DNA of 64,000 nt from Anaerolineae bacterium (GTDB taxonomy: Bacteria; Chloroflexota; Anaerolineae; Anaerolineales; Anaerolineaceae): positions 1 to 64,000 of the forward strand of contig JABLXM010000003.1 of assembly GCA_013177815.1 (NCBI GenBank), in the 5' to 3' direction. The notes beneath the pieces are model-generated. The model saw only the letters and a list, made by a program, of their open reading frames with translations, was not told where the DNA came from and searched no databases. Positions 1 through 64,000 of the stretch are shown here, in pieces. How positions within the stretch are numbered: the first letter of the stretch is position 1; every line of letters starts with the position of its first letter. The position numbers and the translations under genes are program-made.

Positions 1-2060
1 GTAGCATTAGAATGGCGTAAGGCATTGGTCAGTCCTTCCTGTACGATTCTAAAAAGGGTGGTTTCCACTGGTCGAGCGAATCTTTCTTCAAGGATGTTTT
101 CCTCAAGGTGAAACTCCACACCTTGATGTTTCAAACGTTGTTCTCCATACCACTCGATAGCTGGAATAAGGCCAAAGTCGTCCAGGTGCGAAGGTCTTAA
201 GTCGGATATCAATCGGTGGACATTATCCAGCATCTCTTCAGTAATTGATTTTAGATTCTGGATATGCGGCTCAATGCCTTCAATGGCATTTTTGGAAGCA
301 AGCCCGATTGTATCCAGACCCAGCAGAAGAGCAGTTAAACTCTGGCTTGTTTCATCATGCAGTTCGCGCGAAATACGCATGCGCTCTTCTTCCTGGGCTC
401 CAATCACCTTGTGGAGTAAATCTGCCCGGTTGCGTTCTTCTAACCTGAGGGCTGTGTAGAGTTGTGCATTGGAAATCGCCAGTGCTGAGCTATTCACAAT
501 TCCCTTGAGAAGAGTAAAATTTTCACCTTTCTCAAGAATGTTTTCATTTAGAAAGAGATCCAACCGCCCAATCAGTTTTCCTTCTTGAAGTAAATTTACA
601 CAAGTCAGATATCTAGCGTTAAGTTCCTTCCTTATATCCTGGGATAACACAGCGGGATGGTCCTGCAAATCGATTATAAAATAGTGTTCATTCGCATGAC
701 ATGCTATTGCCTTCAATTCAGATGTTGAGAGGATGATGAAATTATCCTTTTCCTTGAGGGGATTTTTAATATTACTGGCATGGGATATTCTATTTCCTGG
801 TGGATGGTACACAGTTACCATGGCTATCAGTGCATTCATTCCTAGGCAGGCTTCATCGCATACCGCTTGCAGGACGTTATCCAAATCCAATGTAGTATTT
901 AGGCGGTCGGTGATGCGAACCAATGCCTCGGCTCGATCCTTTTGATCCTGAATCTGGATCTTTGCAAGCTTTTGTTCCTTTTCTCGCTGCTGTAACGTCC
1001 CAGCCATGTCATCAAAGGCGATGGCCAATTTGTCCAGCTCGCCCTGTCTGTATTGCCAATTCGTCCTGGCCCCCAGGTCGCCTGAACTCAGTTTTTGGGT
1101 CACATTGACCAACCGATTGACTTGGTCGAGGAAGAAAAATTTTGTTCCAAACCAAGCGGTTACCAATGCTAGGATCGCTCCGATTGCCAGCGCAAGTAGA
1201 TTGCGCTTCAGTACCATATTAGATTCTGCGAATACGGAATCTATTGGAATGCTGATAACCACATAAATATCGGAATTTTTACCGGCTGTAAGTGGAGTAA
1301 AAGAGAACATGCGTTTTATACCATTGGCATCCAAATCCTGCGTCTGCCCTGTTTTCTTCTCGAAGACCTGGCTAGTGATATTCTTCTCAACCATTTTTTG
1401 CCCGATCTCAAAATCACCTTTTGGATAGGAGGCAAGAATGGTGCCGTTCTTATCAATAACACGCAGCCGGGAATCGGCAGGGAGGGTGGAAGCATTCATA
1501 AAGGAAGCAAGCCAACGAAGGTCAAGGTTGGCAAAAACAATTCCTTGCTGCTCTCCTGCCGCTGAAATGACCGGGTAGGCTAACGTGATCATGGCTTCGG
1601 AATTGATATCCGATATGGTGTATTCGCTAATGGCAAAATCCCGGTGCGTCACCGCCTGCTGGAAATAATCTTCCTGGAAAATATTGTAAGGTTGTCGTTG
1701 TGGTAAAGTCATGCAAAAGATCTCTCCATCCATGTCAGCCGCACCAAAATTAGCATAAAGCGGGTGCTGCATCAATACGTTGGAAAGAAAAAACAGGCAA
1801 GCAGGCCCGTCCTGACTTTGAACAGCAGGTACCTGTGCCAAGGTGATCAATATATCGCGGGCCGCATCGATCAATTGATCCTGGTTGCTGGCTGCCAGAC
1901 CAGTCAGCCGAAGGGCATTTTCTTGAGTTTCCTGGATCACACGGTTTCGGGATTCTGAAGCTGTAAAGAACATCAATGCAAAGGCTGGAACCAGAGCTAG
2001 TACCAGCAGGGCTACCACCCTCACCCGCAGGCTCCTAAATTTGGATTTTGTCCGTTTCAT
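1..2060 (-). CDS. Sensor histidine kinase (extracellular sensor, TM, HAMP, GAF, HisKA_3/NarL-type kinase), truncated at window edge
   Basis: Read by reverse translation from ATG at 2060 (MKRTKSKFRSLRVRVVALLVLALVPAFALMFF...). Open through base 1; contains ERMRISRELHDETSQSLTALLLGLD (H-box) and FRIVQEGLTNALRHSNA (N-box). Frame of N-box checked against the start codon. Absent from ORF track because the stop lies outside the window. Confidence 0.88.
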   Translation of the reverse strand, partial: MKRTKSKFRSLRVRVVALLVLALVPAFALMFFTASESRNRVIQETQENALRLTGLAASNQDQLIDAARDILITLAQVPAVQSQDGPACLFFLSNVLMQHPLYANFGAADMDGEIFCMTLPQRQPYNIFQEDYFQQAVTHRDFAISEYTISDINSEAMITLAYPVISAAGEQQGIVFANLDLRWLASFMNASTLPADSRLRVIDKNGTILASYPKGDFEIGQKMVEKNITSQVFEKKTGQTQDLDANGIKRMFSFTPLTAGKNSDIYVVISIPIDSVFAESNMVLKRNLLALAIGAILALVTAWFGTKFFFLDQVNRLVNVTQKLSSGDLGARTNWQYRQGELDKLAIAFDDMAGTLQQREKEQKLAKIQIQDQKDRAEALVRITDRLNTTLDLDNVLQAVCDEACLGMNALIAMVTVYHPPGNRISHASNIKNPLKEKDNFIILSTSELKAIACHANEHYFIIDLQDHPAVLSQDIRKELNARYLTCVNLLQEGKLIGRLDLFLNENILEKGENFTLLKGIVNSSALAISNAQLYTALRLEERNRADLLHKVIGAQEEERMRISRELHDETSQSLTALLLGLDTIGLASKNAIEGIEPHIQNLKSITEEMLDNVHRLISDLRPSHLDDFGLIPAIEWYGEQRLKHQGVEFHLEENILEERFARPVETTLFRIVQEGLTNALRHSNA

Positions 2061-2306
2061 GATCTTGGGAAAAAACTCCTGAAGGCTGATGCATGCTTGT
2101 CCTCTTCGATGAAGAGAAGGGAAGAATTCTCGCTCCACTTATGGATATTTTTTTATAATTGGAGTATACATCCAAAACCATACCACCTACATTTTACAAA
2201 TGAAGTTCTAATCTAATGCTTTTTCTTCTCAATTCCTGAATGTCAATTTGCTTATTAAAATTGCAATTGTACGTAAAACCTCTAATTCAAGAATTGTTAA
2301 AAAAGG

Positions 2307-2340
2307 GCTTTGTAAAAAACGACCCTAAAATTTACAAAGC
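2307..2340. repeat. Perfect 10-bp inverted repeat (GCTTTGTAAA / TTTACAAAGC, 14-nt loop)
   Basis: Arms 2307-2316 and 2331-2340 are exact reverse complements. Confidence 0.6.
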
Positions 2341-2472
2341 TACACTGCCTTTGAAAACGAATCTTCGGAGTCCCCCTAGGATCACCCCCTTTCACTTTGT
2401 ACAATAAGACCAAGTAATCAACACAGATTAATCGTCGCTGAAATCGTTTGGACTTTCTTATTATCGTTGGAG

Positions 2473-2509
2473 CGACTTGCCAGTAATTTTTGGCAGGTCG
2501 TTTTGTTTT
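2473..2509 (+). terminator. Rho-independent terminator-like hairpin with no obvious upstream gene
   Basis: CGACTTGCCA (2473-2482) pairs with TGGCAGGTCG (2491-2500) with one G-U pair, followed by TTTTGTTTT. Confidence 0.55.
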
Positions 2510-2668
2510 CCAGAGCAGGGAGGAGGTGGTCGAGGAAATTATCAATGGAAAGATGAAAAACATACGCCAGCCACGCCAGGCCCTTAAACAGTTGGCATGG
2601 TTGGCGGGACTCAATCACTCATACTGAAAGGAAAATGAATAGAAGAAGGAAATACACAATTTACGAAT

Positions 2669-2902
2669 TTGCTCACCGGCGAGGAGATCGCCAAAATTCT
2701 GCATGTTTCGCGTGCGTACGCCTATCAACTCATGCGCCAAAGGATCATTCCAACGGTCAAGATCGGACGCAGTGTAAGGGTGCGGCCGGCAGATCTGGAG
2801 GAATTCATCGCCAGGAATTTAGGGCAAAACAGCCTAATTGCTGGACGCAATAGACAGAACTTATGTTCCATTTCTGAGAAAAGATGCTACAATGGTTTGT
2901 AA
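2669..2902 (+). CDS. Helix-turn-helix excisionase/MerR-like DNA-binding protein (TTG start, possibly remnant)
   Basis: LTGEEIAKILHVSRAYAYQLMRQRIIPTVKIGRSVRVRPADLEEFIARN resembles the HTH_17/excisionase family. A nearby ATG at 2635 is in another frame. Confidence 0.65.
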   Translation: MLTGEEIAKILHVSRAYAYQLMRQRIIPTVKIGRSVRVRPADLEEFIARNLGQNSLIAGRNRQNLCSISEKRCYNGL

Positions 2903-2975
2903 CAACCGCACCTTAATAAACGAATATCGAGAAAAACATGGATTGCTGCCAGATGTTTCGCAACAGGAGGAAACA

Positions 2976-3466
2976 ATGAATCAGCAATCAGAAAAAGCAA
3001 AACCAGGCACCGTGGGCACAACGAGGGAAGCATCCGTCCGACTCCGAACGGAACCTGGCGGGCTTGGGTGACTTTGAAATCCGGGAAGCGGATCAGCAAG
3101 ACGCTTCCCACCAAATCCGAAGCCCGTGACTGGTTGCAACAGAAGATGACGGAAGCGAAAGAAGCGCTCGATGCGGAGCGGACACTTGGAGAATACATGC
3201 TGGGATGGTTTGAGAATCATTCCTCGCAGTTGAAAGAATCCACCCGCTGCGATGCTGCTTCGATCATGCTCAACCATGGCATTCCGCTTCTGACGGTCTC
3301 CTACATCCCCGGGCACTCACAACCATCAACCACGCTGAACATGTATGGTCATCAGTTTAGCACCATGGAGCTGCAAGCTGCCTGTCTGGTGGACGACATC
3401 TTCGCCAAGGCTCAACCCAGTCCGCTGCCTGCGAAGTTTCTCTCAGTGTCGAATCTTAAAATATGA
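2976..3466 (+). pseudogene. Decayed tyrosine recombinase/phage integrase (frameshift plus internal deletion)
   Basis: AP2-like N-terminus (SIRPTPNGTWRAWVTLKSGKRISKTLPTKSEARDWLQQKM) is joined after ~35 aa of core-binding domain directly to the C-terminal motif MLNHGIPLLTVSYIPGHSQPSTTLNMYGH. The region that would carry the first catalytic Arg is missing. ATG at 2976 (MNQQSEKAKPG) is out of frame with the body. Confidence 0.75.
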
Positions 3467-3532
3467 TTTTCAAATCTTAAGAAAAGTTGAGAGAAATTCA
3501 AAAAGTTTTGCACGTTTTTTTGTCAAAATATA

Positions 3533-3574
3533 GCAATCGGACGGCATAAACCACTATATATGCCGTCCGATTGC
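3533..3574. repeat. Long perfect palindrome (16-bp arms, 10-nt loop)
   Basis: GCAATCGGACGGCATA (3533-3548) / TATGCCGTCCGATTGC (3559-3574), exact reverse complements. Confidence 0.85.
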
Positions 3575-3616
3575 CTCTAAACCCCTATATATAGTACCCT
3601 AACGGGCATCTGCGAA

Positions 3617-3689
3617 CGCCCCCGGCGGGACTCGAACCCACAACCTACTGATTCGAAGTCAGGCGCTCTATCCATTGAGCTACGAGGGC
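3617..3689 (-). tRNA. tRNA-Arg(TCG)
   Basis: Reverse complement GCCCTCGTAGCTCAATGGATAGAGCGCCTGACTTCGAATCAGTAGGTTGTGGGTTCGAGTCCCGCCGGGGGCG. 7-bp acceptor stem, D-stem GCTC/GAGC, anticodon loop CTTCGAA (TCG), T-arm GTGGG-TTCGAGT-CCCGC. Confidence 0.93.
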
Positions 3690-3745
3690 ATAGCGCGATT
3701 ATACCTTACTTTGCGCGCCGGTTAAGGTTGCGCCCAACCGGCGCA

Positions 3746-4498
3746 TCACCCTTCCGTCTGCAACTGGTACCCAAGGCGGTCGATATTGACGATCAGGTCG
3801 TGTTGCGGGGCGATCTTCTCGAACTTGCGCCGCAACAGGTAAGCCAGGTACTTGATGCGCTTGCGGGCATCTTCGCTATCTTCACCCCAGATCGACTCTG
3901 CGATGGTCTGGTAGGTAACGATCGAGGGGGCGTGTTTTGCCAGGATCGACAGGACGGCGAACTCTTTGGAGGTCAGGCGAATCGATTGCCCGCCCAGGCA
4001 AACCTCGCGGGTCATCAAATCCACTGTCAGGTCAACCGCCGGAAAGACCAGTTTGCTCACTTCTCGCACCTTGCGGGCACGGCGCAACACGCTCTTGACC
4101 CGTTCGACGACTTCTTCGTTGTGGAAGGGTTTCGTGATGTAATCATCGACCCCCCGCTGCAATCCGTTCACGACATCCTCTTTGGTATTTTGAGCCGAGA
4201 CGACGATGACCGGCACATCACTCATCTGTCGCATGTACTGCAACGTTTCCCAGCCATCCATTTCAGGCATCATGATATCCAGCATGACGAGATCCGGGGC
4301 AAAAGACGACAATTTTTTGATGGCTTCTTCGCCGTTCATGGCGCTCAACACGTTGAAGCCAGCCATGCGGAGGATGGCTTTGATCAATAAAACGGTTTCC
4401 GCCTCATCATCCACCACCAACACGCTCGAGTGGTTCTTCTCTTCCAGGTTATCCAGATCGACCCCCACGTTCGCTGTCGGGATATTGTTTGTTTCCAT
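3746..4498 (-). CDS. Two-component response regulator, REC plus OmpR-type winged helix
   Basis: SVLVVDDEAETVLLIKAILRMAGF...PDLVMLDIMMPEMDGWE...TKPF, then a C-terminal wHTH (VFPAVDLTVDLMTREVCLGGQSIRLTSKEFAVLSIL...). Start chosen at METNN; an upstream ATG at 4540 is possible. Confidence 0.9.
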   Translation of the reverse strand: METNNIPTANVGVDLDNLEEKNHSSVLVVDDEAETVLLIKAILRMAGFNVLSAMNGEEAIKKLSSFAPDLVMLDIMMPEMDGWETLQYMRQMSDVPVIVVSAQNTKEDVVNGLQRGVDDYITKPFHNEEVVERVKSVLRRARKVREVSKLVFPAVDLTVDLMTREVCLGGQSIRLTSKEFAVLSILAKHAPSIVTYQTIAESIWGEDSEDARKRIKYLAYLLRRKFEKIAPQHDLIVNIDRLGYQLQTEG

Positions 4499-4802
4499 AA
4501 CATCATTCCTTTCGGGTCGCAGCAATCGCATGCGTGACATAGACCTGATTCAAGTACTTATTATCAATTTGGTATATTATTTCGACTTCCTTATTACCGA
4601 AGAAAATACAATATCATAACCAATTTCTATTTTAGATTATTGAGAAAACAAAGTCAATAATAATTGCTTACGTATTTCTGACAATTTACATATGGGGGAT
4701 ATGCGGATGTAAGCGCGGAAAGGGAGCGCAATCATCTACACTCCCCCCACATTCATCCCAAACCAGTGGGGAACATCTGGGGTTAAGTAATAATGCCAGA
4801 CA

Positions 4803-6038
4803 TCACGAACCGGGCGCGATGAATGCTCGCAGGAAGCGCTTGACGCTCACCTGCTGCCCGGTCAACAGCACCTGGGCGCGGAAGAGTCGGCTGACGCCGC
4901 GAACGACCCACCAGCACGCCAGCAGCAGCAACCCCAGCGCCGATATCATTTGCCACGCCGGCACGGCTGCATTGGCAGCAAGCCGCGCCGCCATCGCCAC
5001 CGGTGAGGTCAACGGGAACAAACTCAGGGCGGTCGATAGCGTGCCGTTGGGCTGGGTCAAGAGCGAACCGCTGAAGATCAACGGGACAGTCATGGGCATC
5101 ACGACCAGCATCGTCAGTTGCGACGCCTCCTTGATGCTGGACACCAACGCCCCGATCCCCGCCATCAGACTTGCGTACAGGAAATAACCGATCACAAAGA
5201 ACAACACAACCCACAAGATGATAGCTGGCGAGAGTTGCGCCGGGAGTTGGATATCGAAGGAACGCCCCGAAAGTTGCAGCAAGCTCCAACCGACCACCGC
5301 CCAAATCACCGTTTGCAGCAACCCCGCCAACCCGAGTGCTGCCATCTTCCCGCCCAGCAATTCGAGTGGACGCACCGATGACATCAGGATCTCCATCATG
5401 CGATTTTCTTTCTCTTTGGCGACGCTGCTCAACATCAATGATGCCGAAGTCAGAATGACCATGAAGAGCAGCATAGCAACGGCGTAAGGGATGAGGTAGG
5501 TCAGAGGACTTTCCAAATCGCGCGCAGTATCCTCGGTGAGGGTCGTTTTTTCCAGCACCAGAGGATTATTCAACCGCTCAGCCATCTCGGTGTTCTCACC
5601 AACCAAGTTATACCGGATGACCTCATTCAACAATCCGGAAGAACCCAGACCACTGATCGGGTTGTACTCCTGTTGGATGATGGTTACTCGACCGGATTGC
5701 ATGAAATCTGCCGGCAACCGGTAATATAGTCCCACTTCTCCTGCCTTCAAAGCCGCCTCTGCCTGTTCATCACTCGCGAAGGGCAGCAATTCATCTTCGA
5801 TACCCGCAGGAACGCGATCAATGATCCCAGCATGATCAACATAACCTTCTGGCAGCGCTTCTTCTTTTGGCGTAAATACCTGCTCGATATCGAAACCGGT
5901 TTGTTCGCGCTGCAAAAGCGACACGCCATAATAAATTCCAAAACTGATGATGGGCAAGATGACGACAGCGAAAACGAAGGAAAAACGAGAGACGACCGTG
6001 ATCAGCTCCTGTTTGAAGACCAACCAGGTATGTTTCAT
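4803..6038 (-). CDS. ABC-2 type transporter permease (NatB-like)
   Basis: MKHTWLVFKQELITVV... with EKENRMMEILMSSVRPLELLGGKM and several TM helices. Start overlaps the preceding stop (ATGA). Confidence 0.85.
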   Translation of the reverse strand: MKHTWLVFKQELITVVSRFSFVFAVVILPIISFGIYYGVSLLQREQTGFDIEQVFTPKEEALPEGYVDHAGIIDRVPAGIEDELLPFASDEQAEAALKAGEVGLYYRLPADFMQSGRVTIIQQEYNPISGLGSSGLLNEVIRYNLVGENTEMAERLNNPLVLEKTTLTEDTARDLESPLTYLIPYAVAMLLFMVILTSASLMLSSVAKEKENRMMEILMSSVRPLELLGGKMAALGLAGLLQTVIWAVVGWSLLQLSGRSFDIQLPAQLSPAIILWVVLFFVIGYFLYASLMAGIGALVSSIKEASQLTMLVVMPMTVPLIFSGSLLTQPNGTLSTALSLFPLTSPVAMAARLAANAAVPAWQMISALGLLLLACWWVVRGVSRLFRAQVLLTGQQVSVKRFLRAFIAPGS

Positions 6039-7255
6039 GCGACTGCCCCCCCACGCTTGGAACGGATGAACAATTCCTTCAGACGCAGGCGTTTCCCATA
6101 CCGCAGCATGCCTATTCGGAACACCCGCGAAGCCAGCCACAAGACCCCCAAAGCGCTGGTTACCAACAACACCAGACTGAGTGCGATCTGCCACGCAGGG
6201 ATCACAGTAATGGCGGCGCGCAATGGCAACATGGTAGGCGCCGTCAATGGAAACAGGCTCAATCCAACCGCCACGGTAGAGTTAGGGTTCGCAAGGATGG
6301 CGCTGCTGAACCAGTAGGGTATAAAGATCGGCAGCGTGAACATACTGGCGATCTGTTGGGCTTCACGGCTATCCGTAGCCGTGGCGCCGGCAATCGCCAT
6401 CAAGCCCGCCACCAGCACGAAAGCAGGCAGTAACAACGCCAGCATCAACCAAACAAAGCCCATGTCGATCGTCAACCCGGCGACCGGCGGCATGACCGTT
6501 GCCAGCACGGTTAGCGCCAGCAGCGGGAAGCCGATCCATAGCACCAACTGGGTCAGACCGACCGCAATATCCCCCATGATCTTGCCCGTCATCAGTTGCA
6601 TCGGCGAGACCGAAGTAACCACGATCTCCATGGTGCGGTTTTCCTTCTCCTCCACCAACGCCTGAACCAGATAGCCGCCGCTGGTGTTGACCGCAATGAT
6701 GAACAAGACCCCCACCGCCATCGGGATGATCATGTTCAAGAGCTGGTTGGAAGCCGTCTGCCGATCCGTTTCCAGCGCGCGCATCTCGACCAGCGGTTGA
6801 CGATACAGCCGTTCGTCCAGCGGCGCAGGGTACTGTGAAGCCAGGTTGTAGCGCAGGAAGTCTTCGAAATCCGAGACCACATTATCACCGGGCTGTTTTT
6901 CTGCCACCAACGCCACCCGCCCGGTTCGCATATAATCCAGCGCGACGACGAAGTACGCTTGAATATCTCCCGTCACAAGCGCCTCTCGCGCCGTATTCTC
7001 GTTTGGGTATGATGAAATCTGCAAAGAAGATCCGAACGAATCATCGCTGTCCGATCGTTGTTGCGCCCTCATGAGAACGCCGCTGTGGTCTACGTACCCG
7101 ATGGGTGTGCGGTCATTCTGGACCGCTACCGCTATCACGACCAGCACTGACATCACCACGACAAAGATGGGAACGCTCAAAAGCGCCATCAAGAAGCGCT
7201 TGCGCAGGACGTGGCGCGTATACTCGTGCCGGAATATCAACCACAATTTTTTCAT
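6035..7255 (-). CDS. ABC-2 type transporter permease (NatB-like)
   Basis: EEKENRTMEIVVTSVSPMQLMTGKIMGDIAVG; TM-rich; overlaps the ATPase gene by 4 bp. Confidence 0.87.
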   Translation of the reverse strand: MKKLWLIFRHEYTRHVLRKRFLMALLSVPIFVVVMSVLVVIAVAVQNDRTPIGYVDHSGVLMRAQQRSDSDDSFGSSLQISSYPNENTAREALVTGDIQAYFVVALDYMRTGRVALVAEKQPGDNVVSDFEDFLRYNLASQYPAPLDERLYRQPLVEMRALETDRQTASNQLLNMIIPMAVGVLFIIAVNTSGGYLVQALVEEKENRTMEIVVTSVSPMQLMTGKIMGDIAVGLTQLVLWIGFPLLALTVLATVMPPVAGLTIDMGFVWLMLALLLPAFVLVAGLMAIAGATATDSREAQQIASMFTLPIFIPYWFSSAILANPNSTVAVGLSLFPLTAPTMLPLRAAITVIPAWQIALSLVLLVTSALGVLWLASRVFRIGMLRYGKRLRLKELFIRSKRGGAVA

Positions 7256-8157
7256 GCCCGCCCCGTTTTACCCTGCACGACATCAATGAAGATCTCATCC
7301 AGCGTCGGCAAGGCGGTCTCGAATTTCTCCATCGTCAAACCAGATGACAAAAGCTCGCCTAGTACATCATTGGGTCGCACGCCTTCCGCTAGAGATAGTT
7401 TATAGTCTCCATTTTGGGGAACGATTTCGGTGATCCCATTGATCACGGCAGGTAGTGGCTCCAGGGTGCGCACGATCACTTCCGGGCTGGCGTATCGCCG
7501 GCGGATTTCGTTAAGTTCACCGTATAACATCGTGCGCCCACGATCGATCAAGACTAGGCGATCACACAATTCCTCAACCTGGTTCATCTGGTGGGTGCAC
7601 ATCACGATCGTAGCACCTTTGTTGCGCTCCTCACGCAACATATCCTTGACCATTTGGGTGTTAATGGGATCGAGCGCCGAGAATGGTTCATCGATGATGA
7701 TCAATTCCGGCTGGTGAATGATCGTCACGATCAATTGCGCTTTCTGTTGCATGCCCTTAGAGAGTTCTTTGACCTTCTTCTTACGGTGGTCCACCAAGTC
7801 AAATTTTTCCAACAAAGGTTCCAATCGTTGGCGGATTTGCGGACGCGTCAAACCCTTGAGGCTCGCCAGGTAAGTCAGGCAGCGTTCAAGCGGTATCTCC
7901 TGATAAAGCCCCCGCTCCTCCGGGAGGTAACCGATACGGTCCTTCTTCGCTTCGGTCATCTCACCACCCAGGATGGCGACCGTTCCGCTATCCGGCTTGA
8001 ATATATCCAGGATCAAACGGATGGCAGTCGTCTTACCGGCACCGTTCGGTCCGAGCAAACCAAAGAGCTCACCCTGCGCGACCTCGAATGAGACGTCATC
8101 AACCGCCCGTGTTTCGCCGAAGGTCTTGCTGATATGATCCACAACAATGGTATTCAT
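7252..8157 (-). CDS. ABC transporter ATP-binding protein (NatA-like)
   Basis: Walker A GPNGAGKTT, LSKGMQQK signature, Walker B LIIIDEPFSALDP. Confidence 0.93.
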   Translation of the reverse strand: MNTIVVDHISKTFGETRAVDDVSFEVAQGELFGLLGPNGAGKTTAIRLILDIFKPDSGTVAILGGEMTEAKKDRIGYLPEERGLYQEIPLERCLTYLASLKGLTRPQIRQRLEPLLEKFDLVDHRKKKVKELSKGMQQKAQLIVTIIHQPELIIIDEPFSALDPINTQMVKDMLREERNKGATIVMCTHQMNQVEELCDRLVLIDRGRTMLYGELNEIRRRYASPEVIVRTLEPLPAVINGITEIVPQNGDYKLSLAEGVRPNDVLGELLSSGLTMEKFETALPTLDEIFIDVVQGKTGRA

Positions 8158-8302
8158 GCCTGATGGTCATCCTTTTCTACGGTCTTGCCATACCGTCATT
8201 ATAACAAAGGGCATGCGCATGCTATAATCTTAAGCCGATCAGTTGATCCCCCATCCCATATTTTCTGGATACTCGCAACCGCGCGAGCAGAAAGGAGCCA
8301 AT

Positions 8303-9460
8303 ATGCCAGCCAATATGACATCGCGCCAACGGCTGATGACCGCCATCGACCACCAGGAACCCGACCGGGTGCCGATCATCATCGGGACCAGTAACACCAC
8401 CGGGATAAAAATGCCGGCATATCGCGCCCTGAAGGATTATTTGGGCATTCAAGCGAAAGACAACTATATCTACGATTGGCAAGAACTGGGCACAGCAGCG
8501 CTGGATGAAGAAACCTTACAGCGCTTGCACAGCGACGCGCGCGGCGTGCTGGACCGCTTCCCTGCCTGGGTTTATGAACGCAATCGTGCCCGCCCGCCAC
8601 ACGATCCCTTCATTGATGACTGGGGCAGCGGGCAGAAAGAAGTCGAGCCGGGCGTGTGGTATCCGGGTATCCATCCAATGGCACAGGCAACGACGATAGA
8701 AGAGATCGAAGCCTACCCCTGGCCCGATATGGATGACCCCAGCCGTGTGGCGCACGTTCGCGAGCAAGCGCGCCAACTGGCGCAGGCGAACCAATATGGC
8801 ATCATCGGAACACCCTGGCTGCTCTTCCCATTCGAACGCGCCCACGCCATGCAAGGTTTGGATACCTTCCTCTACAATATGGCGAGTGACCCGGTCTTCT
8901 CACGTGCGCTGCTTGAAAAGATCGCTAGCCTGTGCAAGGTGCTGATGGGTCACTTCCTGGATGAGATCGGCGAAAATATCGACATCATCAAGATTGGCGA
9001 TGACCTTGGAACACAAGAAAGCCTGATGATTTCGCCCCGCATGTACCGGCAGATCCTCAAGCCCATCCATGCCGATTTCATTAAATTCATCAAATCAAAA
9101 ACAAATGCCAAGATCTTCTTCCATACCGATGGAGATGTCTTCAACCTGATCGACGATTTCATCGAGATCGGCGTGGACATCTTGAACCCGGTACAGACTT
9201 CCGCCGGCAAAATGTCGGACCTGGCAGCTTTGAAACAACGGTGGGGCAACCAACTGACCTTCTGCGGCGCGGTCGATACCCATCACTTCCTGCCGTTTGG
9301 CACGGTTCAAGAAGTGATGGACGAAGTCCATCGTGTGATCGATGTCATGGCGCCTGGCGGTGGCTATATCGTCACTTCGGTGCACACCATCATGGATGAA
9401 GTGCCGCCCCAGAATATCATGGCGATGGTCGAAGCAGTGGAAAAGTACGGGTATTATTGA
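8303..9460 (+). CDS. Uroporphyrinogen decarboxylase (URO-D)/MtaA-like methyltransferase family protein
   Basis: MTSRQRLMTAIDHQEPDRVPI...; FFHTDGDVFNLIDDFIEIGVDILNPVQ; GGGYIVTSVHTIMDEVPPQNIMAMVEA. Confidence 0.85.
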   Translation: MPANMTSRQRLMTAIDHQEPDRVPIIIGTSNTTGIKMPAYRALKDYLGIQAKDNYIYDWQELGTAALDEETLQRLHSDARGVLDRFPAWVYERNRARPPHDPFIDDWGSGQKEVEPGVWYPGIHPMAQATTIEEIEAYPWPDMDDPSRVAHVREQARQLAQANQYGIIGTPWLLFPFERAHAMQGLDTFLYNMASDPVFSRALLEKIASLCKVLMGHFLDEIGENIDIIKIGDDLGTQESLMISPRMYRQILKPIHADFIKFIKSKTNAKIFFHTDGDVFNLIDDFIEIGVDILNPVQTSAGKMSDLAALKQRWGNQLTFCGAVDTHHFLPFGTVQEVMDEVHRVIDVMAPGGGYIVTSVHTIMDEVPPQNIMAMVEAVEKYGYY

Positions 9461-9483
9461 TCGCCGGCTGAAGGAAATAAAAC

Positions 9484-9530
9484 AGGGGTTGTCCCTACAT
9501 GACGATGTCAACTTTGGGAACAACCCCTTT
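9484..9530. terminator. Hairpin terminator between convergent genes
   Basis: AGGGGTTGTCCC ... GGGAACAACCCCT (one bulge) followed by TT. Confidence 0.6.
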
Positions 9531-9579
9531 ATCTTTACCCCAATCACTTACATTCTAGTCACGATTCCCGCCCGATTTT

Positions 9580-10878
9580 TTATTCCTTCTCGTACGGAAT
9601 ACCCTCCGCTGCCGGCGCCTGGCTGCGCCCCACAACACCGGCGAGGACGATGATCGTCGCCAGATAAGGCGCCATGCCGATGAATTCCGACGGCAGGGGA
9701 ACTTTGAGAAGCGACGCCTTGGCGGAGAGCGAATCAAAGAAACCGAACAACATGCCTGCGCCGAGCGCCCCAAAGGGGTTCCAGTTGCCAAAAATCATCG
9801 CCGCCAATCCGATGAAGCCGCGCCCCGCGGTCATCAATTCATCGAACCGCCCCGATGAGCCAAGCGAGAAGTACGTGCCGCCGAAACCAGCCATCATCCC
9901 ACCCAACACAACCGCCATATAGCGGGTGCGGATGACATTGATGCCCAGCGTATCCGCCGCCTTGGGATGTTCACCCACCGACCGCAAGCGCAGCCCCCAG
10001 CGCGTGTAGAACAACAGCACCGTCAAAACGACCACGAAAATGATCGTTGCGAACACATAAATGTTATGGTTGAACAGGATCGGTCCGATGAAGGGAATCT
10101 TGGAAACCAGGGGCACTTCCAACTGCGGGAACAACCCAGGTTCATTCAAATACTGATATTCCACTTTTTGGATGTATTTCGATGACAGGTAGGAGGTGAT
10201 GCCGGTGGCGAAAATATTGATGACCGTACCGGAGATGATCTGGTTGATCTTGTACTTGATCGAAAGCACACCATGAACAAGACCCAGCAACCCGCCGGCT
10301 ACAATGCCCGAGAGCATACCCAGCATCAGGTTGTGCGTCAGGCTGGCGAAGACGGTGCTAACGAATGCTGCCATCAACATCATGCCTTCGATTGCAATGT
10401 TGATTATGCCGGCGCGTTCACACAAAATGCCGGATAACGCGCCAATCGTAAGCGGCACCGAGCGCACCACCATCACACGCAATAAACCCGCCAGGTTGGT
10501 CGAACCGCCCGCAGTTGCCCATGCCAAAAAGCTGAATATAAAGAGGATCACCACCAGCGCCAGCGCACTATAGGTGCGTTTGCCAAAGCCACGCACGATC
10601 TGGTAAGCACCAATGGCAGCACATAACCCTGCGATGGCATTGAGATAAGGGACGGTTGGGAAGACCCAATCGCCTGCCTGCGCCGAAGCTCCCCCCGGCG
10701 TCATGACGAACGTGGTAATGACCCCACGCTCCAACTTCGCCACAAACACAAGCCAGATAAAGACCGCAATGCCGATAAAGATTAGCCCCATAACGATGCG
10801 GCGGCGGCGTTGCTGTCGGAGTATCCCTTCACTGACTTCAATATCGTTGGTTGTGTTATTCATTGTCGTTGTCGCCAT
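9580..10878 (-). CDS. ABC transporter permease, BMP/nucleoside type (NupQ/YufQ-like)
   Basis: GILCERAGIINIAIEGMMLMAAF; LRLRSVGEHPKAADTLGINVIRTRY. Confidence 0.88.
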   Translation of the reverse strand: MATTTMNNTTNDIEVSEGILRQQRRRRIVMGLIFIGIAVFIWLVFVAKLERGVITTFVMTPGGASAQAGDWVFPTVPYLNAIAGLCAAIGAYQIVRGFGKRTYSALALVVILFIFSFLAWATAGGSTNLAGLLRVMVVRSVPLTIGALSGILCERAGIINIAIEGMMLMAAFVSTVFASLTHNLMLGMLSGIVAGGLLGLVHGVLSIKYKINQIISGTVINIFATGITSYLSSKYIQKVEYQYLNEPGLFPQLEVPLVSKIPFIGPILFNHNIYVFATIIFVVVLTVLLFYTRWGLRLRSVGEHPKAADTLGINVIRTRYMAVVLGGMMAGFGGTYFSLGSSGRFDELMTAGRGFIGLAAMIFGNWNPFGALGAGMLFGFFDSLSAKASLLKVPLPSEFIGMAPYLATIIVLAGVVGRSQAPAAEGIPYEKE

Positions 10879-10881
10879 GCG

Positions 10882-12138
10882 TCACTCTCCGGACCAGCTA
10901 CGTAGTGAGACCAGGTCTTCGGTATATTTTGGTTCCTTTAACCTGTAGATCGTACGGATGATCGCCGGTGCAGCAATAAATGCAAGGATCAAAGCCTGCA
11001 AGATCGAGACGATATCGATCGGCACCCCGACGGTCAATTGCATCGCCCGGGCGCCATTTCGTAGAAAGCCGAATAAAAGCGCCGAAAGCACCACCCCCAG
11101 CGGATGACTCTTGCCCAATAACGCCAAAGCGATGCTGTCGAAACCATAGCCCGACGAGAATGACGGTACAAGGCGGTGATTCAACCCAAGAACTTCATTG
11201 GCGCCTGCCAGACCAGCCAAGGCGCCCGACAGCACCATCGCCATAACTGTGCTGAGGGTTATCTTGATGCCGGCGTAACGCGCTGCGCTGGGGTTGGAGC
11301 CCACCATTCGCAGTTCCATCCCCCAGGTGGTCTTGAACAATAAGATGTATATTAATACTGCTACAAAAATCGCGACCAGAAATCCGATATGGAATCGGAT
11401 GGGGTCCTGGAAAAATTTGATCAATTTCGCGCTTTCCTCGATCACTGGCGTTTTAGGTGTATATTCGTTGGGATCCTTCATCGGGAATTTCAACAACCAG
11501 TCGGTCAAACGGAAGGCAATATAATTCATCATAATGGTCGTGATGACCTCGTGGGCACCGGTACGGGCTTTCAGCAAACCCGGTATGAAGCCCCAGATGG
11601 CACCTCCCAATGCCCCGATCAATAACGCCAGGGGGATATGAATGATAGCTGGCAAACCATGAATGGCGTAACCCGCCCAAACGCTGGCGACCGCACCCAT
11701 GAAGATCTGACCTTCGACACCAATATTGAACAGACCGGCGCGAAATCCAAGCGCCACCGCCAAACCAGCAAAGATATACGGTGTGGCTTGCACCAAACTC
11801 TCGAAGAAGGGGTTGATCGCCCGTCGAATCGTCAACGGGTCGCCGCTTTCAAAAGCCGCCCGGATCTTCTCCGGGCTGCCGAAAGCACCGGTAAACAACG
11901 CCACGTAAGTGTTCCAGGCTGTTGACAGGCTGGTCTTGATGCCTTCCCAAGCCGATAGCTTGAAGGCAGCGTAGACCTCGTCTGTCGTGGCAGCGACCAA
12001 CACGCCGCCCAGGATGATGCCTGTCAGGATCGCCAGAACGATGACGGTGATATTATTGCGTGAGAGTTCTTCCAAAAAGATGGCAAAGCCGGTTTTCTTC
12101 TCTTCGTGAGGGGTTTCAGTTGTCGTTTCTGTTGTCAT
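10882..12138 (-). CDS. ABC transporter permease, BMP/nucleoside type (NupP/YufP-like)
   Basis: GFRAGLFNIGVEGQIFMGAV; ELRMVGSNPSAARYAGIKI. Confidence 0.88.
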   Translation of the reverse strand: MTTETTTETPHEEKKTGFAIFLEELSRNNITVIVLAILTGIILGGVLVAATTDEVYAAFKLSAWEGIKTSLSTAWNTYVALFTGAFGSPEKIRAAFESGDPLTIRRAINPFFESLVQATPYIFAGLAVALGFRAGLFNIGVEGQIFMGAVASVWAGYAIHGLPAIIHIPLALLIGALGGAIWGFIPGLLKARTGAHEVITTIMMNYIAFRLTDWLLKFPMKDPNEYTPKTPVIEESAKLIKFFQDPIRFHIGFLVAIFVAVLIYILLFKTTWGMELRMVGSNPSAARYAGIKITLSTVMAMVLSGALAGLAGANEVLGLNHRLVPSFSSGYGFDSIALALLGKSHPLGVVLSALLFGFLRNGARAMQLTVGVPIDIVSILQALILAFIAAPAIIRTIYRLKEPKYTEDLVSLRSWSGE

Positions 12139-12148
12139 TTCTGCACCT

Positions 12149-13714
12149 TTAGGTGATCAGTATTTGGCTTTCGCCACGCGCGAGTTCCTGCTTCTGCTCT
12201 GCGGTCAGCGTGACCCCTGCCATCAACAAACCCAACATCTCCTTGGTGGCAGTATCGGCATCGACAATATCCAGCACCTTTCCGCGGTACATGACTGCGA
12301 TGCGGTCCGATAACTGCATCACCTCGTCCAACTCGGTGGATACCAACAACACGGCGCACCCTTCATCGCGTTTTTTGATCAGTTGTTTATGAATGTATTC
12401 GATCGAGCCGACATCCAAACCACGAGTGGGTTGAGAGGCGATCAACAATTTGATTGGTCGAGAAAATTCGCGCGCCACGATCACCTTTTGCTGGTTGCCG
12501 CCTGAAAGCGAGCTCACCGGTGTCGCCACATTAGGAGTGCGAATATCGAATGCCTCCACCAGTTCTTGTCCACTCTGCAGGATGACTTTTTGATCCAGCC
12601 AAGCACGATGACTGAAAGGCGGCAAGTAATAGGTATTCATCACCAGGTTATCTGCCACCGAGAACGCCAGCACCAAGCCATCCTTCTGGCGATCCTCCGG
12701 TATATGAGCAGTTCCCAATTCAGTCACCTGTCGCGGTGAGGCTTTGGTCACATCATGTCCCAGGACGGCTATCTTGCCATCAATGGGTGGCATCAGACCG
12801 GTCAACGCCTGCACCAATTCAGTTTGCCCATTTCCCTGTACGCCGGCAACCCCTAAAACTTCGCCTGAGCGAACCTCGAAACTGATGCCATCCACCGCAA
12901 CAGACCCACGGGGGTCCAGCACCTTTAATTGATCAACATCCAGCACCACCTCCTCAGGTTGGGCATGCGTTTTATCGACCACCAGGTTGACATCCCGTCC
13001 GACCATCATGGCTGCCAGGTCATTCATCGTCGCGTCTGATGGCTTGGTCGTTCCAACCACTTTCCCGCCCCGGATGACCGTGATACGATCAGCACATTCC
13101 AACACTTCTTTCAACTTGTGGGTGATGAATATGATGGACTTCCCTTGCTGTTGCAGCGTGCCCATGATCTTGAACAACTCATCCACCTCTTGGGGCGTCA
13201 AGACCGCGGTGGGCTCATCCATGATCAGGATATCCGCATTACGGAAAAGCAGTTTGATGATCTCTACCCGTTGTTGCGCCCCAACCGGCAGATCCCGGAT
13301 GTAAGCATTGGGGTCGATGGCGAGATTATAGGTGTTCGAGATCTCCCGCACCTTTTCGGCTGCGCGTTTTCGATCTAGAAAACCGCCCGCCCGAACGTAT
13401 TCATCCCCCAGCATCACATTCTCGGTGACGGTGAAGACGGGCACCAGCATGAAATGCTGGTGCACCATGCCAACCCCGGCTTTGATGGCATCGGTCGGGG
13501 AATTTACCTCGATGCGTTGACCATTCACGATGATTTCGCCCTCGTCCTGCTGGTATAAACCGTACAGGATGTTCATGAGCGTGCTCTTGCCTGCGCCATT
13601 TTCCCCCAACAGAGCGTGAACTTCACCTTTTTCCAATGTCAGATCGATATGGTCGTTCGCCAATACTCCCGGAAAACGCTTAGTGATTCCTCGAAGTTCT
13701 AGGATTGGAGCCAT
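12149..13714 (-). CDS. ABC transporter ATP-binding protein with tandem NBDs (NupO/YufO/RbsA-like)
   Basis: GENGAGKSTLMNILYG; MDEPTAVLTPQEV; second NBD with LSGGNQQKVIVAREF. Confidence 0.92.
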   Translation of the reverse strand: MAPILELRGITKRFPGVLANDHIDLTLEKGEVHALLGENGAGKSTLMNILYGLYQQDEGEIIVNGQRIEVNSPTDAIKAGVGMVHQHFMLVPVFTVTENVMLGDEYVRAGGFLDRKRAAEKVREISNTYNLAIDPNAYIRDLPVGAQQRVEIIKLLFRNADILIMDEPTAVLTPQEVDELFKIMGTLQQQGKSIIFITHKLKEVLECADRITVIRGGKVVGTTKPSDATMNDLAAMMVGRDVNLVVDKTHAQPEEVVLDVDQLKVLDPRGSVAVDGISFEVRSGEVLGVAGVQGNGQTELVQALTGLMPPIDGKIAVLGHDVTKASPRQVTELGTAHIPEDRQKDGLVLAFSVADNLVMNTYYLPPFSHRAWLDQKVILQSGQELVEAFDIRTPNVATPVSSLSGGNQQKVIVAREFSRPIKLLIASQPTRGLDVGSIEYIHKQLIKKRDEGCAVLLVSTELDEVMQLSDRIAVMYRGKVLDIVDADTATKEMLGLLMAGVTLTAEQKQELARGESQILIT

Positions 13715-13784
13715 GTCTCCCTCATTTTAATACTGGAATTCGAACGGCGACCCTATTTTACCATAAGGGGATTCATATAAGAAA

Positions 13785-13817
13785 ATTAGGAGCCAGGAAC
13801 AACTCCCGGCTCCTAAT
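13785..13817 (-). terminator. Intra-operon hairpin between the binding-protein gene and the transporter genes
   Basis: ATTAGGAGCC (13785-13794) / GGCTCCTAAT (13808-13817). On the minus strand it is followed by TTTTC. Confidence 0.65.
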
Positions 13818-13839
13818 AATTAATCAACCTGCCGCAGGT

Positions 13840-14958
13840 TTAGCGGGCGGGCATGGTGGGAACTTCACCCGAGACGATCTGGGGGATGAGGGCTTCGATC
13901 TCAGCCATGAGTTCAGCCGGGACCTGGCTTTCCCAGGCAGTACCGTACGCCAGTCCAACGCCTTCATTTTCGAGCGTCAACATGTAATCCTGACCGCCAA
14001 CGAAGGTGCCATCCTGAGCCTGCATGATGGCGTCGTGGACGAAGACATCGATCTTCTTCAGGGCGCTCGCCAGGATGTAATCCGCCTTGTCGGGGTTGGC
14101 AACTGACCAATCGTTGTCAACACCGATCAACAGACCGGTGCCGCGTTCCTGCATGACCGCCAGAGTGCCCAGACCAACAGGACCGGCGACGGGCATGATG
14201 ATGTCAGCGCCTTCATCGAGCAACTGTTCGCCCAACGCGCGACCGTCATCCAGACTTTCGAAGTTACCAACTTCCAAGCCCTTCTGGGTCTCCATATCCC
14301 AACCCAGGACCTCGACTTCGGTGCCATGCACTTCATTGTATTTGGCAACACCCATGGCATAGCCATCCATGAACGCCTGCGTGGCGGGGAACAAGATGCC
14401 AACGTAGGTGCCGACCTTACCGGTCTCGGTCATACCGGCTGCCAGGTAGCCAGCCAGGAAGGTCGCCTGATCGATCTGGGAAGCATTACCGAGAACGTTC
14501 GCCTTACCAGAGTTACCAGAATCGACGATCGCAAACTTCTGGTCGGGATTGGCGTCGGCGGCTGCGGATGTGGCGTCAGCCAGCAAGAAACCGACCGAAA
14601 TGATGATATCGCAACCATCTTCCAGGAATGCGTTGATGTTGACCTCGTAATCCGACTGCTGTTGCGATTCGAGATATTTCACCTCGGCGCCGAAATCGGT
14701 GGCAGCTTGCTGCATACCCAGCCAAGCCGTGGCATTGAAGGATTTGTCATCGATACCACCCACGTCGGTGACCTGGCAGGCTTTGATCGCCATCGCCGGT
14801 TCCTCCGGCGCAGCCTGGGTTGGTTCCGCCGGCACTGCGGTCGGCAACGCTTCCGTCGGCACAACCGGTTCTTCAGTCACAGCAGTTGGACCGCAAGCAG
14901 CCAACACCATGCTGAAAAGGACCAACATTGAAAGCATTACATAGAACTTCTTGGTCAT
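13840..14958 (-). CDS. BMP family substrate-binding lipoprotein
   Basis: Lipobox MLVLFSMVLAACG; VTDVGGIDDKSFNATAWLGMQQAATDFG; LAGYLAAGMTETGKVGTYVG. Confidence 0.92.
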   Translation of the reverse strand: MTKKFYVMLSMLVLFSMVLAACGPTAVTEEPVVPTEALPTAVPAEPTQAAPEEPAMAIKACQVTDVGGIDDKSFNATAWLGMQQAATDFGAEVKYLESQQQSDYEVNINAFLEDGCDIIISVGFLLADATSAAADANPDQKFAIVDSGNSGKANVLGNASQIDQATFLAGYLAAGMTETGKVGTYVGILFPATQAFMDGYAMGVAKYNEVHGTEVEVLGWDMETQKGLEVGNFESLDDGRALGEQLLDEGADIIMPVAGPVGLGTLAVMQERGTGLLIGVDNDWSVANPDKADYILASALKKIDVFVHDAIMQAQDGTFVGGQDYMLTLENEGVGLAYGTAWESQVPAELMAEIEALIPQIVSGEVPTMPAR

Positions 14959-15089
14959 GTTTCTCTCTCCTTATTTTGTGGTTGAAATATGATTTTCCGA
15001 GAGGTCAATCCGATTCCCTCTCACACACTACGTAGTATACTGCAACCTGTAAAGGGGCGCAAGAGATTTTTTGTTCACACGCATGGTCA

Positions 15090-16364
15090 TCACACCGTAA
15101 CGCTGGTAGACTCATCAACCGCCTCACCCCGTCTGACGCCGATCATCATCACCAGCGCCAACGCCAAAGAAATTGGGCTGACGAGCATGACCATGCTGTA
15201 GGAATTGCCGCTGAGCTGAATGATCCAACCGTACAGGATCGGTCCGGTGATGGCAGCCAGGGTGGAGAACAGATAATACAATCCGGTAAATGTTCCGATC
15301 CGTGACGCGTCCGTCATATCGACCACCATCGGCAGGGAATTGATGTTGATCAGCGCCCAGGCGATGCCCAAACCCATCAGGATCAACCCAACCACCGGCA
15401 CCTTACCCAAGACGGGAAGCGTTGTGATCAAAATGGTGAGGGTTTCCACCGGCAGAAAGAACATGGCTGCCACACCGATGATCATCAGCACGATGCCGAC
15501 CATGATCGTCCACCGTCTGCCGATCGCGCCGCCAATGTATCCCGCCGGCAGTGCGAAGATCACGAAAAACAGTGAGAGTTGCCCCAACAACCTGGCGCCA
15601 TCGGCAGCCGTCATGCCAAGATGATTCTTGGCATAAAGTGTAAAGAAGGCTTCGATACCGTTATACGCCACGAACCAAAAGAAGATCGCCAGCAGAATAC
15701 GCAAGGCGCTCTTCTCTTTGTCCACAAAAACCTCTTTCACGCTTTTGAGCAGGTTAGGCTTTTCCTCGCCGCCAAAAGCGTCCGGGGCAATTTGCGGTTC
15801 CTTGATGAAAATAAACACCAGCACAGCCGCCAGCACCACCAGTCCGGCGCCCAGCCAAAATGGATAGGCTGGGTTTATCTCGTAAAGCGACGCCCCGTAA
15901 AGAAAGGCGATGATCGCGCCAATCCCGCCCATGAAGTTGATGATGCCGTTGGCTTGCGAGCGGTATTTGGACGGTGTGATATCCGGCATTAGCGCCACCA
16001 CCGGCGTGCGCCACACCGCCATGCTGAGCAGCAACATCAGCGCCGCAAAGAAGAATAGCGCCAGACTTTCAGTCAGTGGCAAGAAGATGAAAGCCACTGC
16101 TGCGATAGGCGCGCCGACCAAAATGAACGGCATGCGACGCCCGATGCGCGTGCGCAAGTTGTCCGAGAGCGCGCCAACCGTCGGTTGGATGAACAAAGCA
16201 GCAATATTGTCCAAAGTCATGAAGATGCCAATCACCCCGGCAGCCAGCATGAAGCGGCTTTCCAGGAAGATGGGCACAAAAGCGTTATAAACACTCCAGA
16301 TGACGCTCACGCCAAAGAAGCCAAATCCCAACAAGAAGGTCTTGCCAAAGTCGAATTTCATCAT
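15090..16364 (-). CDS. MFS transporter (GPH/SLC45-like)
   Basis: 12-TM-like ORF with [20 protein letters not shown] motif; start overlaps trmD stop by 4 bp. Confidence 0.82.
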
Positions 16365-17113
16365 TCCTCCCGCTCTTCATCGTTCATTGTGGATTTCATT
16401 TCTTCGATCAGGTCGCGCTCTGCCTGGGTCAAGTGGGCATTTTCCAACATATCCGGTCGTTTACCCAGTGTGCGCGCCAGTGATTGTTGCCGGCGCCAGC
16501 GTGCGATCTGCGCGTGGTTTCCGGAAACCAGCACCTCCGGTACTTGCCAGCCGCGAAATTCTACCGGTCGGGTGTAATGTGGGTATTCCAGCAATCCGGT
16601 GGCGTGCGAATCATCCAGCGCGCCATCCGGGTCTCCCAGTGCGCCTGGCAGCAGCCGAGCCACCGCATCGATCAACACCAGCGCCGGCAGTTCGCCACCG
16701 GTTAGCACGTAATCACCGATCGAGATCTCGTCAGTGACCAGGTGTTGCCGAATGCGCTCATCGACACCTTCGTAACGCCCGCACAACACGGCAATATGCG
16801 GATGCTTCGCCAGGTCTTGCACGGTTGCCTGATCCAGAACACGCCCTTGCGGTGTCATCAGTATGACCGGGCAAACCGGCGGTGCACCCAGTATCATCTC
16901 CACCGCCCTGAACACCGGCTCCGGTTTCATCACCATCCCGCCACCGCCCCCGTAAGGAGCATCATCGGTGACATGGTGCTTATCCGTCGTGTAGGCGCGG
17001 ATATCGTGGACGTTGACGGTAAGCAAGCCGTTCTCCATTGCCCTTTTGATGATGCTCAATTCCAGGTAGGGTGGAAAAGCACTCGGCAGCAGTGAGAATA
17101 CGTCGATCTGCAT
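16361..17113 (-). CDS. trmD: tRNA (guanine-N1)-methyltransferase TrmD
   Basis: [31 protein letters not shown]...[17 protein letters not shown]...[35 protein letters not shown]. Confidence 0.96.
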
Positions 17114-17230
17114 GATGAGATTTTAGTCGCATCGACCTGAATGAGCAAGCCGGATTAACAGGAATTAAGAGATATTCCGGATGTGGTATGCCTTCTTGAC
17201 GCTGGTATTCATTAACGTTATGATGAAAAC

Positions 17231-18544
17231 ATGTATTTGAAAGGTAGCAAATGGAGTATGAGCCGGCGTCGAAAGCCGGTCAATTTTGGGCGGGTCTTGA
17301 TCCTGTTGGCGCTGATAGGCGGCGCGGTGTACTTCAACCAGGTGATCGTACCTGAGACGCCGCCGTTATTCATACCCACACCCACCGCCACCCGTGCGCC
17401 GGAGTCATACGTCACCGAAGCAGAGGCGCTGGTGCAGGAAGGCAAGCTGCCACAAGCCATCGAAGCCTACCAGAAAGCCATTCAGGTCGATCCTAAGAAC
17501 GCCGCCAGCTATGTCGTTCTTTCACGCTTGCAAATATACGCCGGTGATTATGCCCAGGCGTTGATCAACGCCGAAAACGCGCTCCTGCTCAACCCGAATA
17601 ACGCCCTGGCGTTGGCGCTGCGTGGATATGCCCTGGGGTTCCAGGGAAATTACCTGGATGGAGAAGGTTCATTACGGCAGGCGATCGAACTGGAGCCCAA
17701 TAACGCCATTGCGTACGCGTATCTGGCAGAGATTCTGGGCTTCCAGGAACAGAATGGCGCCGGCGATCTGGGCACACTCGATAAAGCGATCGACGCCTCC
17801 CGTCGGGCGGTCGAGCTGGATGCCAACCTGCTGGAAACCCACCGCGCCCGCGGTTTGATCTACGAACTAACCGCCAATTATGCCGAAGCGGCTCGCGAAT
17901 TCGAAGCTGCTATTGCGCAGAATGCCAACATTGCCGATATTCATCTGGCGTTGGGCAGGAACTACCGGGCGCTGGAGCAATACGACAAAGCCGTGGAGGA
18001 ATTTTCCCGCGCCAACGCCCTCAACCCCTCGGATCCATTGCCGGATACGTACATATCACGCACCTATGCCACGGTTGGGGAATATGCCAAAGCAGCGCAA
18101 TACGCCGAACAAGCCATCGTCGATGCCCCCACCGATGCCTACCTGTACGGCAACCTGGGAACCATGTATTATCGCAACCGGGAATACGATAAAGCCATCC
18201 AGTCCCTCACACTGGCGATCCGTGGTGGTTCTGCTGAAACTGGCGAAGAAGTCGTTGGGCTACCCCTCGATTATGGTCGCATTGCCGAATACTATTCGGT
18301 GTTTGGATTATCACTCGCGAAGAACTCCCGCTGCGGCGAAGCGCTCCAGATATCCCAACTACTCATCCAGGGTGTTCCCAACGACGAAACTTCGATCTTC
18401 AATGCCGATGAAATCGTCAACATTTGTCGGGAAATTCTCAACACCCCCCAGCCAACACCTGAAGGCGGCGAGGAAACCATCGAACCCGCTCCGGAAGCAA
18501 CCCAGGACCCAGAGATGTTGGGCGAGGCAACGCCCGCACCCTGA
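17231..18544 (+). CDS. TPR-repeat protein with N-terminal membrane anchor
   Basis: Single N-terminal TM (ILLALIGGAVYF), then tandem TPRs (AIEAYQKAIQVDPKNAASYVVLS...). Confidence 0.85.
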   Translation: MYLKGSKWSMSRRRKPVNFGRVLILLALIGGAVYFNQVIVPETPPLFIPTPTATRAPESYVTEAEALVQEGKLPQAIEAYQKAIQVDPKNAASYVVLSRLQIYAGDYAQALINAENALLLNPNNALALALRGYALGFQGNYLDGEGSLRQAIELEPNNAIAYAYLAEILGFQEQNGAGDLGTLDKAIDASRRAVELDANLLETHRARGLIYELTANYAEAAREFEAAIAQNANIADIHLALGRNYRALEQYDKAVEEFSRANALNPSDPLPDTYISRTYATVGEYAKAAQYAEQAIVDAPTDAYLYGNLGTMYYRNREYDKAIQSLTLAIRGGSAETGEEVVGLPLDYGRIAEYYSVFGLSLAKNSRCGEALQISQLLIQGVPNDETSIFNADEIVNICREILNTPQPTPEGGEETIEPAPEATQDPEMLGEATPAP

Positions 18545-18553
18545 TGAAAATCG

Positions 18554-19882
18554 ATGCAACTCACTGGTCGCAACCCCACTTTTCGTAAACAGCGCTCCAC
18601 TTCGAACCCATACCGGGTCATGGTTTTGTTGGGTTTGCTGATCGCCAGCCTCTTCCTGCTAAAGGCAGTCGAGAGCAAAGAGATCGAATCGCCCTTCCTG
18701 CCCACTCCCGTTCCAACCAGGGCGGCTTCATCTTTCGCATTGGAAGGGGAGACCCATTTCGTCGCCGGCAACTTGGATGCCGCCATTACGGCATACCAAC
18801 AAGCAGTGGCGCTGGCGCCTGAAGACGCCAGTCTGTGGTCCGAGATGGCGCGTATCCAGGTCTACTCCTCCACGCTCTTGATCACTGACGAAGAAAAAAC
18901 CAACCGGCTGGTCGAGGCTTTGCAATCCATCGATAATGCTATTGAGATTGCCCCGGACGACTCCACAGTGCACGCCATCCGCGCCTTCGTGCTCGATTGG
19001 TACGCCAACCCGAACTTCGTCGGCGAGGAAGCCAGCGCCCTGTTGACCGAAGCCGAACAGGAAGCCGTTCGCGCTCTCACGATCGATAATCAGAACACGC
19101 TCGCGTTGGCGTATTACGCTGAAATCCTGGTCGACCAAACCAAATGGCTGCAAGCGGACCAATATATCCGCCAAGCGTTGGATCGCGACCCCTCGTTGAT
19201 GGATGTCCATCGCGTCAACGCCTATGTTCAAGAGACATTGGGGTATTACGGCGATGCCATCAACAGTTATAAGCGCGCCGCCGAGATCACGCCAAACCTC
19301 ACATTCTTATATATCTCCATTGGCGTCAACTATCGTGAACTCAAACAATACGATCAGGCGCTGGAGTATTTTTCCAAAGCAGCCACCATCAACGAACAAT
19401 TGGAGGTCCAGGATCCGATCCCTTATATTGCGATTGGCAAGACTTATTCGCAGGTGGGTGAATTCTTCATTGCCTCCCGCAACATGCACAAAGCGCTGGT
19501 ATTCAACCCCTACAATGCAGATATCTACGGTCAACTGGGAATGGTCTACTTCAAATCTCGCAATTACGAGAGCGCCATTCCCGCCCTGCAATGCGCCGTG
19601 CGCGGCTGCACAGCCGAAGTGAGTTGCGACGTGCGTGAGTGCGACCCGGAATCCGACCCCGCCATCGAGATCAGCGGTCTGCCGCTTACAGGTAGTACCG
19701 TCACTTATTATTTCGCTTATGGCTCTGTGCTGGCAGGCATGCACCGTCCTTATAACGATTATTGCAGCGAAGCCGTGGTTGTTCTGGACGAGGTGCGGAC
19801 TGGATTCGCCGAAGACGAAACCATCATGCAGATCGTTGAAGCCAGCGAACAGATTTGCGCTTCCTTCGGCATCACCCGCTAA
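18554..19882 (+). CDS. TPR-repeat protein with N-terminal membrane anchor (paralogue-like)
   Basis: N-terminal TM VMVLLGLLIASLFLLKAV, TPR repeats (AITAYQQAVALAPEDASLWSEMA...). Confidence 0.84.
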   Translation: MQLTGRNPTFRKQRSTSNPYRVMVLLGLLIASLFLLKAVESKEIESPFLPTPVPTRAASSFALEGETHFVAGNLDAAITAYQQAVALAPEDASLWSEMARIQVYSSTLLITDEEKTNRLVEALQSIDNAIEIAPDDSTVHAIRAFVLDWYANPNFVGEEASALLTEAEQEAVRALTIDNQNTLALAYYAEILVDQTKWLQADQYIRQALDRDPSLMDVHRVNAYVQETLGYYGDAINSYKRAAEITPNLTFLYISIGVNYRELKQYDQALEYFSKAATINEQLEVQDPIPYIAIGKTYSQVGEFFIASRNMHKALVFNPYNADIYGQLGMVYFKSRNYESAIPALQCAVRGCTAEVSCDVRECDPESDPAIEISGLPLTGSTVTYYFAYGSVLAGMHRPYNDYCSEAVVVLDEVRTGFAEDETIMQIVEASEQICASFGITR

Positions 19883-19916
19883 ATATCAGAAATTTATTAG
19901 AAATCATACTCTGCCC

Positions 19917-19945
19917 TTGACGAACTTCAGGTTCAAAGATAAGAT
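19917..19945 (+). promoter_or_regulatory. Sigma70-type promoter for groESL
   Basis: TTGACG (19917-19922), 17-nt spacer, TAAGAT (19940-19945), just upstream of the CIRCE element. Confidence 0.75.
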
Positions 19946-19955
19946 TGGCAAAGTA

Positions 19956-19982
19956 TTAGCACTCTAATAAGACGAGTGCTAA
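19956..19982 (+). promoter_or_regulatory. CIRCE operator (HrcA-binding site)
   Basis: TTAGCACTC-N9-GAGTGCTAA, exact consensus, upstream of groES. Confidence 0.96.
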
Positions 19983-20015
19983 AATAGTAATCTATTCATT
20001 CTTTAGGAGGATCTT

Positions 20016-20324
20016 ATGGCTATAAACCTGAAACCGTTAGGCAGCCGGGTTGTCGTAGAGCCGATCGAACAGGAAGATGTATTGGCTTCCGGCATCGTCT
20101 TACCCGAAACCGCCAAAGAAAAACCGATGAAAGGCGAAGTGCTCTCGGTTGGTCCTGGTGATCGAGATGATGAAGGCAAACGCATCGCAATGGACGTCAA
20201 AGTCGGTGATATCGTATTGTTCGCCAAGTACTCTGGCACCGAGATCAAGATCGAGACCACAAAGCTCTTGATCCTGCGCGAGAGCGACCTGCTTGCAATC
20301 GTTGAAGAGAAAAAAGCGAAATAA
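20016..20324 (+). CDS. groES: Co-chaperonin GroES
   Basis: [43 protein letters not shown]. Confidence 0.96.
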
Positions 20325-20339
20325 TAGAAGGAGATTACA

Positions 20340-21971
20340 ATGACCGCAAAACAGATCGTTTTTGCTGAAGAAGCCCGCCGGCGCTTGAAGAACGGCATCG
20401 ATATCGTGGCAACCTCGGTTGCAACCACCCTGGGTCCCAAAGGTCGCAACGTCGCCTTGGACCGCAAATTCGGTTCCCCCACCATCACCCACGACGGCGT
20501 CACCGTCGCCAAAGAGATCGAATTGGAAGATCCATTCGAAAATATGGGCGCCCAGCTCCTCAAGGAAGCCGCCACCAAGACCAATGATATCGCCGGCGAC
20601 GGCACCACCACCTCCACCGTCCTGGCGCACGCCATTGTGACCGAAGGTCTCAAGACCCTCTCCGCCGGCGCCAACCCCATGCTGCTCAAACACGGTATCG
20701 AAGCCGCCAGCAAAGCCGTGGCGGAATCGATCAAGAGTCAGGCGATCGATATCTCGACCCCGGAAGAGATTGCCAACGTCGCCACCATTTCCGCCCAGGA
20801 CCGCACCATCGGTGACCTGATCGCCGAGGTAATGGACAAAGTCGGCAAAGATGGCGTCATCACCGTGGAAGAGTCCAAAGGTCTGGAATTCGAGACTGAG
20901 TACGTCGAAGGTATGCAGTTCGACCGCGGATACATCTCGCCTTACTTCGTCACCGATGCTGAGCACATGGAATCCTCCATTCCGGAACCTTACATCCTGG
21001 TTTACGACAAGAAGATCTCCGCAGCGGCTGATATCGTCCCCCTGCTGGAAAAACTGGTGCAGGTCGGCAAGCGTGAACTGGTCATCATCGCCGAAGATGT
21101 CGATGGCGAAGCCCTCGCCACCCTGGTATTGAACAAGTTGCGCGGCATGATCAACGTCCTGGCTGTCAAAGCCCCCGGCTTTGGCGACCGCCGCAAAGCC
21201 ATGCTGCAGGATATCTCCATCCTGACCGGCGCCACCATGATCTCGGAAGAGACCGGGCGCAAATTGGAATCGGTCGTGGTGGCAGACCTGGGTCGCGCCG
21301 AAAAGGTCGAAGCCGATAAGGACAACACCACCATCGTGGGCGGCAAAGGCGAAGAAGCCGCCATCAAGGGTCGCATCGAGCAGATCCGCGTCGAGATCGA
21401 CAAGACCACCAGCGATTACGACCGTGAGAAGTTACAGGAACGCCTCGCCAAACTTTCCGGCGGTGTTGCCATCATTCGCGTCGGCGCTGCCACCGAGACC
21501 GAACTCAAAGAAAAGAAACATCGCGTCGAAGATGCCCTTTCTGCGACCCGCGCCGCAGTTGAAGAAGGCATCGTCCCCGGCGGCGGTGTTGCGCTCATCA
21601 ACGCCATAAGCTCGTTGGAAAGCGTCAAGATGGATCACGAGGACGAGAACATTGGTGTCAACATCGTCCGCAAAGCGCTGGAAGTGCCCATGCGCAAGAT
21701 CGCAGAGAACGCCGGCAAGGAAGGATCTGTCGTGGTCGAAAATGTGCGCCAGACGCAAGCCAAAGCCAAGAGCCAGCGGTTTGGATACGATGTCATCCGC
21801 GATGAGTACATGGATATGGTTAAGGGTGGCGTCATCGATCCCGCCAAGGTGACCCGCGGTGCCCTCGAGAATGCCGCATCGATCGCTGCCATGATCCTGA
21901 CGACCGAAGCGCTGATCACCGAGATCCCGGAAAAAGATAAACCGGCTCCCCCACCCATGCCGGATTACTAA
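20340..21971 (+). CDS. groEL: Chaperonin GroEL
   Basis: [65 protein letters not shown]. Confidence 0.98.
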
Positions 21972-21991
21972 ACCGTATAACATAAACTTAC

Positions 21992-22024
21992 GAAGAACGG
22001 GTTGCCAGTGGCAACCCGTTCTTC
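21992..22024. terminator. Terminator hairpin after groEL (15-bp perfect arms)
   Basis: GAAGAACGGGTTGCC agt GGCAACCCGTTCTTC. Confidence 0.85.
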
Positions 22025-22069
22025 ATCCCAGGTTATAATCTGAAAACCCTCGTGTTGTGGAGATCGCTC

Positions 22070-23398
22070 ATGTCGACAAAACTCCTGAACAAGCTCGCGC
22101 TCCCGGTTGCCTGCGCCCTGGTGCTGATGAGCGTCGCCTGCAACCTCGTAGCGCCAACGCCAACAATGGCGCCAAGCATCACCCCGGCAGGGCTGGCGAC
22201 TGCGACGGTGGAGGCTCCGACCATCATTCCGGCGACCGCGACGATGGAAGCGACCATTGCGCCCGAACCGCTGGTGGGCGTGCTACAGGTCGCCTTCACG
22301 CTGGATGGCAACGTCCATTACTGGGCTGGCAGCTCAGCGCCCAGACAGTTGACAGCGACAGGCGAAGCCAGCCGGGTGTGGATCTCACCAGATGGCACCA
22401 ATGCACTGTTCACCACCTCACCGGATGAAAGCTTCGAAACGCTCAACATGGTGCGCACCAACGGCAGCCAACCGGCAAGGAACATCGCTTCGGTCGTCGA
22501 ATTGCCCGGCATGGGCAGTGAAGGGATCGATGCCGCTCGTGTACTGGAAGGTGTCTGGTCGCCCGACAGCCAAAGCTTCATCTTCACCACAAGCAGTGGC
22601 GCCGAAGGATGGTCCTTCTCCTCCGGGAATCTCTATATGTTGAATATATCTTCCGGCGAGGTGCTCCCACTGCTCATCGATCAGGCAGTGGAAATGTTTG
22701 CGCTCTCACCGGATGGACGCAAGATCGCCATCGGTACGCCGCGCTCGGTATTCATCTACTTCATCGAAGACGGCGAACAACACCCCTTGTACGACTTCGA
22801 AGCTCGGGTCACATACTCCGAAGCGCCTTTTGTTCCGCAACCTTTTTGGAGCCCGGAATCGGTCTATATCTATTTTGCGCTGGCGCCGCAGGACTTCCTG
22901 CAAGACCCAGCCACCGAATTCTTCCGCATTTCCATTGATGGCTCATATGGTGATGTGTTGGCAACGGCTGAAACCGGCGCTCCCCTGGTCACGAGCACTG
23001 CGTTTGCGCCGGTCGGTTACCTGGTCGCATACACCAGGCAAGTCGACGGCGGCACCCAACAGGAGGTACACGTCCTTGGGCTGACGGACAACATCAACGT
23101 CATTTACAATACGGCGGATATACACGAATTCCAGTGGTGCCCAAATTCCGGTCGTTTGACATACCGCGATGGGAACAAAGGCTACACCTTGATCAATTAC
23201 GACGGCAGCCTGACGAGGCTGCCCGACACCAACATGACCCAGATGCGCTGGGTCGATAATGATCGCTATCTATACGTAAGTGCAGCGGATGCCGGACCGC
23301 AATTGATCCTGGCTTCCCCCCAAGGCACCGGCGTGCCGGTAGCGCCAGCAGGCAGCCCCGATAGCGTGATCGTTTACGATTTCACCTTTGGCAAGTAA
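22070..23398 (+). CDS. Lipoprotein with PD40/TolB-like beta-propeller
   Basis: Lipobox ALVLMSVACN; repeated WSPDSQSFIFTT, LSPDGRKIAIG motifs. TTG at 22052 is an alternative start. Confidence 0.75.
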   Translation: MSTKLLNKLALPVACALVLMSVACNLVAPTPTMAPSITPAGLATATVEAPTIIPATATMEATIAPEPLVGVLQVAFTLDGNVHYWAGSSAPRQLTATGEASRVWISPDGTNALFTTSPDESFETLNMVRTNGSQPARNIASVVELPGMGSEGIDAARVLEGVWSPDSQSFIFTTSSGAEGWSFSSGNLYMLNISSGEVLPLLIDQAVEMFALSPDGRKIAIGTPRSVFIYFIEDGEQHPLYDFEARVTYSEAPFVPQPFWSPESVYIYFALAPQDFLQDPATEFFRISIDGSYGDVLATAETGAPLVTSTAFAPVGYLVAYTRQVDGGTQQEVHVLGLTDNINVIYNTADIHEFQWCPNSGRLTYRDGNKGYTLINYDGSLTRLPDTNMTQMRWVDNDRYLYVSAADAGPQLILASPQGTGVPVAPAGSPDSVIVYDFTFGK

Positions 23399-23421
23399 CA
23401 AAACATTCATATCAATCATTA

Positions 23422-23466
23422 AACGCACACACCGGTCGATAATACACTTCGACCGGTGTGTGCGTT
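23422..23466. terminator. Bidirectional terminator hairpin (18-bp perfect arms)
   Basis: AACGCACACACCGGTCGA / TCGACCGGTGTGTGCGTT with 9-nt loop, between convergent genes. Confidence 0.85.
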
Positions 23467-23502
23467 CGAGAAAGATCGTGTAATCGATCGATCACCAAAC
23501 CA

Positions 23503-24270
23503 TCATTTTGCAGAGCGCCGCAAATATGGCGGGCGAATGATGCGCCACACCGCCAGCAGGAATACAATGCCCGCTGTTGCCCAGGCAGCGCCGGCAACCA
23601 GCGGGTAGGCAGCTTGCTTGAGCGCGATTCCGATCGACGCCCAGACGATGACGAACAAATATGCGGGCTGCCCGCGCGTGACCGCCATCCAAGCCGATAC
23701 GATCACCACCGCAGCCAGCATGACCACCGCCCATACCTCCGCCGGAAGTCCAAAGCCATCCCAATTGATGAAGTACAGCACTTGGGTGACGTTGGCGATC
23801 ATCGCGACCGTGATCCAGCCGAGATAGATGCTCCATGGGATGTTCACCAGCCAGGTATCGGCGGTAGAGAATTGCCTCGTTCCGATCCGCAACTTGATGA
23901 AAATGCCGATCAGGGAGATTAGCAGCGCCACCATCGCCAGCAAGGTCAGTGGGAACTGGTTGTAGTGCCACAGGAAGATCCAGGCGATATTGGAAAGGGA
24001 TGCAGCCAGCACCCACGGGAAGATGCCCGCCAACCGCTGGTCACCCTGCTGCGCCGGTAATAGCTGGTAGATCACGTACGCAATCAATCCCAGGTAGATC
24101 AATCCCCAGATCGAGAAAACATATCCCGCCGGCACGAACAAGATCGCAAAGCGGTCTGAAATCTCGCCCGTATTCTGCCCGTTGATCGGCAGCGCATTCG
24201 CCAGGATATTGACCGTGATAGTAGCCAGGACAGCCACCGCAATAATGATTTGTCGAGTAGGGTGTTTCAT
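23503..24270 (-). CDS. TspO/MBR-related membrane protein
   Basis: Multi-TM protein; VFSIWGLIYLGLIAYVIYQLLP, NIAWIFLWHYNQFPLTL, NIPWSIYLGWITVAMIANVTQVL. Confidence 0.65.
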   Translation of the reverse strand: MKHPTRQIIIAVAVLATITVNILANALPINGQNTGEISDRFAILFVPAGYVFSIWGLIYLGLIAYVIYQLLPAQQGDQRLAGIFPWVLAASLSNIAWIFLWHYNQFPLTLLAMVALLISLIGIFIKLRIGTRQFSTADTWLVNIPWSIYLGWITVAMIANVTQVLYFINWDGFGLPAEVWAVVMLAAVVIVSAWMAVTRGQPAYLFVIVWASIGIALKQAAYPLVAGAAWATAGIVFLLAVWRIIRPPYLRRSAK

Positions 24271-24383
24271 TTCTTCCTCCTATCGGGTCTATGTACTTTT
24301 ATCTGATTTGAATTATAGTTAAGTGAATATTAAAATTCAAGTTCTATCTATACAAACTTTATAAATGTTGAGATGATCCAGCC

Positions 24384-26453
24384 ATGGAACTGACCGCCGA
24401 TTCCATCCTCCACGACCGATACCGCATCATCCGCCCATTGGGGCAAGGCGGTATGGGAGCCGTTTACCTCGCCGATGACCTGACGCTCGAGCAGCCGGTA
24501 GCTGTCAAGGTCAATCGCGATCCCTCCGAAGGCAGCGCCCGCCAGTTCCTGCGCGAGGCAAGGCTGCTGGCAGCCCTGCGGCACAGCGGACTTCCCCGCG
24601 TGATCGATTATTTCATCCTCGACAGCCAGCAATTCCTGGTCATGGATTACATCCCCGGTGAGGACCTGGAGCAGATGATCCAATCGCAGGGCAGGCAACC
24701 ATTGGCAATCGTGATGGATTGGGCAACACAGCTTGCATCCGCCATCGAATACATGCACGGTCAACAACCGCCGGTCATACACCGCGATATCAAACCCGCC
24801 AATATCAAACTGACGCCGCAGGGCAAGGTCATCCTGGTCGATTTCGGCATCGCCAAGGTCACGGATAGCAGCCAGGTGACCGCCACAGGCGCAATGGGTT
24901 ACACACCGGGTTACGCCCCGCCGGAACAATACGGGCGCGCCCGCACCGGACCATGGTCGGATCAGTACGCGCTGGCTGCCACGTTGTATACATTATTGAG
25001 CGGGCAAAAACCGGCGGATAGCGTCCAGCGCGTGGTCGGGCAGACCGAACTGACACCCTTGCACGAACTCAACCCGCACATCCCAGCAGGCGTGAGCGCC
25101 GCCATCGAACGCGCGCTGTCGATCAAGACGGATGAACGCTTCTCCAGCGTGACGTCTTTCGTGTGCGCCTTGAATTCTGCGGCTTCCGGCGCTGATAACG
25201 CACCCGCCCCCAGCCGCGAGGTGTTGATCGCCCCGCCCGCTGCTCCTGATGATGCCACTCAGCGCAGTGCGGCGCATGCCATGCCGGCTGCCAAACCTGT
25301 CGTCAAATCACGTTCATGGATGCTGCCGGTGATTGTTGCTGCCATCGTGCTCATCACGGTCGTGGTGGTCGGCGGCTACTCGCTGCTGCGCGGTGCGTCA
25401 AAAGTACCACAGGCAACGGGCGCAGCTACCTTGGTGGTCACCGCGCCATCCGAAACCCCGGCGATCGCCGCAACGCCCTTACCGTCGGCTACCCAGGTGA
25501 TACCATCGCCGACCGATACCATCGTACATCAATTGCCCAACACGCCGGAACCCTTGCCAACCGCCGGGCTGCTGCCGGTTGGTAAAGAGCGCCTGCTAGC
25601 CTTTGCCAGCGACCGGGCAGATGGCGCCACTTTGCAGATCTGGGTGATGCGTGTCGGTCAGCGCTCGGACGGCAAGTTGGAAGGGTATGACCTCAAACAA
25701 ATTACCAATTCACCGGGGGATAAGACCGACCTCGCCTGGTCGCCGGATGGCACCCGGCTGTTGTATTCGGCGCCTTCCGATATCCCCGGCAATGGTCTGG
25801 ATATCTTCATGATGGATATCGCCAACCCAGACGCACCGCCGCTCAACCTCATCCGGTTAAAAGGCGATGATGCCGAAGCCAACTGGTCCGCCGATGGAAA
25901 ACGCATTGCCTTTACCAATTTTGGTCGCTTCCAGGAAGTCTATGCCATCTATAGCGTCCGCCCGGACGGCAGTGAACTCACCCGTATCAGTTTCGATTAC
26001 CAGGAGCGCTACCCCAACTGGCTGCCGGATATGCGCGCCCTGGTGTATGTGATCATGGCGAGCGGGCACCAGTATCTCTACCAGCGTGACCAAAATGAGA
26101 ATTACGCCACGCCCCAACCTTATGACAGCCGTGAGATATTCGGTCGCATGGGAGAAGTCGCCGAACCCGCCATCTCGCCAGATGGCGCCTATGTTGCCTA
26201 CACCCGGCTGGATGGCGGCATCCGCCAGGTATACATGGTCGAATTCGGTTCCCGCGGCGGCAACGTCTTTCCACTCACCCCCGATACGACCTCGGATGGT
26301 GACCCCACCTGGTCACCGGATTCCCAATGGATTGCTTACACCTCCGAACGCGGCGGTAACCCGGATATCTTCGGCATGTCAAAGAACGGTAAATTACAAT
26401 CCAACCTCACCACTGCGCCGGGGCGCGATCTGATGCCAGCCTGGCAGCCGTAG
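24384..26453 (+). CDS. Ser/Thr protein kinase (PknB-like) with TM and C-terminal PD40/TolB-like propeller
   Basis: YRIIRPLGQGGMGAVYLADD; VIHRDIKPANIKLTPQGKVILVDFGIAK; then TM VIVAAIVLITVVVVGGYSLL and repeated WSPDGTRLLYS/WSPDSQWIAYTS. Confidence 0.95.
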   Translation: MELTADSILHDRYRIIRPLGQGGMGAVYLADDLTLEQPVAVKVNRDPSEGSARQFLREARLLAALRHSGLPRVIDYFILDSQQFLVMDYIPGEDLEQMIQSQGRQPLAIVMDWATQLASAIEYMHGQQPPVIHRDIKPANIKLTPQGKVILVDFGIAKVTDSSQVTATGAMGYTPGYAPPEQYGRARTGPWSDQYALAATLYTLLSGQKPADSVQRVVGQTELTPLHELNPHIPAGVSAAIERALSIKTDERFSSVTSFVCALNSAASGADNAPAPSREVLIAPPAAPDDATQRSAAHAMPAAKPVVKSRSWMLPVIVAAIVLITVVVVGGYSLLRGASKVPQATGAATLVVTAPSETPAIAATPLPSATQVIPSPTDTIVHQLPNTPEPLPTAGLLPVGKERLLAFASDRADGATLQIWVMRVGQRSDGKLEGYDLKQITNSPGDKTDLAWSPDGTRLLYSAPSDIPGNGLDIFMMDIANPDAPPLNLIRLKGDDAEANWSADGKRIAFTNFGRFQEVYAIYSVRPDGSELTRISFDYQERYPNWLPDMRALVYVIMASGHQYLYQRDQNENYATPQPYDSREIFGRMGEVAEPAISPDGAYVAYTRLDGGIRQVYMVEFGSRGGNVFPLTPDTTSDGDPTWSPDSQWIAYTSERGGNPDIFGMSKNGKLQSNLTTAPGRDLMPAWQP

Positions 26454-26479
26454 CTCTGATCGAACGTATTCGATTATGA

Positions 26480-26773
26480 TCACTCCAGATTAGAAGAGGG
26501 TAACTGCACTTGATGATCTTGGGGTTGTTTGGGGTAGCGCCTGGGCGTTGGTCGACCGGAGGTTGGATTGAGCATCAGATGCAATTGATTGACCGCCACC
26601 TGGTCATACTCCCGCCTCCCACACACATCACACACCCAGGATGGAAAATCCGGCACCGTGATCAGTTCATCCATCAACCAGGTGAAATAGGTCGTGTATT
26701 GCAACCGCATGATCCCTGCCTGGCAGTCACTGCAGGGAACGACTCTTTCGTTGTTTGATGGTTGACTATTCAC
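26480..26773 (-). CDS. YgiT-type zinc finger protein
   Basis: CSDCQAG ... CDVCGRREYD spacing with ITVPDFPSWVCDVCG. Confidence 0.75.
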   Translation of the reverse strand: MNSQPSNNERVVPCSDCQAGIMRLQYTTYFTWLMDELITVPDFPSWVCDVCGRREYDQVAVNQLHLMLNPTSGRPTPRRYPKQPQDHQVQLPSSNLE

Positions 26774-26785
26774 GATCGTGTGCTT

Positions 26786-27418
26786 TCAAGGACCCAAGCC
26801 TATTGTATCAGGTATTAAGGCTACCCCGTCAGGTTTATCACGGGTTATAGCGCGCAACTCGTTCAGGGGCCAATAGATGAAGATCGCCCTCCCGACCACA
26901 TTCTCGAATGGAACGAAGCCCCAACTGTGCGAGTCATAGGATGAGTTGCGGTTATCGCCCAACACGAACAACATATCCTCCGGCACCACCCACTCGCCGG
27001 TATATGCCGGCGGCGCAGAGATATACGATTCGACCAGATCCTGCCCGTTCACCGTCACCACACCGTTGGAGACCACAACCGTATCGCCGGGCAAGCCGAT
27101 CAGCCGTTTGATGTAATCCTCCGCCGGGTCCTGTGGGAAATGGAATACGATGATATCGCCGTGTGAATATTCTCCCAAGCGATAAGCCATGCGGTTCACC
27201 AGCAGCAACTCGCCCTCATAGAGCGTTGGCTGCATGCTGATATTCTTGACCTCCACCCGCGCCACGAACCCATCGATCAGGAAATACAGCACCACTGCCA
27301 GCAGGATAGTCTCCAGGGCTTCCCTGATAAATCCTTTGGTTCTGGGTATTGCCTGGTCTATCTGACCGGTATCGGCGCTCCCCTGTGCTTCCGCTACTTG
27401 CTGTGGTTTTTCGATCAT
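26786..27418 (-). CDS. lepB: Signal peptidase I
   Basis: ISMQPTLYEGELLLVNRMAY; YIKRLIGLPGDTVVV; LFVLGDNRNSSYDSHSWGFVP. Confidence 0.95.
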   Translation of the reverse strand: MIEKPQQVAEAQGSADTGQIDQAIPRTKGFIREALETILLAVVLYFLIDGFVARVEVKNISMQPTLYEGELLLVNRMAYRLGEYSHGDIIVFHFPQDPAEDYIKRLIGLPGDTVVVSNGVVTVNGQDLVESYISAPPAYTGEWVVPEDMLFVLGDNRNSSYDSHSWGFVPFENVVGRAIFIYWPLNELRAITRDKPDGVALIPDTIGLGP

Positions 27419-27485
27419 GCGTCTGATGAGTCTCCAGTATCGAGGCGGATTATACGCCGCTTATGGACGACCGGCAAGGTAATGT

Positions 27486-28847
27486 TCAACGTCGCGGCTT
27501 TAGCACGATCCGGATCGGCGTCCCCAAAAACGGGTACTCTTTTCGGATGGTGTTTTCCAGGAAGCGAATATAGGTGAAGTGCGCCAACTTGGGGTCATTA
27601 CAGTACATCATGAAGGTCGGCGGATCACTGCGCACCTGGGTGCCGTAATATATCCGCAGCGCACGCCCGGTGCGCGAGGTTGGCGCATGCAGATCTTGAG
27701 CGCGCTGGATCAAGCGGTTCAATTGACCGGTCGTCAGGCGCGCCAGCCGTTCCTCCTGTACCCGCAGCGCCATCGGTAAGACCTGATCCACCCGCTGACC
27801 GGTCAGCGCGGAAACGTAAAGGATCGGAACGTATGGCAGGAAATTGAGATCACGCCGGATGACCTCGGTGAACTGCTCCGCCGTGTAAGTATCCTTCTGG
27901 ATCGCATCCCATTTGTTGACCACCACCACCGTGCTCTTCCATGCCTCCAGGATGAATCCGGCGATGTGCGCATCCTGAGCGCTCATGCCGGCAGTCGCGT
28001 CCACCACCATCAATGCCACCTCGCAGCGTTCGATCGCCCGCATGGCGCGCAGAACGCTGTACTTCTCCACCCCGGGTTCGATCCGTCCTCGCCGGCGCAT
28101 CCCGGCAGTATCAATCAGGGTGATCGGCACCCCCTCGTATTCGATCGCGGTATCGATCGCGTCACGTGTTGTGCCGGCGATCGGGCTGACGATGACCCGT
28201 TCCTCACCCACCAGGCGGTTGAGCAGGCTGGATTTGCCAACGTTGGGTTTGCCGACAATCGCAATCTTGACCGAATCATCCTCTTCACTCTGTTCGACGA
28301 TGGGGAATGCCGCCACCAGCGCATCCAGCAGATCACCTGTGCCGGTGCCGTGTTGGGCAGAGATGGGGTACGGTTCGCCAATCCCCAGTTCATAGAATTG
28401 CGTCACACCCAGGCGGGTTTTGGCGTTATCGGCTTTGTTCGCGACCAGCAGGATGGGCGGTTTGAGATCCCCATCCACCTTGCGCTGGTTCCGTCGTAAC
28501 ATGTCAGCCACTTCGTGGTCGGCGGGTGTGATACCGCTGCCGGCATCCACCAGGAACAGCACCACGTCTGCTTCACGCACTGCCAGTTGCGCTTGCGCTT
28601 TGATCTGTTGAATATAATCGGCTGAACCGATCGAAAGAGGGTCTTTACTGCTACTGGATGGGTCGATGCCACCCGTATCGATGATATCGAATTGCACACC
28701 GTTCCACTCGCACTGCGACAGCAAACGATCTCGCGTCGTACCGGGGACATCATCTACGATTGCCAGTTGCTCCCCCGATAGGCGATTGAACAGCGTGCTT
28801 TTACCCACGTTCGGTCTTCCGACGAGGGCTACTACGGGTTTGATCAT
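27486..28847 (-). CDS. der: Ribosome-biogenesis GTPase Der (EngA), two G domains
   Basis: GRPNVGKSTLFNRLSG and GKPNVGKSSLLNRLVGEERVIVSPIAGTTRDAID. Confidence 0.97.
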   Translation of the reverse strand: MIKPVVALVGRPNVGKSTLFNRLSGEQLAIVDDVPGTTRDRLLSQCEWNGVQFDIIDTGGIDPSSSSKDPLSIGSADYIQQIKAQAQLAVREADVVLFLVDAGSGITPADHEVADMLRRNQRKVDGDLKPPILLVANKADNAKTRLGVTQFYELGIGEPYPISAQHGTGTGDLLDALVAAFPIVEQSEEDDSVKIAIVGKPNVGKSSLLNRLVGEERVIVSPIAGTTRDAIDTAIEYEGVPITLIDTAGMRRRGRIEPGVEKYSVLRAMRAIERCEVALMVVDATAGMSAQDAHIAGFILEAWKSTVVVVNKWDAIQKDTYTAEQFTEVIRRDLNFLPYVPILYVSALTGQRVDQVLPMALRVQEERLARLTTGQLNRLIQRAQDLHAPTSRTGRALRIYYGTQVRSDPPTFMMYCNDPKLAHFTYIRFLENTIRKEYPFLGTPIRIVLKPRR

Positions 28848-28854
28848 AATGCTC

Positions 28855-30096
28855 CTATGGACTCCCAGTCGAACGCGCGATGACCACCTCGATCGAGGCT
28901 GGTATGATCGATTCGACCCGCAGGTCGGGGTCCCCCACCTCGACCGTTGGTTCGATCTGGTAACTGCCAGGTTCGAGATCGGTCAGGTCGACAACAACCT
29001 GCACATCGTTCTTCAACAGCGCTTCCAGGTTGGGCAACGGACCGGAGACGATGACATCCACCGTTTGGGGGGATAGCGTGGCGTTGAAACCACTCCCGGT
29101 GCCGATCGCGCTGACCTTCAGGTTCGGCAGCGTCAGGCTGCCCTCGATGGCGGCGATCCCGACCTGTACCTGCACCAGTTGCTCACCCACCAACGTCACA
29201 CCTTCCGGAAGAGCCAGCGGCAACCCGATGTCGATATCATCTTTGGCGCCGGTCAGGTCCAAAACGGAAGTTTCCACATAACCGGGCAGATCGTCCACCA
29301 GTTTTGGATCCGCCGAAAACACCGTAACCGCCGGCGGGAACACCGAAATATTGGTCACCCGATACCCGGTTGCAATTTGCCCACTCGTGACGACTTTGAC
29401 CACCACGTTGCGAAAACCGCCGCGCTGGGTGACGGTTACCGAGGCATCCACCCGGTCCGGTGCAATGGTCAACCCGGAGACGATCGTATCGTTCGCATCC
29501 ACCGCCAGGATCGGCAAGCTGACGTCGATATCCTCGGTAGCGCGGTTGAGGTCCAGCACCACCCGCAATTCCTGAACCCGGTTGATCACCGATTCGGGTC
29601 CGCTGATGACCGTCTCCTCCGGATCGATTTCGGGCGATTCTGCCTGGTAACCAACAGCCGGCGCGCCCCGCTCCACCAGGACGATCGGCAGGCTGTGCAC
29701 ACTCAAATTCTCCAGCACAATATCGACGCTGCGCGGCGTGTACGAAACCACCTCCGCCGGGCGGACGCCCACCTGGATCTGTACAGGCAAGGAATGCGCG
29801 CCCGCCTCCAGGGCAGAAAGATCGACCAGCGCGCGGATCGGCATCTGCTCGTTGATCAGGCGATCCCAGATCGATTGAGGCGCTCGTAGCGTCAGGTTTA
29901 CATTTTGCACATCGGAGGCGGTCAGGATCAGATCGGGGTCTTGTCCAATGAACTCGATTTGGATGGCGCGCGGGTATAGCCGTTCCTCGATCGGGTCAGT
30001 CTCGGTCACCGCCGAGATCCAAACAGCAAACGCCAGCACGATCGCCATGATCAGCGTGCCCAGGTTATTGATGAGCCAACGAAATGCTTTGATCAT
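28855..30096 (-). CDS. YbbR-domain protein (CdaR-like)
   Basis: N-terminal TM, repeated YbbR-like domains (GPESVINRVQELRVVLDL), next to and overlapping cdaA. Confidence 0.85.
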   Translation of the reverse strand: MIKAFRWLINNLGTLIMAIVLAFAVWISAVTETDPIEERLYPRAIQIEFIGQDPDLILTASDVQNVNLTLRAPQSIWDRLINEQMPIRALVDLSALEAGAHSLPVQIQVGVRPAEVVSYTPRSVDIVLENLSVHSLPIVLVERGAPAVGYQAESPEIDPEETVISGPESVINRVQELRVVLDLNRATEDIDVSLPILAVDANDTIVSGLTIAPDRVDASVTVTQRGGFRNVVVKVVTSGQIATGYRVTNISVFPPAVTVFSADPKLVDDLPGYVETSVLDLTGAKDDIDIGLPLALPEGVTLVGEQLVQVQVGIAAIEGSLTLPNLKVSAIGTGSGFNATLSPQTVDVIVSGPLPNLEALLKNDVQVVVDLTDLEPGSYQIEPTVEVGDPDLRVESIIPASIEVVIARSTGSP

Positions 30097-30983
30097 TCCT
30101 TGTCACCATCTTCTCGCGGTCGGCGCACCAGGTTCAGCAGGCGGCGCAAGATGTTATCCTGTTCGCTCTCGGCTGTGGGTGCTTTGTAGAAAGCATTCAG
30201 GATATTCTCCAATCGTTCCGGATCCAGTCGGCGGATCATGCGTCCGTTGTGCGCAATCGAGATCGAGCCGGTCTCTTCGGAGACAACCATCGCAATGGCA
30301 TCGCTGGCTTCAGCGATGCCCAACGCAGCGCGGTGTCGCAAGCCCATCTGGCGGTCGGGCGTAACCGTGAGGATGCCGCTCGACGAAAGTGGCATGACGC
30401 AAGCCGCCGCCACAATATCCCGTCCAGAGATGATCACGGCACCATCATGCAGTGGCGTATTCGGGTAAAAAATCTGCATCAATAACTCGGGCGTCACGGT
30501 CGCATCCAGACGGACGCCGGTGCGAACATACTCCCGCAAGCTGTCGTTGCGTTGCAGCACGATCAGCGCACCATGCTGCCGGGCAGAGAGTCTCGCCGCA
30601 GCGCTCACGACCCCCCGAATCGTCTCCTCCATCACTTCCGGCGAAGTCGTCAAACGGCGAAAAATCTCCTGCCCGCTGCCCGCCCGACCCAATCGCTCCA
30701 AGGCGCGGCGGATCTCCGGCGCGAAGATGACCGGTATCGTGACAACCAACGCCGGCAGCGTGTTGCGGATCAAGAACGAGAACGCCGGCAAGTTGACCAG
30801 GCTGACCAACAAACTCAACGCGATTGCCACCAGGATCACCCCCCGCAGCAATACCATCGCCTGGGTATCTTTTACCAACATCATGATGGCGAAGAAAATG
30901 GCAGTCACCAACAACAGGTCCAGAACGCTCAACCAGTTGAGACGTTGAAAAACAAAAAGGAACTGTCCAAGAGCTTCTTGCAT
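30093..30983 (-). CDS. cdaA: Diadenylate cyclase CdaA
   Basis: Three TM helices then DisA_N domain: TPLHDGAVIISGRDIVAAACVMPLS...LGLRHRAALGIAEASDAIAMVVSEETG (DGA and RHR motifs). Confidence 0.95.
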   Translation of the reverse strand: MQEALGQFLFVFQRLNWLSVLDLLLVTAIFFAIMMLVKDTQAMVLLRGVILVAIALSLLVSLVNLPAFSFLIRNTLPALVVTIPVIFAPEIRRALERLGRAGSGQEIFRRLTTSPEVMEETIRGVVSAAARLSARQHGALIVLQRNDSLREYVRTGVRLDATVTPELLMQIFYPNTPLHDGAVIISGRDIVAAACVMPLSSSGILTVTPDRQMGLRHRAALGIAEASDAIAMVVSEETGSISIAHNGRMIRRLDPERLENILNAFYKAPTAESEQDNILRRLLNLVRRPREDGDKE

Positions 30984-31003
30984 AAGTGATCACCCGTCTG
31001 CGT

Positions 31004-32143
31004 TTAGATCGGTCGCAAGATCCTATCCTGCCGTAATTGCTTGAAGAATAATTGCGTATTCGGTATCCTGGACTCGCTCGCCGCTTCCTGCCATGCCAAA
31101 ACACCCAGGCTGCCGGAATCGCGTTGCGAATAGCCCAGCTCACGCCAAATTGCCAATTCACCAGCCAGTTCTCGTTTCACGTAGATCAAGGAAACCTCGC
31201 ACAACAATTCATTGGATGCCCGCTCCATTGCGGTAACCAGTTGCGTCAGGGATGGTTTCAGCGGCAGTTTTGGGTCGATCAGCAAGTCCGTCGTCCGCGC
31301 GATCAGGTTTTCCACCTGCCAGCCAATCAAACCACTCACCACCCCATCCAGCATCAACACCAGGAAAGCCTTCTCGCCAAATTCCGCCAGGATATCCTCC
31401 GGGGTCACCTCCGCCGCGGGGTATCCAAGCCGGTTGATCAATGCCGCAATCGCGGCAGCGTGGCGCGCCGTCGCCCGTTCCGCTTTGAGCGCGGAGCCGA
31501 TGGGCGCAGGTCTGGTCGCCTGGGTTGAGCGGACAGCATCCTTGACGGGCATCTTTTGCCACGCTTCGGTCACCTGTTTCCAGGTCTCGATAAGGCTGCC
31601 CGAATTATCGATAACGACTTGGGCGGCAGCCATTTTCCGCTCCTGGGGTGGTTGCGCGTCGATGCGTTGCCGCGCATCAGCCGCATCCATTTTGCGTTTC
31701 TCGGCCAACCGCGCAAATTGTACTTCCGGCTTGGTATAAGTCACCCAGATGCCATCGCACCACGATTTCAAATTGCTCTCCAGTAGTTTGATCGCCTCAA
31801 CGACGATCACCTGCCGGCTGGAGCGTTGCACCAACAAATCGACCGCCTGCAACACATAGGGGTGGACAATCTGCTCCAATTGCTGGAGCGCTGCGGCATC
31901 CGAGAAAACCAGTCTGCCCAATCGCTTTCGATCGATCTGCCCGCGTTCATCGAGGATATAATTGCCAAATGTTTGTACCACCGGCTGGTAACCCGGCGCC
32001 CCTTGTTCCAACACCCGGCGCGCCAGGGCATCGGCATCGATCCCGTACGCCCCAAGATGCTCCAACATCTTGCGCACCACGCTCTTGCCCGTCCCGATAT
32101 TGCCGGTCAATCCAATGACATACTTGCCCGTCCACTTGCCCAC
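31004..32143 (-). CDS. coaE: Dephospho-CoA kinase fused to C-terminal GNAT-like domain
   Basis: CoaE: VIGLTGNIGTGKSVVRKMLEHLGAYGIDADALAR...QLEQIVHPYV. After ~200 aa, a GNAT-like region (ARHAAAIAALINRLGYPAAEVTPEDILAEFGEKAFLVLMLDGVVSGLIGWQ...AIWRELGYSQR). Confidence 0.85.
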   Translation of the reverse strand: MGKWTGKYVIGLTGNIGTGKSVVRKMLEHLGAYGIDADALARRVLEQGAPGYQPVVQTFGNYILDERGQIDRKRLGRLVFSDAAALQQLEQIVHPYVLQAVDLLVQRSSRQVIVVEAIKLLESNLKSWCDGIWVTYTKPEVQFARLAEKRKMDAADARQRIDAQPPQERKMAAAQVVIDNSGSLIETWKQVTEAWQKMPVKDAVRSTQATRPAPIGSALKAERATARHAAAIAALINRLGYPAAEVTPEDILAEFGEKAFLVLMLDGVVSGLIGWQVENLIARTTDLLIDPKLPLKPSLTQLVTAMERASNELLCEVSLIYVKRELAGELAIWRELGYSQRDSGSLGVLAWQEAASESRIPNTQLFFKQLRQDRILRPI

Positions 32144-32223
32144 AAGCCACCTTGATAGAATTATTAATGAACAAGTTGATTTTAGCCTTGCGAGGATAGA
32201 TTGTCAAACCATTCGCTGTTAGC

Positions 32224-33502
32224 CAGGGCAATCGCAAAGTCAGGAATTTAATATTTCCAACAAGAAATTAGTGTCAACAGCGCAAAGCATCCTTTTAGTC
32301 TTCGCACCACATTTTTTGGATTTATTCAGCCTTAACAAATTGAGAGCCATTTTTCGAAGAAGAGCCAGGTTCTCAGGAGCATGACCGGTTCTGACTCGAC
32401 TGCTATCTTCGTTGAATGAGACATCCAGGCTCCAATGAAGTTTATTCTCAACTTCCCAGTGCTGCCGAATAAATTTCATTATTTGGGTCGCACCAAATAC
32501 AGCACTGGAGATAAAGTATCTGATTTGAACAGATGTTTCTCCATTTATTACTCTGGTCGCTTTGAGAATTATCAAACTGCTCAATTTTTGCCAATGGCCT
32601 TCAGGATCGATGTAATTAATATATTCGGGATCTGAAGTAATCCAACATTCTCTGGTTTCGATCCTGCCATGCCCTTTATTAACTTTTTTAGAATAATCAT
32701 AGGGCGTATCTTTGAACTCGTTTTCGTAATCAACATTGAAGGCTGACGCAATTTGATCATATAAAGAGCCTTGATTCTGTTTCACGGTTAATAGGTAATC
32801 ACCGCCTTGTTCTATAATGGTTGAAACGATCTCTTTTTGCGTACCAATAGCATCAATACTGATAAGACAGCCATGGATATCCAGCATTTTTAGCAACTCT
32901 GGTATGGCTCTAATCTCATTGCTTTTGTCATCAACTTTCACTTGACCTAGCACTAGACCATTTTGGCTGGCCCAGGCGCTCACTAAGTGGAGCGCTTCCC
33001 TCCCTTTGGATTGGTCATGTGACCGGCGTGCCGTCTTCCCATCAATCGCAATCAATTGACCCCTTGTGATTTCTGCTATTTCATGCACCCACCCCAGGAA
33101 ACTTTCCTGAAACTCTTGGGGATCAATCAGGGCAAATACTTTACCAAATGTGTCGTGTGATGGAATTCCATGTGGCAGCTCTAAAAATGTCTCAAACCAT
33201 TCCCGCTTTGCATTCCCAAAGTATTCAATCATGACCCAATCATCTCCACCACAGATTACTCCACAAATCGCTATTGCGATGATGTCGATTAGCTTGTGTC
33301 GAATTCCATTGGGTTTGCGTTTGTCTGATATCGTTGTGAAGTGGGTGATTAAGTCAGCCATGATACTCCTTTTTGACTTAATCTTAGCTATCGCTTCATT
33401 TTTGACGAGAATCTTACATCATGGGTTTGTTAGTACTTTTGACTCATTTTTGTATTGTGATAATCTAAATTTTTCACTTTTTCCGACTTTGCAATTGCCC
33501 TG
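32224..33502 (-). mobile_element. ISAs1-family insertion sequence with imperfect terminal inverted repeats
   Basis: CAGGGCAATCGCAAAGTC at 32224-32241; right end reverse-complements to CAGGGCAATTGCAAAGTC (33485-33502); encloses one transposase. No target-site duplication seen. Confidence 0.85.
32240..33361 (-). CDS. ISAs1 family transposase (H-repeat-associated type)
   Basis: KLIDIIAIAICGVICGGDDWVMIEYFG; RGQLIAIDGKTARRSHD; ISIDAIGTQKEIVSTIIEQGGDYLLTVKQNQ; HWEVENKLHWSLDVSFNEDSSRVRTGHAPENLALLRKMALNLL. Confidence 0.95.
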   Translation of the reverse strand: MADLITHFTTISDKRKPNGIRHKLIDIIAIAICGVICGGDDWVMIEYFGNAKREWFETFLELPHGIPSHDTFGKVFALIDPQEFQESFLGWVHEIAEITRGQLIAIDGKTARRSHDQSKGREALHLVSAWASQNGLVLGQVKVDDKSNEIRAIPELLKMLDIHGCLISIDAIGTQKEIVSTIIEQGGDYLLTVKQNQGSLYDQIASAFNVDYENEFKDTPYDYSKKVNKGHGRIETRECWITSDPEYINYIDPEGHWQKLSSLIILKATRVINGETSVQIRYFISSAVFGATQIMKFIRQHWEVENKLHWSLDVSFNEDSSRVRTGHAPENLALLRKMALNLLRLNKSKKCGAKTKRMLCAVDTNFLLEILNS

Positions 33503-33665
33503 TCCCTGCAACGACACGATTGTTGGGTAATGTTGTATCATATTACCGCCCTTTTTACTCCTCTCATTTTTCGGCATCCTCAGCGGCGGCGGACGATTTT
33601 CATCTGGCAAAAAAACACCATCCGTTGTATACTGATTTACACACCAATCTAGCGAGGGATGAACC

Positions 33666-34796
33666 ATGAAAGTGACGGTTTCACAACAGAACCTGGCGCA
33701 TGCGGTCAACACGGTCTCGCGGGCGGTTTCGCCGCGCACCACCCTGCCCGTGCTGGGCAATGTGCTGGTGGCGACCGATGAAGGTCGGCTGCGTCTTTCT
33801 GCTACCAACCTGGAATTGGGCATTTCCTGCTGGATTGGCGCGCAGATCGAAGAGGATGGCGCCATCACCGTGCCGGCGCGCACCTTCGCCGACCTGGTCA
33901 GTACACTGCCGTCGGATTCGGTCAAGCTCACGGTGGACCAGCGCACCCAATCGCTGAACGTGGTATGCAGCGCTTCCAATACCGATATCCGCGGCATCGA
34001 TGCCCAGGAATATCCCCCCATGGCAGTGCTCAGCCCGGATAGCGGCATCGAACTCAATTACGCTGACTTCAAAGAGATGATCCAGCAGGTGGCTTTCTCC
34101 GCCTCGGTGGATGACGCCCGCCCGGTGTTGCAGGGCGTCCTGCTGACCATCAACGACCAGGAGATCTCGCTGGCTGCCACCGACGGCTACCGCATCTCGG
34201 TGCGGCACGCCGGGATCCCCAGCCCGGTGGAGAAAGAGATCAGCGCCATCATCCCGGCGCGCGCGCTGAACGAACTGGCGCGCTTAGCCAGCGATGGGGA
34301 GAAGACCGTGCGCCTGGTGCTGCCCAGCGGTCGCGGGCAGGCGATCTTCAGCCTGCAGGATGCCGAGCTTTCCACCCTGCTGATCGACGGCACCTTCCCG
34401 GATTACAAGGTCATTATCCCGCGCAACTTCAAGACCACTTCCATTATCTCGACCGGCAGTTTCCTGAAAGCCTGCAAACAAGCCGAGATCATCGCCCGCG
34501 AAGGCAACAACGTCATCCGCCTCAACATTCAACCCGGTCAGCAGGATGCCCCCGGTCAGGTGGAGATCACCGCACAGAACGAGGAGACCGGCTCCAGCGA
34601 GATCCAGGTGGATGCCAACATCGAAGGTCCTGCGCTGGTGATCGCCTTCAACGTCAAGTTCCTGCGCGAGGTACTGGATGTCATCAAGACTCCTTCAATC
34701 GCACTGGAAACCAACGCCAACAACACCCCCGGGTGCATCCGCCCGGTCGGCGATGAGGATTACCAGCACGTCATCATGCCGATGCACCTGGGCTAG
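33666..34796 (+). CDS. dnaN: DNA polymerase III subunit beta
   Basis: MKVTVSQQNLAHAVNTVSRAVSPRTTLPVLGNVLV...; ends YQHVIMPMHLG. Confidence 0.97.
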   Translation: MKVTVSQQNLAHAVNTVSRAVSPRTTLPVLGNVLVATDEGRLRLSATNLELGISCWIGAQIEEDGAITVPARTFADLVSTLPSDSVKLTVDQRTQSLNVVCSASNTDIRGIDAQEYPPMAVLSPDSGIELNYADFKEMIQQVAFSASVDDARPVLQGVLLTINDQEISLAATDGYRISVRHAGIPSPVEKEISAIIPARALNELARLASDGEKTVRLVLPSGRGQAIFSLQDAELSTLLIDGTFPDYKVIIPRNFKTTSIISTGSFLKACKQAEIIAREGNNVIRLNIQPGQQDAPGQVEITAQNEETGSSEIQVDANIEGPALVIAFNVKFLREVLDVIKTPSIALETNANNTPGCIRPVGDEDYQHVIMPMHLG

Positions 34797-34811
34797 GCAG
34801 GGAGCAGCGGC

Positions 34812-37205
34812 GTGGATTTCATCCCCGGCGCCAACGAACGCTATCTGAGTGTCGCCCTCTCGCTGGCGCAGTACCCGGTGCTCGCCAGCGCCATCCGCGA
34901 GCAAATGCGCTGCGTGCTGTTCGAACGCGGCTACATCCTGCCGCAGAAGTTCGAAGCGGAAGCGCGCGAAGCCGCCATCCAGACCCAACAGCGTGAAGGT
35001 CTGACCCACCCCTACGAAGAAGAACCCGCCGAAACCTGGGAAATGCGCCTGGGCAAAGTGCGCGACCAACTGACCGACATCAAGTTCTCGATGTACCTGC
35101 CGTTCGAGGAGTTGGGACAGATCATCAACGATATCCTCGCCCAGCGCGGTGTGACGCTGCCGGATACCATGCTCTCGATGAACCCCGAACTGGCGCCCAT
35201 CGAGATGGTTTTCGAGCAAGCGATGGCGCTGGAACGGATGCCGGCGGACCAGCAGATGAAATATGCCGCCCGCCTGCACGAATCCAAAGTGGTGCTGATC
35301 CGCACCCTCATCAGCGACCAACTGCCCTACATCAACGTCGCCAAGGAATGGTTCACCATCGCCGACCTGGTAGAGATCCGGCGGCGCAAGATCGGCTTGG
35401 GGCGCATCGGCGGCAAAGCCGCCGGGATGCTGCTGGCGCACCGCATCCTGATGGCGCCCGCCGACCCCCCCCTCTCTGCCCGCCTGGAAATACCGGAATC
35501 GTACTACGTCGGTTCGCACGAGTTCTATACCTTCATGACCATCAACAACCTGACGCACTGGATCGACCAGAAGTACAAGACCGAAGAAGAAATGCGCGCC
35601 GATTACCCCACCATTGTCAACGAGTTCGAAGCCGGCAAGTTTCCGCCGGATATCGAACAAAAACTGGCCACCATGTTGACCAACCTGAACGGAAGCCCGT
35701 TGATCGTGCGTTCCTCCAGTCTGCTAGAGGACAACTTCGGCACCTCCTTCGCCGGCAAGTATGACAGCGTCTTCCTGCCCAACCAGGGCGCGGTGGAACA
35801 CAGCCTGCACGAGCTGACGCGCGCCATCGCCCACATCTATGCCTCGGTGCTCAACCCCAACGCCCTGCTGTACCGCCGCGCTAAGCGACTGCTGGATTAC
35901 GACGAGCGCATGGCGGTGATCATCCAGGTGGTGCGCGGCGAGCGCTTCGGGCGATATTACCTGCCGCACGCCGCCGGGGTGGCGTTCAGCCGCAACCAGT
36001 ACCGCTGGGCGCCGCAGATCCGCGCCGGCGACGGTTTCATCCGGCTGGTGTGGGGGCTGGGTACCCGCGCGGTGGACCGGGTGGGCAACGATTACCCGCG
36101 CCTGGTGGCGCTCAGCCATCCGCTGCTGCGCCCATCCACCCAGCCCAAGTTCATCCGGCGCTACTCACAACAGTACGTCGACCTGCTCGACCTGGAGGAC
36201 AATCAGTTCAAGTCGCTGCCGGTGCACCAGGTGCTCACCACCCGTTACCCGCCGTTGCGCTACCTGGCGCAGTTGGAACAGGACGGCTACTTCACCTCGC
36301 TGCGCGGCGGGGTCTTCGAGGGGGGGATGACCGACCTGGTGCTGACCTTCGACGAACTGTTGCGGCGCACCACCTTCGCCGATCAGATGCGGCGCATACT
36401 CAACCGCCTGGAGCGTTTCTACCGTGCGCCGGTGGATATGGAATTCGCGCTGGAACTGGAGAACTTCTCCGCCAGCACGCCAGACCTGCGCATCACCATC
36501 CTGCAATGCCGCCCGCAAAGCCACCTGGAGGCGGTGGAACAGGTGCAATTGCCCGGCAACCTGCCGCCGGAGAAGGTGGTCTTCTCGACTCATTTCGTGG
36601 TGCCCAGCGGCTTCATTCCGCGGGTCGATTATATGCTGTTCGTCCCACCCGAGGGGTACTTCGACATTGATTCGCACCTGGAACGCACCAACTTGGCACG
36701 CACCATCGGAAAATTGAACGCCGCGCTGGCGGGCAGGAAATTCATCTGCATCGGTCCAGGGCGCTGGGGGTCTTCCAACTCCGACCTGGGCGTGCCGGTC
36801 GGCTTCGGCGATATCTACAACGCCCGTTCGCTGGTGGAACTAGCGGGGCAGGGCTGCGGACCGGAACCGGAGCCCTCGCTGGGCACGCACTTCTTCCAGG
36901 ACCTGTTGGAATCACAGATCTATCCGCTGGCGATCACGCTGGATGACCCGCGCACGGTGTTCAACCGCGCCTTCTTCGATAATTGCCCCGATCACAGCGG
37001 GGAATTCATCCAGGTGAACAAGAAACTGCAAAGCGCGCTGCGGCTGATCAAGATCTCCGATTGCCTGCCGGGGCACCACCTGGAGGTGGTGATGGATGAC
37101 GACCACGGGCAGGCGATGGCATACCTTTCGCCGGACGATCCGGAGGGGGTTGCGCCCACAGCCGAATCCGTGCAAACCGATCACAGCCAAAACCAAGCGA
37201 CCTGA
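34812..37205 (+). CDS. PEP/pyruvate-binding (PPDK N-terminal-like) domain protein
   Basis: GRIGGKAAGMLLAHRIL; SPLIVRSSSLLEDNFGTSFAGKYDSVFLPN; C-terminal ICIGPGRWGSSNSDLGVPVGFGDIYNARSLVELA. GTG start. Confidence 0.85.
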   Translation: MDFIPGANERYLSVALSLAQYPVLASAIREQMRCVLFERGYILPQKFEAEAREAAIQTQQREGLTHPYEEEPAETWEMRLGKVRDQLTDIKFSMYLPFEELGQIINDILAQRGVTLPDTMLSMNPELAPIEMVFEQAMALERMPADQQMKYAARLHESKVVLIRTLISDQLPYINVAKEWFTIADLVEIRRRKIGLGRIGGKAAGMLLAHRILMAPADPPLSARLEIPESYYVGSHEFYTFMTINNLTHWIDQKYKTEEEMRADYPTIVNEFEAGKFPPDIEQKLATMLTNLNGSPLIVRSSSLLEDNFGTSFAGKYDSVFLPNQGAVEHSLHELTRAIAHIYASVLNPNALLYRRAKRLLDYDERMAVIIQVVRGERFGRYYLPHAAGVAFSRNQYRWAPQIRAGDGFIRLVWGLGTRAVDRVGNDYPRLVALSHPLLRPSTQPKFIRRYSQQYVDLLDLEDNQFKSLPVHQVLTTRYPPLRYLAQLEQDGYFTSLRGGVFEGGMTDLVLTFDELLRRTTFADQMRRILNRLERFYRAPVDMEFALELENFSASTPDLRITILQCRPQSHLEAVEQVQLPGNLPPEKVVFSTHFVVPSGFIPRVDYMLFVPPEGYFDIDSHLERTNLARTIGKLNAALAGRKFICIGPGRWGSSNSDLGVPVGFGDIYNARSLVELAGQGCGPEPEPSLGTHFFQDLLESQIYPLAITLDDPRTVFNRAFFDNCPDHSGEFIQVNKKLQSALRLIKISDCLPGHHLEVVMDDDHGQAMAYLSPDDPEGVAPTAESVQTDHSQNQAT

Positions 37206-37215
37206 AAAATCGGCT

Positions 37216-37911
37216 CTAAACCACTGTCCCGAACAGCGCCCCGATCGCGGCGGTGGCTGCCATTGCCAACAAACCCCAGAAGGTCACACGACCGGCGCCG
37301 CGCCAGATGCTGGCGCCGCCCGTGCGAGCCGCCAAGGCGCCCATCGCCGCCAGGAACACCAGCGAACTGGCGCCCACGATGGGTATCATAAGCGTGGTTG
37401 GGCTGATCAGCACAACGATCAGCGGCAGCAGCGCGCCGCCCGCAAAGGTCGCCGCGGATGCCAGCGCAGCCTGGATCGGGCGGGCAGCGTGCGCCTCGGA
37501 CATGCCTAACTCGTCGCGCGCATGGGCAGCCAGGGCATCATGCGCCATCAATTGTTGGGCAACCTTCTTTGCCAACGCTTTGTCCAAGCCGCGCGCTTCA
37601 TATATGCCTGTCAGTTCTTCCAGTTCATTGTCACCATCGTTTTCCAACTCACTGCGTTCGCGCACCAGGTCCGCCTTTTCGGTATCCGCCTGTGAACTGA
37701 CGGATACATATTCCCCGGCAGCCATCGACATGGCGCCCGCCACCAGCCCCGCAACGCCCGCGGTCAGCACCGCTCCGCGAGCCGCGCCGGCAGCCGCCAC
37801 CCCGATGATCAGGCTGGCGGTCGAAACGATGCCGTCATTGGCGCCCAGAACCGCAGCGCGCAGCCAGCCGATGCGAGTGGTGTAATGTACTTCGATATGT
37901 TTTTGCTCCAA
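37216..37911 (-). CDS. VIT1/CCC1 transporter family protein
   Basis: RIGWLRAAVLGANDGIVSTASLIIGVAAAGAARGAVLTAGVAGLVAGAMSMAAGEYVSVSSQADTEKADL. TTG start at 37911 after GGAGGA; the longer track ORF is a false extension. Confidence 0.9.
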   Translation of the reverse strand: MEQKHIEVHYTTRIGWLRAAVLGANDGIVSTASLIIGVAAAGAARGAVLTAGVAGLVAGAMSMAAGEYVSVSSQADTEKADLVRERSELENDGDNELEELTGIYEARGLDKALAKKVAQQLMAHDALAAHARDELGMSEAHAARPIQAALASAATFAGGALLPLIVVLISPTTLMIPIVGASSLVFLAAMGALAARTGGASIWRGAGRVTFWGLLAMAATAAIGALFGTVV

Positions 37912-37942
37912 ATTGATCCTCCACGCTGCTTTCTTTTTTCTA

Positions 37943-38449
37943 TTACATCCCCGCCCGCCAGGAGCGCACCATTTCCACCTGCGCATCGCTCTCCGGCGAG
38001 CGTATCCACGCCGCGTTGACGCCCTGGCGCAGCCGGGCGATCTCCGCCAGCGCCTGGTCGCCGCTCGTGCCGTGGCGCGCCAGGTGACAGCCCACCACCA
38101 GCCCGGTGCGACCCACGCCGGCGTAACAGTGCACGAAGACCGGCTTCGCCTGCGCCAGGGACACATCGATGCGGTCCAGGATGCACACCATATCGTCCTG
38201 GCTGCACACGCCCATGTCGCGGATCGGATGCCGATAGTGCTCGGCGGCATGACCGTACACCTGCGCCTGCTCCATCAGCAGCGCCCGGTAGGGGGTGACC
38301 TCGAAGTCCATCGTCAGGTCGATCATCACCCGCACACCCGCCAGCAGCAGTTGTGAGAGCGTGTCGCGCGTCATCTCGTCCGAGTGTCTTGTCGGGTTGC
38401 GCCCGGCGAGGAACAGCCCGGGGCGCACCCAGTAGCAATGTTGGTTCAT
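37943..38449 (-). CDS. Dual-specificity/tyrosine phosphatase family protein
   Basis: PVFVHCYAGVGRTGLVVGCHLAR (HCX5R active site). Confidence 0.88.
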   Translation of the reverse strand: MNQHCYWVRPGLFLAGRNPTRHSDEMTRDTLSQLLLAGVRVMIDLTMDFEVTPYRALLMEQAQVYGHAAEHYRHPIRDMGVCSQDDMVCILDRIDVSLAQAKPVFVHCYAGVGRTGLVVGCHLARHGTSGDQALAEIARLRQGVNAAWIRSPESDAQVEMVRSWRAGM

Positions 38450-38521
38450 AAAACCTTCCGAAGGTTATTTCTTCCTTTTATTAGACTTCTTCCTCACTCC
38501 AAACAGCATTATACTATTCGC

Positions 38522-39889
38522 ATGCGTTACGTGCGCCTCACCTTGCTGCTGGTGGTCCTGCTGGCTGCCTGTGTGCCCGCCAGCCCGAGCGATACCCCAC
38601 CCCACCCCACACCTACAGTAGCGCTGGCGACCGTCAGCGCAGCCGCGCCGCCCTTGATGGCAACCCTGCCGCAGCCGCTGCCGGCTGACCTGGAACCGAT
38701 GTGGCTGACCAACTGGCGCGACTCCACCCTGTTGGCATACGACCCGGTGCTGTTGGAGCAGGTGGCTTCGCTGGCACTGGACGGCATGCCGCTGGACGCC
38801 GCAGTGGGCGAAGGCGGGTTGTGGGTGCTGGATAGCGCCCGTTCGCGGCTGCTGCGGCTGGATCCCGCCAACCTGGGTCTGGTGGCGGATATCCCCCTCG
38901 TACCTTACCAGGTGAGCGCGCTGGCGGTCGGGTTAGGCGGAGTATGGGTGGGCGTGCAGCAGCCAGGCATCGAAGCCGGTCGTCCGGCGGTGGCGGGGTT
39001 GCTGCGGGTGGACCCATTGACCAACACGCCCGGCGAGTTGGTGCAGATCGGCGCGCCGGCGGTGGATTTCAGCATCGCGGATGGGCGGCTGTGGCTGGTC
39101 GCCAGCCGGGAGGGCTTCAGCGCGCTTGCCAGCCTGGATCCTGGCACGCTGGCGCTCGATTACCTGGACCGCTACGGCACCTGGTATGACCTGAGCGTGG
39201 CGACGGCGGACGCCGGCTCGCTGTGGGTCGCCAACACGTACAATGGCGCCAAACTCTATCGCCTGGACGCACAAAGCGGCGATCTGCTGGCGACCATAGA
39301 AATAGAAGGCGCTGCCGGCAAGCCCTACGACCTGGCAGTGGCTGCCGGGAGCGTCTGGCTGTTGTTCGACGACGGCATGCTGGCGCACATCGACCCGCAG
39401 CGCGAGGAGGTGCTGGCGCTCTTCCCGGTTTCCAACCGTGGGGGCAGCCTGCGCGTGGGTGAGGGTCAGTTGTGGGTGTTGAGCCAGTACGACGGCGCCA
39501 TCTACCGCATCGATCCGTACGACAACCGCGTCAGCATGCTGGTCGCCACCGGCGGGCGCGTGCCAACCCCCACCCCCGCGCCGACCGCCACCGCCTACGC
39601 GCTCGAACCACCGCGCCTGCCTTGCCAGGGCGCCTACGAGACGCGCCTCAAGGTTGGCATGACTGCCTCGGTGGTGCGCGAACCACCCATCCCCAACCGG
39701 ATGCGCAGCGAACCACGGGTCGGCGCGGACGCAGTGGGCTTGCTGCAACCCGGGGAGAAGATGACCATCCTCAAGGGACCGGAATGCGTGGATGATTGGA
39801 TCTGGTGGCAGGTGCAGTCGCTTTCGACCGGGTTGGTGGGATGGACCGCCGAGGGCGACCAGGACGCCTACTGGCTGGAGCCGGAGTAG
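38522..39889 (+). CDS. Lipoprotein with beta-propeller and C-terminal SH3-like region
   Basis: Lipobox LLLVVLLAACVPA; repeated VWLLFDDGMLAHIDPQ / LWVLSQYDGAIYRIDPYDNRV blades; C-terminal GLLQPGEKMTILKGPECVDDWIWWQVQS. Confidence 0.8.
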   Translation: MRYVRLTLLLVVLLAACVPASPSDTPPHPTPTVALATVSAAAPPLMATLPQPLPADLEPMWLTNWRDSTLLAYDPVLLEQVASLALDGMPLDAAVGEGGLWVLDSARSRLLRLDPANLGLVADIPLVPYQVSALAVGLGGVWVGVQQPGIEAGRPAVAGLLRVDPLTNTPGELVQIGAPAVDFSIADGRLWLVASREGFSALASLDPGTLALDYLDRYGTWYDLSVATADAGSLWVANTYNGAKLYRLDAQSGDLLATIEIEGAAGKPYDLAVAAGSVWLLFDDGMLAHIDPQREEVLALFPVSNRGGSLRVGEGQLWVLSQYDGAIYRIDPYDNRVSMLVATGGRVPTPTPAPTATAYALEPPRLPCQGAYETRLKVGMTASVVREPPIPNRMRSEPRVGADAVGLLQPGEKMTILKGPECVDDWIWWQVQSLSTGLVGWTAEGDQDAYWLEPE

Positions 39890-39993
39890 GTGCACAAACG
39901 GATCTTATCTGATGACGCCGATGCGCGACCGGGTTGGGGGCTATTTCATCGCAGAAGTCGCAAAGGGTACAGCGCACCCAATAACATCTGTGC

Positions 39994-42933
39994 TCAGGGG
40001 ATATACTTCCACAGGGTGGTGGTCTGACCGGTGTAAGAGCCTGGCTGGTCGACGGCGAAGTACAGCGCGTTCCCGGCTGGCAACAAGTCGAAGGCGCGGT
40101 TGGGCGTCACCTGGCGCGTGCCGGACGGCGTGCCGTCGGTCCGCCACAACGACCAGCCGCTCTGCGCATCCGGGGCGGTGAAGAACAGCATCCGGTCGAG
40201 CAGCGCCAGTTGCCCGCTGCCGGGGTTGCGGGGCGCAGGCGGAAATTCCGTCACTGCCAACGGCGCCTCACCGGAGGCGTCGACACTGTAAAGCGCCGCT
40301 CCGCCATCCTCGGTCAGGATCATCCAGTACGCCCGCCCGTCCATGACGACCAGTGGCTGGGCGGTCGCCCCGGCTAGCGTGCCGGGCTGGTTGGCGAGCA
40401 GGCGCGCGCCGCCGGTGCCCCCAATGGCGTACAACAGCACTTTGCCCGCGGGGTCCGCCATCTGGAACAGCAAGTCATCCCCCAACACCGTCATAGCCGT
40501 CAACGGAAACGAATCGGCATTGGAGAACAGCGGCGCTGCCTGTAATGTGCCTGCAGCAGTGCCATCGCTGCGCCACAGGGCGCTGCCGTTGGCGCTGAAG
40601 TGCAACACTGCCAGGCTGTTACCCCACAGCACCAGCCGGTCAGCAGGCAGGTCGGGTGAGCCTTGCGGCAGGTCCGCCAGTTTGAGCAGCCCGGCTGCGC
40701 TGCCATCGCTGCGCCACAGCGCGCGATGCGAGCGCGCGGCGTCCTCCAGCACCAGGTACCACTGATCCTGCCAGACAAGCGCATCGACGACAGCCGCCTG
40801 CCCGGCGATCTCACTCACCAGCAGGGTACCGGTCGCCGTTCCATCCGTAGCATAAATGAAGACAGCCGGCGCGCTTGCGCTGGTGAGGGCAAAGACGGCT
40901 TGTCCACCCAGGCTGGCTGCGGCGGCTGGCTGGTGATCTGTCACATCGCCGCCGCGGAAAATGGTCAGCAAGCCGGCTTCATCCGCGCCGGGGTGAAGGT
41001 GGTACAGCCCGGTCTTGTGGATTTCGGGGTCGATCGCCGTAAAGAGCAGCCGGTCACCCAGGCTGACGGGCGTGGCGGGGTCATCGAGCGCGAAGGTATC
41101 CCCAAAGGCAGCCGAAGCGCCGGCAGCATCCACCCGGTTGGCAAGCGCGCCTTCGAGCGTATTGCTCAAATAGACCAAGCCATCATCCAGGGACGAGAGC
41201 AGGGTGGTGCCGTAACCGGCAGCCGGGGCAGACGCGATGCGCTCGAAATCATTGGTAAGTTGCAGCGGTTTACCGGTGATGAGCGGTGGCGATGCTCCCG
41301 GCGGCAGCACGCCCCACAACTGGTCTCCGTTGCGCAGCAGGCGCGCATCCGGCGAGAACTCCAGCGTGGAGACCGTGCCGGCAGGCAAAGTGTGCAGCAG
41401 CGCCCCGCTGGAAGCGTTCCAAATCAGGATCTTGCCTTCCGATCCACCGCCTGCCACCAGCGCACCATCCGGAGAGAATGCCACCCGGTCGATGGTATCG
41501 CGCAGACCGGTAAGCGAACGCAGGTACTGCTTGGTTCGCAGATCGAACAACGCCAGTTCGACCGTGTCCATGATGCCGTCCACTTCCACCGCCAGCAGGC
41601 TGCCATCCGGCGAAATGGCAAAACCGGGCGGAACCGGGAAGGACTTGCCGCGCCCCTCATAAGTCGATAGCACCTCACCGCTCTCCAGGTCTATCTGGGA
41701 AATGTAACCGGGGGCGCCATCCAGCAAATAATCGCCTCTGGGCGAGAAAGTGAGCATCTCGCCGCCCAGGTCGGCGGTGATGATGCCGGTGCGCTCGCCG
41801 GTATTGGCGTCCCACAGGACGATGGCGTCGGTGAGCCCGCCAGCGAGAACAGAGCCATCCGGGGAAAAAGCCACATCGTAACCACGGGGTCCGTAATTAC
41901 CGAGAAAATAATCCTCCTGCGCCAGCGCGCGTTCAAGCGTGAGCGCCAGGTAGAGTTCGTCCTCGACCAGGTCCCAGATGCGCACGCTGCGGTCGAGCGA
42001 ACCGGAGGCAATGCGGGTGCCATCCTGAGAATACGCCAGGCTCCAGATGGTATCGGTGTGGTCGCTGAAGACGTGCAAGAGACGACCGCTTTCGACCTCC
42101 CAGATGTTGAGGCTGTTCTGGTTGGCGGCGGCGTAGGATTGCCAGTCCGGCGAGAAAACGCCGTAAGGAATGGACAGGGCAGCCACCTGGTTGAGCCGCT
42201 TGATATTGGCAGCGGTTATGGGTTCCAACGACTGCGGCAGTTGCACCGCAGTGAAGGACAGCGGCGTGGGGGTCGGCGCAGGGGTGGCAGCGGCCGGTAC
42301 AACCGGGCTGGCAGTGGCTTCCTGCGGGTCGGGGATCATTGATTCACCTGGCGTGGGAGTGGCGGTGGCAGCAATGCGAGCCGTCAGCCGGACCCCCGCC
42401 GGCTGGAGCAGCAAGAAATAGACCGCAGCCACCGCCAGGATGATGACAGGGATCAGCGCCAGCCACAGGGCACGCCGTCGCACGTGCGGTCGGTGGGCTT
42501 CATCCACGTCTTCCAGCGCCGGCATCGCCCCCACAACCTCCGCACGCAGGACTTCGTCGGGCGTTGCCGGGGTTGGGGCAGGTTGCGGCGGCGCGGTGTC
42601 CTCCAATGCATCCACCGGCGGCTCGAGCGGCAGGGTTGGATCCACAGCAGTAGCAGGAGGAACTGGTACCGGCTCTGCTGCCGGCGGTTTTGGCGGTTGG
42701 GATCGTATAACGGCGAGGGCTTGCGCCAGCATCTGGCTGTGCGGCAGCCGGCGCAGTCCCTCCTGCAGAACCTGCATGCGCTCGCCGGGCTTGCCGGCAG
42801 TATCCGCCAGCCACAACCAGGCAGCTTCCTCCTGCGGGTTGGTCTGTAGTATCTCCAACAGCAATTGGCGGGCAGCGAACTTCTGTCCGGCGCGCGCCAG
42901 GGCAATGGCATCGGGTAGGCGGGGATCGCTCAT
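39994..42933 (-). CDS. Large TPR-like/TM/WD40/DGT-repeat protein
   Basis: N-terminal ARAGQKFAARQLLLEILQTNPQEEAAWLWLAD; TM ALIPVIILAVAAVYFLLL; WD40 blades (YSQDGTRIASGSLDRSVRIWDL); C-terminal LWRSDGTAAGT-type repeats. Confidence 0.88.
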   Translation of the reverse strand: MSDPRLPDAIALARAGQKFAARQLLLEILQTNPQEEAAWLWLADTAGKPGERMQVLQEGLRRLPHSQMLAQALAVIRSQPPKPPAAEPVPVPPATAVDPTLPLEPPVDALEDTAPPQPAPTPATPDEVLRAEVVGAMPALEDVDEAHRPHVRRRALWLALIPVIILAVAAVYFLLLQPAGVRLTARIAATATPTPGESMIPDPQEATASPVVPAAATPAPTPTPLSFTAVQLPQSLEPITAANIKRLNQVAALSIPYGVFSPDWQSYAAANQNSLNIWEVESGRLLHVFSDHTDTIWSLAYSQDGTRIASGSLDRSVRIWDLVEDELYLALTLERALAQEDYFLGNYGPRGYDVAFSPDGSVLAGGLTDAIVLWDANTGERTGIITADLGGEMLTFSPRGDYLLDGAPGYISQIDLESGEVLSTYEGRGKSFPVPPGFAISPDGSLLAVEVDGIMDTVELALFDLRTKQYLRSLTGLRDTIDRVAFSPDGALVAGGGSEGKILIWNASSGALLHTLPAGTVSTLEFSPDARLLRNGDQLWGVLPPGASPPLITGKPLQLTNDFERIASAPAAGYGTTLLSSLDDGLVYLSNTLEGALANRVDAAGASAAFGDTFALDDPATPVSLGDRLLFTAIDPEIHKTGLYHLHPGADEAGLLTIFRGGDVTDHQPAAAASLGGQAVFALTSASAPAVFIYATDGTATGTLLVSEIAGQAAVVDALVWQDQWYLVLEDAARSHRALWRSDGSAAGLLKLADLPQGSPDLPADRLVLWGNSLAVLHFSANGSALWRSDGTAAGTLQAAPLFSNADSFPLTAMTVLGDDLLFQMADPAGKVLLYAIGGTGGARLLANQPGTLAGATAQPLVVMDGRAYWMILTEDGGAALYSVDASGEAPLAVTEFPPAPRNPGSGQLALLDRMLFFTAPDAQSGWSLWRTDGTPSGTRQVTPNRAFDLLPAGNALYFAVDQPGSYTGQTTTLWKYIP

Positions 42934-43128
42934 AGGTCGGTCAGGTTTAGTTTAATATGAAATAGGGGGATTGGCAAACAAGATGAGAGCGCCATGAAGG
43001 CATCCAGTATACAAAAACCATGTGTACAGCCAGGATAGTATAAAGTTCACCCATATGAGTAGGCGATTAAAAACAAGCTGTGATAAAATTGACCTGCCGA
43101 AATTCAGACTTCATAGATAGGGATAGCC

Positions 43129-43485
43129 ATGTTAGTCGAGTATATTCCCCTGCTGATCATCTTTCTACTTGCATTTTTCGTGGCTCTGGTGGTACAAGGA
43201 TTGGGAGCCGGCTTTGGTCCGCGCCGCCCCACCGAGCGCAAGGGGCAACCGTATGAATCGGGCATGGTGCCGTATGGACCGGGGACGCGGCGAATTTCGG
43301 TGCGCTACTACCTGGTGGCGGTGCTGTTCATCCTCTTCGATATCGAAGCCATTTTCATCCTGCCCTGGGCTGTGGTTTACCGCGACCTGGGGGTGAGCGG
43401 TCTGGTGCTCATGATCGTATTCATCTTCATTCTGGAGGCTGCATTCGTTTACGCGTGGAAAAAAGGAGCGCTGGAATGGGAATAG
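43129..43485 (+). CDS. nuoA: NADH-quinone oxidoreductase subunit A
   Basis: [42 protein letters not shown]. Confidence 0.96.
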
Positions 43486-43958
43486 AGCAAAAAACTGGCA
43501 ACATGGGTATCGTGACCACCACGCTGGAACAGGTGGTGAACTGGTCGCGTACCAACTCCATGTGGCCAATGCTGTTCGGTCTGGCATGTTGCGCCATCGA
43601 GATGATGGGCGCCCAGGCATCCAATTATGACATGAGCCGTTTCGGCATGGAATTGATGCGCGCCAGCCCGCGGCAGTCCGACTTGATGATCGTCGCCGGG
43701 CGCGTCAGCCGTAAGATGGCGCCGGTGCTGCGTCAGTTGTACGACCAGATGCCGGAACCCAAATGGGTGATCGCCATGGGCGATTGCGCCTCGTGCGGGG
43801 GCGTTTTCAACAACTATGCCGTCGTGCAAGGCGTGGACGAAGTGGTGCCGGTCCACATCTATGTGGCAGGCTGCCCACCGCGCCCCGAAGGGTTGATCCA
43901 CGGCATCATGACGCTGTACGAACAAGTGAAACAGGAAAAAATAACCACCTGGCGCTAG
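43476..43958 (+). CDS. nuoB: NADH-quinone oxidoreductase subunit B
   Basis: [55 protein letters not shown]. Confidence 0.96.
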
Positions 43959-43981
43959 TCGCCATCCAGGATTGCAGATCC

Positions 43982-44494
43982 ATGAATGAAAAAATACAGG
44001 CAGCAGTGAATGGATTAGCGGAGCGTTTTGGGCTGGAAGCCAGAGAGTTCCGCGGAGAAGCCAGCATTTACGTCCAGCCACGGCAAGTGGTGGAAGTGGC
44101 GCGGGTGTTGCGCGACGCGTATGGCTTCGACATGCTCGTGGATATCACCGCGGTAGACTACTGGCAGCAACGGTCGCCGCGCTTTCAGGTGGTGGTGCAA
44201 CTCGTCTCCATGGTTCATCACCAGGTCATCCGTTTACGCGTCGGCGTCGAGGACAACGCGCCGGTCGTACCCACCCTGGAGCAGGTCTTCCCGAATGCCA
44301 ACTGGTACGAGCGCGAGGTGTTCGATATGTTCGGCATTCGCTTCGAGGGTCATTCGGACCTGCGGCGCATTATCATGCCTTATGATTGGGAAGGGCACCC
44401 GTTGCGCAAGGATTATCCGCTGGGATACGAAGAACCACAATTCAGCTTCAATAAAGACGAAGTCATGGTGCGCAAGCCGCACCCAAAGGAATAG
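43982..44494 (+). CDS. nuoC: NADH-quinone oxidoreductase subunit C
   Basis: PNANWYEREVFDMFGIRFEGHSDLRRIIMPYDWEGHPLRKDYPLG. Confidence 0.95.
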   Translation: MNEKIQAAVNGLAERFGLEAREFRGEASIYVQPRQVVEVARVLRDAYGFDMLVDITAVDYWQQRSPRFQVVVQLVSMVHHQVIRLRVGVEDNAPVVPTLEQVFPNANWYEREVFDMFGIRFEGHSDLRRIIMPYDWEGHPLRKDYPLGYEEPQFSFNKDEVMVRKPHPKE

Positions 44495-44511
44495 GGGGAG
44501 GCGAGGACGAC

Positions 44512-45741
44512 ATGACAGAGATTCGCGAAGTAACCGTCGAAGAACTGCATCACCTGGTTTCGGACCGGGCGCAGAACGGCGAGACTATGCTGCTCAACAT
44601 GGGACCGCAGCACCCAGCCACCCACGGTGTGCTGCGCTTGTTGCTGGAACTGGACGGCGAGATCGTGGTCAACGCCGTCCCCGATATCGGCTTCCTGCAT
44701 ACCGGTGTCGAAAAGAACATGGAAGCCAAGACCTACCAGAAAGCCGAGGTCATGACCGACCGGTTGGATTATCTCAACCCGATCGGCAACAACCTGGTGT
44801 ACTGCCTGGCGCTGGAGAAACTGCTGGAATTGGATGTGCCGCCGCGGGCGCAGGTGCTGCGCGTGCTGCTGGCAGAATTGACGCGGCTGGGTTCCCACTT
44901 GCTGTGGCTGGGAACATCCGCGCTGGACCTGGGCGCCATGTCGGTTTTCCTGTATTCCATGCGGGAACGCGAGATCGTGCTGGATATCTTCGAGATGGTC
45001 TCCGGTCAGCGCATGATGACCACCTATATCCGTCCGGGGGGGCTTTGGCGCGATACGCCGCCGGAATTCGAAGACGCCGTAACAAGTTTGCTTCGATTGA
45101 CGCCGCGGCGTATCGACGAGTATGAGTCGCTGTTGAACAAGAACCCGCTCTTCCTGGAACGCACCAAGGGGATCGGCGTCATCAACGTGGAGCAGTGCCG
45201 GCAGTGGGGCATCACCGGTCCTGTGGTGCGCGCCGCCGGCTTACCTTACGACCTGCGCAAGGTGCGCCCATACAGCGGTTACGAACAATATGATTTCGAC
45301 ATCCCCACCGCCACCGGCGGTGATGTCTTTTCGCGCTACCTGGTGCGGACGGCTGAGATGCGCCAGAGCCTGCGCATCGTGGAGCAGGCGTTGCGCAAGC
45401 TCCAACCCGGCGCAGTGCGCAGCAACAACCGTAAATACGTCCCACCGCCGCGCTCCGAACTCTCGACCAGCATGGAGGCGGTCATCCATCACTTCAAGCT
45501 GTGGACCGAGGGCTTCCCCGTGCCGGCAGAGGGCGTCTACCAGGCAATCGAATCCCCGCGCGGCGAACTGGGGGTCTACCTGGAAGGTGACGGTGGACCC
45601 AAACCCCTGCGCGTGCACTACCGCACCCCATCATTTTCCAATTTGCAGATCATGCCGCTGCTCAGCCGCGGACATTTCATCGCCGACCTGGTCGGCATCA
45701 TCGCCAGTATCGATATCGTGCTTGGAGATACAGACCGTTGA
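44512..45741 (+). CDS. nuoD: NADH-quinone oxidoreductase subunit D
   Basis: LNMGPQHPATHGVLRLLLELDGEIV...DIGFLHTGVEKNMEAKTYQKA; C-terminal IASIDIVLGDTDR. Confidence 0.97.
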   Translation: MTEIREVTVEELHHLVSDRAQNGETMLLNMGPQHPATHGVLRLLLELDGEIVVNAVPDIGFLHTGVEKNMEAKTYQKAEVMTDRLDYLNPIGNNLVYCLALEKLLELDVPPRAQVLRVLLAELTRLGSHLLWLGTSALDLGAMSVFLYSMREREIVLDIFEMVSGQRMMTTYIRPGGLWRDTPPEFEDAVTSLLRLTPRRIDEYESLLNKNPLFLERTKGIGVINVEQCRQWGITGPVVRAAGLPYDLRKVRPYSGYEQYDFDIPTATGGDVFSRYLVRTAEMRQSLRIVEQALRKLQPGAVRSNNRKYVPPPRSELSTSMEAVIHHFKLWTEGFPVPAEGVYQAIESPRGELGVYLEGDGGPKPLRVHYRTPSFSNLQIMPLLSRGHFIADLVGIIASIDIVLGDTDR

Positions 45742-46259
45742 ACGAATTGCAGAAACGTTATCCTGAAGATGTGGCGGCGATCCTCAAGAAATACCCGCCG
45801 GAATTCCGCCGGTCGGCGATCATGCCGCTGTTGTACCTGGCGCAGCGCCAGGATGGACACGTCTCCGGGCGCTCGGTGACGGATATTGCCGAGTTGACCG
45901 GGCTTTCCACCACTGATGTGACCTCGGTGGTCGGCTTCTACACCTTGTTCCACGCCGAAGCAGGCGGGCGCTATCGCATCCAGGTGTGCACCGACCTGCC
46001 ATGCGCATTGCGCGGCGCGGATGACTTCCTGGCTTTACTGCAGAAGGAACTGGGGATCAGCGTGGGTGAAACGACGCCCGATGGCATGTTCACGATCGAA
46101 GAAGTGAAGTGCCTGGCAGCCTGCCACCGCGCGCCGATGTTCCAGGTGCAGGGCGATGGCGATATCACTTATCATGAACATCAAACCGTGGAGAGCGCCA
46201 TGCAAGTGCTGAAAGGGCTGCGCCAACAGGCGCAAAAGAGCGGAAAGGAGGCAGCATGA
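45738..46259 (+). CDS. nuoE: NADH-quinone oxidoreductase subunit E
   Basis: VVGFYTLFH...QVCTDLPCALRGADDFLALL...EEVKCLAACHRAPMFQV. Confidence 0.94.
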   Translation: MNELQKRYPEDVAAILKKYPPEFRRSAIMPLLYLAQRQDGHVSGRSVTDIAELTGLSTTDVTSVVGFYTLFHAEAGGRYRIQVCTDLPCALRGADDFLALLQKELGISVGETTPDGMFTIEEVKCLAACHRAPMFQVQGDGDITYHEHQTVESAMQVLKGLRQQAQKSGKEAA

Positions 46260-47509
46260 GCCAATACCTGTTGCTGCGCCATCGCGAGTTGCCCGACCTG
46301 GATAAATTGAGCGGTTACCGCGCACAAGGCGGTTTCGAGACCTTCAAAAAGGCGGTCAACGATATGTCGCCCGCCGAGGTGCTGACGACGGTGAAAGAAT
46401 CGGGGCTGCGCGGTCGCGGTGGGGCAGGTTTTCCCACCGGGCTCAAGTGGGGCTTCATCCCCAACAACCTGTGGCCCCACTATGTGGTCGCCAATGCGGA
46501 TGAATCGGAGCCCGGCACCTTCAAGGACCGCGAGATTTTAGAGAATAATTCCTTCCAGTTCCTGGAGGGGTTGATGCTGGCATCATTCGCCATCCAGGCG
46601 AACGTCGCTTATATCTACCTGCGCGGCGAGTACTGGCAACTGGCAAAACAACTGGACCGGCAGATCGCCGAGTTGGAAGAGGCGGGCTTGTTAGGGAAGG
46701 ACCTGTTCGGCAGCGATTATTCCCTTAACCTCTATACGCACTTGGGCGCGGGCGCTTACATTTGCGGCGAGGAGACCGCTTTGCTGGAATCGATCGAGGG
46801 CAAACTGGGGCAGCCGCGCCTGCGACCGCCCTTCCCGGCGGTGGCGGGGTTATACGGCAAGCCGACCGTCATCAACAACGTGGAGACGCTGGCGAACGTG
46901 CCGCTCATCATCGCCAACGGCGCCGCCTGGTACCGCAGCTTCGGCACCGAAAAGTCGCCGGGCACCAAGGTATTCTCGCTTTCCGGTAATGTGGTCAACC
47001 CCGGCAACTACGAGCTGCCGCTCGGCACGACCTTCCGCGAGTTGATCTACACCCACGGCGGCGGCATCCCCCATGGGCGCAAGATCAAAGCCATCATGGC
47101 AGCCGGCGCCTCCTCCACCATCATCCCGGCGAGCGAGGAAGCGCTGGATACGCCGATGGATTACGAGGAGCCTCAGGCGCGCTTCAACGCGCCGCTGGGC
47201 TCTGCGTCGGTGATCGTGATGGACGAGACGGTCAACATGGCGTGGCTGGTGAGCAAGACCGTCAATTTCTTCAAGCATGAATCCTGCGGCAAGTGCACTC
47301 CCTGCCGTGAAGGCACCTTCTGGATGAACCGTATCAGCCACCGTTTGGTCTCCGGCAACGGCAGCAGCGCGGATATCGACCTGCTCGATCACGTGGCGCA
47401 CCAGATTCAGGGCAAGTGTCTGTGCGCGCTGGGTGAATTTTCCACCATGGCGGTCATCAGCGGCGTGGAGCACTTCCGCCCCGACTTCGAAACCTTGGTT
47501 GGGAATTAA
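46256..47509 (+). CDS. nuoF: NADH-quinone oxidoreductase subunit F
   Basis: ESGLRGRGGAGFPTGLKW; NADESEPGTFKDREI; ESCGKCTPCREGTFWM. Stop TAA overlaps the left inverted repeat of the following cassette. Confidence 0.96.
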   Translation: MSQYLLLRHRELPDLDKLSGYRAQGGFETFKKAVNDMSPAEVLTTVKESGLRGRGGAGFPTGLKWGFIPNNLWPHYVVANADESEPGTFKDREILENNSFQFLEGLMLASFAIQANVAYIYLRGEYWQLAKQLDRQIAELEEAGLLGKDLFGSDYSLNLYTHLGAGAYICGEETALLESIEGKLGQPRLRPPFPAVAGLYGKPTVINNVETLANVPLIIANGAAWYRSFGTEKSPGTKVFSLSGNVVNPGNYELPLGTTFRELIYTHGGGIPHGRKIKAIMAAGASSTIIPASEEALDTPMDYEEPQARFNAPLGSASVIVMDETVNMAWLVSKTVNFFKHESCGKCTPCREGTFWMNRISHRLVSGNGSSADIDLLDHVAHQIQGKCLCALGEFSTMAVISGVEHFRPDFETLVGN

Positions 47510-47534
47510 CCACAGAGACACGGAGACACAGAGA
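47508..47534 (+). repeat. Left inverted repeat of GxxExxY cassette
   Basis: AACCACAGAGACACGGAGACACAGAGA read directly. Confidence 0.9.
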
Positions 47535-47619
47535 TTTTTCTCTAAACTAGAGGCGTATAGAGATCAAGAATTGGCAAATATCAGGTTATGTAATTATCAG
47601 GATTATTGAGTTGTCGAAG

Positions 47620-48033
47620 ATGCTCATAGATAGACCCAAAACAATGACCGCGGCTGACCTGGCGCTATTGAATCCCATCACCCACGATGTGATCGGCGCC
47701 GCCATCGAGGTGCACCGTCAGCTTGGACCTGGTCTGCTCGAGTCGATCTATGAAACATGCCTGGCGGAAGAGTTAAAGCTCAGGGATATTCCTTTTGTCC
47801 GTCAAGTACGCCTGCCGGTCGTTTACAAAGGCATCGAACTGGATTCTGAATATCGTGTGGATATGGTTGTCGATCACAGTGTGGCGATCGAGATCAAGGC
47901 AATCGAATCGCTTCAACCAGTTCATGAGGCTCAAATGCTCACTTATTTAAAGTTGGGTAAATGGAAGCTGGGACTGTTGATGAACTTCAATGTGCCAGTC
48001 ATGAAGGATGGTATCAAGCGATTGGTTTCATAA
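47620..48033 (+). CDS. GxxExxY family protein (PD-(D/E)XK nuclease-like)
   Basis: AAIEVHRQLGPGLLESIYETCLAEELKLRDIPFVRQVRLPVVYKGIELDSEYRVDMVVDHSVAIEIKAIESLQPVHEAQMLTYLKLGKWKLGLLMNFNVPVMKDGIKRLV. Literal GLLESIY motif, RVDMVVDHSVAIEIK core. TTG at 47611 is an alternative start. Confidence 0.92.
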   Translation: MLIDRPKTMTAADLALLNPITHDVIGAAIEVHRQLGPGLLESIYETCLAEELKLRDIPFVRQVRLPVVYKGIELDSEYRVDMVVDHSVAIEIKAIESLQPVHEAQMLTYLKLGKWKLGLLMNFNVPVMKDGIKRLVS

Positions 48034-48041
48034 AATTTGTT

Positions 48042-48068
48042 TCTCTGTGCCTCTGTGTCTCTGTGGTT
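48042..48068 (-). repeat. Right inverted repeat of GxxExxY cassette
   Basis: TCTCTGTGCCTCTGTGTCTCTGTGGTT. Confidence 0.9.
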
Positions 48069-48101
48069 TTATCCTGGCACATAGCTGAGGAAATGGACTG
48101 A

Positions 48102-50594
48102 ATGACAATGAAGATGGTGACGTTGCGGATCGATGAACATACCGTGGAAGTGCCGGCGGGAACCCGGGTGGTGGATGCCGCCAAGAAGGTGGGGGTGGAT
48201 ATTCCGGTGTTCTGCTACCACCCCAAATTGGAATCGGTGGGCATGTGCCGCATGTGCCTGGTGGAGATCGGGCGACCGGTGGTCGACCGCGCCAGCGGGA
48301 AAGTGGTACTCGAAGCGGACGGCTCGCCGAAAATCCAGATGGCGCCCAAGCTGGAGACCGCCTGCACCACCCCGGTCTCGGATGGCATGTTGGTGGTGAC
48401 TACCAGCGAGAAAGTGGCAGCCGCCCGCCGCGAAGTGGTCGAGTTCATCTTGACCTCGCACCCGCTCGATTGCCCGATCTGTGACAAGGGCGGCGAATGC
48501 CCGTTGCAGAACCTCACCATGGCATACGGTTCCGGCACTTCGCGCTTCATATTCGACGAGAAAATGCGCTCTGCCAAGCACGTGCCGCTGGGCGAATTGA
48601 TCTACCTCGACCGCGAACGCTGCATTCAATGCGGGCGCTGCGTGCGCTTCCAGCACGAAGTGGTCGACGACCCGGTACTGGATTTCTACCAGCGCGGGCG
48701 GGCATTGGAGATCATCACCCGTTCCGAACCGGGTTTCGACTCGGTCTTCTCCGGCAACACCACCGATATCTGCCCGGTGGGTGCGCTGACGACGGCGGAC
48801 TTCCGCTTTGGCGCCCGCCCCTGGGAGATGAAACCCGCTGCCTCGATCTGCGCGCAGTGCCCGGTGGGTTGCAACATCGTCTACGACGTGCGGCGCGAAG
48901 CCAAAAGCAGCGGCAAACCGGTCATCAAACGCGTCATGCCGCGCCAAAACGAATCTGTCAACGAGGTCTGGATATGCGACAAAGGGCGCTTCGTGCACCA
49001 CTACAACGAAAGCGCCGAACGACTGACCCAGCCACTGATGCGCGTCGATGGCGAACTGACGCCCGTCTCATGGCAACAGGCGCTGGAAACAGCAGCCGCC
49101 AAATTGAAGGAAGCCGGCAAGGGTCTGGTGACCCTGGCGGGCGGCAGGTTGAGCAACGAGGATCTGTTCAACTTGCGCGAACTGACCCGCGCCCAGGGCG
49201 GCACGACGCTGCTGCACACCCACATGGGCGGCGGCGAATGGACCCGCCAGTTGGGGCTAAACCAGGGCAGCAATCTTGGCAGCCTGGGTAACGGCGACGC
49301 CATCGTGGTGATCGCCAGCGACCTGCACCAGGAAGCGCCGCTGTGGTGGCTGCGCGTCAAACAGGCAGCGCAGCGCGGCGCAACATTGATAGTGCTCAAT
49401 GCCCGCCCAACCCGCCTGGATGCTTACGCTGCGCACGCGCTGCGTTACCAGCCGGGCGAGGCTGCACAGGCTGTCGCCGGGCTGATGGGCAACCACAAAA
49501 CGCCGGCGGCTTTTCAAACTGCGCGCGAGGCCCTGGCGGGTGCAGCCAACCTGGTGGTCTTCTTTGGCAGCGATGGGTTGGGCTTGACCGGTACACGGGC
49601 GCTGGCGCAAACTTGTGCGGACCTGCTGATGCAATCCGGGCATTACGGGCGACCGAACAACGGTCTGGTGGGCGTGTGGCAGCACAGCAACGACCAGGGT
49701 GCTTGGGAGATGGGCTACGCGCCGGCAGCCGACCTGGTGGGCAGCCTGAAAAAAGCCAAAGTGGCGCTGCTGGCTGCCGCCGACCCGGTTGGTGATGAGC
49801 CGGCGCTCGCCAAAGCCCTGGCAGGCGCGGATTTCGTCATCGTACAGGAAATGTTCCTGACCGCCAGCGCAGAAAAAGCCGACCTGGTGCTGCCGGTGGC
49901 TGCCATCCCTGAACGCGAGGGCAGCCTGACCAGCGGCGAGCGCCGGGCGCAGCGTTTCTACCCGGCGGTGCCCGCGCCGGACGGCGTGCGACCCGATTAC
50001 ACCATCGCGGCGCAATTAGGGCAACGATTGGGCTTGGAATTGGAAGGGCGTGCCGCCGGGCTGGTGTTCCTGCGCCTGGCGCAGAGCGAGCCTGCCTTCG
50101 CTGGTCTGTCCTACCAGGCGTTATCAACTGCCGAGGAACAATGGCCCATCGTCGGTCGGCGCGACCTGTACTTCGGCGGCACGACATATGACAACAACCA
50201 GGGCATGGGAACGCACTTGCAGCCGGTGCTCAAAGCCGGTGAAAGACCTGCCGCGGTTGCAGCAGCTCTCGATACTGAACTGATGGACGCCGGGGACAAC
50301 CTGCTGGTGCTGCCGCACACCCGCCTCTTCGACCAGGGCAGCCTGGTGCGCTTCAGCCGACTGCTGGTGGAACGGGTGGCAACGGCGGAACTGCGGTTGA
50401 ACCCCGCCACTGCCAAACACTTCGGTCTGGCAGAGGGCGTTGCGGCAAGCCTGAACCTGAACGGCGCGGATGCCAGCGTCATCGTCCGGATGGATGATGC
50501 GCTGCCGCCGGGCGCCGCCTGGCTGCCGCGCCGGGTGGGCGTGCCGCTGTGGGCGCCGGCTGCGGCGCAAGTCAAGGTTATGGAAAGGGATTAA
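48102..50594 (+). CDS. nuoG: NADH-quinone oxidoreductase subunit G
   Basis: VPVFCYHPKLESVGMCRMCLVEIG equivalent 2Fe-2S; HPLDCPICDKGGECPLQNL; RCIQCGRCVRFQHEV. Confidence 0.95.
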   Translation: MTMKMVTLRIDEHTVEVPAGTRVVDAAKKVGVDIPVFCYHPKLESVGMCRMCLVEIGRPVVDRASGKVVLEADGSPKIQMAPKLETACTTPVSDGMLVVTTSEKVAAARREVVEFILTSHPLDCPICDKGGECPLQNLTMAYGSGTSRFIFDEKMRSAKHVPLGELIYLDRERCIQCGRCVRFQHEVVDDPVLDFYQRGRALEIITRSEPGFDSVFSGNTTDICPVGALTTADFRFGARPWEMKPAASICAQCPVGCNIVYDVRREAKSSGKPVIKRVMPRQNESVNEVWICDKGRFVHHYNESAERLTQPLMRVDGELTPVSWQQALETAAAKLKEAGKGLVTLAGGRLSNEDLFNLRELTRAQGGTTLLHTHMGGGEWTRQLGLNQGSNLGSLGNGDAIVVIASDLHQEAPLWWLRVKQAAQRGATLIVLNARPTRLDAYAAHALRYQPGEAAQAVAGLMGNHKTPAAFQTAREALAGAANLVVFFGSDGLGLTGTRALAQTCADLLMQSGHYGRPNNGLVGVWQHSNDQGAWEMGYAPAADLVGSLKKAKVALLAAADPVGDEPALAKALAGADFVIVQEMFLTASAEKADLVLPVAAIPEREGSLTSGERRAQRFYPAVPAPDGVRPDYTIAAQLGQRLGLELEGRAAGLVFLRLAQSEPAFAGLSYQALSTAEEQWPIVGRRDLYFGGTTYDNNQGMGTHLQPVLKAGERPAAVAAALDTELMDAGDNLLVLPHTRLFDQGSLVRFSRLLVERVATAELRLNPATAKHFGLAEGVAASLNLNGADASVIVRMDDALPPGAAWLPRRVGVPLWAPAAAQVKVMERD

Positions 50595-50598
50595 AGGC

Positions 50599-51600
50599 AT
50601 GGACCTTGGAATGATCATCGAATGGAGCGTCAAAGCCCTGGTCATCATCCTGACCCTGACGGCGGGCTTCGCCTATACCACCCTCTATGAGCGCAAGCTG
50701 CTCGCCCGCATGCAGGTGCGCATCGGACCCAACCGCGCCGGACCTGCCGGTCTTTTGCAGCCGATAGCCGACGCCGTCAAGTTGATCTTCAAAGAGGAAC
50801 TCATCCCTGCCAAAGCCGATAGGTTCATCTTCATACTGGCGCCCATCATCACTGTCATCCCGGCGCTGATCATCACCGCAGTGGTGCCGTGGGGACGCAG
50901 CATCACCCTGTTCGGGCGCGAGATTCCGCTCTACCTGGCGGACGTCAACGTGGGGGTGCTGTATATCATGGCGATCACCTCCATCTCCGTTTACGGCATC
51001 ACGTTGGCAGGCTGGTCATCCAACAACAAATATGCCACGCTGGGCGGGGTGCGCGCCACTGCGCAGATGATCAGCTATGAACTGGCGCTGGGTTTCGCCA
51101 TGATCGCCCCGGTGATGATGGCAAGCTCGATGCGTATGATCGATATCGTCGAAGGTCAAAAAACGATGTGGTACGCCGTGCTTCAACCGGTGGCGTTCGT
51201 GATCTATTTTGCCGCCAGCCTGGCGGAGATCAACCGGGCGCCCTTCGATATGCCCGAAGCCGAGCAGGAACTGGTTGCCGGCTATCATACCGAATACTCC
51301 AGCATGAAGTTCGCTACCTTCTTCATGGCGGAATATATCAAAATGATCGCGATCGCGATGATCGGGTCATCCTTGTTCCTGGGCGGCTACCTGGGACCCT
51401 TCGTGGACCAGGTGCCCATTCTGGGACCCATTTACCTGGCGATCAAGGTGGTGGCATGGCTGTTCGTCACCATCTGGATTCGCGCCACCCTGCCCCGCAT
51501 CCGCTATGACCGGCTGATGCAACTGGGATGGAAAGTGCTCTTCCCGGTGGCGCTGTTGAACGTCCTGGTCACCGCCATCGTGGTGGTGCTTATCGGTTAG
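50599..51600 (+). CDS. nuoH: NADH-quinone oxidoreductase subunit H
   Basis: YERKLLARMQVRIGPNRAGPAGLLQPIADAVKLIFKE; EINRAPFDMPEAEQELVAGYHTEYSSMKF. Confidence 0.97.
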   Translation: MDLGMIIEWSVKALVIILTLTAGFAYTTLYERKLLARMQVRIGPNRAGPAGLLQPIADAVKLIFKEELIPAKADRFIFILAPIITVIPALIITAVVPWGRSITLFGREIPLYLADVNVGVLYIMAITSISVYGITLAGWSSNNKYATLGGVRATAQMISYELALGFAMIAPVMMASSMRMIDIVEGQKTMWYAVLQPVAFVIYFAASLAEINRAPFDMPEAEQELVAGYHTEYSSMKFATFFMAEYIKMIAIAMIGSSLFLGGYLGPFVDQVPILGPIYLAIKVVAWLFVTIWIRATLPRIRYDRLMQLGWKVLFPVALLNVLVTAIVVVLIG

Positions 51601-51616
51601 CGTAGGAGTTTAGACC

Positions 51617-52108
51617 ATGCTTCAGGGATTCATGACCACACTCAAATCGATACTGGAAAAGCCGGTCACCATCCAGTATCCGGAACAAAAACGACCGGTG
51701 CGCAGCCGCTTCAAAGGGCGGCATGTGCTGAAGCGTTACGACAATGGGCTGGAAAAGTGCATCGGCTGCGCGCTGTGCGCCGCCGCCTGTCCGGCGGACG
51801 CCATTTTTGTAGAAGCCTCCGAGAATAGCGATGAAAACCGTTATTCGCCCGGTGAACGCTACGCCAGCACTTACGAGATCAACATGATGCGCTGTATCTT
51901 CTGCGGTTTTTGCGAGGACGCCTGCCCAACCGAAGCCATCGTGCTGGGTGATAACTATGAACTCTCTTTCACCAGCCGGACGGACGCGATCTATCCCAAG
52001 GACATGTTGCTGGAGCCGGTGCCGGAAGACGGGTCGCCCACACCACAAAAAGTGCCCGCCGGCGCGTTCGACCGCGCCATCCCGCTGATGCAGGATGCAA
52101 CCGACTGA
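51617..52108 (+). CDS. nuoI: NADH-quinone oxidoreductase subunit I
   Basis: CIGCALCAAACPADAIFVEA ... CIFCGFCEDACPTEAIVLG. Confidence 0.96.
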   Translation: MLQGFMTTLKSILEKPVTIQYPEQKRPVRSRFKGRHVLKRYDNGLEKCIGCALCAAACPADAIFVEASENSDENRYSPGERYASTYEINMMRCIFCGFCEDACPTEAIVLGDNYELSFTSRTDAIYPKDMLLEPVPEDGSPTPQKVPAGAFDRAIPLMQDATD

Positions 52109-52126
52109 TATGGGGAGGCGTAAGGA

Positions 52127-52687
52127 ATGACAACGGCTTTATATATTATCCTGGCAGTGGTGATCGTCGGCAGCGCCCTGGGCACCATCATGAGCCGCAA
52201 CGCGGTCTACGCCGCGCTCTACCTGGCGCTCAACTTCATGTCGGTGGCACTGCTCTACCTGTTTCTGGGCGCGCCGTTCATTGCGCTGGTGCAGGTGACG
52301 GTCTATGCCGGCTCGATCATGGTCTTGTTCATCTTCGTGATCATGCTGCTGGGCGCGGAACGCCTGGCAGCCAGCGAGAACCTGCGCGGTCAGCGTTTTT
52401 TGGCGATCGCCCTTGGCGTGGTGCTGCTCGCCATCCTGGGAACGGTCTTCATCTCCCGCGCCGAACTGACCGGTATCGTCACCCCGCCCACCGCAGTGGA
52501 TTTCGGTTCGCCGCGTCAGATCGGCACCGCACTGTACACCCAGTACTGGCTGCCGGTCATGATCACCTCGATGCTGCTGCTGGTCGCCACCGTGGGCGCC
52601 ATCTTGCTGACGCGCGGGGAAGGGACATCCATCCGCGACAACCTGAAGCGAGTGGACGAGAAGGAACAAGCAGACCAGGAAGAATGA
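52127..52687 (+). CDS. nuoJ: NADH-quinone oxidoreductase subunit J
   Basis: RNAVYAALYLALNFMSVALLYLFLGAPFIALVQVTVYAGSIMVLFIFVIMLLG. Confidence 0.95.
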   Translation: MTTALYIILAVVIVGSALGTIMSRNAVYAALYLALNFMSVALLYLFLGAPFIALVQVTVYAGSIMVLFIFVIMLLGAERLAASENLRGQRFLAIALGVVLLAILGTVFISRAELTGIVTPPTAVDFGSPRQIGTALYTQYWLPVMITSMLLLVATVGAILLTRGEGTSIRDNLKRVDEKEQADQEE

Positions 52688-52715
52688 CCGCGGTTTTTCG
52701 CGGGAGGAGAAGGAT

Positions 52716-53015
52716 ATGCCATTAGCCTATTACATCGGACTATCAGCGGTCATGTTCATTTTGGGGATCATGGGCGTGCTGCTGCGCCGAAACGCCCTGG
52801 TGGTCTTCATGTCGCTGGAATTGATCTTCAATTCGGCAAATTTGCTGTTCATCACGTTCGCGTCCTATTATCAACTGCTGGCGGGGCAGATCATGGTCTT
52901 TTTTGTCATGACCGTGGCGGCGGCTGAAGTGGCGGTGGGATTGGCATTGATGGTGGAGATCTTCCGCACCAAAAATACCATCAACATCGACCAGATGAGC
53001 CAGATGAAGGGTTAG
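52716..53015 (+). CDS. nuoK: NADH-quinone oxidoreductase subunit K
   Basis: LLRRNALVVFMSLELIFNSANLLFITF...FFVMTVAAAEVAVGLALMVEIFR. Confidence 0.96.
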   Translation: MPLAYYIGLSAVMFILGIMGVLLRRNALVVFMSLELIFNSANLLFITFASYYQLLAGQIMVFFVMTVAAAEVAVGLALMVEIFRTKNTINIDQMSQMKG

Positions 53016-53025
53016 GAACGGAATA

Positions 53026-55029
53026 ATGGCGACGATATTGGCAAATGAAGCGAATTGGGCAGCGACGCTGGCGCCGTGGGTCATCTTCTCACCACTGATC
53101 GGGCTGCTGCTTAACCTGTTGTTCGGGCTGCGTTGGGGTGAACGGGTGACGGGGTTCGTTGCCAGCCTGGCGAGCGTGGCGTCGTTCGCCCTGGCAGTGG
53201 CGTTAGGGATCGCCATCCGGGGTCAGCACGAGGCACTGATCGTGCCGCTGGCGGACTGGATCAGCGTGGGTTCGTTCGATGTCCAGTGGGCGCTGCGGGT
53301 GGATAGCCTTTCGGTGATGATGATGCTGGTCGTCGCCGGCGTGGGTGCCATCATCCATGTCTACGCCACCGGCTACATGCACAGCGATGTGCGTCACAAC
53401 GGCGACCCGGGTCGCTACCGGCGCTTCTTCGTCTACTTCAACCTGTTCATCCTTGCGATGCTGGTGCTGGTCTCGGCGGATAACTACCTGATGCTGTTCG
53501 TCGGCTGGGAGGGGGTCGGTCTGTGCTCATATCTGCTGATCGGGTTCTGGTTCGAGGGCGGCGCGGGCGGCATTGCCAACGCCAAGGCTGCCAAGAAGGC
53601 ATTCGTGGTCAACCGCATCGGCGATTTCGGTCTGCTGCTGGCGATCTTCATCATGTTCTGGTCGTTCGGCACGTTGCAGTTCGACGCGGTCTTTGCCCAG
53701 GCGGGGCAGGTTTTCCCCGGCATCATCCTGGCGATCACGCTGTTCATGCTGCTGGGTGTGAGCGGTAAGAGCGCCCAACTGCCACTTTACGTCTGGCTGC
53801 CGGACGCCATGGCAGGTCCAACCCCGGTTTCGGCGTTGATCCATGCCGCCACCATGGTGACCGCAGGCGTCTACCTGATCGCGCGTTCCAGCGCCCTATT
53901 CCTGGCTGCGCCTGCCGCCCAGGCGGCGGTGATGTGGGTGGGCGCGCTGACCGCCCTGTTGGCAGCCACCATCGCGGTCGGTCAGTTCGATATCAAGAAA
54001 GTGCTGGCTTATTCGACCATCAGCCAGTTGGGCTTCATGGTGGCGGCGGTGGGCATGGGTGCCTTCTCGGCTGGCATGTTCCACCTCACCACTCACGCCT
54101 TCTTCAAGGCGCTGCTCTTCCTGGCTGCCGGTTCGGTCATCTTGGGGATGGAACGCGGGCATGAGGATGCCGGCGATCACGAGCTGGCGACGGCGGGCGG
54201 CGGTCATGAAGATGCGCACGCCTTCGATCCACAGGATATGCGCAACATGGGCGGGCTACAACGCCGTATGCCCTGGACGATGGGCGTCTACCTGGTGGGC
54301 GCGCTGGCGCTTTCCGGCATTGCGCCGCTGGCGGGCTTCTTCTCCAAGGACGAGATCCTGGGCGCTGCCCGCGAGGTTTCGCTGCCGGTCTTCATCATCC
54401 TGGTGATTTCCGCCTTCCTGACGGCGTTCTACATGGGGCGGCAGATCTTCATGGTCTTCTTCGGCAAGCCGCGCAGCGCGGCGGCGGATCATAGCAGCGA
54501 GAGCAAGCCCATCATCGTCGCGCCATTGGTAATCCTGGCGATCCTCTCGGTGTTGGGCGGTGTGCTGAACCTGCCCGGCGTCTACTGGCTGGAGCACTGG
54601 CTGGAACCGGTACTGGCTGGCAACCTGGCGGTCGAGTTCGAGCTGCCGGTGGCGCTGCTTTCGCTGGCGGTGGCATTGACCGGCTTGCTGCTGGCATGGG
54701 GCGTATATGGCAAGCGCTCGCTTGGCAGCCCGGAGAACCCCGACCCCCTGGCAAAGCCGATGGGGGGGCTTTTCACCGCTGCACAGCACAAGTGGTGGGT
54801 GGACGAGCTTTACCAGGCTGTTTTCGTGCACCCCTTCGAACGCATTTCGCTCTGGCTGGCAGGCACGTTCGACCAGGGCGGCATCGACGGCGTGGCGAAC
54901 GGACTGGGTGCGCTCACGCGCACCCTCTCGAACTGGTGGAGCAAATTCCAGAACGGCTTCGTGCGCTCGTACGCGCTGGCGGTGGTTTTCGGAATGGTCG
55001 CCATCCTGGCATTCCTGGTGCTGCGCTAA
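53026..55029 (+). CDS. nuoL: NADH-quinone oxidoreductase subunit L
   Basis: VGWEGVGLCSYLLIGFW; GKSAQLPLYVWLPDAMAGPTPVSALIHAATMVTAGVYLIAR. Confidence 0.97.
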   Translation: MATILANEANWAATLAPWVIFSPLIGLLLNLLFGLRWGERVTGFVASLASVASFALAVALGIAIRGQHEALIVPLADWISVGSFDVQWALRVDSLSVMMMLVVAGVGAIIHVYATGYMHSDVRHNGDPGRYRRFFVYFNLFILAMLVLVSADNYLMLFVGWEGVGLCSYLLIGFWFEGGAGGIANAKAAKKAFVVNRIGDFGLLLAIFIMFWSFGTLQFDAVFAQAGQVFPGIILAITLFMLLGVSGKSAQLPLYVWLPDAMAGPTPVSALIHAATMVTAGVYLIARSSALFLAAPAAQAAVMWVGALTALLAATIAVGQFDIKKVLAYSTISQLGFMVAAVGMGAFSAGMFHLTTHAFFKALLFLAAGSVILGMERGHEDAGDHELATAGGGHEDAHAFDPQDMRNMGGLQRRMPWTMGVYLVGALALSGIAPLAGFFSKDEILGAAREVSLPVFIILVISAFLTAFYMGRQIFMVFFGKPRSAAADHSSESKPIIVAPLVILAILSVLGGVLNLPGVYWLEHWLEPVLAGNLAVEFELPVALLSLAVALTGLLLAWGVYGKRSLGSPENPDPLAKPMGGLFTAAQHKWWVDELYQAVFVHPFERISLWLAGTFDQGGIDGVANGLGALTRTLSNWWSKFQNGFVRSYALAVVFGMVAILAFLVLR

Positions 55030-55056
55030 AGCGGCTGCCGGGTGAAGGAATCGTTT

Positions 55057-56559
55057 ATGGACTATTTGAGCAATCCTTTGGTAATCTTGTTGCTGATGCC
55101 CCTGCTGGGATGCGTTGTGTTGGCAGCCCTGCCAGCAGGGCGCAAGAACGCCCTGCGTTGGACGGCGCTGCTGGCATCGCTGGCGACCTTTGCGGTCTCC
55201 CTTTGGATGCTGGCGGGGTTCCGCAGCGGTGAAGCCGGGCTGCAGTGGGTCATCCGCCAACAATGGGTGCAGGTCGCCTCGCTGCCGGTCAGCTTCTACC
55301 TGGGGGTGGACGGCATCAGCGTGCTGATGGTGCTGCTGACCACCTTCCTGACGCCGATCGCCATCCTCTCCTCCTGGGAGGCGGTGCAGGACAAGGTCAA
55401 AGGCTTCATGATGCTCTTCCTGCTGCTGGAAACCGGTATGTTGGGGGTCTTCCTGTCGCTGGACCTGGTGTTGTTCTATATCTTCTGGGAATTTACGCTC
55501 ATCCCGATGTATTTCCTGATCGGCGTGTGGGGCGGCGAAAGGCGCATCTACGCGGCGGTCAAATTTTTCCTGTTCACCATGGCAGGCTCGGTGCTGATGC
55601 TGCTGGCGATCCTGTTCATCGGCTGGCAGGGCGGAACCTTTGCGCTGCCCGACCTGGTCGCTGCCCGTGAGAGCTTCGCTGCGGCGCAGACCTGGCTGTT
55701 CCTGGCTTTTGGGCTGGCTTTCGCCATCAAAGTGCCGCTCTTCCCGCTGCACACCTGGCTGCCGGATGCGCACGTGGAGGCGCCCACCGCCGGCTCGGTC
55801 ATCCTGGCAGGCGTGCTGCTCAAGATGGGCACCTACGGCTTCCTGCGCTTCAACCTGCCGCTCTTTCCGGAAGCTTCGGTCAAGTTTGCGCCCTGGGTGG
55901 GCGCGCTGGCGGTGATCGGTATCATCTACGGCGCGGCGGTCGCCTTCGCGCAAAAGGACGTCAAGAAACTGGTGGCTTATTCCTCGGTCAGCCATCTGGG
56001 CTTTGTGATGTTGGGGCTGTTCGCCCTCAACCAGCAGGGGGTTTCCGGCGGCATCATCCAGATGGTCAACCACGGGCTGAGCACCGGCGCGCTCTTCCTC
56101 ATCGTCGGCATGCTTTATGAACGCCGGCACACCCGCGAGATGTCTGACTACGGCGGCATCTGGAAAGTGGTGCCGGTGATGGGCGCGATGATGCTGTTCA
56201 TCAGCCTTTCATCCGCCGGGCTGCCGGGTTTGAACGGCTTCGTGGGCGAATTCACCATCCTGCTGGGGTCGTTCGGTTCGACAGCGTTGGGCAGCCCGTG
56301 GTTCGCCGGGGTCGCCACCGTGGGCGTCATCCTGGCGGCGGTCTATTTGCTGACCATGTTCGAGAAGGTCTTCCTGGGCAGGGTGACCCGGGATGAAAAC
56401 CTGGGTTTGAAGGACGTCAGCCTGCGTGAGGTGCTGGTGCTGGCGCCGATCATGATCCTGATCGTTTGGATCGGCGTCTACCCCAAGCCATTCTTCGACC
56501 TGATCAATCCAAGCGTGCAGAGCCTGCTTTCGGTATTCTCTGCCACGCTGGTGCCATAG
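55057..56559 (+). CDS. nuoM: NADH-quinone oxidoreductase subunit M
   Basis: FYIFWEFTLIPMYFLIGVWGGERRIYAAVKFFLFT; KVPLFPLHTWLPDAHVEAPTAGSVILAGVLLKMGTYGFLRF. Confidence 0.97.
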   Translation: MDYLSNPLVILLLMPLLGCVVLAALPAGRKNALRWTALLASLATFAVSLWMLAGFRSGEAGLQWVIRQQWVQVASLPVSFYLGVDGISVLMVLLTTFLTPIAILSSWEAVQDKVKGFMMLFLLLETGMLGVFLSLDLVLFYIFWEFTLIPMYFLIGVWGGERRIYAAVKFFLFTMAGSVLMLLAILFIGWQGGTFALPDLVAARESFAAAQTWLFLAFGLAFAIKVPLFPLHTWLPDAHVEAPTAGSVILAGVLLKMGTYGFLRFNLPLFPEASVKFAPWVGALAVIGIIYGAAVAFAQKDVKKLVAYSSVSHLGFVMLGLFALNQQGVSGGIIQMVNHGLSTGALFLIVGMLYERRHTREMSDYGGIWKVVPVMGAMMLFISLSSAGLPGLNGFVGEFTILLGSFGSTALGSPWFAGVATVGVILAAVYLLTMFEKVFLGRVTRDENLGLKDVSLREVLVLAPIMILIVWIGVYPKPFFDLINPSVQSLLSVFSATLVP

Positions 56560-56574
56560 AAGGGGCGCTGCTGA

Positions 56575-58020
56575 ATGACGATAAATGACCTGAACACGAT
56601 CTTACCCCTGGTTGTGCTGGCTGGCTGGTCGGTAGTGGTGCTGCTGGCAGACCTGTGGATTCCCAAGGACCGCAAGGGGTGGACGGCGGCGCTCTCAGCA
56701 GTTGGGCTGGTGGTGGTATTGGGGTTGACGCTGGCGCGCGGCGGTACCGTTCAGAAAGCCTTCTTCGGCACCGTGCTGGTGGATGGCTTTGCCCTCTACC
56801 TGGATATCATCTTCCTGGTGGGCGGGCTGGCGGGCATCGCGCTGGCTTACGATTACCTCAAACGCATGGAGCTGGAGCGCGGCGAGTACTACCCGCTGTT
56901 GCTGATCGCCATTTCCGGCATGATGCTGATGACCTATGCCAATGACCTGATCATCGTCTTCCTGGCGCTGGAATTGCTCTCGCTGCCGCTCTACATCATG
57001 GCTGGTTTCGCACGCTTCAACCTGCAATCGGAGGAAGCGGCGCTCAAGTACTTCCTGCTCGGATCTTTTGCCTCCGGGCTCGTGCTCTACGGTGTGGCGC
57101 TGCTGTTCGGCGCCAGCGGTCACACCGACCTGCCCGGGTTGGTCAACACCATGCGGGCTGGCACCGGCAACCAGGCGTTGTTCCTCTTCGGCGCTGCGTT
57201 GCTGCTGGTGGGCTTCAGCTTCAAGACCGGCATCGTGCCGTTCCATATGTGGATGCCGGATGTCTACCAGGGCGCGCCTTCGCCGGCGACGGCTTTCATG
57301 TCGGTCGGCGCCAAAGCCGCCGGCTTCGCCGCGTTGATGCGCGTCTTCGTCACCGTCTTCCCATCCCTGAGCGATGACCTGACACCCATTCTGTGGGCAC
57401 TGGCAGCCATCACCATGGTGGTGGGCAACGTCCTCGCCATCTCGCAAAAGAACATCAAACGCCTGCTGGCGTATTCCAGCATCGCCCAGTCGGGCTACCT
57501 GCTGATGGCGTTCGTGCCGTACGCCAACGCCGAGGTCTCCAGCGATTCGATCGCCGCCATGCTGTTCTATCTGCTGGCTTATACGCTGACCACCTTCGGC
57601 GCATGGGCAGTCATCATCCAGATGGAGCAGCAGGAACGCCGCGGTTTAGAAGTGGCGGATTACGCCGGGCTGGGCAAGCGCCACCCCTGGCTCGGGCTGG
57701 CGATGACGATCTTCATGCTCTCGTTCACCGGCGTGCCGCTGACGTTGGGCTTCTGGGGCAAGTTCTACCTGTTCAGCACGGCGGTGGAAGGCGGCTTCGT
57801 GGGGCTGGCGCTGATCGGTCTGCTGACCTCGGTGGTCTCGGCGTTCTACTACCTGCGGGTGGTGGTGGTGATGTACATGCAGCCCGGCGACCCGCCGGTG
57901 AAGCAAAACCGGTGGGTCAACCTGACCGCACTGCTGGCAGCGGCGGTGGTGGTGGGGCTGGCATTCATCCCCGGCAGCGTGCTGGACTTGGCGTTGCAGG
58001 CGGTGCTGCAATTGCAGTAA
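56575..58020 (+). CDS. nuoN: NADH-quinone oxidoreductase subunit N
   Basis: ALELLSLPLYIMAGFARFNLQSEEAALKYFLLGSFASGLVLYG; FKTGIVPFHMWMPDVYQGAPSPATAFMSVGAKAAGFAAL. Confidence 0.97.
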   Translation: MTINDLNTILPLVVLAGWSVVVLLADLWIPKDRKGWTAALSAVGLVVVLGLTLARGGTVQKAFFGTVLVDGFALYLDIIFLVGGLAGIALAYDYLKRMELERGEYYPLLLIAISGMMLMTYANDLIIVFLALELLSLPLYIMAGFARFNLQSEEAALKYFLLGSFASGLVLYGVALLFGASGHTDLPGLVNTMRAGTGNQALFLFGAALLLVGFSFKTGIVPFHMWMPDVYQGAPSPATAFMSVGAKAAGFAALMRVFVTVFPSLSDDLTPILWALAAITMVVGNVLAISQKNIKRLLAYSSIAQSGYLLMAFVPYANAEVSSDSIAAMLFYLLAYTLTTFGAWAVIIQMEQQERRGLEVADYAGLGKRHPWLGLAMTIFMLSFTGVPLTLGFWGKFYLFSTAVEGGFVGLALIGLLTSVVSAFYYLRVVVVMYMQPGDPPVKQNRWVNLTALLAAAVVVGLAFIPGSVLDLALQAVLQLQ

Positions 58021-58066
58021 CGCCGCGCTCACGTAAAAAACGAATACAGATCACACGAACAGAGAC

Positions 58067-58109
58067 AAACGTCCACGGGCGAACCGATCAAATAGCCCGT
58101 GGACGTTTT
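58067..58109. terminator. Terminator hairpin between nuoN and the convergent kinase (14-bp perfect arms)
   Basis: AAACGTCCACGGGC (58067-58080) / GCCCGTGGACGTTT (58095-58108). Confidence 0.85.
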
Positions 58110-58136
58110 CGTTCCCGCAAAGCCAACCCGTTGTTT

Positions 58137-61073
58137 TTAGCGGACCCCCCACAAGCGCACGGTGCCGTCAGCGGAGGAACTGATCAGCAGTGAGCCATCC
58201 GGTGAAAACTGCAAAGCATGGACCCAACCACGGTGACCTTCCAGCAATCGCAGCACCTCGCCGCTTTCAACGTCCCATAACGCAATCGCGCCCTCATATG
58301 AGGCGCTCGCCAGGATGCTGCCATCCGGTGAATACGCCACATTGGATACGGAAGATGTGGCGCCCCACAGCGTTTTGACCACCTCACCCGTGGATGGGTC
58401 GATCACGTTGATCGACCCATCCACATATCCGGCTGCCAGGTAGTTGTTTGCAGGAGAGAACGCAATAGCGTCCGCATTGGAGACGCTCTTTAAGTTCTTC
58501 GAGAAATTGAACTCCGGGACCGACCAAAGTATCAGACTGCCATCATAATCACTGCTGGCAAACCAACGCCCATCCGAAGAGAACGCCAGTCCGGATATCT
58601 CGGCGGTATTCCCGGCGAGCTGCCATTCCAATTGGCTGTTGTAATAATCATCCGGCGGCTGATAAGTCTCCCAGGAAAATTCGGGGTCCAGCAATTCCAC
58701 GAAAAGCCGCGAAGACAAAACCGACAGGTTCCCTTCCCAATCTCCTATCGCCAGCCAGTCGCCATCGGGGGAAAACTGCATGATATTGGGGGTCATACTA
58801 CCATAGTAGTACATATCGCTGTTCTTGAGGTCATTGGTGACGGGATCCCAGGAGCTGATGTTGTCATAATCGGCAGTGATCAATAAATCCCTCAGCGGGT
58901 ATTGCGCCATGGTCGAATTGTTCTCCAAGGTAGTCATTGATTGCACCGCACCGTTCCTCGGGTCGATGAGGTTGAGTTGGGTCGGGTATCCCCCACCGTA
59001 CACCAGAAGCGGCTGGTCGTGGAGCATGTAGACAAATACAGGGGCAGCGTTGAAGCCGGTCACCTGGATGATCTTCTCCCCTTCCGGCATGCGCCAGGCG
59101 GTGAGCGAGCCATCCTCCGAGGCAGTCACGAGGATGGCGCCATCCACCGAGAAAGACAGGCTGTTGATGATTCCATCGTGGGCGGATAACAATTGCCGCG
59201 AGTAAGGCTCACCGGTTTTGGCATTGAAGAGGGCAACCTTGCCGGCAGTGGTGCCAACCGCCAACACATTCCCGTCAGGCGCATATGCCAGCCTGGTAGC
59301 GTCGGAGGGAACATTGATGGCGCGCACCAACGCCCAATCGCCCACCGAGTAAATGTTGACCACACCCGATTGCGTGAACGCAGCCAGAAAATTGTCGTCT
59401 GGTGAAAAAGCGCAGTAAGTGGTCAATTGGTGCAAGGTCTTAACTTCATTAAAGTGCCCATCTTCCAGACTGAATATCGTCATTTGATCATCGTCTATGA
59501 CTGTCACCCATTTACCGTCTGAGGATACGACTGCGGAATATGCCCAACCATAACCCATATCGGAGTGATATTCCGAAATACGTTCTCCGCTTTCGATATC
59601 CCAGAGGTATAACGCCTCGGTACCGTGGATGCTGATGAGGCGATTCTCACCAGGGATAAAACCCAGCCCCGCGACTTCCTCATAGCGACCAGCCTGCATT
59701 GTCTGGAGCAGCCCGCCCTGATTGTTCCACACACGGATGACGGCATCATCCGAACCGCCTGCAAGGAGGCTGCCATCCGCCGAGTAAGCCAATGCTCTAA
59801 CGCCCCCTTGCACCTCGTGCGACCACAACAAATAGTTCATCTGTGAGTCATAAACATAAAAACCGAGCGTTGTAGCGGCTGCCAACTGGCTTTCATCGGG
59901 AGAGAACTTCACCTGGTTCAATACACCATTTCCATAACGCGCGATGGGCACCACACCGGCTGCGTTAGCGGCGGTAATGGGCGTGGTGGGAATATCTGCC
60001 GGGGTATTCATTTGCACAGGTGTGGGCGATGGCGTTACATAAATCGTGGGCGTGGGGGATACGCTTGGCGCGCGTATAGCCGTGGATAAGAACGGCTTCA
60101 CAACGGCTGGGGGGGTGATGCCAACTGCCGGAAGCTCACCGGAATCAGAAGATAACAGGCGGTAAATACCAAAAACGCCGCCCAAAACGATTACCAGCAT
60201 CAGCACGCCGCCGGCAACCGCCAACCAACCCCAACCCGGCATACGACGCTTGCCCGCCGGTATCTCGGTTATGGGCGCCCTGCTCAAAGCCGACTTGAAT
60301 TCCTTGATCGTCATGAAGCGATCGCCCGGAGCAGGCTGCATGGCTTTGAGGATCGCTGCTTCGACCTGGGGGGATATTTGGGGATTGAACTGACGCGGCG
60401 CCGTGAGGGGTGATCCGATGGTGCGCTGAATGGACTCGACCGGCACCCGCCCGGTGAGCAGATTATAGAGCGTTGCGCCCAACGCGTAGATATCCGAACG
60501 GTGATCGGTTATACCAAAACCGTATTGCTCCTGGGGTGAAAAGCCGGGGGTCACCGCGCGGGCGCCGGCAGTGGTGCGCACCTCGGGGTCATAGAGCTTG
60601 GCAACCCCAAAATCGACCAGCATTGCCCGACCATCAGAACCAATGATGATATTTTGGGGCTTGATATCGCGGTGGATGACCGGCTTGGGTTGACCGTGCA
60701 GGTACGCCAGTGCGTCACAGATTTGATCGATCCATTCCAGCACTTCCCCTTCTGACAGGGGGGCGCCGGCTTTTTGAAGCTTGGCTGCAAGGTCTTCGCC
60801 CTCGACGAAATCCATCACCAAGTACTGACCCTGTCCCGGGATGATGAAATAGTCCGTCACACGCGGTAGATTCGCATGGTGCATATTCGCCATAATGCTG
60901 GCTTCGTGAATGAACTGACGCTGGGCATCTTCTGAGACTTCAAAATTCTCTTTGACAGCGCAGGGGCGCATCAGGTTAAGGTCGGTGGCTTTATAGACAG
61001 CGCCAAAGCCCCCCTGACCCAGAAGGGCAATGATCTGGTAACGATTATTGAGAATGTCGCCGTTCGAGTGCAT
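58137..61073 (-). CDS. Ser/Thr protein kinase with TM and C-terminal WD40 propeller
   Basis: YQIIALLGQGGFGAVYKATD; VIHRDIKPQNIIIGSDGRAMLVDFGVAK; TM LAVAGGVLMLVIVLGGVFGIY; WD40 blades (YSADGSLLAGGSDDAVIRVWNN ... FSPDGSLLISSSADGTVRLWGVR). Confidence 0.96.
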   Translation of the reverse strand: MHSNGDILNNRYQIIALLGQGGFGAVYKATDLNLMRPCAVKENFEVSEDAQRQFIHEASIMANMHHANLPRVTDYFIIPGQGQYLVMDFVEGEDLAAKLQKAGAPLSEGEVLEWIDQICDALAYLHGQPKPVIHRDIKPQNIIIGSDGRAMLVDFGVAKLYDPEVRTTAGARAVTPGFSPQEQYGFGITDHRSDIYALGATLYNLLTGRVPVESIQRTIGSPLTAPRQFNPQISPQVEAAILKAMQPAPGDRFMTIKEFKSALSRAPITEIPAGKRRMPGWGWLAVAGGVLMLVIVLGGVFGIYRLLSSDSGELPAVGITPPAVVKPFLSTAIRAPSVSPTPTIYVTPSPTPVQMNTPADIPTTPITAANAAGVVPIARYGNGVLNQVKFSPDESQLAAATTLGFYVYDSQMNYLLWSHEVQGGVRALAYSADGSLLAGGSDDAVIRVWNNQGGLLQTMQAGRYEEVAGLGFIPGENRLISIHGTEALYLWDIESGERISEYHSDMGYGWAYSAVVSSDGKWVTVIDDDQMTIFSLEDGHFNEVKTLHQLTTYCAFSPDDNFLAAFTQSGVVNIYSVGDWALVRAINVPSDATRLAYAPDGNVLAVGTTAGKVALFNAKTGEPYSRQLLSAHDGIINSLSFSVDGAILVTASEDGSLTAWRMPEGEKIIQVTGFNAAPVFVYMLHDQPLLVYGGGYPTQLNLIDPRNGAVQSMTTLENNSTMAQYPLRDLLITADYDNISSWDPVTNDLKNSDMYYYGSMTPNIMQFSPDGDWLAIGDWEGNLSVLSSRLFVELLDPEFSWETYQPPDDYYNSQLEWQLAGNTAEISGLAFSSDGRWFASSDYDGSLILWSVPEFNFSKNLKSVSNADAIAFSPANNYLAAGYVDGSINVIDPSTGEVVKTLWGATSSVSNVAYSPDGSILASASYEGAIALWDVESGEVLRLLEGHRGWVHALQFSPDGSLLISSSADGTVRLWGVR

Positions 61074-61201
61074 GGGGATTTACCTCCACATAATACCAAT
61101 TCAGTCAGGCATCAATGACTGCAATGCCAACCATCAGGTTGGATATTACATGGCACTATCGATGTTAAAATTATATAACTTATGTATAAATCAAGGCAAC
61201 T

Positions 61202-61726
61202 ATGGAACGCAAACCGATCGATTTGACGTCGTTCACCGCCCACCCGCACGCATTATGGGATTGGACCTGGTTCCTGCTGGCAAGCGGCGACCTGGCTGCC
61301 GGCAAGTACAACGCCATGACTGTCTCGTGGGGCGCGCTGGGGTTCATCTGGAATAAACCGCTGGCGATGGTGGTGGTGCGCCCAACGCGCTACACCTTCG
61401 GCTTCATGAATGACTTTGCCTCGTTCACGCTCTCGGCATTCGACCAATCCCACCGCAAAGCGCTGGAATACCTGGGCAGCCGTTCAGGGCGGAACGAAGA
61501 CAAGATCAAGGCTTCCGGGCTAACTCTCCAGTCCGCCACCCAGGTGGCGGCGCCAGGCTTCGCCGAAGCCGAACTGGTGCTGGAATGCCGCAAGGTCTAT
61601 TGGCAGGATATAGATCCCAGCCACTTCCTCGATACCCGCATCGACCAGCTCTATAACAAAGACTATCACCGCATTTTCTTCGGCGAGGTGGTCGCCATCA
61701 CCGGCACCGACAAGTACACTGGGTAA
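61202..61726 (+). CDS. Flavin reductase (FMN-binding split-barrel) family protein
   Basis: AAGKYNAMTVSWGALGFIWNKPLAMVVVRPTRYTFGFMNDFASFTLSAFDQSHRKALEYLGSRSGR. Confidence 0.85.
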   Translation: MERKPIDLTSFTAHPHALWDWTWFLLASGDLAAGKYNAMTVSWGALGFIWNKPLAMVVVRPTRYTFGFMNDFASFTLSAFDQSHRKALEYLGSRSGRNEDKIKASGLTLQSATQVAAPGFAEAELVLECRKVYWQDIDPSHFLDTRIDQLYNKDYHRIFFGEVVAITGTDKYTG

Positions 61727-61732
61727 CAAAAA

Positions 61733-62095
61733 AACCTCAGAGGCACAGAGGATGATATTCACCGCAGAGGACGGAGAGAACGCGGAGATATTTATCAGGA
61801 GCGCCGATAGAGATAGACCAGCGCGCCGGCGATACAGTCCGATGAAGCCTTCTTCAGCCAGGGCAGTCTAACATTCGATGCTCACACCAATGCGGTTTTT
61901 TTGGGAACATAGCAATCCAAGCTCTATGACGGTCTCCGGCGACCTCGGCACGAACGGTCTGCCGTATCTGCATGAGAATATACCAAGCACTGGGGAAGAA
62001 AAGGCAACCAATTTACTTTTTACTTTTTCTCCGTGTCTCCGTGCCTCTGTGGTTAGTAAATAACAATCTCTGCCATCTCTCCGCTCTCTGCGGTG
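61733..62095. repeat. Composite inverted-repeat island (two repeat types per side), related to the GxxExxY cassette ends
   Basis: Left AACCTCAGAGGCACAGAG (61733-61750) and CACCGCAGAGGACGGAGAGAACGCGGAGAT (61760-61789). Right TTTCTCCGTGTCTCCGTGCCTCTGTGGTT (62026-62054) and ATCTCTGCCATCTCTCCGCTCTCTGCGGTG (62066-62095). Confidence 0.75.
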
Positions 62096-62108
62096 AGTTA
62101 CCCCCTGA

Positions 62109-63134
62109 TCAAGCCACCTGGAAGAGCAGCGGTTCGCCAGCCATCCAACGGCGGATATTTGTGTAATCTACAAATCGCTCGGGCAAGCCGGCAGCTTCCA
62201 GCGAGCCGGAGGCGGTATGCCCGGTGAGCAGCATGTTGCTATCCGGAACACGCGCCAGGTCCAGCAATGGGTTATCCTGTCGGATCGGCTCCCAGACGAA
62301 GGTATCGCTGGCAACGCCCCCCAACCGCCCGGACGCCAGCGCATCCCGCACATCCGCTTCATTGAGTAATGGACTTCCACCGCAATTGACGATGCAAGCG
62401 CCCGCTTTCATCATTGCGATGAAATCCTTGTCGATGAACTCCTCCGTCTCAGGCGAATACGGCAGCAGGATGCACAAGTAATCGCTGGCACGCGCCAGGT
62501 CATCCTGGCTGGCGAAGTGGATCGCAAGGTCGCGTTCGGCAGTCTCAGGGAGTCGGCTGCGCTTGTTGTACAGCACGGTGCATTCGAAACCCTTCAGCCG
62601 GCGCGCCAGTTCGATGCCAATCTCGCCAAAACCCAGGATGCCAACGGTCTGATGGTAAAGCGTGCCGATGCCCTGGCGGTGGGTGAAGTCAACGACGAAG
62701 TGATCCTCGGTGCAGCGTTTGGGCGGCATGCCCCAATCCTGGTCGAGCGTGACGGCGTGCATGGCTTCGCGCAGCCGCTTCGCCAGCGCCAGCAGTTGCA
62801 GCAGCATATGTTCCGCCACCATGATGGTCGTCCCGATGGGCTGGTAGCATACCGGGATGCCGGCAGCGCGTGCCGCCGCCAGGTCGATATCGTAGGTCTG
62901 CGAGCCCAGGCGCTGCACCAATTCGAGTTCGTCCCCAGCGGCAATGATCTGAGCATCGATGGGCTGCGCGCGTTCGGTGATCAGGATGCGCTTGCCCGGC
63001 AGATGCTGGACGATATCCTCTTTGGATGGATCGCGCAGCATGGTGATCTCTAGTTCAGGCGGCGCTCCCTGCAGCGCGGCTTGCTGGTGGCGCGCGCCGC
63101 GGTGGGTGATGAACAACGTAGGATAGGTGGTCAT
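62109..63134 (-). CDS. D-isomer-specific 2-hydroxyacid dehydrogenase family protein
   Basis: GILGFGEIGIELARRLKGFECTVLYNKRSR; ACIVNCGGSPLLNEADVRDALASGRLGGVASDTFVWEP. Confidence 0.88.
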   Translation of the reverse strand: MTTYPTLFITHRGARHQQAALQGAPPELEITMLRDPSKEDIVQHLPGKRILITERAQPIDAQIIAAGDELELVQRLGSQTYDIDLAAARAAGIPVCYQPIGTTIMVAEHMLLQLLALAKRLREAMHAVTLDQDWGMPPKRCTEDHFVVDFTHRQGIGTLYHQTVGILGFGEIGIELARRLKGFECTVLYNKRSRLPETAERDLAIHFASQDDLARASDYLCILLPYSPETEEFIDKDFIAMMKAGACIVNCGGSPLLNEADVRDALASGRLGGVASDTFVWEPIRQDNPLLDLARVPDSNMLLTGHTASGSLEAAGLPERFVDYTNIRRWMAGEPLLFQVA

Positions 63135-63285
63135 GGAATTCCTCCGGTGGGTGGCATGCGGTCTGGCTGCTGGAACGCAATCCCGATGGCGCTCTTTATT
63201 ATGGAGCGTGTGATCAGCGACCCCATCGCGTGACCGGTGGATGATGCAATAATTATATGACAGAATGGCGGCTGATCATTAAACA

Positions 63286-63315
63286 GCAAAGGGATGGTTT
63301 TTTCCATCCCTTTGC
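63286..63315. terminator. Terminator hairpin (12-bp perfect arms, T6 loop)
   Basis: GCAAAGGGATGG tttttt CCATCCCTTTGC downstream of the phnE-like gene. Confidence 0.75.
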
Positions 63316-63335
63316 GCTCAGTTCAAGTCAGTCGA

Positions 63336-64000
63336 TCAGACGTAGCGCTCACGCAGCATCGACGAGATGTAATCCATGCTGGCGACCACCACCGCGATGG
63401 CAAGCATTTGCGCGCTGGCGGCGCGGTAGTTGAGCAGGTTGATATTCTGCTGCAACAGAAAGCCAATGCCGCCGCCGCCGACAAAGCCGATGATAGTGGA
63501 CATACGCACGTTGATATCCCAACGGTACATGGTGTAAGAGATATAGGGCGGGACGATCTGCGGCACCACGCCGTAGATGATGGTCTGCAAACGGTTGGCG
63601 CCGGTGGCTTCGATTGCCTCCAGCGGACCGGGCATGATGCTCTCCACCTGCTCAGAATACAGTTTGCCCAGGCTGACGATGGTGTGCAGCCCCAACGCCA
63701 GCACGCCCGCAAACGGACCGATGCCGACCGCGATGACGAACACGATTGCCATCACCAGGGCTTCGATCGAGCGCAGCCCGTTCAGCAGCGTGCGTGTGAT
63801 GGTGTAGATCACCATGCCGGTCGGCAATGTATCCCTGGCTTTGGTAGTGATCGCCAGGAACAATCCCAACCCGCCACCGACTGCCATCGGGATCCACAAA
63901 GTGTATAACGGGCGGTCGATCTGGTACAACCACTCCACCAACGCGCCCAGCAGACCCAACACCAGCGCGCCGGCTACCGACATCAGGAGTAAATTCAGGA
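63336..64000 (-). CDS. Phosphonate-type ABC transporter permease (PhnE-like), 5' end beyond window
   Basis: IYGVVPQIVPPYISYTMYRWDINVRMSTIIGFVGGGGIGFLLQQNINLLNYRAASAQMLAIAVVVASMDYISSMLRERYV. Frame stays open upstream of the track start at 63983 to the window edge. Confidence 0.88.
   Translation of the reverse strand, partial: LNLLLMSVAGALVLGLLGALVEWLYQIDRPLYTLWIPMAVGGGLGLFLAITTKARDTLPTGMVIYTITRTLLNGLRSIEALVMAIVFVIAVGIGPFAGVLALGLHTIVSLGKLYSEQVESIMPGPLEAIEATGANRLQTIIYGVVPQIVPPYISYTMYRWDINVRMSTIIGFVGGGGIGFLLQQNINLLNYRAASAQMLAIAVVVASMDYISSMLRERYV

Follow-up and report, generated by a model that had tools for sequence, protein, structure and literature searches.

A gene-less island of interleaved inverted repeats in an Anaerolineae genome and its probable place in a repeat family associated with GxxExxY genes

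Background

Dispersed palindromic elements that have a partner gene are already known, and a proven role for GxxExxY proteins in the spread of the repeats described here would mean a new kind. Among the closest described systems, REP/REPIN sequences and TnpA-REP (RAYT) are reported as short palindromic hairpins, dispersed in high copy number and plausibly non-autonomous, that also occur on both sides of their partner gene (PMC3116915, PMC3733652, PMC8266576). The GxxExxY-type repeats are likewise dispersed, high-copy hairpins that also bracket a partner gene; however, their arms are heptamer arrays lacking a GTAG/CGTC tag, their words vary by locus, and some copies are intragenic. No GTAG or CGTC head beside a 20-40 bp palindrome, the hallmark of REP/RAYT, is present at the arm ends of the island considered below. 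The partners also differ, as RAYT is a Y1 (HUH) transposase, whereas the partner here is a PD-(D/E)XK-type protein. Rickettsia palindromic elements are palindromic repeats found in-frame within protein-coding genes, a location seen here for a related solo hairpin in two genomes (G119 and G299), while the island itself is intergenic. Compared by description, the Rickettsia elements differ in belonging to other taxa, and the present repeats in having heptamer arrays and a candidate nuclease gene. Miniature inverted-repeat elements (MITEs) offer a further parallel, in that inverted-repeat elements lacking a gene accompany a relative that has the same ends and carries one, and terminal inverted repeats are indeed present in the island; yet no target-site duplication is seen (between homologs that are diverged), interiors are not common to the copies, and the gene with the same ends encodes the PD-(D/E)XK-type protein and not a transposase. 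Finally, the intervening sequences of 23S rRNA and their four-helix-bundle genes (S23, TIGR02436) are similar in that a small gene is bracketed by inverted repeats, but the protein, period and words are different, and no such gene is recognized in the island.

The island lies near the end of the window, the whole stretch of 64,000 nucleotides of an Anaerolineae bacterium that was analysed. It very probably belongs to a repeat family associated with GxxExxY genes and, on balance, is read here as a gene-less, compound, non-autonomous copy within a family of mobile inverted repeats that takes its gene-carrying form in the GxxExxY cassette, the nuclease step being the conjectural part of that reading.

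Structure of the island

The island (61733-62096) occupies the gap that separates two convergent genes, from stop codon to stop codon, and contains two repeat arrays, A and B, each as an inverted pair, in the interleaved order A> B> <A <B. Array A is made of CACAGAG-type heptamers with 1-nt spacers (period 8), and array B of CGCAGAG/CGGAGAG-type heptamers with 2-nt spacers (period 9). From left to right, the A-left array (61733-61750, plus strand, AACCTCAGAGGCACAGAG) has the two units CTCAGAG and CACAGAG; the B-left array (61760-61789, plus strand) has CGCAGAG, CGGAGAG and CGCGGAG; the A-right array (62025-62054, minus strand) has the three units CACAGAG, CACGGAG and CACGGAG; and the B-right array (62066-62095, minus strand) has CGCAGAG, CGGAGAG and GGCAGAG. 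Both B arrays share the unusual second unit CGGAGAG, and the arms start with AACC or CACC. The strict heptamer C(A/G)CN(A/G)A(G/T/A) is matched by A-right and by most units of the island, with CTCAGAG, CGGAGAG and GGCAGAG being variants outside it. All four arm positions in a first-pass annotation of this DNA, along with their pairings of 16/18 and 25/30, proved correct on re-check, with the B pair reaching 37 nt at 81 % in a repeat search. A weak, 7-bp outer inverted pair, spotted by eye, consists of GGGTAAC (61721-61727, plus strand), in which the left gene has its stop codon, and GTTACCC (62097-62103, minus strand).

The first-pass annotation had also remarked that the order is not a simple mirror, and the interleaving is real: A is outer at the left and B is outer at the right, such that the A and B stems cannot nest together. 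The B arms, which have approximately 270 nt between them and so exceed most solos of the same genome, form the closing stem in RNA folding (z -3.0). The best inverted-repeat score in the region is 16, as compared to a maximum of 12 among 200 dinucleotide shuffles. When the whole window is searched, the A pattern with 3 mismatches has 6 matches, a number that is weakly unusual (reached by 2/100 shuffles), and the B pattern has 3 matches, which is not due to chance (0/100 shuffles).

The DNA between the arms (61790-62024, no strand assigned) was said to hold no convincing gene and no GxxExxY ORF, and this stands; a six-frame search for GxxExxY with filters off gave less than 0 bits in its best frame. 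This interior of approximately 235 nt has no counterpart elsewhere in the genome; matches are confined to the arms, and the idea that the interior is a common element body was therefore rejected. Nothing in Rfam matched the island at E<=1, a plasmid search gave only arm-length matches (Sphaerospermopsis and Gemmatirosa), and there are no intrinsic terminators, i.e. a G+C-rich stem followed by a T run, within 61650-62200. To the left of the island, a 174-aa ORF ends at 61726; to its right, a 2-hydroxyacid-dehydrogenase-family gene on the minus strand ends at 62109. Thus, the convergent arrangement and the dehydrogenase reported at first pass are borne out; the flavin reductase named for the left gene is that annotation's alone, the ORF having matched nothing in NCBIfam at E<=0.001. 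Full-length homologs of the dehydrogenase exist in relatives, but no locus fetched contains the left neighbour. Because no fetched locus has the same neighbour genes, none provides an empty site for the island. No target-site duplication was seen at the island.

Copies in the same genome

Within the 3.24 Mb draft (261 contigs, 89 % complete), the A pattern occurs at 24 sites with <=1 mismatch and the B-type pattern at 8, with the reversed patterns occurring nowhere in the whole draft. At least one of the 8 B-type matches is chance-like, falling inside a CRISPR-like array on contig C243, where direct repeats of GTTTCAGTCCCCTTRCGGGGATTGGTTTRATTTC span G000:C243:7400-7600 (L008). The sites form about 20 islands, many of which are A> ... 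<A hairpins with loops of ~10-110 nt, the rest being single arrays. A dispersed family, as initially proposed, is thereby supported; confinement to two loci, which had been named beforehand as grounds for abandoning that proposal, is not what the genome holds, and neither are the arms of the island low-complexity terminators, given the lack of any terminator-like site there. The label 'non-autonomous' also fits, since the island has no ORF and most other copies likewise have none.

Arrays A and B-like arrays adjoin at >=5 other sites (C1:35722, C207/C190, C256, C68:24961 and C212), at one of which (C212) the order is that of the right side of the island; hence, the compound structure recurs. 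Compounds of two different repeat words are also found in another genus, and it is possible that two units were nested or exchanged to give the interleaved order, as first suggested. C207/C190 may be one locus split by a contig end. The end of C207 falls inside an A-B compound that is also present on C190, so that other copies probably coincide with breaks in the draft and are missing from it. A second dispersed intergenic repeat of this genome (ATTCGTTTCATTCGTTCC ... GCGTTGGCGCGCCACCCAACATATTTT; L015, L019, L022 and L032) is often directly joined to an A array.

Only one GxxExxY gene was found in the draft. It is carried, in the same window, by a cassette between nuoF and nuoG, in which a left A arm (47507-47533, plus strand), the gene itself (TIGR04256 / PF13366 PDDEXK_3; 47614-48033, plus strand) and a right A arm (48042-48068, minus strand) follow one another. 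The A word is therefore both dispersed, at 24 sites, and present on a resident cassette (47507-48068). A TIGR04256/PF13366 gene is absent between the arms of the island.

Inverted arrays around GxxExxY genes

The kinship of the island with the nuoF-nuoG cassette, another proposal of the first-pass annotation, gains support from the arrays that bracket GxxExxY genes across many phyla. Among GxxExxY loci of the phylum that were taken irrespective of repeats, ungapped inverted repeats scoring >=13 bracket 54/70, as compared to 6/279 controls. Among named GTDB loci, which come from Acidobacteria, Planctomycetes, Proteobacteria, Bacteroidota, Cyanobacteria, Verrucomicrobia, Spirochaetota, Armatimonadetes, methanogenic archaea and others, they bracket 55 of 78 testable loci, versus 19 of 293 controls. 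The arms have a common grammar, C(A/G)C-N-(A/G)A(G/T/A), repeated ~3x, mostly with 1-2 nt spacers and pointing inward on both sides, and the word varies by locus (CACAGAG, CACGGAG, CACAAAG, CACGAAG, CACGAAT, CACAGAT, CGCAGAT, CGCGAAT, CACCGAG and others). When scored for this grammar, inward arrays are present on both sides in 68/88 loci of the phylum and 55/77 loci of the many-phyla set, with nothing in the controls (0/880 and 0/770 for shuffles; 0/67 and 0/69 for distal flanks). The grammar was derived from the phylum set, making the named set the more independent test, albeit one whose inverted repeats had been viewed before scoring. The left and right arms of a locus share their word, the similarity being 0.963, versus 0.817 in the best of 1000 permutations.

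Distribution of words and gene-less hairpins

In a sample of 400 genomes of the phylum, the exact A pattern was found in 33 and its reversed pattern in 5. Copy numbers among carriers range from 1 to 448, with large differences within a genus (108 in G175, 0-1 in its congeners). GxxExxY genes were found in 76/400 genomes, including 25 of the 33 with the A word and 51 of the 367 others (odds ratio 19, p 1e-13, kinship ignored); the 8 A-word genomes with no detected GxxExxY include G175, at 99 % completeness. Counts of CACAGAG and CACAGAT are nearly exclusive (448/0, 208/0, 108/0 and 20/0 versus 0/253, 0/178, 0/169 and 0/132), a result to which relatedness also contributes and for which the two patterns had slightly different permitted spacing. 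The sole genome rich in both words (G343; 15/16) has one cassette of each. The solo word is often, although not always, that of the resident cassette; the cassettes examined in G423 and G247 have other arrays or none, and not the solo word.

The gene-less hairpins are ~65-70 bp long, have three units per arm, and number up to hundreds of copies per genome. High-copy genomes have regular solos made of TTCACCACAGAGnCACAGAGnCACAGAG, a loop near 16-22 nt and the complement, and G423 has the same hairpin design in the CACAGAT word. At one place (L146; G175:C1, about 120100-121300), seven near-identical A arrays stand in tandem at a spacing of ~193 bp. In G431 (L149, L151) and G423 (L315-L323), the DNA immediately flanking several solos is itself roughly complementary between left and right, e.g. 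gagaaatttcac / gtgaaatttctc, as if an insertion had entered, or built, a longer palindrome.

Comparisons of filled and empty sites show that the repeats are gained or lost. A coding gene of G119 holds an in-frame solo (L162 5563-5627), which G299 has at the same position and which is missing from the homologs in G119:C77, G299:C114 (a second copy) and G082; the peptide with the solo is about two dozen residues longer (..LPADSPQRHKDTEGRETDESLRLRASVVRPEHCLLE.. versus ..MPVGADDAAACLLE..). In genus g104, the arrays at one orthologous intergenic site differ between G101, G160, G167 and G136. No target-site duplication was seen at the filled/empty pairs, whose homologs are highly diverged. In-frame enrichment of solos is unsupported, with 17/38 solos in long open frames versus 422/600 random positions, and weight is given only to the single filled/empty case above. 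An apparently unrelated repeat of ~48 bp has dozens of copies across the genus of G119, G299, G347 and G071.

The GxxExxY protein

GxxExxY (TIGR04256 / PDDEXK_3, PF13366) is a small, stand-alone protein of ~120 aa. Its predicted fold and conserved residues place it in the PD-(D/E)XK type, the residues following the RecB/Cas4-like pattern D...ExK...QxxxY. Twenty relatives are invariant at L37, G38, G40, L42, E43, Y46, L54, D83, E93, K95, A106, Q107, Y111, N124 and F125, and D...ExK...QxxxY is characteristic of RecB/Cas4-type nucleases. The structure model is confident (pLDDT 90.6); a Foldseek search with it gave no PDB chain at E<=0.001, and the top matches, at 0.01-0.1, are the PD-(D/E)XK nucleases LHK-Exo, SSO0001 (which we take to be a Cas4 protein), lambda exonuclease and AddAB. 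Thus, the likeness to RecB, Cas4 and lambda exonuclease consists in the predicted fold and the residue pattern, whereas the small size, the stand-alone state, the lack of invariant cysteines and the weakness of the fold similarity set GxxExxY apart. The family is very widespread and functionally blank; in the open-licence PMC literature searched, it is rarely named and figures in one paper as a neighbour gene only, and a description of its association with repeats was not found there.

Origin of the island

The island is probably part of an undescribed kind of minimal mobile element. That the repeats are moved by the GxxExxY nuclease is put forward tentatively, as the mechanism we favour. In such a scheme, the arms would extrude as a hairpin or cruciform, or would fold single-stranded in replication; the GxxExxY protein would recognize and cut the extruded or single-stranded structures; and host repair would join or copy the cut hairpin into new sites, with gene-less copies spreading in trans. 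Pairing between the arms of one copy, with repair of each from the other, might also keep them alike, which would explain the locus-specific words. In the island, words A and B would have been combined around ordinary intergenic DNA, and the interleaved order, which a single insertion does not account for, counts against this reading of the island.

The main rival to nuclease-driven movement is passive host replication and repair with a passenger gene, i.e. arrays and hairpins arise and copy via replication slippage, template switching and gene conversion, and GxxExxY is a frequent passenger or inserts preferentially into such hairpins. This is rather unlikely, though it draws on the solo-rich genomes that have no matching cassette (G175, G423 and G247), the tandem amplification at L146, the fast turnover of arrays at the g104 site and the lack of a visible target-site duplication between highly diverged homologs. 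It fits poorly with the inward-pointing arms that flank the gene left and right in 70-77 % of loci, with a word match far above permutation across phyla, and with the cassette of the same word that a genome rich in a word often has; still, GxxExxY insertion into pre-existing hairpins could likewise yield matched arms. The first-pass annotation had called the island decayed or non-autonomous, and descent from a GxxExxY (or four-helix-bundle) cassette through loss of its gene would agree with B arms set farther apart than most solos of the genome; it is nonetheless improbable, as six frames searched with filters off hold no GxxExxY trace, and the interior is ~235 nt, versus ~510 nt in the GxxExxY cassette, and unique in the genome.

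Selection for functional intergenic hairpins, whether terminators, mRNA stabilizers or protein-binding sites, has a very low probability. The island does fill a convergent intergenic gap, several others lie <=~25 nt from a stop codon, and the B arms close a stem in the folded RNA, but 61650-62200 has no terminator-like site, solos also occur in-frame within a coding gene, and the distribution is patchy (0 to 448 copies), also within a genus. Chance or low-complexity similarity could be suspected from the purine-rich, periodic units and from the weak significance of the 3-mismatch search for A; it has next to no probability and is refuted by three controls, namely the reversed patterns (0 versus 24 for A and 8 for the B type), the dinucleotide shuffles (all 200 below the inverted-repeat score of the island) and the shuffled flanks (0/880 and 0/770).

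The link to word-specific inverted repeats gives a blank protein family a concrete, testable role and, if the nuclease is the mover, transposition-like spread would need no transposase. The anonymous short repeats CACAGAG, CACGAAG, CACAGAT, CGCAGAG, CACGGAT and CGCGAAT unite into one class, and through its in-gene copies the family also supplies new peptide segments. More speculatively, GxxExxY proteins could be the mobility enzymes of undescribed, pan-prokaryotic minimal elements, in which a RecB/Cas4-like nuclease of ~120 aa, with no transposase or integrase, would recognize heptamer-array hairpins of its own word and spread not only its cassette but also hairpins without a gene, in some cases in-frame into genes; the four-helix-bundle genes with period-7 arms would then be their parallel class.

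Arrays at four-helix-bundle genes

The period-7 arms of TIGR02436 genes are a class parallel to the arms of GxxExxY genes. Among the four-helix-bundle loci of the phylum (L073-L102), inverted repeats with a period of ~7 are present in 17/30, as compared to 1/118 controls, with words such as TCAGCNA, GTTGACA, AGTGATG and CTGGAGA. The genome that contains the island has two such genes, one of which is at G000:C253:10996-11319.
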